32,543 nt of DNA from Candidatus Kaiserbacteria bacterium (GTDB lineage: Bacteria; Patescibacteriota; Minisyncoccia; Phycocordibacterales; UBA2100): assembly GCA_028286585.1 (NCBI GenBank), contig JAQBRI010000007.1, positions 82,479 to 115,021 of the forward strand, read 5' to 3'. The notes beneath the pieces were generated by a model. It was not told where the DNA came from, did no database searches, and saw nothing but the letters and a program-made list of their open reading frames with translations. Made by a program: the position numbers and the translations under genes. Below, piece by piece: positions 1 through 32,543 of this stretch (within the stretch, counting starts at the first letter, position 1; each line of letters begins with the position of its first letter).

Positions 1-640
1 TGCCCTTGATCTCATCATTTGGGAGCTGCACTGTTGTTGCAAGTACGTCAGAAACGACAGAATTACCCAATCGATGAATTGCGGTGACCAAAATGTCATT
101 TGCCTTTTGTTCAAGCTTTTCATTGCCGACGAGCTCAAGCTTGCGCATGCGTCCTTCGGTATCTGTGTTGTAGCGAGACTCGATAGCCTTGAGAAGATCT
201 GCGCGAGCTTCCTCGACAGAAATACCTGCAATATTTTCCAGCTTGTCCTGCTGCGCCTTGATAAGAGAATCAACCTGCTGTTTTTGTGATTCAAGGTCGC
301 TGAGCTTACGAGCAAGAGATTCCTGATCGGCATCGATGTTGACCTGCCGAGTATCGAGCATCTCTTCTTTGCGGATGAGACGTTCTTCGGTTTGCTTGAA
401 TTCGCGTTCTTTTTCTTTGAGTTCGGTTGAGACTTCTTTTGCTTTTGCTTCTGCCTTTTCCTCACTTTCTTCGATAATCTTTTTTGCTTTGACTTCTGCA
501 TCAAGCATCATCTGCTTGATCTGAAGTTCCATGGAACCCTTTTTGCCGAGACTGATGATGAGTCGGAGATAGTATCCGACCCCTATACCTATTATCCCCA
601 TCCCGGCGAGAAGGGTAAGAAGTACTGTTAATGAAATCAT
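1..640 (-). CDS. rny: Ribonuclease Y, N-terminal part (cut by window edge)
   Basis: About 213 codons are present; the rest lies beyond base 1. RNase Y is a membrane-anchored endoribonuclease that starts mRNA decay. The visible part has the family layout. A single N-terminal membrane segment (residues 1-25, MISLTVLLTLLAGMGIIGIG...) is followed by a long highly charged coiled coil rich in Glu, Lys and Gln (about residues 35-170). The stretch then enters the conserved block VQLPNDEIKG, which precedes the KH domain in RNase Y. The KH and HD catalytic domains are not in the window. The start at 640 gives the expected membrane anchor at the extreme N-terminus. No Shine-Dalgarno is visible. A strong minus-strand promoter lies at 774-802, and a weaker TTGCAT element sits nearer the start. 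Identification is confident from architecture and the conserved block. Confidence 0.93.
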   Translation of the reverse strand, partial: MISLTVLLTLLAGMGIIGIGVGYYLRLIISLGKKGSMELQIKQMMLDAEVKAKKIIEESEEKAEAKAKEVSTELKEKEREFKQTEERLIRKEEMLDTRQVNIDADQESLARKLSDLESQKQQVDSLIKAQQDKLENIAGISVEEARADLLKAIESRYNTDTEGRMRKLELVGNEKLEQKANDILVTAIHRLGNSVVSDVLATTVQLPNDEIKG

Positions 641-773
641 ACGCGTTGTTGGTATCCGCGCTCATTTTTGCTATGCAAGAGTAAAAAGCCTTATTTTAAG
701 CCATTATTTACGTTTGCAGATTGGAATTGAGACATGGAAAATTTTGTTGCCATAAATAGTAATGGTTACTCAC

Positions 774-802
774 AGTATACCCATATTACGCAAATGTGCC
801 AA
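774..802 (-). promoter_or_regulatory. Promoter reading toward rny
   Basis: On the minus strand TTGGCA (802-797) and TATACT (779-774) are separated by 17 bases, close to the sigma70 consensus. Transcription would start near 767 and give rny a leader of about 125 bases, unusually long for this window. A second possible start uses TTGCAT and TACCAA close to the rny ATG. The rest of 641-817 shows no other gene. Confidence 0.6.
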
Positions 803-817
803 ATGCCCTATTTTGGA

Positions 818-1411
818 TTACATTATCTTGTCGACAATACCGTAGGTAACTGCCTCGTCTGCATCCATAAAGAAGTCGCGATCGACATCTTGTTCGATCT
901 TTTTGACCGTCTGACCCGTAGCTTTTGCTAGAAATGCATTCAATTTTGCACGGATTTTGAGAATCTGCTTTGCAGTAATCTCGATATCTGCTGCCATACC
1001 CTCTGCACCTCCCGAAGGCTGGTGGATCATGATCTCGGCATTAGGAAGAACGAATCGCTTGCCCTTTTTGCCGGCTGCCAAGATAACAGCTCCCATTGAT
1101 GCTGCCATACCAACGCAAACTGTTGAAACGTCGGGTTGAATATGATTCATTGTGTCGATGATAGCAAGTCCGGCAGTTACGACGCCGCCTGGTGAGTTAA
1201 TATAAAGCGAAATATCCTTTTTAGGATCTTCGGACTGCAAAAAAAGCATTTGTGCAATAACAAGATTGGCTACTTCGTCATTGATGCCGCCAGTTAAGAA
1301 AATAATGCGCTCTTTGAGGAGGCGTGAATAAATGTCATATGCTCGCTCGCCCATGTTGGTCTTTTCAACCACCATTGGTACAAGCGTATTGTCAGTGATT
1401 TGGTTTTTCAT
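818..1411 (-). CDS. clpP: ATP-dependent Clp protease proteolytic subunit
   Basis: This 197-residue protein is the serine peptidase of the Clp complex, which forms a tetradecameric barrel that degrades proteins unfolded by ClpX or ClpC-type ATPases in the cytoplasm. The catalytic triad is intact: Ser105 in GMAASMGA, His130 in MIHQPSGG and Asp179 in DVDRDFF. The 49-residue spacing from His to Asp equals that of E. coli ClpP. The length is normal for the family once the propeptide is short. Trigger factor is encoded just upstream on the same strand, 41 bases away. In many bacteria the two genes are neighbours (tig-clpP-clpX), although clpX is not here. The start is supported by a TACACT hexamer ending 6 bases before the ATG, which predicts a leaderless transcript of its own. 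Confidence 0.97.
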
Positions 1412-1417
1412 TGAGTC

Positions 1418-1423
1418 AGTGTA
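1418..1423 (-). promoter_or_regulatory. clpP -10 element (leaderless start)
   Basis: TACACT on the minus strand ends 6 bases before the clpP ATG, so transcription would begin at or next to the start codon. No convincing -35 element and no Shine-Dalgarno are visible. Confidence 0.5.
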
Positions 1424-1452
1424 CCCCGACTGATTATCACCGTCCAGTAATA

Positions 1453-2553
1453 TTATTCGTGGTCGTGGCTACCGTGACCGACAGGCTCGTCATTGCCTTC
1501 GAGGAATCGAATTGTCATTTCATTCCTGAGTGCATGCAAGATATGTGCGCGAAGCGCAGTTTCTTCTGCTCCCTTGTAGTGTTCGCGAGCATGTTCCAAT
1601 TCGTGCTCAAGTACTTCTTTTGGAGGGTCGATGTTTTCTTTGCGGGCAATGTCGGCAAGAATCAAGCGAATCTTTGCTCGATTGTCGGCACCTGGCTCCC
1701 ATGTTTTACGCAATTCTTCTTTTGTTTGCTTGGCGTCAGCAAGGTATTTTTCAAATGTTATGCCTGCACGAGATAGGTCATGTGTAAATTGACCTTCCAT
1801 TTCATCAAGCTCATATTCTTTGAGTGAAATAGGGTATTTGACCGTTGCGGATTTGACGAGTTCATCAAGGATAGCTGCGCGGTGTTTTTGGGTTGCCTGC
1901 AATTCTTTCTCGTTTTGAATATTAGAACGGAGCGCATCACCAAAAGCGGTCGCATCGGCATAGCCAAGTTCCTGTGCAAATGAGTCATCAATTGATGGGA
2001 GATCGCCCTCGGCGAGGCTTTTTGCCAATTCTCCTGCCTCGATCGCCGAAGTTCCTTTCTCTACTGCTTCGATGCGAGCTCGTTCACGACGGATATGAGT
2101 GAGTGCTTCTGTATGTTCGAGGTCTGTTACATCCGTAACCTTTTCGAGAGGAAATCGAGTCTGCAATTTTTTGTAGTCGCCAGTTTCTATCTTGGGTGCA
2201 AGACCGGCACGAGCCGTAAAGGTAACTGGTTTGCCACTTTCAACGATGTTGATGGTGACTCGAGGTGCTTCGACTATTGGTACGTTTTCGCGGGCGAGCA
2301 TTGTAGGAAGTTCTTCTTGTACTGCGCGCTCGGCGACCATGCGATCAATAGAATCTGGAGAATACTGTGCCAATATAAGATCTTGTGGTGCGTTTCCTTT
2401 GCGAAAACCTTTTAACTCCGTGTTCTTTTGAAGATCATTAATGATGACAGTGCGGTACTTCTCGAGTACTTCAACTGGAATTTCTGCTTCGATATTTGCT
2501 TCCCAAGCGACTTCGTCGTTTGTAATGGTGCAGGTTGTTTGTGATGTGGACAT
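1453..2553 (-). CDS. tig: Trigger factor lacking the PPIase domain
   Basis: Trigger factor is the ribosome-bound chaperone that meets nascent chains at the exit tunnel. The N-terminal ribosome-binding domain carries the signature loop GFRKGNAP at residues 49-56. The C-terminal half (about residues 185-350) is helical and fits the chaperone arm and back domain. The protein is 366 residues, against about 430 in E. coli. The shortfall falls where the FKBP-type peptidyl-prolyl isomerase domain should be: after about residue 165 the chain passes through a short linker straight to the C-domain block beginning [13 protein letters not shown]. The extreme C-terminus is His-rich (HGSHDHE). The gene starts 15 bases after the stop of the small membrane-protein gene at 2569-2784 and probably shares its promoter at 2791-2818. 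No Shine-Dalgarno is visible. Confidence 0.93.
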
Positions 2554-2568
2554 GATAAATAGTGAATA

Positions 2569-2784
2569 TTATTGAATAGTAGTGGTACCAAGATCGATTG
2601 TCGTAGTACCTGAAATAATGTGCGATGTTTGCTGAGCCTGTTGCCGCTCTGCACGTTTATTTACAAAAACATACATTGCGCCAAGGCAGAGTATCACAAG
2701 AACGATAATAGTGGCAACAAATGCGCCAACGGATTTAGGTCGGGAGTATAATAATGAGCTTTCGATAATTTCATTCTCATCCAT
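2569..2784 (-). CDS. Small single-pass membrane protein, unrecognised
   Basis: This is a 71-residue protein with no family I recognise. Residues 1-18 are polar and acidic (MDENEIIESS...). Residues about 19-42 form one strongly hydrophobic segment (VGAFVATIIVLVILCLGAMYVFV), followed by a basic KRAERQQ stretch. The C-terminal tail is Thr/Gly/Ile-rich. The short acidic N-terminus and the basic residues after the segment leave the topology uncertain. It is the first gene of a probable two-gene unit with trigger factor, 15 bases apart. Its reality is supported by a good promoter whose -10 ends 6 bases before the ATG. Function is unknown; co-transcription with tig is an inference. Confidence 0.7.
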   Translation of the reverse strand: MDENEIIESSLLYSRPKSVGAFVATIIVLVILCLGAMYVFVNKRAERQQAQQTSHIISGTTTIDLGTTTIQ

Positions 2785-2790
2785 GTGGTG

Positions 2791-2818
2791 AGTTTACCAC
2801 AAGGTAGTGAATGTGTAA
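2791..2818 (-). promoter_or_regulatory. Promoter of the small membrane protein-tig unit
   Basis: On the minus strand TTACAC (2818-2813) and TAAACT (2796-2791) are spaced 16 bases apart. The -10 ends 6 bases upstream of the ATG at 2784, which predicts a leaderless mRNA. Confidence 0.55.
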
Positions 2819-2829
2819 GAATTTTCCTC

Positions 2830-2862
2830 AGTATAGAATTGACGCTCTCAAAAATCTATACT
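2830..2862. repeat. 8-bp inverted repeat between ppa and the tig unit
   Basis: AGTATAGA (2830-2837) and TCTATACT (2855-2862) are perfect complements around a 17-base loop. The dyad lies 10 bases beyond the ppa stop and upstream of the 2791-2818 promoter. It could be a weak terminator of ppa or a protein-binding dyad. No T-run follows on the minus strand, so a terminator role is doubtful. Confidence 0.4.
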
Positions 2863-2871
2863 TTCGGAAAA

Positions 2872-3411
2872 CTATTTCGTTCCGAACTTTGCTTTGTAGA
2901 GTTCTACTGACTTTGTGATTGCGGCAATTGCATCATCCTTGCCCTTGATTCCCTTGATTTCGACTGGTGCTGGCTTACCTTTGAGCAGTTTGTAGGTCTC
3001 AAAGAAATGCTGGAATTCCTTAAGAGAGTGAGCGTTGATATCTGCGAGATCGACAACATCATCCCAGCGCTTATCGTCGACTGGTACTGCGATGACTTTG
3101 TAGTCGGATTCACCCCCATCTATCATTTCCATGACAGCAACAGGGCGCACTGTAACCAAAATGCCAACATCGAGCGGGTATGTTGTAAGTACGATTACGT
3201 CGAGAGCATCGCCATCTTCCCACAATGTTTGTGGAGCAAAGCCATAATCAAAAGGATACGCAGCCGAAGAGTAGTTGGCACGGTCGAGTTTGATAAGACC
3301 TGTAGCCTTATCTATTTCGTATTTATTATTTGATCCCTTTGGGATTTCGATAATAACATTTATTTCAGAAGGTGCATTATCACCGAGAGGTACGTCGTGC
3401 CAGAGATTCAT
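2872..3411 (-). CDS. ppa: Inorganic pyrophosphatase (family I)
   Basis: This enzyme hydrolyses pyrophosphate to two phosphates in the cytoplasm and so pulls nucleic acid, tRNA-charging and other reactions forward. The 179-residue length is typical of bacterial family I enzymes. Visible landmarks are IEIPKGSNNKYEID (residues 21-34), YPFDYGF (52-58) and the metal-binding loop DGDALDV (66-72). The usual Pro of DGDPLDV is Ala here, while all three metal-binding Asp residues are kept. It lies 41 bases downstream of nusA on the same strand and is probably read from the nusA promoter, although a weak hexamer 6 bases before its ATG might act alone. No Shine-Dalgarno is present. Confidence 0.96.
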   Translation of the reverse strand: MNLWHDVPLGDNAPSEINVIIEIPKGSNNKYEIDKATGLIKLDRANYSSAAYPFDYGFAPQTLWEDGDALDVIVLTTYPLDVGILVTVRPVAVMEMIDGGESDYKVIAVPVDDKRWDDVVDLADINAHSLKEFQHFFETYKLLKGKPAPVEIKGIKGKDDAIAAITKSVELYKAKFGTK

Positions 3412-3452
3412 ACAATGAGTTAAGAATTACTACTAGTAAAATAACTATAACA

Positions 3453-4784
3453 CTATTCTGCGTCCTTTTCTTTGTCAGTACTGACTTCTTCCTGCTGTTC
3501 TTCGACAGTCTCAGATGCAATATCGCGATCCTGAGATACCGGATCGATGTTTCGTCCGTCAGTATCGGTCATTTCTGTAGCATCGTGAGTCATTTCTTCT
3601 TTTGAAACTTCAAATGCTGATTCATCCTCTGTTGTTGGTGTTTCCTCAACTTCTGCAGCAGGTTCTTCTTTTGTTACGTCGCCTCCTGTTGAGCGTATAT
3701 CGATTTTCCAGCCAGTAAGACGAGCTGCGAGTCGCACGTTTTGACCTCCGCGGCCAATAGCGAGTGACTGCTGCTCTTCGTCGACAAGGACTTCTGCACG
3801 ACTTTCGTTATGATTGAGTTCGATTGAGATAATTTGAGCTGGTTTAAGTGCTTCTTTTACATAAGCTGCTGGATCTTCTGACCATTCGATGACATCTATT
3901 TTTTCTCCAGCAAGTTCCGAAGTGACTACTGCAACACGTACCCCGCGCTGGCCAACGAGCGCACCAACTGGATCAATATGATCGTCTGTTGATACGACTG
4001 CGATCTTCGCACGGCTTCCTGGCTCGCGAACAATACCTTTTACTTCGACAACACCACTCGCCATTTCGGGTACCTCTGCTTCAAACAATTTCGTCAAAAA
4101 CTTTGGGTGTGATCGAGAGAGGCGGATAAAGGTGCCACGGACGCCTTCGTCGACGCGCAAAAGAAGTGCACGAACACGTTCTCCTTGGCGATATCGCTCG
4201 TTTGGAATCTGTTCATCATAAGGAAGTACTGCTGTGGTGCGGCCGAGATCGATATAGAGATTACCTCTTTCGAATCGTTGTACATGACCGGTAACAATGT
4301 CTCCTTCGCGTTCACCAAATTCTGCAATTACTGAGGAACGTTCTGCTTCACGGATTTTTTGCATAATGACCTGCTTTGCAGCTTGCGCTGCAATACGTCC
4401 AAAATCTTCTTGGGTTTCAAGAGGGAAGCTGATCTCATCATCAAGCTGTGCATCGCGTTTCATACGACGTGCATCTTCGAGCATGATGTGCTGTTCTGGG
4501 TTAAAGCGGGATCGGGTGTCGGTTTCGTCACGTTCTTCGCCTTCTTCCTCTTCTTTGCGCACAAGTGTATCGTCAACGACGATTTTAGCCTGGCGGAATT
4601 CGACATCGCCTGTTTCTGCATTGAATGTTGCACGGATGATTTGTCCACGCTTGCCGTATTCGCGTCGGTACGCAGCTGCCATAGCCGTTGCTATCGCATC
4701 TACAACACTTTCACGAGAAATACCCTTCTCTTGCTGAAGGTCATCGAGGGCACTGTTAAGAACTTTGAGATCAAATAAAGCCAT
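3453..4784 (-). CDS. nusA: Transcription termination/antitermination factor NusA
   Basis: NusA binds RNA polymerase and nascent RNA and affects pausing, intrinsic termination and antitermination. Domains in order: an N-terminal RNAP-binding domain (about residues 1-140) starting with ALFDLKVLNSALDDLQQEKGIS, an S1 domain (about 158-222, beginning EGDIVTGHVQRFERGNLYIDLG), and two KH domains whose GxxG loops are VGQRGVRV (about 277-284) and IGRGGQNV (343-350). The N-terminal domain contains an unusual highly charged insertion (about 75-97, EEEEGEERDETDTRSRF...). After residue 366 the chain ends in about 75 very acidic, probably disordered residues. No AR repeats are seen. The total of 443 residues is ordinary for NusA plus the tail. 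It has its own promoter at 4880-4907 and a possible attenuator in its leader. ppa follows it. Confidence 0.95.
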   Translation of the reverse strand: MALFDLKVLNSALDDLQQEKGISRESVVDAIATAMAAAYRREYGKRGQIIRATFNAETGDVEFRQAKIVVDDTLVRKEEEEGEERDETDTRSRFNPEQHIMLEDARRMKRDAQLDDEISFPLETQEDFGRIAAQAAKQVIMQKIREAERSSVIAEFGEREGDIVTGHVQRFERGNLYIDLGRTTAVLPYDEQIPNERYRQGERVRALLLRVDEGVRGTFIRLSRSHPKFLTKLFEAEVPEMASGVVEVKGIVREPGSRAKIAVVSTDDHIDPVGALVGQRGVRVAVVTSELAGEKIDVIEWSEDPAAYVKEALKPAQIISIELNHNESRAEVLVDEEQQSLAIGRGGQNVRLAARLTGWKIDIRSTGGDVTKEEPAAEVEETPTTEDESAFEVSKEEMTHDATEMTDTDGRNIDPVSQDRDIASETVEEQQEEVSTDKEKDAE

Positions 4785-4825
4785 ATAAATAAGGATAATT
4801 TAGTAGAAAAATAATAAAGAAGGGT

Positions 4826-4851
4826 AAAGAAAAGGCCCGCCTAAGGCGGAC
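4826..4851 (-). terminator. Hairpin plus T-run in the nusA leader (candidate attenuator)
   Basis: Read on the minus strand, CCGCC (4849-4845) pairs with GGCGG (4841-4837) around a three-base loop. The stem extends by a U-G and a G-C pair and is followed by CC-TTTT-C-TTT. It lies between the nusA promoter (4880-4907) and the nusA start, so it would be transcribed at the beginning of the nusA message. As there is no gene between promoter and hairpin, attenuation fits better than end-of-gene termination. Confidence 0.55.
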
Positions 4852-4879
4852 ACACGACAACCTTTCAGTTGTACGATTC

Positions 4880-4907
4880 ATAATACCAGGCGTTGTACCG
4901 TTGTCAA
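4880..4907 (-). promoter_or_regulatory. nusA promoter
   Basis: On the minus strand TTGACA (4907-4902, full consensus) and TATTAT (4885-4880) are separated by 16 bases. It starts two bases beyond the terminator of the upstream gene. The predicted start near 4873 gives nusA a leader of about 90 bases that includes the hairpin at 4835-4851. Confidence 0.75.
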
Positions 4908-4908
4908 A

Positions 4909-4944
4909 TAATCAAAACCACGCTCGTAAGCGTGGTTTTGATTA
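4909..4944 (-). terminator. Strong terminator of the DUF5666-like gene
   Basis: A perfect 16-bp stem (4909-4924 with 4929-4944) surrounds a 4-base loop, with arms such as AATCAAAACCACGCT. It lies 53 bases past the stop of the secreted-protein gene at 4997. The T-rich part lies within and just after the 3' arm when read on the minus strand. Confidence 0.8.
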
Positions 4945-4996
4945 AGTACGTGTGATTTTGGTGGTCGAAGTCACCAAATCAGTCTGTTAGGAGGGG

Positions 4997-5794
4997 CTAG
5001 AAGCCAAACATGTGTTTGAAGAAGTTTCCAATGTTACCCAAAAACCCATGGTTTTCGCCATTTGGGCCCTTTGGGTTAGTAGAACCGGTTGTTGAAGCCG
5101 CTTTTGGAACACCTTGGTCCATAACGGTGGTAGCAACTACTGCGCTGCCCTGTACAGTGCCTTGTACGACTACAAAATCGCCCACTGCAAGATTTGTAAT
5201 GGTAGAGGGTGCGCCCATTTTGAGAACTTTTGCACTACTCAAGTCTACGGTGTACGAGAGGTTGGTCTTGGTGCTCAATGTCATTGAATTCCCAGTAATC
5301 GAGGCAATACTGCCTGCAATGACTGGATGACCATCGCCCTGTATCATAGCCATAGTAGAGCTCGCCTCATTGTGCTTGCCCATCATGTCACCATGTCCCA
5401 TCATCATGCCTGGGCCAACATCGGTACGAATCATTGTTGCAACGACAGAAGTTCCAGTAACGGTTCCTTCGATCATAACCTTTTCGCCCGAAGTCAGAGC
5501 AGAAACGGTTGTAGTAGCTCCCTTTTTGACCACCTTTGCATTTGAGGCGTCAACGGTAAAGGTTGATGTAGCGTTTTGGAACCCTGATTTGCCAGTAACA
5601 GTAAGCGATGTGCCATTTACTGCTGTAATGACACCCATTAGCATAGGTTTCATTGGGTTACCGTTCATTCGCTCCATGCCCGGACCTCTTTGTGGGGCTG
5701 GCTGCGTGTTGGTATCGGCAAATACAGTCGAAAGCGCAGCACCACTCATTAATAAGGTAGCCATGGTGGCTACGGACATTGTTTTTACGTTCAT
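4997..5794 (-). CDS. Secreted protein with two DUF5666-like beta domains
   Basis: This 265-residue protein starts with a clear signal peptide (MNVKTMSVATMATLLMSGAA, likely cleaved after FA at residue 26). The mature part has two similar beta-rich repeats, about residues 51-125 and 157-226. Each runs through the pattern 'G-I-x-(S/A)-(I/V)-x-G-x-S-(L/M)-T-(V/L)', 'T-V-D-x-S-x-A-K-V' and a closing '(E/Q)-G-T-V-x-G-(S/T)-x-V-V-A-T'. This fits the DUF5666 type of small extracellular beta domain, whose function is not known to me. The linker between them is Met/His-rich (GPGMMMGHGDMMGKH, residues 127-141), and the N-terminal region also has several Met, so metal (copper-type) binding is possible but unproven. 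The gene stands alone, with its own terminator at 4909-4944. Confidence 0.7.
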   Translation of the reverse strand: MNVKTMSVATMATLLMSGAALSTVFADTNTQPAPQRGPGMERMNGNPMKPMLMGVITAVNGTSLTVTGKSGFQNATSTFTVDASNAKVVKKGATTTVSALTSGEKVMIEGTVTGTSVVATMIRTDVGPGMMMGHGDMMGKHNEASSTMAMIQGDGHPVIAGSIASITGNSMTLSTKTNLSYTVDLSSAKVLKMGAPSTITNLAVGDFVVVQGTVQGSAVVATTVMDQGVPKAASTTGSTNPKGPNGENHGFLGNIGNFFKHMFGF

Positions 5795-5925
5795 ATCAAT
5801 AATTATTGGTTTATAAGCAAGTTCTGTTTAATGGATGACGTCTCACCCTGCTTATGTTACATGTCGCACTCATCGCTTATTACATTCTTATCCACATACC
5901 AAATACTGGTAATATAGCGCTGTAA

Positions 5926-6624
5926 TCAGTTATTTGGATAAATAATATATTTTTTTGATTCATCGCGCTCACTCATGGTGAAATCGTCGGTCTCTTCTTT
6001 TTCTGAAATGTCCCCATCTTCTTCATCCTCGTCATCTTCTTTGTAATCAAGTTCTGCCTCGATACGGTTGCTACCGTGCCGAATAATGTGATGCGAAAGT
6101 GAATGCGCGAGTTTTGCATCTATAAGAGGAATAAGAAAAGCGCGAGATTCTGCAGAACGGCCGGTATCACGATCACCGGAACTAATAGTGACATCAAGCT
6201 GCGCCAATCCAAAAATACGAAAATGGTAGGGACGCTCTATTTCGATGTTACTTATCTGCATGTAGGGAATACGTGTTTCCCGGGTACGAAATAACCCGCG
6301 GCGCAAATGAAACGCGTGCCTGTCTACCATAAAGGTATGTTGTCGATACATGACCCAGCCGCGCAAAAGCCCAATAAATATAAATGAAATTGATGCAAGA
6401 AATGTCCATTCGGATAGCATTCCTGAGTCGATATACCAGTCGCGATGACTAGTTAAAAATGAATCGAGGGGAGATCGTAGCGCACCAAAGTACATTTCCC
6501 ACGACAGGTACATCAGCCCGAGTCCTATCGCTGTTGCCCACCATCCGTAACGAAGGAATGTGTATATAAAGGTACGTTTTCCAAGATGGTACCGAGTTTC
6601 ATACTCGAGTGGCATGACTTTCAT
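5926..6624 (-). CDS. Membrane protein with bacterial PH (bPH2/YdbS-like) domain
   Basis: This is a 232-residue protein. Two membrane segments (about residues 22-42 and 74-90) are followed by a bacterial pleckstrin-homology domain of the YdbS/YdbT type (about 93-180). The family pattern is visible in FMVDRHAFHLRRGLFRTRETRIPYMQISNIEIERPYHFRIFGLAQLDV split across 98-145: a strand, a 'G-(L/I)-x-x-(R/K)' turn, 'I-P-Y-x-x-I-x-x-(I/V)' and 'R-x-x-G-L-A-x-(L/V)-x-(V/I)'. The C-terminal 45 residues are very acidic (EDDEDEEDGD). The family is membrane-associated, but its role is poorly known. A TACAAT hexamer ends 7 bases before the ATG, consistent with a leaderless start. The function beyond 'PH-domain membrane protein' is not deducible. 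Confidence 0.75.
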   Translation of the reverse strand: MKVMPLEYETRYHLGKRTFIYTFLRYGWWATAIGLGLMYLSWEMYFGALRSPLDSFLTSHRDWYIDSGMLSEWTFLASISFIFIGLLRGWVMYRQHTFMVDRHAFHLRRGLFRTRETRIPYMQISNIEIERPYHFRIFGLAQLDVTISSGDRDTGRSAESRAFLIPLIDAKLAHSLSHHIIRHGSNRIEAELDYKEDDEDEEDGDISEKEETDDFTMSERDESKKYIIYPNN

Positions 6625-6631
6625 GTCGATA

Positions 6632-6637
6632 ATTGTA
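6632..6637 (-). promoter_or_regulatory. -10 element of the PH-domain gene
   Basis: TACAAT on the minus strand ends 7 bases before the ATG at 6624. No -35 or Shine-Dalgarno is apparent. Confidence 0.4.
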
Positions 6638-6669
6638 TCAGACCTTTTAGGACTGTTTTTCGGGTGCGA

Positions 6670-9156
6670 TTACAAACTATAGCGGGCGAGGAATTTTTGT
6701 TTCATGTACTCGACAAGGGTGAGATAGGTAAGCACGAGCGCAATGAGTGTTGCAAAGAGAGTAAATGATGGCGCGACGAATCCAAGTGAATGAGCAAATG
6801 GAGAGAAGGGAATACAAAGTGCTGCAGCAATGAGTGTAAAGCAGGTGATGAGCAAAGTCTTACTTGGCTTACTTTTAAAAAACGGAGTGCGTGCAGTACG
6901 AATAACAAATACGACCAAAATTTCCGTCATAACTGATTCGATAAACCAGCCTGTTTGAAAGAGTGGGCCATTTGCATGAAACACGAACAAGAGTATTCCA
7001 AATGTGAGAAAATCATACATCGAACTGATAGGCCCAAAGAAAAGCATATAATTTTTTATGAAACCAATATTCCAGTGTCTTGGTTTGAGAAGTGATTCAC
7101 GATCGACATTGTCCGTTGGAATTCCCAGTTGGGACACATCATATAAACCATTGGTAAGCAATATCTGCACAGGAGTCATTGGAAGAAAAGGAAGAAAAAA
7201 CGAAGCGCCAGCGGCAGAAAACATATTGCCAAAGTTTGAACTCGTACTCATAAGAATATATTTGATGGTATTACTGAATGTCCGTCTACCTTCGCGCACA
7301 CCCGAGGCAATAACATCGAGGCCTTTGCTCAAAAGCACAATAGATGCGGCACCCTTTGCGACATCGACTGCACTATTAACTGATATTCCAACGTCAGCTG
7401 CACGAAGCGACGGAATGTCGTTAATGCCATCACCCATATAGCCAACGACGTGACCAAGCGATCGCAGAGTTGTGATCACTTTCAACTTTTGTTCAGGTGT
7501 ACACCGAGCTACTATCGTTGCAACCAAAAGCGCGTCTTGTAGTGCCGATTCCGAGAGGGAATCTACGTCGGAGCCGAGCATAATGTGCGTCGTATCCATA
7601 CCCACTTCTTTGCAAATTGATTGTGCAACAAGTTCATTGTCTCCTGTAATCACTTTAACCGACACATTAAGATGGTGCAGATGCTGCAGTGCAATACGCG
7701 CACTTTCTTTTGGAACATCCTTAAACGTTAAATAACCCAACACTTGCATGTCGGTGGCGTCGCTCCAAGAATAGTGATTACGCTTCTCAACTTTTTTCGT
7801 CACTATAATACTTACGCGCAAACCAGACGTGTATAATTTTTCGAAAGCAGCTTTTAATGTTGCGGCATGTGCGCCATGGCAATGTTCGAGTATCCACTCG
7901 GGTGCGCCTTTCCCAATCAAGTGCAGAGAAGTATCTTTTTGCACGACACTAAACATTGCCTTACGATCAAAATCGAAAGGTTCGTTAACTATATGCATTG
8001 TAGTATCAGTAATATGTTTGGATTGCGTCGCGCGCGCGACTGCTGCATCAATACCGGTCTTTGTACTGTCTTGTGATGTTGCAATCAGTGCCGCCTGGAG
8101 TAATTCTTCGTGTGTAGTTTTGCCAATCGGCACACAATCAACAAGTTCTATAATGCCTTCTGTAAGTGTGCCTGTTTTGTCGGTACACAATATATCCATG
8201 TTGCCCAAATTTTCAATCGCGATCAACTGTTTGGCGATGACATGGTGACGCGCAAGTACTCCCGCGCCGCGCGACAAGCTAACGGTCACAATGACCGGCA
8301 ATAATTCTGGAGTGAGACCGACTGCAATTGCGAGTGCAAACAAAAGTGAATCAAGCACCGGGTGCCCCAAGAGCGCATTCACTGCGAACATAACAACAGT
8401 AAGCAATAAAATTACCTTGACTAACAATGTTCCAAACTGCGCGAGTCCTTTTTCAAATTCGGTTTGCGGTTTAATGTACGTGGTGCTTTCGGCAAGTGCA
8501 CCAAATGTGGTCGTTTGGCCGACGAGTACGACCACGCCCACGCCGTTTCCAGATTCAACCATGGTGCCCATGTAGGCAATGTTGCTGTATTCGTTTGGAT
8601 TTTTTGGTGCTACTGAAAGCGGGTCCGATCGCTTTTCACTCGCAAGGGACTCGCCGGTGAGAGTCGACTGATTGATAGAAAGATTATGCGATGAAATAAT
8701 GCGAAGATCTGCGGGGATGATAGAACCCTGTGAAATAAGGACGATATCGCCAACAGTGATGTCGGCAACTGGTATTTCGATGTGTGATCCGTTTCTTTGT
8801 ACGGTCGCGCGCGGTGAAATTGTATCAAGCAAACTATCAACAGTGCGTTCGGCAGCATACTCATTCCAAAAACCTAAACCGACACTGAGTAATATCATCG
8901 CAAAGATGTAATACGAACTCGTGTGTTGTCCGAGTGAGTATGAAATAAGAGTAGCCACGGAGAGGACAATGATCAGTACATTGCTTGTTACTTGTCGCCA
9001 CAAGATTTTTAGAACATGCGTGCGAGTTTTTTTGACGGAGTTTGGACCGTTGAGTGCGAGACGCGCTGCTACTTCTGCGTCTGTAAGTCCGGAATCACGC
9101 GATTTTAATTCTGAAAGTACTGCATCACGCGTACTTTTCCAGAGCATTTCTTGCAT
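6670..9156 (-). CDS. mgtA: Magnesium-transporting P-type ATPase (MgtA/MgtB type)
   Basis: This 828-residue P-type ATPase of the Mg2+ importing (P3B) type sits in the cytoplasmic membrane. All catalytic landmarks are intact: actuator loop TGES at 167-170, membrane motif LTPELLP at 281-287, phosphorylation motif DKTGT with Asp326, nucleotide-binding KGAPE at 416-420, TGDN at 504-507 and hinge GDGIND at 575-580. The C-terminal block GPISSMYDFLTFGILLFVFH and the nearby QTGWFIESVMTEILVVFVIR are characteristic of MgtA/MgtB rather than Ca2+ or heavy-metal pumps. It is slightly shorter than E. coli MgtA (about 900), mainly at the N-terminus. The start at 9156 is favoured by a TATAGT hexamer ending 6 bases before it. 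It is divergent from pilB across only 47 bases. No Mg2+-sensing leader can exist if the mRNA is leaderless. Confidence 0.9.
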   Translation of the reverse strand: MQEMLWKSTRDAVLSELKSRDSGLTDAEVAARLALNGPNSVKKTRTHVLKILWRQVTSNVLIIVLSVATLISYSLGQHTSSYYIFAMILLSVGLGFWNEYAAERTVDSLLDTISPRATVQRNGSHIEIPVADITVGDIVLISQGSIIPADLRIISSHNLSINQSTLTGESLASEKRSDPLSVAPKNPNEYSNIAYMGTMVESGNGVGVVVLVGQTTTFGALAESTTYIKPQTEFEKGLAQFGTLLVKVILLLTVVMFAVNALLGHPVLDSLLFALAIAVGLTPELLPVIVTVSLSRGAGVLARHHVIAKQLIAIENLGNMDILCTDKTGTLTEGIIELVDCVPIGKTTHEELLQAALIATSQDSTKTGIDAAVARATQSKHITDTTMHIVNEPFDFDRKAMFSVVQKDTSLHLIGKGAPEWILEHCHGAHAATLKAAFEKLYTSGLRVSIIVTKKVEKRNHYSWSDATDMQVLGYLTFKDVPKESARIALQHLHHLNVSVKVITGDNELVAQSICKEVGMDTTHIMLGSDVDSLSESALQDALLVATIVARCTPEQKLKVITTLRSLGHVVGYMGDGINDIPSLRAADVGISVNSAVDVAKGAASIVLLSKGLDVIASGVREGRRTFSNTIKYILMSTSSNFGNMFSAAGASFFLPFLPMTPVQILLTNGLYDVSQLGIPTDNVDRESLLKPRHWNIGFIKNYMLFFGPISSMYDFLTFGILLFVFHANGPLFQTGWFIESVMTEILVVFVIRTARTPFFKSKPSKTLLITCFTLIAAALCIPFSPFAHSLGFVAPSFTLFATLIALVLTYLTLVEYMKQKFLARYSL

Positions 9157-9162
9157 TCGTAC

Positions 9163-9168
9163 ACTATA
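9163..9168 (-). promoter_or_regulatory. mgtA -10 element (leaderless start)
   Basis: TATAGT on the minus strand ends 6 bases before the mgtA ATG, so the transcript would start at the codon itself. Confidence 0.45.
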
Positions 9169-9183
9169 GCTTATATTTCGATG

Positions 9184-9189
9184 TATAAT
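9184..9189 (+). promoter_or_regulatory. pilB -10 element
   Basis: A perfect TATAAT preceded by TG lies 14 bases before the pilB ATG, which would give a leader of only about 8 bases without a Shine-Dalgarno. The matching -35 is poor. It is back-to-back with the mgtA -10 in the same 47-base divergent gap. Confidence 0.5.
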
Positions 9190-9203
9190 TATCTACAATC
9201 ACT

Positions 9204-10937
9204 ATGTACATTCCTGATGACACGTTAAAAAAATTCCTACTCGATGGTTCGATCGTTTCACTTAAGGATATTGAAATTGCCGAACGAGATGCAACCTCAC
9301 ATCATCGGCCGTTGGGCGACGTGCTCGTTGCAAACAATACGATTACCGTAGACGAACTCCGCCGCACTATGGCGACCGCGCTCGGTATCCCGTTTGTTTC
9401 ACTCAAGGGAATGAATATTCCGCTTCCTGTTTTGTCCTTGGTGCCCGAACCGATTGCGCGACGCAACAATATCATTGCATACAAACAAGAGGGCAATGAA
9501 CTTGAGATAGCGATGCTTGATGTTGATGATCTGACCTCGATCGATTTTATAAAGAAAAAAACACAGCTCAAGGTGCTTGCCCGGCTTACCGATACCGACT
9601 CATTGAAAGGTGCGCTCAAGCTTTATCAGCAGTCATTAAATGATAACTTGGGCGACGTGCTTCGCCGCGAATCACAGACGGTTACAAAGACAGACGGCAC
9701 GCAAGACCCGAGTAGTTCCGATTCCAATGGTGAAAGTGCCATTCGCATTGTCGACACCTTGCTGCGACACGCGAGTGCACAAAACGCATCCGATATTCAC
9801 ATTGAGCCCTATGAAACGGCACTTATCATTCGATATCGTATCGATGGAATTTTGCACGACGCGATGGAGCTGCCAAAGAGCACTGCAGCTGCGATAACCG
9901 CGCGCATCAAGGTATTGTCGGCGCTTAAGCTTGATGAAAAGCGCCTGCCGCAAGACGGTCGTTTTTCTGTTACGAACAGTTCCGAAAAAGTATCGTTCCG
10001 TGTTTCAATATTGCCCACATACTATGGCGAAAAGATCGTTATGCGTTTGCTGCGCGATTCGGTCTCGGGCTTTACTCTCGAATCGATCGGTTTTCATGGT
10101 GCGGCACTCGACCGTATGCATGACGCCATGAAAAAGACGACCGGACTTATTCTGACGACTGGCCCAACTGGCGCCGGTAAGTCGACAACGCTTTATACTA
10201 TTCTCGATATTTTGAATACGCCTCGCGTTAATATTTCTACGATCGAAGACCCGATCGAATATCAGATGCCTCGTATTAATCAGACGCAGGTACGTCCTGA
10301 CATCGGATTTACATTCTCAACTGGGCTTCGAAGTCTTGTTCGTCAAGATCCGGACATTGTTATGGTTGGTGAAATTCGCGATAAGGAAACAATCACACTC
10401 GCAGTTAATGCCGCATTGACTGGTCACCTTGTGCTTTCGACCTTGCACACCAATTCGGCAGCAGGTGCTATTGCGCGTATGCTCGAAATGGGCGTTGAAC
10501 CGTTTCTTCTTGTTTCAACCCTGCGCGTTATCATCGGCCAACGATTGGTGCGCAAACTTACACCAGAAAAACAGGAGTACACACTTTCTCGCGATGAGCA
10601 GGCGCAGCTTGAGCACATCAGTAATCCGCCAGTGGTTCTGAAAGCTCTCAAAGATGAAAAAATTGTTAATGCCGCTGCAACATGGAAAAACGTTCCTTTT
10701 TATCATGCTGGCGAAAGTATTGAGCATCCAACGGGTTATGCGAGTCGATTGGGTATTTATGAAGTGTTGCCAGTCTCAGCCAGCATCAAAGAGCTTATTA
10801 TGGGCAACAAGACCGGTGATGATATCGAAAAGCAGGCACGAGCAGAAGGCATGCTTACGATGAGTGAGGATGGAATATTTAAAGCCGCACAAGGAATTAC
10901 TTCTATTGAAGAAGTTATGCGTGTGATTACGGATTAA
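9204..10937 (+). CDS. pilB: Type IV pilus assembly ATPase PilB (GspE family)
   Basis: This cytoplasmic hexameric ATPase powers pilus extension. In the 577-residue protein an N-terminal MshEN-type domain (about 1-150) is followed by the N2 domain and the RecA-like core. Walker A is GPTGAGKSTT at 320-329, the Asp box is IEDPIEY at 347-353, Walker B is DIVMVGEIRD at 384-393 and the His box is TGHLVLSTLHTN at 406-417. The usual zinc-binding tetracysteine segment of PilB/GspE is absent. After RLVRKL the chain reads TPEKQEYTLSRDEQ instead of a CxxC pair, and the second half (FYHAGESIEHPTGYASRLGIYEVL) has no cysteine either. It heads the pilus cluster with pilC and pseudopilin genes, but two unrelated genes separate it from pilC. 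Confidence 0.95.
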   Translation: MYIPDDTLKKFLLDGSIVSLKDIEIAERDATSHHRPLGDVLVANNTITVDELRRTMATALGIPFVSLKGMNIPLPVLSLVPEPIARRNNIIAYKQEGNELEIAMLDVDDLTSIDFIKKKTQLKVLARLTDTDSLKGALKLYQQSLNDNLGDVLRRESQTVTKTDGTQDPSSSDSNGESAIRIVDTLLRHASAQNASDIHIEPYETALIIRYRIDGILHDAMELPKSTAAAITARIKVLSALKLDEKRLPQDGRFSVTNSSEKVSFRVSILPTYYGEKIVMRLLRDSVSGFTLESIGFHGAALDRMHDAMKKTTGLILTTGPTGAGKSTTLYTILDILNTPRVNISTIEDPIEYQMPRINQTQVRPDIGFTFSTGLRSLVRQDPDIVMVGEIRDKETITLAVNAALTGHLVLSTLHTNSAAGAIARMLEMGVEPFLLVSTLRVIIGQRLVRKLTPEKQEYTLSRDEQAQLEHISNPPVVLKALKDEKIVNAAATWKNVPFYHAGESIEHPTGYASRLGIYEVLPVSASIKELIMGNKTGDDIEKQARAEGMLTMSEDGIFKAAQGITSIEEVMRVITD

Positions 10938-11003
10938 GGTGTATACTTTTTCCCAGTTCAGAGTGAGTACGCACTAGTTGAAATGGCAATCGAGGAGATT
11001 GTG

Positions 11004-11438
11004 ATGAGCGCGCTTATAACTCTTTATGCTGCAGTGCAAACAACGGTGGCAGTCGCCGTTCTTCCCTTGGAGACACCGAAGATGTTTAGCTTCGACGGCG
11101 TGGACACACTTCGAACGACGGCACGAGAGATAGCGAGCGCATTGCATATTTCTGCAGGGAAATGCCGGGATCTGCAGAATAAACTCGATCAAGGTAAGAT
11201 TACTATTTGCGTCATTCCCTTGGTTGGAGAGCAGATAACCGTCAGCAATGTAGCAATTGGCCAGAAGGCTGAATTATGCACGCTCACCTATCGAATTCCG
11301 ATGGAAGGAAATCACTTTGGAATTGGAATTCGTTGCACAGACGATTCCTTTACCAAAGAGATGGAGGAGAGGAGTTTCATATCTGATCACGCACGCGGTC
11401 TCATGTCTCTGTTCAATATGTTGATCGTACGTAAATAA
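11004..11438 (+). CDS. Unrecognised protein in the pilB-pilC gap (cassette gene 1)
   Basis: I recognise no family in this 144-residue protein. The frame also opens at 10983, but the ATG at 11004 is chosen because an excellent Shine-Dalgarno (GAGGAG, 10992-10997) lies 6 bases before it. The protein begins MSALITLYAAVQTTVAVAVL, mildly hydrophobic, then continues as a soluble mixed alpha/beta chain with a probable helix at about 35-65 (TLRTTAREIASALHISAG...). The middle part EQITVSNVAIGQKAELCTLTYRI looks like beta strands. The gene has a TATACT hexamer near 10941, a leader of about 50 bases and its own strong terminator just downstream. With a Shine-Dalgarno it differs from the surrounding pilus genes. 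Function is unknown, and nothing links it to pili except position. Confidence 0.6.
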   Translation: MSALITLYAAVQTTVAVAVLPLETPKMFSFDGVDTLRTTAREIASALHISAGKCRDLQNKLDQGKITICVIPLVGEQITVSNVAIGQKAELCTLTYRIPMEGNHFGIGIRCTDDSFTKEMEERSFISDHARGLMSLFNMLIVRK

Positions 11439-11453
11439 ATCGAATGTTCTCTC

Positions 11454-11484
11454 AAACCCGGCGTCCGCGCCGGGTTTTGTTTTT
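11454..11484 (+). terminator. Terminator of cassette gene 1
   Basis: A perfect 10-bp GC-rich stem, AAACCCGGCG (11454-11463) with CGCCGGGTTT (11468-11477), has a 4-base loop and is followed by TGTTTTT. It starts 15 bases after the stop codon. Confidence 0.9.
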
Positions 11485-11506
11485 AACTGTTAATAGCAAT
11501 AATTGA
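11485..11506 (+). repeat. 22-bp direct repeat, left copy
   Basis: AACTGTTAATAGC followed by AATAATTGA is identical at 12389-12410. The flanking bases differ on both sides, so the match is exactly 22 bases. It lies immediately after the T-run of the terminator at 11454-11484. Its last four bases (TTGA) form part of the -35 of the next gene. Confidence 0.9.
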
Positions 11507-11541
11507 CTCGCTGTACAGACGTGATACAAAGCACGTGTCTG
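11503..11541 (+). promoter_or_regulatory. Promoter with overlapping dyad upstream of cassette gene 2
   Basis: TTGACT (11503-11508) and TACAAA (11525-11530) are 16 bases apart. The -10 sits inside an inverted repeat with outer arms ACAGAC (about 11515-11520) and GTCTGT and inner arms GTG and CAC. Such a dyad over a -10 could be a repressor site. A second inverted repeat, TAGCCA (11569-11574) with TGGCTA (11605-11610), falls in the leader. Confidence 0.45.
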
Positions 11542-11664
11542 TTCATTGGCATGCATTACAGATGGTTGTAGCCATATAATCCTAAAATTAGCTTTGGGGT
11601 GTTATGGCTATGACCATTCTGGGCATAGTTTTCCGTGAGTAGCGGTAAAATCAGGAGAACCGCC

Positions 11665-12276
11665 ATGAGCAATGGCAATATTCTTGAACGTCTTTGGAAG
11701 TTAGAAGCTACTGCGAATAAGCTTGTTCTTGACGGCAAGCGAACACCAGAAAGTCTTTGTTCTTTGTTACAAGAATTTAATGTCAATCGTCCTGAACCAC
11801 CGTGGCGCGAGGAACACGACATCATCTACTTTTCGGTTACCTCTGACGGCACGACGGGTGTGAAGTGGATCGCTCGACTCGAAAGCAAAGACTTCCACGT
11901 GAGTGACGAAGCGGTGCGTATGCTTTGTTCAACGGATTTTAAACCGACGAGCGGTGTGACGACCAAAGTTGCCGTTTTCAAGGGAAGTCTCTTTGGGGAC
12001 CGGAATCGAATCACGTCGAAGATTCGCAGCCGGGCAGAAGCATGCAGATTCGTCAAACCAAATACTGAATTGGCCTGCCTCATCCGTGAGAAGTTCTCGG
12101 ATGAGGAGATCGCAATGATGGGGTTGCGTCTCATCTCTGTCATGCATGAGCACTTCAAGATATACCTACCTAGCGGTCGTTACCAACTGTGTGTGGGCCA
12201 CCATAATTGGCTTAGTGTATGCGAGTCAGAGCGCGAATGGTATCGTAACGACGGTTTCGCATTTGCTGTTCCGTAA
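11665..12276 (+). CDS. Unrecognised protein bracketed by direct repeats (cassette gene 2)
   Basis: This 203-residue soluble protein matches no family I can name with confidence. The frame opens at 11635, but the ATG at 11665 has a Shine-Dalgarno (AGGAG, 11653-11657) 7 bases upstream and is preferred. The N-terminal 35 residues are helical and charged (ILERLWKLEATANKLV...). The middle carries strands around IIYFSVTSDGTTGVKWIARL. The C-terminus MGLRLISVMHEHFKIYLPSG...WYRNDGFAFAVP, with an ending GFAFAVP, loosely resembles short hypothetical proteins I associate with Parcubacteria; that recollection is not verifiable here. The gene has its own promoter, a long leader with two inverted repeats and a strong terminator. 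The unit is flanked by an exact 22-bp direct repeat, which suggests insertion between pilB and pilC. Confidence 0.6.
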   Translation: MSNGNILERLWKLEATANKLVLDGKRTPESLCSLLQEFNVNRPEPPWREEHDIIYFSVTSDGTTGVKWIARLESKDFHVSDEAVRMLCSTDFKPTSGVTTKVAVFKGSLFGDRNRITSKIRSRAEACRFVKPNTELACLIREKFSDEEIAMMGLRLISVMHEHFKIYLPSGRYQLCVGHHNWLSVCESEREWYRNDGFAFAVP

Positions 12277-12341
12277 ATCAGTTCTTAATGGTAAAACGTT
12301 GTAGTCTGATAGGAACTTTGATTCCTCGGATTTACTTTTGA

Positions 12342-12380
12342 AACCTCGCTTCGATTTTTGTCGGAGCGAGGTTAATTTTT
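12342..12380 (+). terminator. Terminator of cassette gene 2
   Basis: AACCTCGCT (12342-12350) pairs with AGCGAGGTT (12365-12373). The stem continues inward by a U-G and three Watson-Crick pairs, for 13 bp in all, with a 6-base loop. AATTTTT follows. Confidence 0.85.
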
Positions 12381-12388
12381 TAATATAC

Positions 12389-12410
12389 AACTGTTAATAG
12401 CAATAATTGA
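12389..12410 (+). repeat. 22-bp direct repeat, right copy
   Basis: This is an exact copy of 11485-11506, 904 bases downstream, and lies just after the terminator of cassette gene 2 and 31 bases before pilC. Both copies contain the short palindrome CAATAATTG. Confidence 0.9.
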
Positions 12411-12426
12411 TATGTGATTCGCACGC

Positions 12427-12432
12427 TATACT
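12427..12432 (+). promoter_or_regulatory. pilC -10 element
   Basis: TATACT ends 9 bases before the pilC ATG. TTGATA, at the end of the right direct repeat, is only 14 bases upstream, too close for a standard -35. Confidence 0.4.
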
Positions 12433-12441
12433 GTCTAGTGA

Positions 12442-13653
12442 ATGGCAAAATTTACATACATAGCAAAAAAAGGCGACAGCGAAACATATCGAGGTACTGC
12501 CGAAGCACGCGATCGGTTTGAGTTGTATCAAATAGTTCGCCGTGAAGGTGGGAGTGTTGTATCGGTAACAGAACAAGGCAAAGCGGTCGCATTTTCATTT
12601 GACCGCATGTTCGGCCGCATCAAAGAATACGAAAAAATTCTTTTTGCTCGTAATCTTAGCGCTATGCTCTCCGCCGGACTTAACCTCCCTCGCGCACTTG
12701 CAGTTCTTGCGCGTCAAACATCAAACAAAAAACTCGGTGAAGTGTTGGGTGAGATTGACTCAGCGTTGCGTAAGGGTGAGCCATTTAACGTTGCTATATC
12801 TCATTTTCCAAAAGTATTTCCAAGTCTCTTTGTTTCTATGATTCGCGCAGGCGAGGAAAGTGGTGAATTGTCCGGCGCTCTAGCCACCGTTGCCGAACAA
12901 ACCGAGCGCATGTATGACCTTAAGCGAAAGGTGCGAAGTGCAATGATTTATCCCTGCATCGTACTTGTTGCGATTGTGGGCATCGGTATTCTCATGATGA
13001 TTATTGTCGTGCCAACGCTCGCCGAGACGTTTAAGGCAGCGCACGCGACATTGCCGGGTGCCACCCGCGCGGTGATTGCGGTGAGTGATGCGCTTGCACA
13101 CAATACGATTCAAACATTAGGAAGTATGTTTGGAAGTGTCGCACTTGTAATCTACGGTTTTCGTACCAAGAAGGGAGCCGTTGTGTTGGACTGGATCGCA
13201 ATCCACATGCCGCTCATTAGCGGACTGACCAAAGAAATCAATGCAGCACGTACTGCGCGCACCATGGCATCCCTGGTGGGAGCAGGTGTTGGTGTTATTC
13301 AGTCTCTCGAAATCACCAAAGAAGTCGTTCAAAATTCTTTTTATAAAGATGTCATTCAGGATGCAATTGTGCAGGTAAACGCAGGAAAGCCACTATCTGT
13401 TGGATTTGCGTCACACTCTGATTTATATCCGCCATTTGTCTCCGAAATGATGGCAGTGGGAGAAGAGACAGGCGCAACCACCGATATGTTAAAACGACTC
13501 GCACTCTATTATGAGGATCAGGTGGATCGTCAAACCAAGGATATGTCGACGATCATTGAACCATTTCTCATGCTTTTTATTGGTGCGGCGGTTGGTTTCT
13601 TTGCCGTTGCAATGATCATGCCTATTTACCAGCTGACGGCGAGCGCAGGCTAG
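12442..13653 (+). CDS. pilC: Type IV pilus inner-membrane platform protein PilC (GspF family)
   Basis: PilC is the polytopic membrane protein that couples the PilB motor to pilin insertion. The 403-residue protein has the family's duplicated T2SSF domain. The first copy is about residues 55-180 and includes FARNLSAMLSAGLNLPRALAVLA and FPSLFVSMIRAGEESGELSGAL. The second is about 255-390 and includes ARTARTMASLVGAGVGVIQSLEI and YPPFVSEMMAVGEETGATTDML. Membrane segments lie at about 170-192, 210-235 and 375-395. The N-terminal KFTYIAKKGDSETYRGTAEA is also typical. Its stop is 2 bases before the next gene, so translation is probably coupled with the pseudopilin genes. The length is normal. Confidence 0.95.
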   Translation: MAKFTYIAKKGDSETYRGTAEARDRFELYQIVRREGGSVVSVTEQGKAVAFSFDRMFGRIKEYEKILFARNLSAMLSAGLNLPRALAVLARQTSNKKLGEVLGEIDSALRKGEPFNVAISHFPKVFPSLFVSMIRAGEESGELSGALATVAEQTERMYDLKRKVRSAMIYPCIVLVAIVGIGILMMIIVVPTLAETFKAAHATLPGATRAVIAVSDALAHNTIQTLGSMFGSVALVIYGFRTKKGAVVLDWIAIHMPLISGLTKEINAARTARTMASLVGAGVGVIQSLEITKEVVQNSFYKDVIQDAIVQVNAGKPLSVGFASHSDLYPPFVSEMMAVGEETGATTDMLKRLALYYEDQVDRQTKDMSTIIEPFLMLFIGAAVGFFAVAMIMPIYQLTASAG

Positions 13654-13655
13654 CT

Positions 13656-15368
13656 ATGCGTGGTTCTCGAGGAATAACTCTCATCGATACACTCGTTGGT
13701 GTTGCGATCATGGCTATTACATTTATTGGTATTGCAGGAGTATTCAGGCTTTCGGTCGATGTAGTGACCAACAACAAGGCGCGTACGACGGCGACAGCGC
13801 TTGCGAGTCAGCGACTTGAATATGCACACAGTATCGCGTACTCATCATTGGGAATGCAGCACGGTATTCCGTCTGGAATAATTCCAGAAACAGAAATCGT
13901 ATTATTTAACGGTATTAATTTTACGCGCAAAACATTCATCGAATATGATGATGATCCGGCCGACGGAGTAGGTGCGTCGGACACCAATGGCATAAGTGAG
14001 GATTACAAAATGGTCAAAGTGGATGTGTCGTGGAATATTCATGGCTCGGTACGTCATGTGATTTTGGCAACACGTGTGTCGCCACCCGCCCTCGAGACAA
14101 ACGTACTGGGAGGCGTTCTTTCACTCGTCGTAACCAATGCGACAGGGGTTGCTCTTCCGGGTATTACCGTCAGTGTTATTAATAATTCGCTTAGTCCGAC
14201 AATCAACGAAACATTATTAACAGATGCAAGCGGTACCGCAATGATTTTGGGAGCACCAACGAGTACTGCTTATCAAATCATAGTTACTAATCCCGGATAC
14301 TCGACAGCACAAACCTACGCGGCCTCAAGTCAAAACACCAGTCCGACTCCAGGAAATTTAACGGTTACTAACGATGGTACGACTGCTGCGACATTTGCTA
14401 TTGATATATTGGGTACCAAAATCATAAACACATGGACTCAAATATTATCGGCGGCATGGTCTGATAGTTTTGCTAATTCAAATCTTTTGGCATCGATGGC
14501 TTCGACCACGGTCTCGGGTGGGTCACTCACACTTTCGGGCTCTGCTGCTACCGGCACTGCAATGAGTGTTGCATTTGGCACGACGACGATCGCAAGCTGG
14601 GGAACAATAACTATTAGTCAGACCACTCCAGCAGGCACTGGTATTTTGTACCGAGTATATAACAGTGCCGGAACCACTCTGGTACCTGACTCACAATTAC
14701 CGGGGAATAGCGCCGGTTTTGCAACGACAACCATTAGCTTGAGCGGTGTTTCAACCAGCTCCTACCCGCTCCTCACACTTGGCGCAACACTGTCCACAAT
14801 AAATGCGTCAAAACCATCTGTTGATTCTTGGGCAGCCTCATATATGTATGGACCGTTGCCGCTTGGAAATATAGGAATGAGTATACGAGGAAACAAAAGT
14901 ATTGGTACAGGGCCTGGCGGAACAGTCTATAAATATAGCGGCAATGCTACGACATCAGCTGCAGGCACGGTAACGATAAATGGTCTTGAGTGGGATAGCC
15001 ATACCATAAGCATTCTTACTTCGAGCGGTTATGATGCTGCCTCAGTATGCAGTCCGCAGCCCGAGGCATTGGCTCCAGGTGGAAGTCTAACTACAAATAT
15101 CTATCTCACGGGGCACACTACCAACACGCTGCTTGTAGACGTGCATTTGCAGTCGACTGGCGCTGCACTCGCTGGTGCGCAGGTAAATCTTACTCGCTCA
15201 GGTACTAACATGTGGGCCGTCACCGATTCCTGTGGACAGGCATTTTTTGGAGGACTTACGAGCGCAGCTAACTATACGCTTGCAACAGGCGTAGGAGGAC
15301 ATGCAACGACAACTACAATCAACGTCAACGTTTCTGGACAATCTCGCGTGTCACCAGTGGTCAATTAA
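13656..15368 (+). CDS. Large pseudopilin-like protein with beta/Ig-type exported region
   Basis: The N-terminus is a type III prepilin signal: MRGSRG followed by ITLIDTLVGVAIMAITFIGI. Prepilin peptidase would cut after Gly6 and leave a hydrophobic helix. The conserved Glu at +5 of major pilins is Asp here. Most pseudopilins have 150-250 residues; this one has 570. After about residue 150 it continues into Thr/Ser/Gly-rich beta repeats. The segments LVVTNATGVALPGITVSVINN (split over 163-183), TDASGTAMILGAPTSTAYQIIVT and, near the end, VDVHLQSTGAALAGAQVNLTR with TDSCGQAFFGGL resemble carboxypeptidase-regulatory-like domains. It may be a minor pilin at the pilus tip or a surface adhesin. It lies 2 bases after pilC and 5 bases before the next pseudopilin gene. 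Confidence 0.8.
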   Translation: MRGSRGITLIDTLVGVAIMAITFIGIAGVFRLSVDVVTNNKARTTATALASQRLEYAHSIAYSSLGMQHGIPSGIIPETEIVLFNGINFTRKTFIEYDDDPADGVGASDTNGISEDYKMVKVDVSWNIHGSVRHVILATRVSPPALETNVLGGVLSLVVTNATGVALPGITVSVINNSLSPTINETLLTDASGTAMILGAPTSTAYQIIVTNPGYSTAQTYAASSQNTSPTPGNLTVTNDGTTAATFAIDILGTKIINTWTQILSAAWSDSFANSNLLASMASTTVSGGSLTLSGSAATGTAMSVAFGTTTIASWGTITISQTTPAGTGILYRVYNSAGTTLVPDSQLPGNSAGFATTTISLSGVSTSSYPLLTLGATLSTINASKPSVDSWAASYMYGPLPLGNIGMSIRGNKSIGTGPGGTVYKYSGNATTSAAGTVTINGLEWDSHTISILTSSGYDAASVCSPQPEALAPGGSLTTNIYLTGHTTNTLLVDVHLQSTGAALAGAQVNLTRSGTNMWAVTDSCGQAFFGGLTSAANYTLATGVGGHATTTTINVNVSGQSRVSPVVN

Positions 15369-15373
15369 TTCAT

Positions 15374-15979
15374 ATGAAAACCAATATATATTCTCGCGGA
15401 CTTACACTCATCGAATCAGTCGTATGGGTATCGGTGTTTGCATTTATTATGGCAACGATGGTGACCTCGCTACTGTTTTTTTATAGTACTAACCGCTATG
15501 TGCTGCAAGAAGCAGTTGCGATTGCTTCGACACAGCGCGTTATGGATAATACGATCCGAACGATTCGTTCAGCATCATATTCTGCAGTCGGCGCGTATCC
15601 AATTGTCTCGATTGGAGGAAACCAAATCACTTTTTATGCGAGTGCAGCAGCCAATAGTTCGATTATTCAGCAGGTGCGATTTTTTGTTACGGGTACGCAG
15701 CTCAAGGTAGGTGTCATTCAACCAACTGGAACTCCACTAACCTATAACCCAGCAAATGAGGTGATAACATTCGTCGGAGACAATATACAAAATATAACCG
15801 TCGGTACTTCTACTTTTTTCTATTATGATAATACGGGAACACAAATAACTGACTTTACCCGCATACAAGATGTACGTTTTGTTACCATGAAGGCGGTTGT
15901 CGACGTATCCACAACAACGGCACCACTTGCGACGACATTGTCAGCATCGGCGGCGCTGCGTAATCTCATTGGCCACTAA
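15374..15979 (+). CDS. Minor pseudopilin (PilW/PilJ-like)
   Basis: This 201-residue protein has a canonical prepilin leader: MKTNIYSRG, then LTLIESVVWVSVFAFIMATM. It would be cleaved after Gly9 and keeps the Glu at +5. The long hydrophobic helix (about 10-40) is followed by a conserved 'QRVMDNTIRTIRSA' helix and a beta-rich globular part, as in minor pilins that prime pilus assembly. The gene begins 5 bases after the stop of the large pseudopilin and ends 1 base before the next start, so the three genes are surely one transcript. I cannot assign it to a particular minor-pilin subtype. Confidence 0.85.
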   Translation: MKTNIYSRGLTLIESVVWVSVFAFIMATMVTSLLFFYSTNRYVLQEAVAIASTQRVMDNTIRTIRSASYSAVGAYPIVSIGGNQITFYASAAANSSIIQQVRFFVTGTQLKVGVIQPTGTPLTYNPANEVITFVGDNIQNITVGTSTFFYYDNTGTQITDFTRIQDVRFVTMKAVVDVSTTTAPLATTLSASAALRNLIGH

Positions 15980-15980
15980 T

Positions 15981-17429
15981 ATGAAAAAACTTTCAAAATT
16001 GCATATTCGAGGAGTAACGACACTCATGGTTATCATTTTTCTCGGGATCTTTCTCGTTATTATGGCTACTGTGTCGAGTTTTGCACTTGAACAAGAAAAA
16101 TATGCGCAAGCGCTTCTTGCTCGCGAGCAGGCGCTTACAGTGGCTGAATCCGGTATCGAATATTATCGATGGTTTTTGTATCACAATCCAAACAACGTAA
16201 CCAATGGAACCACAACTCCGGGACCTTATCCATACACAGTTAAGGATCCCGAGACAGGTAATCTTATTGGAAGTGCACAAATATCTGTTGCAGGAAAAAC
16301 CCAATGCGGAGTAGTGCAATGGGTTGATATCTATGCGACGGGTACCTCTGCAATTAGCTCTGTCTATAAACGCAGCATCTTTGCACGTTTTATGAAGCCT
16401 TCTGTTGCAGCATATTCTTACTTACTCAATAGTAATGTGTGGGCTGGCCCTACACGCGTCATTACCGGACCATATTATTCAAACGGCGGAATACGTATGG
16501 ACGCTGTTAGTAATTCCGATGTATCAAGTTCCGTATCTTCATGGACGTGCGACAGCTCATTTGGATGTTCACCAACCGACAACAGCGCCGATGGAGTGTT
16601 TGGCTCAAGTACAAACTCAGCGTTATGGCATTTTCCAGTCGCGAGTATCGACTTTTCGGGCGGAATTGGATTGCAGCTAAGTACCATTAAGACTGCGGCA
16701 AGGAATTACGGTGTCTATTTTGCGCCCTCAACCGGAACTGCGGGCAAGCGCGGCTATCATTTTATATTTTTGAACGACGGAACCGTAAATGTTTACCGTG
16801 TGACAGGCGTTGTAAGCGGTATCAAAAGTTCTCCTGACGGATCCGTGTTTACAAACGACTATAGTATTATCGCGAGTGAAACCTCGCTAGGAAACTATAC
16901 GATTCCCGCATCCTGCCGCGTGATTTTTGCAGAAGACAATATTTGGGTTGAGGGAACTGTCAAAAATCCGGTACTTATTGCTTCGGCCGACTATTCTGGT
17001 TCGGGCGTGACACCAAATGCGTACCTGCCAAATAATATTTACTATGCAGCGTACGACGGAACGGCGGGACTTTCGGTAGTTGCCGATGGTAACGTGCTTA
17101 TTCCGCTTAATTCACCTGACACGATGGAAATTCACGGAATATTTGTGGCGCACAATGGTTTGTTTGGACGAAATTATTATCAAAGCAGCGGTACCTATCA
17201 GGTACCAAGTGCTTATTCAAGCGCCGTATTGCAGACACAACTTACCACTATTGGTACGGTAGTCTCAAACTTGCGTACGGGTACCGCCTGGCTTGATGGA
17301 AGCGGAAACACCGTCTCGGGCTATCAAACCCGTATCGACTCGTATGATGAATTGCAGGCTCTGGCGCCGCCGCCCTTTACACCTTCGGCTTCTGCAAATC
17401 CGACCCTTATCAACTGGGATGAGCGATAG
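15981..17429 (+). CDS. PilX-like type IV pilus-associated protein
   Basis: This 482-residue protein has a prepilin-like N-terminus, KLSKLHIRG followed by VTTLMVIIFLGIFLVIMATV, but lacks the Glu at +5 (VTTLM). That is usual for the PilX/GspK-like group. The segment AREQALTVAESGIEYYRWFL at about residues 48-67 is the family's typical 'A-x-x-A-E-S-G-I-x-Y-Y-R-W' helix. The rest is a large exported beta-rich region that I cannot classify. The start at 15981 is chosen because it places the hydrophobic segment at the correct distance; the frame also runs 28 codons further upstream, within the previous gene. It is the last gene of the pilus transcript. tpiA starts 19 bases later with its own promoter element. 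Confidence 0.82.
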   Translation: MKKLSKLHIRGVTTLMVIIFLGIFLVIMATVSSFALEQEKYAQALLAREQALTVAESGIEYYRWFLYHNPNNVTNGTTTPGPYPYTVKDPETGNLIGSAQISVAGKTQCGVVQWVDIYATGTSAISSVYKRSIFARFMKPSVAAYSYLLNSNVWAGPTRVITGPYYSNGGIRMDAVSNSDVSSSVSSWTCDSSFGCSPTDNSADGVFGSSTNSALWHFPVASIDFSGGIGLQLSTIKTAARNYGVYFAPSTGTAGKRGYHFIFLNDGTVNVYRVTGVVSGIKSSPDGSVFTNDYSIIASETSLGNYTIPASCRVIFAEDNIWVEGTVKNPVLIASADYSGSGVTPNAYLPNNIYYAAYDGTAGLSVVADGNVLIPLNSPDTMEIHGIFVAHNGLFGRNYYQSSGTYQVPSAYSSAVLQTQLTTIGTVVSNLRTGTAWLDGSGNTVSGYQTRIDSYDELQALAPPPFTPSASANPTLINWDER

Positions 17430-17433
17430 TCCA

Positions 17434-17442
17434 TGATATAAT
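17434..17442 (+). promoter_or_regulatory. tpiA extended -10 promoter
   Basis: TGATATAAT is a perfect extended -10 (TGN-TATAAT) that ends 6 bases before the tpiA ATG. Extended -10 promoters can work without a good -35. A leaderless tpiA-pgk mRNA is predicted. Confidence 0.65.
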
Positions 17443-17448
17443 CCCGAA

Positions 17449-18201
17449 ATGAGCATACTTGTCGTCTTGAACTGGAAGATGCACCCAGCCTCCCAAAAGG
17501 AGGCACAGTCATTGTTTGCTGCAACGCGGCAATATACAGAAAAAGTGAAAGACATACACGTTATTGTTGCGCCTCCCGTTGTGTATTTGGGAAAACTTCG
17601 CAGTGCATACAAAGGTAAAAAGATTTCTTTTGCGGTGCAGTCGGCGCGCGCTGATGCAGTTGGCGCTTTTACAGGATCAACTTCGATGACGCAGGCACAA
17701 AATGTCGGCGCGCACTATGCAATTATTGGCCATGCAGAACGTCGTGCAGAAGGGGAGACCAACGATGATACTCGCCGCGAAGTTGCCGCTGCCTACGCGC
17801 TGGGTATGACACCCATACTCTGTATCGGTGAAAAGACACGCTCTGGAGAAAACGAGCATTTTGCATTTATTCGTGAACAGCTTCGGATTGGTTGTACCGA
17901 CGTACCAGCTACAAAAATAGCCAATATTATAATTGCATATGAGCCGGTTTGGGCAATTGGAGCAACAAAACCGATGGCGCCGCACGAAATGCACGAGATG
18001 GCAGTCTTTATACGAAAAACACTTCATGAATTGTACGGACCCCGCGCTATGAACGCATCAATTCTCTATGGCGGATCGATCGATGACTCATCAGCGCCAG
18101 CGATGCTAAAACTGGGAGATGTAAAAGGTCTTTTGATCGGACGCGCGAGCGTCGACCAAGCTGCGCTCAAAACACTTGTCGAAAGCATTACAAATTCTTA
18201 A
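17449..18201 (+). CDS. tpiA: Triosephosphate isomerase
   Basis: This glycolytic enzyme interconverts dihydroxyacetone phosphate and glyceraldehyde 3-phosphate. The length of 250 residues is typical. Catalytic residues are present: Asn8 and Lys10 in LNWKMHP, His95 in IIGHAERR and Glu165 in IIAYEPVWAIG. The phosphate-binding loops LYGGSID and GLLIGRASVD are also intact. The usual GHSERR reads GHAERR here, a mild change. It forms a two-gene unit with pgk, which starts 4 bases after its stop, so both enzymes of lower glycolysis are made together. The promoter is the extended -10 just upstream. Confidence 0.97.
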   Translation: MSILVVLNWKMHPASQKEAQSLFAATRQYTEKVKDIHVIVAPPVVYLGKLRSAYKGKKISFAVQSARADAVGAFTGSTSMTQAQNVGAHYAIIGHAERRAEGETNDDTRREVAAAYALGMTPILCIGEKTRSGENEHFAFIREQLRIGCTDVPATKIANIIIAYEPVWAIGATKPMAPHEMHEMAVFIRKTLHELYGPRAMNASILYGGSIDDSSAPAMLKLGDVKGLLIGRASVDQAALKTLVESITNS

Positions 18202-18205
18202 GCGA

Positions 18206-19336
18206 ATGAAATACATTACTGACATAGCGCCGGAAGAGTTGCAGGGCAAAAGAGTTTTGTTGCGCACCAGTCTCAATCTTCCGATTGCAGCTGATGGCAG
18301 TGTCGAAGACATTTTTCGTCTTACTCGAGGGCTTCCGACCATCGAATTTTTGGTACAAGCCGGAGCGCGTGTGATTATTGTTGGATACTTGGGTCGCAAA
18401 GGGGATTCGATGAAACCCGTTGCAGACGCTCTCATGCTGCAGGCTCCGCATATACCAATGCATTTTTTTGGTACACCCTACGCAATGGCGCCCGATCAAA
18501 TTGCGCTGCTCAAAAATGGAGAATGTCTTATCCTTGAAAGCACACGGCGTGAAGAAGGTGAGGAAAATAATGATCCTGCGTTTATTCAGCAGCTCGCGAG
18601 TTTTGCAGATATTTTTGTAGGGGATGCATTTGCCGAGGCACATCGAGATTATGCGTCAAACGTGGGTGTTGCAAAATTACTTCCTCATTACGCAGGAATA
18701 TTGATGCGCGAGGAAATTGAACAGCTTAATCGCGCACTTATCCCGGTTTCTCCTTCACTCATGATATTGGGTGGTGCAAAATTTGAAACCAAAGAACCAC
18801 TCATTCGTAAATTGCTCGACGTCTACGATAATTTTCTTATAGCCGGCGCTCTCGCAAACGATATTTTTAAGGCACACGGATTTGCAGTCGGAAAGTCACT
18901 CGTTTCAGAAATGGTGCCTGAAGAATCGGTCTTGAATCACGAGCATCTGCTCATTCCAAAAGATATTACGGTAGAGGGAATAAATAAGCAGGCGCGTGTA
19001 ACTACCCCAATCGATGTGCATGATACCGATATCATTGCAGACATTGGACCAGATACGGTTGCGATGCTGGCACCAATTATTGAGAACGCAAAAAGTATTC
19101 TTTGGAACGGGCCAACAGGTATTTATGAACAAGGCTATACTCACTACACGACTGCAATTGCAGAATTAATTTCAAAAAGTACAGCACGCGCCGTAATAGG
19201 AGGAGGGGATACTGTTGCAACAATCGAAAAATCTGGCGCCCCGATTGGAAATAATATTTTTCTTTCAACAGGCGGCGGAGCAATGTTGGAATTTTTGATC
19301 AAGGGAACACTTCCGGGAATACAAGCGCTTGAATAA
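18206..19336 (+). CDS. pgk: Phosphoglycerate kinase with altered substrate pocket
   Basis: PGK transfers phosphate from 1,3-bisphosphoglycerate to ADP, the ATP-forming step of glycolysis. The protein has 376 residues from the ATG at 18206, chosen over the in-frame ATG at 18176 because that one lies inside tpiA. Conserved parts include GDAFAEAHRDYAS, GGAKFETKEPLI, the nucleotide motif LWNGPTGIYE, GGGDTVATIEK and LSTGGGAMLEF. The N-terminal substrate pocket departs from the usual form. The RVDxNVP motif, whose Asp contacts 3-phosphoglycerate, reads RTSLNLP. The SHLGRP motif, with its substrate-contacting His, reads GYLGRK. The ADP half appears intact, so the enzyme is probably active but with changed substrate contacts. 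I believe related CPR enzymes vary here, but cannot verify it. Confidence 0.93.
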   Translation: MKYITDIAPEELQGKRVLLRTSLNLPIAADGSVEDIFRLTRGLPTIEFLVQAGARVIIVGYLGRKGDSMKPVADALMLQAPHIPMHFFGTPYAMAPDQIALLKNGECLILESTRREEGEENNDPAFIQQLASFADIFVGDAFAEAHRDYASNVGVAKLLPHYAGILMREEIEQLNRALIPVSPSLMILGGAKFETKEPLIRKLLDVYDNFLIAGALANDIFKAHGFAVGKSLVSEMVPEESVLNHEHLLIPKDITVEGINKQARVTTPIDVHDTDIIADIGPDTVAMLAPIIENAKSILWNGPTGIYEQGYTHYTTAIAELISKSTARAVIGGGDTVATIEKSGAPIGNNIFLSTGGGAMLEFLIKGTLPGIQALE

Positions 19337-19341
19337 GGTAC

Positions 19342-19761
19342 TCAAACGTATTTCAACTCATTCTTTATTTTTGAAAGCACTTCTTGTGCTTCGCCTTCTT
19401 TGTACGAATTTCCTTTCCAATCTATAAGACCGTCACCTTTGAAGCGGGGGATAAGGTGTATGTGCGGATGATATACGACCTGACCTGCGTGCTCACGGTT
19501 ATTCATTCTGAGATTTATTCCGTCCGCATTAAGTGCTTTCGTTATTGCGCCCGCAAGCATGTGAGTTGCGCGCGACATGTGTTCCCAGTCGGGAAGCTCA
19601 ATATCAAAAATATTTTGTGAATTTTTGTTTTTTGGAATGATCAATGTGTGTCCGGGGTTAACGGGGTGAATGTCCAAAAATGCGAGTACGTGATCGTCTT
19701 CGTATATCTTTTCAGCAGGAATGTCACCATCAATAATTTTACAAAATATGCAGTTATTCAT
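19342..19761 (-). CDS. HIT family (histidine triad) nucleotide hydrolase
   Basis: HIT proteins hydrolyse nucleotide phosphoramidates or similar nucleotidyl conjugates. The protein has 139 residues. It starts MNNCIFCKIIDGDIPAEKIYE, with the two Cys of the CxxC zinc site of Hint-type proteins. The histidine triad VVYHPHIHLIPRF has H98, H100 and H102. The frame opens further upstream at 19818, but the ATG at 19761 matches the family start and has a TATACT 6 bases before it. It converges with pgk, with 5 bases between their stops. The physiological substrate cannot be told from sequence. Confidence 0.93.
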   Translation of the reverse strand: MNNCIFCKIIDGDIPAEKIYEDDHVLAFLDIHPVNPGHTLIIPKNKNSQNIFDIELPDWEHMSRATHMLAGAITKALNADGINLRMNNREHAGQVVYHPHIHLIPRFKGDGLIDWKGNSYKEGEAQEVLSKIKNELKYV

Positions 19762-19767
19762 GTGAGT

Positions 19768-19776
19768 AGTATAGCA
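19768..19776 (-). promoter_or_regulatory. HIT gene extended -10 promoter
   Basis: On the minus strand TGC-TATACT forms an extended -10 whose hexamer (19773-19768) ends 6 bases before the ATG at 19761. A leaderless transcript is predicted. Confidence 0.6.
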
Positions 19777-19804
19777 GAAACATAAAACACAGGTTGAGAT
19801 TGAA

Positions 19805-19839
19805 TTGACAAAACACAATTTAGGTGTCTAATTATAGAC
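19805..19839 (+). promoter_or_regulatory. Promoter of cassette gene 3 with overlapping dyad
   Basis: Consensus TTGACA (19805-19810) and TAATTA (19829-19834) are 18 bases apart. An inverted repeat, GTCTA (19826-19830) with TAGAC (19835-19839), overlaps the -10 and could bind a regulator. The gap 19762-19968 holds this promoter and the structured leader below. Confidence 0.55.
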
Positions 19840-19866
19840 CTTGTTCTTTGATAGGCAATCAGCATA

Positions 19867-19926
19867 TTCGCCACAGCAGACAATATCTTGACGGGTTGTG
19901 TCTGCTGTAGCGAATCCCTAAGGGAT
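19867..19926 (+). promoter_or_regulatory. Structured 5' leader of cassette gene 3
   Basis: Hairpin 1: TTCGC (19867-19871) and ACAGCAGACA (19873-19882) pair with TGTCTGCTGT (19899-19908) and GCGAA (19910-19914), with one C/A mismatch, 15 pairs in all and a 16-base loop. Hairpin 2: ATCCC (19914-19918) pairs with GGGAT (19922-19926). Both lie between the promoter and the Shine-Dalgarno. It matches no riboswitch class I recognise. Confidence 0.55.
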
Positions 19927-19968
19927 AAGTTTGAACGGCAACTGTAAAAACGGTTAAAAGAGGATTCC

Positions 19969-20595
19969 ATGACCGAACAACAGATTCCCCAACTTGCTGG
20001 GGCTCTAGTCACTCATCAGCGTCATTTCGGTGCATTGTCGACGCATGATGCTCAGTGGGCGATCCAGAATACTGCAACTGCCATCGCGTTGTGGGTTAAT
20101 GCAATCAGGAACCGCGGAAACGTGGTCGAAAAACGCCTCGAGTTCGTGGCAACTACATCGGTCGCCGCAATCGAGAGCTTCAAGTCCTTCGAGAGCTTCA
20201 AGAAGGGTAAGAAGGGCCCGGTGCAGATTTATTCGGTCAGCGACGACTTCAAGAAACACTTCGGTGGGAAGGAAGAGGGTGCCTCAGAAGCTGTTGATCT
20301 GAAGATACACAAATTGCTTGTAAGGTCGCTCGACGTGCTGGTCATCAAGGAGCTCGCCGATAAGTTCGAGATCACCCTCGGCCAATTCTTCGCTCTGCTG
20401 AAAAAGCAAGGGAAGGGTGAAGCTGGAGTGCTTCTCCTCGAGGGCTATAACGTCATCATCGCTTATATCCGTGATGACGAAGGCATCCTCTGGGCCGTGT
20501 TCGCCTTCTGGGACACCAGCCGCGGCTGGTGCATTGATGTTCATTCGATTGCGGGTGTCGGGTGGCTCGGTAGCTCTCGGGTGCTGTCTCGCTGA
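19969..20595 (+). CDS. Unrecognised soluble protein with structured leader (cassette gene 3)
   Basis: I recognise no family in this 208-residue protein. A Shine-Dalgarno (AGAGGA, ending at 19964) lies 4 bases before the ATG. The N-terminal 60 residues appear helical. A basic patch FKSFESFKKGKKG (about 72-84) follows, then a probable alpha/beta part. The stretch LKIHKLLVRSLDVLVIKELADKFEITLGQFFALLKKQGKG could be read as a helix-turn-helix-like segment, but this is weak. The end VLLLEGYNVIIAYIRDDEGILWAVFAFWDTSRGW has a beta-meander look. Codons ending in C or G (AAG, CTC, ATC, TTC, GAG) are clearly commoner than in pgk or recJ next door, so a different origin is possible. It has its own promoter, leader and terminator. 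Confidence 0.6.
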   Translation: MTEQQIPQLAGALVTHQRHFGALSTHDAQWAIQNTATAIALWVNAIRNRGNVVEKRLEFVATTSVAAIESFKSFESFKKGKKGPVQIYSVSDDFKKHFGGKEEGASEAVDLKIHKLLVRSLDVLVIKELADKFEITLGQFFALLKKQGKGEAGVLLLEGYNVIIAYIRDDEGILWAVFAFWDTSRGWCIDVHSIAGVGWLGSSRVLSR

Positions 20596-20650
20596 TTCAT
20601 AAGTCCTTAGGCTTTAGCCTCAAGTTTCTCTGACACTTTACACGTGCAAT

Positions 20651-20686
20651 TGAGCCCCGTCTGAAATATGTTGGGGTTCATTTTTT
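20651..20686 (+). terminator. Terminator of cassette gene 3
   Basis: TGAGCCCC (20651-20658) pairs with GGGGTTCA (20673-20680), 8 bp with one G-U pair, followed by a run of six T. It starts 55 bases after the stop codon. An in-frame upstream ATG for recJ at 20668 falls inside its loop, which argues against that start. Confidence 0.8.
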
Positions 20687-20703
20687 ATTTAGCTGGACTA
20701 GGG

Positions 20704-20709
20704 TACACT
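20704..20709 (+). promoter_or_regulatory. recJ -10 element (decides the start)
   Basis: TACACT ends 6 bases before the ATG at 20716, matching the leaderless spacing seen for other genes in the window. Confidence 0.45.
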
Positions 20710-20715
20710 TCTCCA

Positions 20716-22395
20716 ATGGTTGTTTCAGATTTAGTACGAACATTGCTTGCCCAGCGCGGAGTCATTGAAGAGGAGGAAGTGGAGAAGTTTCTTGAGCCCG
20801 ATTACGCGCGCGATACGCACAATCCATTCTTAATGGTCGACATGCAAAAGGCAGTCGAGAGAATTTTTGTAGCAATGGAACAAAACGAAACGATTGCGAT
20901 CTACTCGGACTTCGATTGCGATGGAATTCCAGGCGCTTCAGTTTTGTACGAATTTTTTATGAAAATCGGTTACACGAAGTTGCAAGTCTATATTCCGCAC
21001 CGCGACCGCGAAGGGTATGGTCTGCATATTGCAGCCATAGATTTGCTCTATGAAAAAGGTGTGACGCTGATGTTAACGGTAGATGTGGGAACAGTCGCAT
21101 TCGACGCAATTGCGCATGCGCAAAATATTGGTATCGACGTTATCGTAACCGATCACCACGAAATTATAGGGGAGATTCCAAATGCATTTGCACTTCTCAA
21201 TCCCAAATATAAAAAGGAAAATTTTGTATATCCATTTCCAGATTTGTGCGGAGCCGGTGTCGCATTCAAATTAGTTCAAGCATGTTTAATAACTGGTAAG
21301 AAAAATGGTGACCAGCGATTTACATCAATTGTTGAAGGATGGGAAAAGTGGTTACTCGATCTTGTTGGAATCGCGACTGTCGCAGACATGGTCCCTCTTG
21401 TCGGAGAAAATAGAGTGCTCGCTTTTTGGGGATTGGTCGTACTGCGCCGAACGCAACGAGTCGGACTCGTCGCACTTTGTAGCAGACTCAAACTCAGACG
21501 AGAACATATAACAGAAGAAGATATTGGATTCTCAATTGGTCCGCGAATCAATGCGGCATCTCGCATGGGTAACCCACATCTCGCATTTGAATTGTTGACG
21601 ACACACGATCCCGAACGTGCCGAGGAAATTGTGACTGAACTTGAAAACTTAAACGCATCAAGAAAAGGCGTTGTAAGTGCGATGGTAAAAGATATTAAAA
21701 AACGAGTAAAGGCTCGTTTCACAAAAGACGATACGGTCATCGTGCTTGGAGACACAGATTGGCGACCGGCACTTTTGGGACTTGCGGCAAATTCGATTAT
21801 GCAGGAACGAGGAGGGGTAGTTTGTATTTGGGGAAGAGATAGTGAAGGAAAATTAAAAGGCTCATGCAGATCTGACGGGGCAATTACACTTCCGGATTTA
21901 TTTACTGCAGGATCACATTTGTTTGAAAGTTACGGAGGTCATAGTGCTTCGGGCGGTTTTGCTGTTTCGCATGAACGAGTTCACACGCTCGGCGAAGATC
22001 TCGCACTCGTCGCGCAATCAATTCCAAGAATTGAAAAAGATACATCGTCGGATATTTCACACGACTATATCGTAAGTGCACGAGAAGTATCCGCCACCTT
22101 ACTGAAGGAGATTGCACAACTCGCTCCGTATGGAATGGGAAACCCAAAACCAACACTTCGTCTTGCGCGGGTTTCGATTAGTTCGTTCAAAAAATTTGGA
22201 AAAGAAAACAATCACGTTGAGGTGTCGCTGCATTGTCCTGAATCAAATGTCTCATTGCGAACATTTGATTTTTTTCGCTCGCCAACCAGTTTCACACGCA
22301 CGCTTGTTTCTGGAGAAACGGTGGATGTGCTCGCAACCATCGAACGAGATTCATATCGCGGCGGAGTATGTCTACGGCTTAAAGATATTGTGTAA
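20716..22395 (+). CDS. recJ: Single-stranded-DNA-specific exonuclease RecJ
   Basis: RecJ degrades single-stranded DNA 5' to 3' in recombination and repair and uses Mn2+/Mg2+. From the ATG at 20716 the protein has 559 residues. DHH-family motifs are DFDCDG (65-70), the Asp in TVDVG (123), VTDHHE (145-149) and the block GPRINAASRMGNPHLAFELL. The DHHA1 domain carries SYGGHSASGGFAV. The C-terminal OB-type part follows APYGMGNPKPTL. The longer in-frame start at 20668 lies inside the upstream terminator and is not used here. The gene follows an unrelated cassette gene and precedes a membrane protein. In this context RecJ could also process DNA taken up by the ComEC/pilus system, which is an inference. 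Confidence 0.95.
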   Translation: MVVSDLVRTLLAQRGVIEEEEVEKFLEPDYARDTHNPFLMVDMQKAVERIFVAMEQNETIAIYSDFDCDGIPGASVLYEFFMKIGYTKLQVYIPHRDREGYGLHIAAIDLLYEKGVTLMLTVDVGTVAFDAIAHAQNIGIDVIVTDHHEIIGEIPNAFALLNPKYKKENFVYPFPDLCGAGVAFKLVQACLITGKKNGDQRFTSIVEGWEKWLLDLVGIATVADMVPLVGENRVLAFWGLVVLRRTQRVGLVALCSRLKLRREHITEEDIGFSIGPRINAASRMGNPHLAFELLTTHDPERAEEIVTELENLNASRKGVVSAMVKDIKKRVKARFTKDDTVIVLGDTDWRPALLGLAANSIMQERGGVVCIWGRDSEGKLKGSCRSDGAITLPDLFTAGSHLFESYGGHSASGGFAVSHERVHTLGEDLALVAQSIPRIEKDTSSDISHDYIVSAREVSATLLKEIAQLAPYGMGNPKPTLRLARVSISSFKKFGKENNHVEVSLHCPESNVSLRTFDFFRSPTSFTRTLVSGETVDVLATIERDSYRGGVCLRLKDIV

Positions 22396-22470
22396 CACCA
22401 GTCCGGTATAGATGCTGCAGCCTGGGGATAGGCGACATTGTCTGGTCTTCCTTGTGCCGGGTCGTGGGTG

Positions 22471-22479
22471 TGTTAGCAT
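22471..22479 (+). promoter_or_regulatory. Promoter element of the 22488 membrane-protein gene
   Basis: TGT-TAGCAT is an extended -10 ending 8 bases before the ATG, with TTGTGC about 16 bases further upstream as a fair -35. No Shine-Dalgarno is visible. Confidence 0.4.
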
Positions 22480-22487
22480 TCCGGTAT

Positions 22488-23147
22488 ATGGAAACATTTT
22501 CAGCAGCAGGGTCTATCACCTTTGGGTGGGAATTATTTAAAAAACGGGCATGGTTTTTTATTGGGGTTGAGGTCTTGGTTTTTATAGCAAGCTATTTGTT
22601 TAGTTATGTATCTGGTCTGTTACACAATGGAGCACTTTCATTCATTGTAAACTTTTTACTTTCTAATTTACTCTATGTCGGCTACACCGCTTTTGTTCTA
22701 AAGGCGCATGATGCAGTCGAGACAGTCACGCTCGAATCATTTTGGAATCCACGCCAATACTGGCAGTATCTTGTTGTCTCAATACTCACATCACTTGCAA
22801 TCATAGGAGGATGCATTCTTCTTATTGTGCCAGGAATTATTCTTGGACTCATGTTTTTGTTTGCGACATATATTGTTGTCGACAAGAATATAGAAAATCC
22901 AATTACTGCAATTAAAGAAAGTGTGAGAATCACCAACGGTCACAAATGGCAGTTGTTTATTTTTGCACTGCTCGCGATCGGAGTATATATTCTCGGAGCA
23001 ATTGCTCTTGGCGTTGGGCTTCTTGTTGCAGTACCAGTCGTGTCGTTTGCAACAGCGCACGCATATCGCACACTCGGTCATCAGGCAACAGAAACTGTTG
23101 CGCAACCCGTCAGTCCAATAACTGTACCGTTTGTCCCATCCGTATAA
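22488..23147 (+). CDS. Polytopic membrane protein (DUF975/YciC-like)
   Basis: This 219-residue integral membrane protein has about five or six hydrophobic segments (about residues 23-45, 50-70, 93-117, 118-130 and 155-190). The segment FLFATYIVVDKNIENPITAI followed by KESVRITNGHKWQLFIFALL has the 'V-x-x-x-x-x-P-x-x-A-I-x-x-S-x-x-x-(T/M)-x-G-x-x-W' pattern shared by DUF975, YciC/UPF0259 and glycerophosphodiesterase membrane-domain proteins. No catalytic residues can be pointed to. The C-terminal 25 residues are Pro/Val-rich and polar. The start at 22488 is preferred to the in-frame ATG at 22452 because of a -10 element just upstream. Its stop overlaps the start of the RNase HI gene (TAATG), so the two are translationally coupled. 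Its role is unknown. Confidence 0.65.
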   Translation: METFSAAGSITFGWELFKKRAWFFIGVEVLVFIASYLFSYVSGLLHNGALSFIVNFLLSNLLYVGYTAFVLKAHDAVETVTLESFWNPRQYWQYLVVSILTSLAIIGGCILLIVPGIILGLMFLFATYIVVDKNIENPITAIKESVRITNGHKWQLFIFALLAIGVYILGAIALGVGLLVAVPVVSFATAHAYRTLGHQATETVAQPVSPITVPFVPSV

Positions 23148-23557
23148 TGGCGAACATTCTTATTTATACCGATGGAGGCGCGCGCGGAAATCCGGGGCCG
23201 GCTGCAGCTGGCTACGTCATCAAAAATGGCGACACAACAGTTGCCGAGGCGGGAATATATCTTGGAGATTTTTTGACAAATAATTCTGCTGAATACGAAG
23301 CACTCTTTTTGGCATTGCAAAAAGCTGTTGAACTAAATCTCGAAAAAAATGCAATCGAAGCACGACTCGATAGTAAACTCGTTGTAGAACAAGTGATGGG
23401 TCGCTGGAAAATCAAAGAACCAAATCTCAAAATACAGTGTGCAAAAATAAAAGATCTGATACAAAAAAGTTTTACAAAAGTTACCTGCGTATATATTCCT
23501 CGTGAACAAAATAAAAGAGCAGACGCACTTGTAAACGAAGCACTCGATTCTCACTAA
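23147..23557 (+). CDS. Ribonuclease HI family protein
   Basis: RNase HI enzymes cut the RNA strand of RNA-DNA hybrids. The 136-residue protein carries the four metal-binding acidic residues of the family: Asp9 in YTDGGARGNPGPAA, Glu49 in NSAEYEALFLAL, Asp75 in ARLDSKLVVEQVMGRWKIKEP and Asp126 in NKRADALVNEAL. It belongs to the short reverse-transcriptase-like RNase H group (about 130 residues) rather than the 155-residue E. coli RnhA type, as it lacks the basic protrusion. The gene begins on the last base of the preceding stop codon (TAATG), indicating translational coupling. Whether it is the sole RNase H of the cell cannot be seen here. Confidence 0.9.
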   Translation: MANILIYTDGGARGNPGPAAAGYVIKNGDTTVAEAGIYLGDFLTNNSAEYEALFLALQKAVELNLEKNAIEARLDSKLVVEQVMGRWKIKEPNLKIQCAKIKDLIQKSFTKVTCVYIPREQNKRADALVNEALDSH

Positions 23558-23573
23558 TTGAAATCACTTTTCA

Positions 23574-23582
23574 TGTTACCCT
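23574..23582 (+). promoter_or_regulatory. comEC extended -10 element
   Basis: TGT-TACCCT is an extended -10 whose hexamer (23577-23582) ends 7 bases before the comEC ATG. The hexamer itself is a weak match. Confidence 0.35.
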
Positions 23583-23589
23583 GATTATC

Positions 23590-25086
23590 ATGACGGGGGT
23601 CATGGTATGGGCGGCACTTATAGGATGCGTGGCAGGAATCATATTGAGTCTCGTGACTCATGTTGGTTTTTTGTTTGCCGCACTTTTATTTGTAGTCGCA
23701 TGCGTCAGCATGTTCTGTTCTCGGTTGTTTCACCGGTACTCATTTTATTTTCTTGCTGTTACTCTCTGCTGTGTGGGAATGGGGATTGGAGTTATACGAG
23801 GATATATGGTGTTGCATATTCCGGTTTCGAAGGTGCACACTTTTTTTGGTCAGCGAGTACTGATGACCGGTGATGTTGTACTCGAGCCCGACGAACGGGA
23901 CACTGGAATGCGAGTCACACTTGCCGCCCATAGTATTGTTGGAACAAGTACTTCTGCAGTTGTTGACGAGCGGGTGCTCGTGGTACTTCCACCCCACTCT
24001 GATATTGGATACGGTGACCATATAACGATTACCGGTACAGTAACCGTGCCAAAACCTTTTGCGACCAACGGCGGCAAAATGTTCGATTATCCGGGATACC
24101 TTCATGCACAAGGCATTGATACTATTCTCTCGTTTGCCAACATCAGTGCTGATGAGACGGGCGGCGGCAAAATAATTGCAGCGGTATTGCATATCAAAAA
24201 GATTTTTTTGGAAGGAGAGCATGCGGTCTTACCCGAACCACAATCTTCGCTTGCGGGCGGAATATTGGTTGGCGACAAGCGGTCAATCGGCAAAGATCTT
24301 TCGGCCGCATTCCAACGGGCATCGCTCACGCATATACTCGTCCTTTCTGGTTACAATATAACAGTTGTCGTAGATTGGCTGATTAACATCCTTTCGAGAA
24401 CCCCAAGGATAGTACAGTCGGGTTCCGCACTTGGGGCAGTGTCGTTTTTTATTATTATCTCTGGCGGGTCCGCGAGCGCAGTGCGTGCGGGCTGCATGAC
24501 ACTAATTGCGTTATATGCCCGGATATCGTCCCGCATGTTTGATGCGCTTCGAGCATTGGGGCTGGTTGCGGTTGGTATGCTTTTGGTTAATCCGCTTATC
24601 ATTTTGTATGATCCGAGTTTTCAGTTGTCATTTTTGGCAACGCTAGGGCTTGTATTGTGTTCGCCATATGTAGCACCGTATTGTTTTTGGATTACCGAGC
24701 GCTTTGGAATACGCGAGTTAGTCGTTGCAACATGTGCCACACAATCCTTGGTCGCACCTTACATTTTGTATACCAGCGGCACGCTATCGTTGGTTGCGCT
24801 GCCGGCAAACATACTCGTTCTCATTGTTATGCCACTTGCGATGGGATTGAGTGCGTGCGCTGGCATTCTTGGAGTGTTCTTTGGATCGTCCGTCGCACTG
24901 GTTGCATACCCAGCCTATCTAGTGCTTTCGTATATTCTTTCGATGACACAATTTTTTGCAGCATTTCCATTTGCCAGCGCGACTTTTTCGCACATTCCCA
25001 CATGGCTGATTGTTTTGTGGTATCTCGCACTCGGATCATATATTGGCATTACCTCATACAAAAAAACAACCGAGTCACAAACATGA
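23590..25086 (+). CDS. comEC: ComEC/Rec2 DNA-uptake channel, without its MBL domain
   Basis: ComEC forms the channel that carries single-stranded DNA across the cytoplasmic membrane in natural transformation. The 498-residue protein has an N-terminal membrane pair (1-70), a DUF4131/OB-like soluble part (about 80-190) and the competence domain (about 220-480) with many membrane helices. The signature GGILVGDKRSIGKDLSAAF leads into SLTHILVLSGYNITVVV (246-261), then PSFQLSFLATLGLVL and ALPANILVLIVMPLAM. Full-length ComEC of other bacteria is 700-800 residues and ends in a metallo-beta-lactamase-like domain. Here the chain stops right after the competence domain. A separate gene at 26383-27225 encodes a similar domain. 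The stop codon lies in the loop of a bidirectional terminator. With the pilus genes it suggests competence. Confidence 0.92.
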   Translation: MTGVMVWAALIGCVAGIILSLVTHVGFLFAALLFVVACVSMFCSRLFHRYSFYFLAVTLCCVGMGIGVIRGYMVLHIPVSKVHTFFGQRVLMTGDVVLEPDERDTGMRVTLAAHSIVGTSTSAVVDERVLVVLPPHSDIGYGDHITITGTVTVPKPFATNGGKMFDYPGYLHAQGIDTILSFANISADETGGGKIIAAVLHIKKIFLEGEHAVLPEPQSSLAGGILVGDKRSIGKDLSAAFQRASLTHILVLSGYNITVVVDWLINILSRTPRIVQSGSALGAVSFFIIISGGSASAVRAGCMTLIALYARISSRMFDALRALGLVAVGMLLVNPLIILYDPSFQLSFLATLGLVLCSPYVAPYCFWITERFGIRELVVATCATQSLVAPYILYTSGTLSLVALPANILVLIVMPLAMGLSACAGILGVFFGSSVALVAYPAYLVLSYILSMTQFFAAFPFASATFSHIPTWLIVLWYLALGSYIGITSYKKTTESQT

Positions 25087-25099
25087 CTCGGTTGTTTTT
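25062..25099. terminator. Bidirectional terminator between convergent genes
   Basis: A perfect 15-bp stem (25062-25076 with 25085-25099, arms AAAAACAACCGAGTC and complement) has an 8-base loop. It has T-runs on both strands, so it can serve comEC (plus) and the membrane-protein gene at 25122-25559 (minus). The comEC stop lies at the loop/arm border. Confidence 0.9.
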
Positions 25100-25121
25100 A
25101 TCTTTGTCTCGCACCGATGAT

Positions 25122-25559
25122 TTACATTTTTGGTGCTGATCTTTCCTGCATCATTCCTACAATTGCAGCTGGGATAACCCATACTGCGATAAGGACGAGA
25201 GTTGCCCAGTTCCACAAAAATGGTCCGAAGTTAGGGACGATAGCAAATGCCTGTGAAAACGATCCTGTTTGAACAAGTGTACCTGCGAGAGCAGAGACAA
25301 AAGTACTTGCAATCGCTATGAGAAATCCCACAACGCCGAAAGTGGTTCCAGAAATCAAAGTGCCTCGAGAGTATTTGAAATACCAGCATGTAAACAATGC
25401 TACGAAGATGGCCGAAACCAACGCAAAGACAACGTATTGAGGAGAGGTAATACCTTTTGTCGTACTTGCTGGCATGATTGCAACAATGATGCCAGCAATT
25501 ATCGTGTTAATAATGTAGTTTCCAAAAAACGAAACCAAAATCATTCGTTCCCATTTCAT
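25122..25559 (-). CDS. Four-helix membrane protein, unrecognised
   Basis: This 145-residue, very hydrophobic protein has four predicted membrane segments at about 8-28, 43-62, 70-92 and 112-137. It starts MKWERMILVSFFGNYIINTI and ends with the charged tail MMQERSAPKM. Short Gly/Ser/Thr motifs occur between segments (SRGTLISGTTFGVVGF), but none identifies a family I know with confidence. It is convergent with comEC across the shared terminator and lies 55 bases downstream of superoxide dismutase on the same strand, so it may be read from the sod promoter. Function is unknown. Confidence 0.6.
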   Translation of the reverse strand: MKWERMILVSFFGNYIINTIIAGIIVAIMPASTTKGITSPQYVVFALVSAIFVALFTCWYFKYSRGTLISGTTFGVVGFLIAIASTFVSALAGTLVQTGSFSQAFAIVPNFGPFLWNWATLVLIAVWVIPAAIVGMMQERSAPKM

Positions 25560-25614
25560 AATGAATGTAATTTAGAAAGAGTCTATTGAGTAATAGGCTA
25601 ATCCTAGCGCACTT

Positions 25615-26205
25615 TTATAATCCTGCAAAGCGGTTTTCCACCGCTGTCCAATTGAGATTTTTGAAGAATGAATCGATATATCCGCCCTTGCCTTGTGCAC
25701 CATAGTCGAGCAGAAACGCATGTTCCCATACATCGAGTGCAAGTACGATAGGTAGTGTCGCAAAATGCCCTTGATGCTGCTCACCTGCAAATCCGATATG
25801 AAATGTTTGCACAGACTCATCATAATAGAGAATTGCCCATCCAGGACCTCGCATCAAACCGACCTGCTTGAGCTGTGCAAGCAGAGTATCGGTGCTTCCA
25901 AATTGTTTTGAAATAGCCTGTGCAAGTGGTGATTCTGCATTGCTTGAGGTTGCAGCAGTTTCGAGCTGGGTAAAATATATTTCATGGAGACGCATGCCAT
26001 CAAACTCGAATGACAAACGACGAGTCAGTTCCGAAATCGCGTGTGCATTTTTTGCGGAGTCGCTCATGAGGTCTTGGACTGCTGCAGTAATTGCATTAAA
26101 GTTTTTTACGTATCCGTTATACAAACCGATGTGTTCATCGATCGATTTTTGAGAGATTCCTTCGAGGGTGGGAATAGTAAAAGTTTTTGGTTCGTATGTG
26201 TGCAT
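25615..26205 (-). CDS. sod: Fe/Mn superoxide dismutase
   Basis: This enzyme dismutates superoxide to peroxide and oxygen. Its 196 residues match the family. The four metal ligands are present: His25 in IDEHIGLYNGYVKN, His74 in MRLHEIYFTQL, and Asp158 and His162 in LDVWEHAFLLDYG. The DxWEHAxxxDY signature is clear. The N-terminal ligand region departs from the usual HHxKHHxxYV form: the second His, the substrate gateway in E. coli SodB, is replaced, and the segment is one residue shorter. Metal preference (Fe, Mn or both) cannot be decided from the sequence. Presence of SOD implies exposure to oxygen. Upstream lies a large nested palindrome, and no good -10 is seen next to the start. Confidence 0.95.
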   Translation of the reverse strand: MHTYEPKTFTIPTLEGISQKSIDEHIGLYNGYVKNFNAITAAVQDLMSDSAKNAHAISELTRRLSFEFDGMRLHEIYFTQLETAATSSNAESPLAQAISKQFGSTDTLLAQLKQVGLMRGPGWAILYYDESVQTFHIGFAGEQHQGHFATLPIVLALDVWEHAFLLDYGAQGKGGYIDSFFKNLNWTAVENRFAGL

Positions 26206-26225
26206 AAAATGATGTGAATTGATTC

Positions 26226-26333
26226 GTTCTTTTCGACATTGTTTTTAAAAGCACGCATATTTGCCTACTGGCAAATTGCTCCTCTCGCGCCGCCGCGCTG
26301 CGAGAGGCTTTTAAAAACAATGTCTCAAAGAAC
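26226..26333. repeat. 108-bp nested palindrome (three-way junction)
   Basis: Outer arms GACATTGTTTTTAAAAGC (26235-26252) and the exact complement (26307-26324) are extended, past a 2-base mismatch, by GTTCTTT (26226-26232) with AAAGAAC (26327-26333). Inside are two further hairpins. One is ATTTGCC (26259-26265) with GGCAAAT (26270-26276), extended by GCA/TGC across a one-base bulge. The other is CTCTCGC (26282-26288) with GCGAGAG (26300-26306). Nearly every base is paired in the fold. It fills the divergent gap between sod and the gene at 26383. It could be a small structured RNA, a MITE/REP-like element or a protein-binding cruciform. Confidence 0.85.
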
Positions 26334-26370
26334 TCTGGTAAGTGCTTTTATTATAGCAAATATACGGGTG

Positions 26371-26376
26371 TAGTAT
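26371..26376 (+). promoter_or_regulatory. -10 element of the ComEC-partner gene
   Basis: TAGTAT, preceded by TG, ends 6 bases before the ATG at 26383. GAGGGG lies directly against the ATG with no spacing, too close to act as a Shine-Dalgarno, so a leaderless start is favoured. Confidence 0.45.
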
Positions 26377-26382
26377 GAGGGG

Positions 26383-27225
26383 ATGCAGTTGAGTGCACGT
26401 ATAGTGGGGTCGATACTTGTGCTGTGCTTTGTCGTAACGCTCATGATCTGGAATTTTCTTTTGGGGCGCGACAAGAATATGCACATAACAATAGCGCCAA
26501 GTGGCGCCTCGGTCGTGACCCTTATAAGGACTCCCGGAAATAAATCGATACTAATCGGAGGGGGAAGTGATGCGAGCGTATTGCGCATCGTTTCGAGCAT
26601 ACTGCCATGGTATCAACATTCACTCGATACACTGATTCTGCCTCAAATTGATGCAGTTCATTCTGGAGGCACTATTGATTTGCTGCGACGATATCAAATT
26701 CCAATTGTGCTCATGGAAAGTGCGGCCGGAAAGGGGGCTGAATGGGTATCACTTTTGGATGCGTTACGTTCGGTTTCGAGTAGCGCACGCAAAGTGCCGC
26801 TTATGCGAGGGGAAATACTTTCCACGGATGACGGTTTGTATATACGGGCACTGTTACCCGACAGAAACATGCCGCATGCAGATTCACATACGGCGTGTTC
26901 TCCGCTCAAAATCGTGTATGGAGCGACTGCAGCGTTGCTGATGTGCGATATCAATCCAGCAATACTGCCGTATCTTGCCTTTCTTGATGGCTCTACGCTT
27001 GAGGCACAAATAGTGGTGCTTCCGGAATCAGTATTCAAATCAAACAACGTGGATTTTTTGCTTGGTTTTGCAAAACCCCGCGAAGTTGTCGTGATGCATG
27101 TCTGTACGCAGGGGATAGCGAGTACGACATTGCGAACTATTCAAAAATTTAATGCACGCAGTATCGATCCGTGTTCAGTGCCAGTTTCAATAGAATCCAA
27201 TGGAACAATAATCGTATTTCGTTAG
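26383..27225 (+). CDS. Membrane-anchored MBL-fold protein resembling the ComEC C-terminal domain
   Basis: This 280-residue protein has an N-terminal membrane anchor (about residues 7-28) followed by a domain like the metallo-beta-lactamase part of ComEC. The order SVVTLIRTPGNKSILIGGG (43-61), VLRIVSSILPWYQHSLDTLILPQ (split over 66-88) and DAVHSGGTIDLLRRYQIP fits the ComEC pattern '(V/I)-L-I-D-x-G', 'L-P-x-x-x-x-x-L-D-x-L-(I/V)-L-T-H-x-D-x-D-H-x-G-G'. The metal-binding THxDxDH motif is degenerate here: PQIDAVH (87-93), in which the first His and the second Asp are lost. Loss of metal catalysis is therefore likely. It is 1.3 kb from comEC and may complement the truncated channel. The stop overlaps that of the HD gene by 4 bases, convergently. 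Confidence 0.65.
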   Translation: MQLSARIVGSILVLCFVVTLMIWNFLLGRDKNMHITIAPSGASVVTLIRTPGNKSILIGGGSDASVLRIVSSILPWYQHSLDTLILPQIDAVHSGGTIDLLRRYQIPIVLMESAAGKGAEWVSLLDALRSVSSSARKVPLMRGEILSTDDGLYIRALLPDRNMPHADSHTACSPLKIVYGATAALLMCDINPAILPYLAFLDGSTLEAQIVVLPESVFKSNNVDFLLGFAKPREVVVMHVCTQGIASTTLRTIQKFNARSIDPCSVPVSIESNGTIIVFR

Positions 27226-27827
27226 TTTTCGGTTTTGTTACCAAAGAATTTTATCGGATCATGTTGTAGCTTTTCGATGAGATGTTCAACAATCTCGTGT
27301 ATTGGCGGACTTTTTTCGGTCGTTCGGCGCTTTAGTTCTGTTATCTGCGCAAGAGAAATTCCTAGTTCTTTCCAAATAATTCCACCCTGTAAATAATTGG
27401 TTATTACCGGTAGTATTTTGTCTACCGCACGCACAAAGATACTTTCTGGATCAGTTTGTAGTTCGTAGTCCGCGATTGTTTTGTGCATCGAGGGAAATTC
27501 GGGAATTTCGTGCGCAAGCTGTTCTTGCGCCTTTTTCTCGCGATCATGTTTGGTGAGCTGTGCCTCTGTATCAAATACATAACTATCTCCTGCATATATT
27601 TCGACCATGTCGTGGACGAGGGCATATTGCATGATCTTTGAAATACTTAAATCAAGCTTGAGAAAATCGACTAGATACCAGCATGCCATCGCAAGAAGGT
27701 AGCTATGCTCGACATCATTTTCTTTTCGAATTAGATCGGGTGCATAGTAAACGCGCTCCACTTGTTGAAATTTGTGGAGCAAATCCATGAACGAAATTAA
27801 TCGTTCAGTTTCTTCTTTGGTGACCAT
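27222..27827 (-). CDS. HD-domain hydrolase (YfbR/5'-nucleotidase-like)
   Basis: HD-domain metal-dependent phosphohydrolase of 201 residues. The metal site is complete: His41 in ENDVEHSYLLA, His72-Asp73 in YALVHDMVEIYAGD and Asp136 in RAVDKILP. The spacing and the 'H-D-x-x-E-x-x-x-G-D' pattern match the HD_3/YfbR group, several of which remove phosphate from deoxynucleoside monophosphates. The exact substrate cannot be told. The start at 27827 is supported by an extended -10 TGA-TATACT ending 7 bases upstream. It lies just downstream of rpmB on the same strand (17 bases). Confidence 0.85.
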   Translation of the reverse strand: MVTKEETERLISFMDLLHKFQQVERVYYAPDLIRKENDVEHSYLLAMACWYLVDFLKLDLSISKIMQYALVHDMVEIYAGDSYVFDTEAQLTKHDREKKAQEQLAHEIPEFPSMHKTIADYELQTDPESIFVRAVDKILPVITNYLQGGIIWKELGISLAQITELKRRTTEKSPPIHEIVEHLIEKLQHDPIKFFGNKTEN

Positions 27828-27834
27828 ATTGGTC

Positions 27835-27843
27835 AGTATATCA
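27835..27843 (-). promoter_or_regulatory. HD-hydrolase extended -10 promoter
   Basis: TGA-TATACT on the minus strand ends 7 bases before the ATG at 27827. A leaderless mRNA is predicted. Confidence 0.55.
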
Positions 27844-27844
27844 G

Positions 27845-28087
27845 TTACACCAACCCTGCCTTTTTGAGGGTAGTGAATGCTCCGCGCTTTTGCATGGTGC
27901 GAATAGCCTTTGTCGATACTGTGAGAGTGATCTTTTTGCCCAATTCTGGAATAAAAAGAGTCTTCTTTTGGAGGTTAACCTGACGGCGTCGTTTGCCAGT
28001 TGGATTAAATTTGGTTGCACGTGTGCGGTTAGAGTAGCCGCCGCCGACTTGTGATTTACTTCCTGTGATTGCGCATACCCGTGCCAT
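27845..28087 (-). CDS. rpmB: Large ribosomal subunit protein bL28
   Basis: bL28 is a small basic protein of the 50S subunit. The 80-residue chain starts MARVCAITGSKSQVGGGYSN, the standard bL28 opening, and continues with RTRATKFNPTGKRRRQVNLQ and a C-terminal VSTKAIRTMQKRGAFTTLKK. The length is normal. The VCAITG start keeps one Cys, but the full zinc-binding cysteine set of some bL28 proteins is absent. The gene is alone, not next to rpmG as in many bacteria. A good promoter lies just upstream, divergent from thrC. Confidence 0.93.
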   Translation of the reverse strand: MARVCAITGSKSQVGGGYSNRTRATKFNPTGKRRRQVNLQKKTLFIPELGKKITLTVSTKAIRTMQKRGAFTTLKKAGLV

Positions 28088-28097
28088 AGTGGTTGGG

Positions 28098-28126
28098 ATA
28101 GTACCATGCGCCTGTTATAAATGCAA
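28098..28126 (-). promoter_or_regulatory. rpmB promoter
   Basis: On the minus strand TTGCAT (28126-28121) and TACTAT (28103-28098) are 17 bases apart. The -10 ends 10 bases before the rpmB ATG, so the leader would be only about 4 bases. Confidence 0.65.
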
Positions 28127-28136
28127 TGCGTTTGTG

Positions 28137-28164
28137 TTGCATCCTCCTTATATATAGGTACTAT
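28137..28164 (+). promoter_or_regulatory. thrC promoter
   Basis: TTGCAT (28137-28142) and TACTAT (28159-28164) are 16 bases apart. The hexamers are the same as in the divergent rpmB promoter 10 bases away. A leader of about 55 bases with a small GCACC/GGTGC hairpin leads to the thrC Shine-Dalgarno. Confidence 0.6.
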
Positions 28165-28224
28165 GCACCCCGGTGCCGATACATTCTATTGTATTGGTGA
28201 ATATAGTCTTAAACGGAGGGTGTC

Positions 28225-29652
28225 ATGCAATACGTTTCAACACGCGGCCAAAGCCCAAAGGTTTCGTTTGCCGAAGTCGTTCGTGCAGGCCTTGCGCCCG
28301 ACGGCGGTCTATATATGCCCGAGAGTATCCCAGTACTCTCGGATATGAGCTTAAGTCTTATGAGGAGGCAGTCGTTCGAGGAGCTCAGTCGCAACATTAT
28401 GAGTCGTTATATCGACGGAATCTCACCATTTGCGTTGTCGAAGATTGTGCATAACGCATTCAGGCCAGATATTTTTGGATCAAAACTCATTACCCCGGTC
28501 GACCGAATCGCCAGAGGGCAATATCGACTGCAACTATCCAACGGCCCAACGGCCGCATTTAAGGATGTTGGATTACGATTCCTTTCAGAGTGGATGCGGT
28601 ATGCGCTGAAACTATCTGGAGAAAAGCAGACGATTGTCGGCGCGACAAGCGGTGACACTGGCCCAGCGGCACTGCATGCCCTGCAGGATGTTCCTGGTAT
28701 CGAAACAGTTATTTTGTTTCCTCGGATCGGAATGAGTGAATTCCAACGACGGCAAATGACCACGATTGCAAGCACAAATGTGCATTGTCTATCAATCGAC
28801 GGTACCTTTGATGATTGTCAGGCAATCGTCAAAGCAATATTCAACGATCACGTGTTTAGCAAAAAACACTCGGTCGGCGCCATCAATTCGATCAATTGGG
28901 CACGCATCTTAGCTCAGACGATCTATTACTTCTCGGCATATTTTCAGGTAACGATATCAGATGAAGAGAGGGTAACGTTTTCCGTGCCTACCGGAAACTT
29001 TGGTGACATTATGGCTGGATTGGTTGCTCGATCGATGGGATTGCCCATCGATTTTATCTTGGCAACCAACGAGAATGACGTACTGCGTGAACTGTTTGAA
29101 GATGGTATATATCGTCCAAGAAACCAAAACGAGATGATTATGGCGGACAGCGCCTCGATGAACATCTCCAGGGCGTCAAATCTTGAACGAGCGCTGTGGC
29201 TTGCGAGCGGTATGGATTCTAATCTGATTGCATCGCTGTATTCACAGATTGAATCATCCGAATCGCAGGGATTTTTCGACATCTTCGGCACCCCGCTCCT
29301 GGATCGGTTGCGGGGGTTGGGTATTACTGCACGCACTAGCACTCACGATGATCGGATTCGGATGGCGCGATATATATATGAGCGACAGGGAATTATCATC
29401 GACCCGCATACTGCCGATGGATTTGTCGCTGCAGAAATGCAAAGGGCACGCTCTTCAGAAAAAAATCCGATAGTCTGTCTTGAAACTGCGCTGCCGGTTA
29501 AGTTTCAGGACTTCGTTTTTGAAGCAACCGGAATTCGTCCAGAAATGCCGGAGCGGTTCAAGTCAATGATGAAGGCTCCCGAGAGATCGACATTTCTTGG
29601 GAACAGCGTTCTTGAGGTGAAGGAATACATCGACAAACATATTGGAAACTAA
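28225..29652 (+). CDS. thrC: Threonine synthase
   Basis: This PLP enzyme converts O-phosphohomoserine to threonine and phosphate. The 475-residue protein has the bacterial form. The PLP-binding lysine is Lys113 in LSNGPTAAFKDVGLRF, the phosphate cup is GATSGDTGPAAL (139-150), and INSINWARILAQTIYYF and VPTGNFGDIMAG are conserved blocks. The N-terminus YVSTRGQSPKVSFAEVV and APDGGLYMPE are standard. A strong Shine-Dalgarno (GGAGG, 28215-28219) is 5 bases before the ATG, and the gene has its own promoter and a strong terminator. No other threonine-pathway gene (homoserine kinase, homoserine dehydrogenase) is nearby. In a streamlined genome a lone thrC may salvage phosphohomoserine or act on a related substrate, as related PLP enzymes can be lyases. 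Confidence 0.93.
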   Translation: MQYVSTRGQSPKVSFAEVVRAGLAPDGGLYMPESIPVLSDMSLSLMRRQSFEELSRNIMSRYIDGISPFALSKIVHNAFRPDIFGSKLITPVDRIARGQYRLQLSNGPTAAFKDVGLRFLSEWMRYALKLSGEKQTIVGATSGDTGPAALHALQDVPGIETVILFPRIGMSEFQRRQMTTIASTNVHCLSIDGTFDDCQAIVKAIFNDHVFSKKHSVGAINSINWARILAQTIYYFSAYFQVTISDEERVTFSVPTGNFGDIMAGLVARSMGLPIDFILATNENDVLRELFEDGIYRPRNQNEMIMADSASMNISRASNLERALWLASGMDSNLIASLYSQIESSESQGFFDIFGTPLLDRLRGLGITARTSTHDDRIRMARYIYERQGIIIDPHTADGFVAAEMQRARSSEKNPIVCLETALPVKFQDFVFEATGIRPEMPERFKSMMKAPERSTFLGNSVLEVKEYIDKHIGN

Positions 29653-29674
29653 CTGCTCTTTCGAATCAACTCTC

Positions 29675-29708
29675 ATCACCGCGGACAGCTTGTCCGCGGT
29701 GATTTTTT
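29675..29708 (+). terminator. thrC terminator
   Basis: A perfect 13-bp stem, ATCACCGCGGACA (29675-29687) with its complement (29691-29703), has a 3-base loop and is followed by five T. It starts 23 bases after the thrC stop. Confidence 0.92.
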
Positions 29709-29753
29709 CTTACTGCAGAAGTGATGGACGAAACATGTATTCACGCTTTGATG

Positions 29754-29759
29754 TACTAT
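29754..29759 (+). promoter_or_regulatory. -10 element of the 29766 hydrolase
   Basis: TACTAT preceded by TG ends 6 bases before the ATG at 29766. No Shine-Dalgarno is present. Confidence 0.5.
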
Positions 29760-29765
29760 TAGTAT

Positions 29766-30407
29766 ATGAACATCACTAAATTTGGACATTGCTGCCTTTT
29801 GATTAAGATAAATGGCAAAACTATTCTAACGGATCCGGGCAATTATTCCGATGCGCAAGATTCGGTCACTGGAATTGATATCGTGCTTATTACGCACGAA
29901 CACGGTGATCATTGTCACACCGACTCCATCAAAAAAGTGATTGCAAACAATCCAGGAGCGATGGTCGTTTGTAATAGTGCTGTCGGAAAAATTCTTGATG
30001 GACTGGGTATTTCGTACACCATCATTGAAGGGAATGCGACTTCGGAAGTCGCGGGCATAGCATTTGAGGCGTGTGACGGTATGCATGAGGAAATATTCGA
30101 AGAAATGGGTCAGGTGCAAAATACCGGATATTTGGTTAACAACGATTTTTATATTCCAGGAGACTCATTTCATGTACCGGAGTTCGCTGTCAAAACACTG
30201 GCCCTTCCCGTTGCCGGACCATGGTGCAAATTTCCTGATGCGTTGCGGTACGCGATTGCCCTCAAGCCAGAGCGTGCATTTCCAATTCATGATGCAATGA
30301 TCAAAGAGGGAAGTTTAGGATTTTTGTACACAGCCACAAAAAACGTGCTCGGTCAGCATGGCATCGAATTTATACCGCTTAACGCAGGCGACTCCGCGGA
30401 ATTTTAA
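29766..30407 (+). CDS. MBL-fold metal-dependent hydrolase (UlaG/UPF0173-like)
   Basis: This 213-residue metallo-beta-lactamase-fold protein carries the full metal motif THEHGDH (43-49, followed by CH) plus His107 (GMHEE), Asp133 in IPGDSFH and His175 in FPIHDAM. The N-terminus MNITKFGHCCLLIKINGKTILTDPG (split: MNITKFGHCCLLIK, then INGKTILTDPG) is the opening of the UlaG/UPF0173 branch. Members include lactonases and nucleases, so the substrate is open. It is a single gene with its own leaderless-type promoter element, between thrC and a site-2-type protease. Confidence 0.85.
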   Translation: MNITKFGHCCLLIKINGKTILTDPGNYSDAQDSVTGIDIVLITHEHGDHCHTDSIKKVIANNPGAMVVCNSAVGKILDGLGISYTIIEGNATSEVAGIAFEACDGMHEEIFEEMGQVQNTGYLVNNDFYIPGDSFHVPEFAVKTLALPVAGPWCKFPDALRYAIALKPERAFPIHDAMIKEGSLGFLYTATKNVLGQHGIEFIPLNAGDSAEF

Positions 30408-30435
30408 CTTTTCGTTATTCCCAATAATGCAGAGA

Positions 30436-30468
30436 ACTGTTCCCGTATTATTAATATTTTGGAACAGT
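30436..30468. repeat. 8-bp inverted repeat upstream of the M50 protease
   Basis: ACTGTTCC (30436-30443) and GGAACAGT (30461-30468) are perfect complements around an AT-rich 17-base spacer. It covers the -35 region of the promoter at 30472-30477. An operator role is possible. A terminator role for the upstream gene is less likely, as no T-run follows. Confidence 0.5.
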
Positions 30469-30471
30469 GTG

Positions 30472-30477
30472 TACAAT
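30472..30477 (+). promoter_or_regulatory. -10 element of the M50 protease gene
   Basis: TACAAT ends 6 bases before the ATG at 30484, preceded closely by the 30436-30468 dyad. Confidence 0.5.
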
Positions 30478-30483
30478 GAGGTT

Positions 30484-31107
30484 ATGACCCTTATTGATGG
30501 ACTTTTTATTGTAGTTGTCATTATCTTCTCCGCGGTAATACACGAAGTCATGCATGGCGTGGCAGCAGATATGTTGGGCGACAAGACCGCGCGCTATGCA
30601 GGAAGACTGACACTTAATCCTATTTCACATCTTGATCCGCTCGGTTCAATAATTTTGCCGCTCTTTTTTACACTTTCACACTCGCCAATATTCTTTGGTT
30701 GGGCAAAGCCGGTGCCGTACAACCCTTACAATTTGCGACCAGGGCGATTTTCGGAAGCAATTGTCGCCGCCGCGGGGCCTCTGTCAAATCTAGCAATCGC
30801 CATACTTTGTGGGCTTGTTATCCGCGCGAGCCTCTATATACCAGCAAACGAAGTGCTATTTACCGTTGTTGTAATCAATATCATGTTGTGTTTTTTTAAT
30901 CTCATTCCAATTCCACCACTTGATGGATCAAAAATTCTCACTTCAATTCTACCGTCATCTCTGGCGTACCAATACGGAAAACTCCGTACAGCATTTGAGC
31001 GCAATCCAATCATAGGAATGATTATTGCAGTTATTTTGATCAATATTTTTGGTTCGGCCTTTGGAGTATTTGTTTACAATGTTGCAGGTGTCATTTCCGG
31101 AACGTAA
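30484..31107 (+). CDS. Site-2-type intramembrane metalloprotease (M50 family)
   Basis: This integral membrane zinc protease has 207 residues. The zinc motif HEVMH (His20, Glu21, His24) lies in the first membrane segment, and the third ligand is Asp147 in NLIPIPPLDGSK, as in the short YwhC/SpoIVFB-like M50B branch. Further family features are ARYAGRLTLNPISHLDPLG (38-54) and AAAGPLSNLAIA. Several hydrophobic segments follow. There is no PDZ domain, so it is not RseP. The frame extends upstream to 30358, but the ATG at 30484 fits the family start and has a TACAAT 6 bases before it. Substrates are unknown; members cut membrane-bound regulators or signal peptide remnants. Confidence 0.88.
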   Translation: MTLIDGLFIVVVIIFSAVIHEVMHGVAADMLGDKTARYAGRLTLNPISHLDPLGSIILPLFFTLSHSPIFFGWAKPVPYNPYNLRPGRFSEAIVAAAGPLSNLAIAILCGLVIRASLYIPANEVLFTVVVINIMLCFFNLIPIPPLDGSKILTSILPSSLAYQYGKLRTAFERNPIIGMIIAVILINIFGSAFGVFVYNVAGVISGT

Positions 31108-31127
31108 TACTCCTCACTTTCGCGCCC

Positions 31128-31155
31128 GTGACATTAATTCTCGGAAGTATATAAT
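31128..31155 (+). promoter_or_regulatory. Promoter of cassette gene 5 with overlapping dyad
   Basis: GTGACA (31128-31133) and a perfect TATAAT (31150-31155) are 16 bases apart. AATCCTCC (31153-31160) is complementary to GGAGGATT (31171-31178), which contains the Shine-Dalgarno. As transcription should begin near 31162, the left arm is probably DNA only. Confidence 0.65.
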
Positions 31156-31181
31156 CCTCCTTGGAAATAGGGAGGATTTTC

Positions 31182-31577
31182 ATGAAGAGAATGCCGATAA
31201 TCTGCACCATCTGCAGCAAAGACAAGAGTCTTCGTAAAGAGCCGATCCCGGCAAAAGAAAGGTATCTTGGGACACATATCGCCAAGGTCGCGATGATGGC
31301 AATGTGCAAAAGGAAACAATATTGCATACTTTCGGGCCTCTATGGAATGGTCGGTGGGAATACGCTCATTCCGTATTATGACCACCTTCTGACCGATGCG
31401 GACGTTCCCGACCTTACCTTGAAGGTAAAGAATCAGTTAATAAGCCTTCGAGTCTCTGAAATCGACTTTTATATCGAAGACAAACCCAGCTGGTCGCTGT
31501 ATCGCCAAGTTTTGCGCACCGCTGCGACGAGTCTCCATATAAGGTTTCAAGAACATACGCTCCCCAAGCCACCCTAA
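31182..31577 (+). CDS. DUF6884-like protein (cassette gene 5)
   Basis: The 131-residue protein starts at 31182, where a strong Shine-Dalgarno (GGGAGGA, ending at 31176) lies 5 bases upstream; the frame itself opens at 31161. It begins MKRMPIICTICSKDKSLRKE, continues with PIPAKERYLGTHIAKVAMMA, then YCILSGLYGMVGGNTLIPYYDHLL. The sequence 'C-S-K-x-K ... P-A-x-x-R-Y ... I-L-S-x-x-x-G-(L/M)-(V/L) ... (I)-x-P-Y-(D/Y)-x-x-L' resembles the DUF6884 family, found in phages and many bacteria, whose role is unclear to me. The Cys/Ser/Lys-rich start could be part of an active site. It stands alone with its own promoter and terminator just before the str operon. Confidence 0.6.
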   Translation: MKRMPIICTICSKDKSLRKEPIPAKERYLGTHIAKVAMMAMCKRKQYCILSGLYGMVGGNTLIPYYDHLLTDADVPDLTLKVKNQLISLRVSEIDFYIEDKPSWSLYRQVLRTAATSLHIRFQEHTLPKPP

Positions 31578-31609
31578 TACTGAATCAGGGTGGCTTACTT
31601 CTTGCTTTT
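31566..31609 (+). terminator. Terminator of cassette gene 5
   Basis: AAGCCACCCT (31566-31575) pairs perfectly with AGGGTGGCTT (31587-31596), an 11-base loop between them, followed by a T-rich tract. The stop codon begins at the end of the left arm. The tail overlaps the -35 of the rpsL promoter. Confidence 0.8.
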
Positions 31610-31629
31610 ATGCATACTCGTGATACACT
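31602..31629 (+). promoter_or_regulatory. str operon (rpsL) promoter
   Basis: TTGCTT (31602-31607) and TACACT (31624-31629) are 16 bases apart, and TGA before the hexamer makes it an extended -10. The leader to the rpsL ATG is about 33 bases and lacks a Shine-Dalgarno. Confidence 0.65.
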
Positions 31630-31668
31630 CCTTTCACTGCACTATTTTCCTTTTGTGCGGCGATAACA

Positions 31669-32085
31669 ATGGCAACAATCAACCAACTTACACGTAAGCC
31701 TCGCGTCCTTAAGACGTGGCGCTCAAAAACCATCGCACTTGGCCGTGGTTTTAATTCATTGCAAAATCGCCCAACCTATTTTAATTCACCATTTAAGCGC
31801 GGTGTCTGTACTCGCGTTACTACCAAAACTCCTCGTAAGCCTAACTCAGCTATTCGAAAAATTGCCCGAGTTCGTTTGACCAACGGTATGGAAGTTACTG
31901 CATATATTCCAGGAGAAGGACATAACTTGCAGGAACACTCAGTTGTTATGCTTCGTGGTGGCCGCGTTAAGGATATTGGTGTTCGTTATACTATTGTTCG
32001 CGGACGACTCGATGCTACTGGTGTCGACAAGCGCCGACGTGGACGATCTCGATACGGTGCAAAACGACCAAAGGCAGCTAAGTAA
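31669..32085 (+). CDS. rpsL: Small ribosomal subunit protein uS12
   Basis: uS12 sits at the decoding centre of the 30S subunit and influences accuracy. The 138-residue protein has the standard opening [12 protein letters not shown] and the conserved [25 protein letters not shown] and [20 protein letters not shown] blocks. Between residues 15 and 42 there is an insertion of about 14 residues relative to E. coli, which I associate with CPR uS12. Two decoding-centre changes stand out. The TPKKPNS loop reads TPRKPNS, with Arg56 at the position known as K42/K43 in E. coli/Mycobacterium. The KDLPGVRY loop reads KDIGVRY, lacking the Pro (after Asp102). Both sites are classical streptomycin-resistance positions. 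It is the first gene of the str operon, with rpsG 18 bases further. Confidence 0.97.
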
Positions 32086-32103
32086 TCTCAATTTTAAACT
32101 ATT

Positions 32104-32543
32104 ATGCGACGACCAATCAAACGAAAATACCTTCCACAACCGGACGATGTCTACGGTTCTGTTAAAGTGAGTAAGCTCATTAACTATGTGATGGAATCAG
32201 GTAAAAAGGATACTGCACGCAAGGTGGTATACAAGGCACTCGAACTTCTTAAAGAAGAAGGGGATCCTCTCGTAATCCTCGAAGAGGCACTCGAGAAGGC
32301 AAGTCCAACAGTGGAGGTGCGTTCACGACGTGTTGGAGGTGCTAACTATCAAGTTCCTCGTGAAGTTCGCCCAGAACGCCGATTGGCTCTTGGACTTCGA
32401 TGGATTGTTACTGCAGCAGAAGGCACAAAAGGAAAGCCAATGCACGAAACACTCGCAGCTGAACTCAAGGCAGCGCACAAGGGAGAAGGAGTTGCAGTTG
32501 CAAAGCGCGACACTACTCACAAGATGGCAGAAGCAAACAAGGC
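32104..32543 (+). CDS. rpsG: Small ribosomal subunit protein uS7 (cut by window end)
   Basis: uS7 binds the 3' major domain of 16S rRNA and organises the 30S head. 146 codons are visible and the last residues lie beyond the window. The start MRRPIKRKYLPQPDDVYGSV, the block LINYVMESGKKDTARKVVYK, the tRNA-exit beta-hairpin region TVEVRSRRVGGANYQVPREV with PERRLALGLRWIV, and the C-terminal THKMAEANKA are all typical. It is the second gene of the str operon, after rpsL. No Shine-Dalgarno precedes it. Confidence 0.97.
   Translation, partial: MRRPIKRKYLPQPDDVYGSVKVSKLINYVMESGKKDTARKVVYKALELLKEEGDPLVILEEALEKASPTVEVRSRRVGGANYQVPREVRPERRLALGLRWIVTAAEGTKGKPMHETLAAELKAAHKGEGVAVAKRDTTHKMAEANK

Follow-up and report, generated by a model that had tools for sequence, protein, structure and literature searches.

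An exact 22-bp direct repeat brackets a single transcription unit between pilB and pilC in the window (the whole 32,543-nucleotide stretch of DNA analysed). The repeat is real and is not explained by chance, and the gene between its copies is very probably a homologue of the variable proteins (VPs) of diversity-generating retroelements (DGRs). We favour the reading that the two copies are the scar of an insertion or duplication of this orphan VP transcription unit, at a probability of about 0.6. A previously unexplained repeat is thereby linked to a known diversification system.

An exact repeat beyond chance

The sequence AACTGTTAATAGCAATAATTGA occurs twice, identical at every base and 904 bp apart from start to start (Table 1). 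The bases flanking the two copies are unrelated, as the earlier note on this DNA had described, and identity ends sharply on both sides. That note had also proposed searching the whole genome for the 22-mer. Even with up to three mismatches allowed, neither the window nor the rest of the 885-kb genome yielded a further copy; the many promoter copies that the note had named as refuting its reading were not seen, and a promoter or UP-element motif repeated genome-wide was rejected on this count. The 20-mer core of the repeat was absent from 40 relatives (up to two mismatches) and had no match in viral contigs. Among genome contigs it matched two unrelated genomes, a Bacteroidetes and a Nitratireductor MAG, where we estimate that about one match would be expected by chance.

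A repeat census and simulations covered 285 of the 885 kb of the genome. In 248 third-order Markov simulations of these 285 kb, no exact repeat within 5 kb was longer than 20 nt, and the longest was usually 15–16 nt. The 22-mer is the longest pair of such spacing in the real sequence, where the only other comparable pairs were a microsatellite and a 20-mer with copies spaced by 173 bp. Since simulated sequence never exceeded 20 nt, and the genome holds no further copies, a chance origin was rejected.

Anatomy of the bracketed unit

Table 1. Features of the pilB-pilC region, in window positions.
Feature	Position	Strand	Basis or remark
pilB	9204–10937	+	Pfam T2SSE and MshEN
orf151, directly after pilB, second cargo gene of the gap	10983–11438	+	no family match
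Intrinsic-terminator-like hairpin and T-run directly before left repeat	11454–11484	+	sequence scan
Left 22-bp repeat copy	11485–11506	+	final TTGA opens the -35 of the VP promoter; placed by comparison with homologous units
VP promoter	11503–11530	+	TTGACT 11503–11508, 16 nt, TACAAA 11525–11530; sequence and homologue comparison
Conserved leader hairpin	11558–11620	+	model R1, 53.3 bits
VP gene, probable orphan homologue of DGR variable proteins	11665–12276	+	203 aa; homology, no RT or template repeat in genome
Intrinsic-terminator-like hairpin and T-run after VP gene	12342–12383	+	sequence scan
Right 22-bp repeat copy	12389–12410	+	between VP terminator and pilC -10
pilC -10, TATACT	12427–12432	+	conserved shortly before pilC start across genus
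pilC	12442–13653	+	Pfam T2SSF

The 904-bp interval contains one promoter, leader, SD, gene and terminator, in agreement with the earlier note. We refine the start of the gene, which is most likely the ATG at 11665, preceded by an SD (AGGAG, 11653–11657), rather than that of a longer GTG open reading frame at 11635. Two further claims of the note also held: the left copy directly follows another terminator, and its TTGA supplies bases 1–4 of the -35 element of the bracketed gene, where homologous units have theirs. A strict consensus scan did not flag this promoter; it is placed relative to GTTC and the leader hairpin just as in homologues.

The bracketed gene and its link to DGRs

The 203-aa VP had no match in Pfam, NCBIfam or PHROG. 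Its homologues are patchily distributed, occurring in 58 of 397 genomes and 47 of 179 genera of the order at 35–57% identity, with several at 49–57%. Apart from the genome of the window, G207 and G374 are the only sampled members of the genus to carry one. Carriage of the gene by phages or plasmids was considered and rejected, as no homologues were found there.

At ten of the homologues, a template copy of the 3′ end of the gene lies about 450–500 bp downstream. Mismatches between gene and copy fall almost exclusively where the copy has A (8–16, compared to 0–1 elsewhere, over the best 90-nt stretch). An eleventh homologue with a template repeat (L045) shows the same adenine-directed pattern, with an offset. 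Five homologous loci contain RT genes, which show the motifs YADD and LGNLTSQ and match RVT_1 at 83–93 bits, and a bAvd-like protein in one locus (L040) scored slightly below its cut-off. The homologous loci with template repeats and RT genes are DGRs. A Patescibacteria-restricted DGR clade (clade 2), whose targets lack recognisable domains, has been described (Roux et al. 2021, PMC8144416). In addition, L045 has a VP gene that contains an in-frame TAG and is flanked on either side by a copy of one segment; these copies are 2.4 kb apart, and their translation resembles the N-terminus of the DGR RT.

The genome of the window, which is 94% complete, gave no match in an RVT_1 search. Nor did it contain a second copy of the 3′ end of the VP gene (12100–12276), near the gene or elsewhere. 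On the strength of these two results, the gene is probably an orphan in this genome, and an RT may yet lie in the unassembled part. Like the Patescibacterial DGR variable proteins (PMC8144416), the window VP belongs to a homologous family, is about 200 aa long and has no recognised domain, and its unit shares the promoter-leader-gene-terminator layout of DGR units with a template repeat and RT nearby. It differs from these variable proteins in that neither template repeat nor RT was detected in its genome and in that its C-terminal region fits the variable-region pattern of the family poorly. Target genes of DGRs thus also seem to occur alone, with their leader intact, in a genome without a detected retroelement.

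A single-sequence structure model of the VP, in which a C-type-lectin fold was sought, had a pLDDT of 39.7, and no relatives were found among solved structures. By analogy with other DGR targets, the C-terminal region would bind a ligand, its hypermutation presumably having been lost here.

A conserved leader hairpin

The leader is common to 24 of 31 homologues, including that in the window. In order, it comprises the promoter, GTTCTTTGATA, TTGCGA and a long hairpin, which is often followed by a second small hairpin, and then the SD. Across the 24 sequences, the 19 pairs of the long hairpin are canonical in 95.6% of cells, with two-sided changes in 13 pairs. Its covariation score was 0.43, compared to 0.17 when shuffled and at most 0.13 when slid. 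The hairpin model located another 80 loci, in which 95% of cells are paired and pair types are many; their alignment was fitted to the model and is thus biased towards it. The folding of the window leader gave a z-score of -5.6. We regard the hairpin as almost certainly a real RNA element.

The hairpin model matches 156 of the 397 genomes and 98 of the 179 genera of the order, and the hairpin stands in front of VP-like proteins of several unrelated classes (loci L103–L132 and L161–L240). Rfam 15 gave no match near the gathering score in the window or at ten homologous loci, only matches far below it, and a limited literature search found no paper on the hairpin. The hairpin may act in control of expression, or take part in mutagenic homing. 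It offers a way to locate DGR targets that are remote from an RT gene; a large survey states that targets of this kind would escape its detection (PMC8144416).

The pilB-pilC gap

The gap between pilB and pilC is an insertion hotspot of the genus. It spans from 6 bp to about 1.4 kb, with 13 gaps shorter than 100 bp, and carries unrelated cargo. Cargo named by sequence reading includes S23-type four-helix proteins (L008, L011, L013, L025, L033, L146 and L152), toxin-antitoxin-like pairs and others. The S23-like genes in seven gaps adjoin short near-palindromic repeats, for example GGAATACGGTATAC. In the window, the gap also holds orf151, which has no homologue in the 51 other genomes of the genus and belongs to no clear family.

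Throughout the genus, a pilC -10 element (TATACT or TATAAT) lies a few bases before the start codon (12427–12441 in the window, and the pilC loci of the genus), which suggests a leaderless pilC transcript. The upstream regions of pilC in the genus share this -10 and nothing resembling the 22-mer. At the level of the genus, the ancestral pilC promoter therefore did not include the right copy of the repeat.

The earlier note had suggested looking for strains with an empty site. The 22-mer was in no relative, and no relative with a single 22-mer and no gene was found among the 51 other genomes of the genus, in which PilC identity is at most 61% and none of which is near enough to reveal the ancestral site. 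Similarly, no donor of the unit was found.

Bracketing repeats at related units

At most homologous units such repeats are absent. In the first 30 homologues, the longest word shared upstream and downstream was 11 bp, and at 28 leader loci no bracketing repeat reached 12 bp. Across 104 leader units, a bracketing repeat of at least 15 bp was present at eight, or six when two leader-to-leader repeats of tandem units are left out. Random anchors had such a repeat in 0.63% of cases, so that about 0.65 units would be expected, compared to the six observed. As the anchors were placed anywhere rather than in intergenic sequence only, and the test was framed after some cases had been seen, we take this enrichment as a lead and not as proof.

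The repeats differ between these relatives, each unit having a sequence of its own. The best parallel is L162, a lone VP unit between non-VP genes bracketed by a repeat of about 53 bp with one mismatch, the first copy of which directly follows the terminator of the upstream gene. Two cases are weak (L201, 15 bp; L180, 19 bp in three copies), while at L186, L217 and L156 different VPs stand in tandem arrays whose terminator regions are nearly identical. The 22-bp repeat of L156 was rejected as an instance of the same phenomenon: its flanks are imperfectly repeated too, which marks it as a duplicated terminator in a tandem array.

Tandem leader-VP arrays were observed at L098, L156, L157, L186 and L217, where the VPs differ and the promoter, leader or terminator segments are nearly identical. 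The unit in the window resembles four of these (L098, L156, L186 and L217) in that near-identical promoter or terminator repeats bracket one-gene units of about 0.9–1 kb. In contrast, the neighbours in the arrays are further VP genes and their repeats extend imperfectly, whereas the window unit lies between orf151 and pilC and its repeats have sharp edges.

Origin of the repeat

Exact identity, sharp edges, and the location of each copy, with a terminator before it and the next promoter after it, fit a single event, either an insertion of the unit or its duplication with partial loss of the second copy. We infer that the unit was acquired by transfer, and infer likewise the order of events and the recombination route. 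A self-contained unit of promoter, leader hairpin, gene and terminator would have been acquired into the pilB-pilC gap. It would have entered, or been duplicated and then partly lost, by recombination at a short sequence with the preceding terminator on one side and the next promoter on the other. Of the possible routes, the likeliest are that a circular copy integrated or that a tandem array collapsed. Removing the unit and one repeat in silico keeps the terminator, the 22-mer and the pilC promoter intact. As the window includes genes for ComEC and for type IV pili, uptake of DNA is plausible.

The earlier note had proposed att sites or recombination between repeats, and these two parts fared differently. 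A discrete inserted unit that left a recombination or duplication scar fits the patchy distribution of the gene, the hotspot locus, the sharp edges of the repeat and the repeat-bracketed units in relatives. Against this scar, we count that neither an empty-site strain nor a donor was found, that most homologous units lack bracketing repeats, and that most of the bracketed relatives are tandem arrays with shared-terminator repeats, which may reflect a different process. The attL/attR part is poorly supported. The length and arrangement of the repeat are compatible with the att cores of a site-specific integrative element, its gene being carried or mobilised in trans, and such elements are likewise flanked by direct repeats. 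They differ from the window unit, which contains no integrase (the sole tyrosine recombinase of the genome is about 25 kb away), where a tRNA search for an att site found none, and which has no recurrent core: the 22-mer is missing from relatives and viral contigs, and each bracketed unit has a different repeat. We consider an att origin very unlikely.

A target-site duplication, from a transposition-like insertion or from repair of a staggered break, would also leave an exact, sharp-edged repeat around a discrete insert. It is an improbable origin here, because the unit has no inverted repeats at its ends and no transposase, and 22 bp is long for the target-site duplications of known transposons. 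We also think it unlikely that the repeat is no scar at all and is instead a regulatory element (UP element or operator) shared by the VP promoter and pilC and kept by selection or gene conversion. Each of the two copies is AT-rich, has TTGA at its 3′ end and is located a short distance upstream of a promoter, but a regulatory element fits poorly with a genome that has just the two copies at up to three mismatches, with pilC upstream regions that across the genus share a -10 and nothing resembling the 22-mer, with a right-copy TTGA only 14 nt from the pilC -10, which is not a normal -35 spacing, and with the abrupt end of identity on both sides. An assembly artefact, in which two contigs or strains were joined at a short shared word, might be suspected in a draft of 20 contigs, and the minimum word lengths that common assemblers use are not far from 22 bp. 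This we hold to be highly improbable: the locus lies inside a 115-kb contig, both junctions there give sensible regulatory anatomy, the left copy supplies a -35 where homologous units carry theirs, and the 285 kb surveyed hold no similar pair save the 20-mer pair and the microsatellite noted above.

Beyond the insertion or duplication scar favoured here, leader-VP units might form a cassette-like system in Patescibacteria, in which one-gene units that share a leader RNA move, duplicate and exchange via direct repeats at their ends. Both hypermutated genes and the static orphans that descend from them would then spread independently of the retroelement, and capture of the window unit as a cassette would be recent. 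We offer this tentatively, as a possible but rather doubtful extension. Were it true, such units would resemble integron gene cassettes in being one-gene units with flanking repeats at a hotspot; they differ in that each has its own promoter, with no conserved recombination site and no integrase nearby.

Separately from the 22-mer, two exact copies of a 32-bp terminator-like sequence, TCCTCTCGCGCCGCCGCGCTGCGAGAGGCTTT, lie 27 kb from each other, at 26280 in the window and at position 81529 of contig C7, outside the window.
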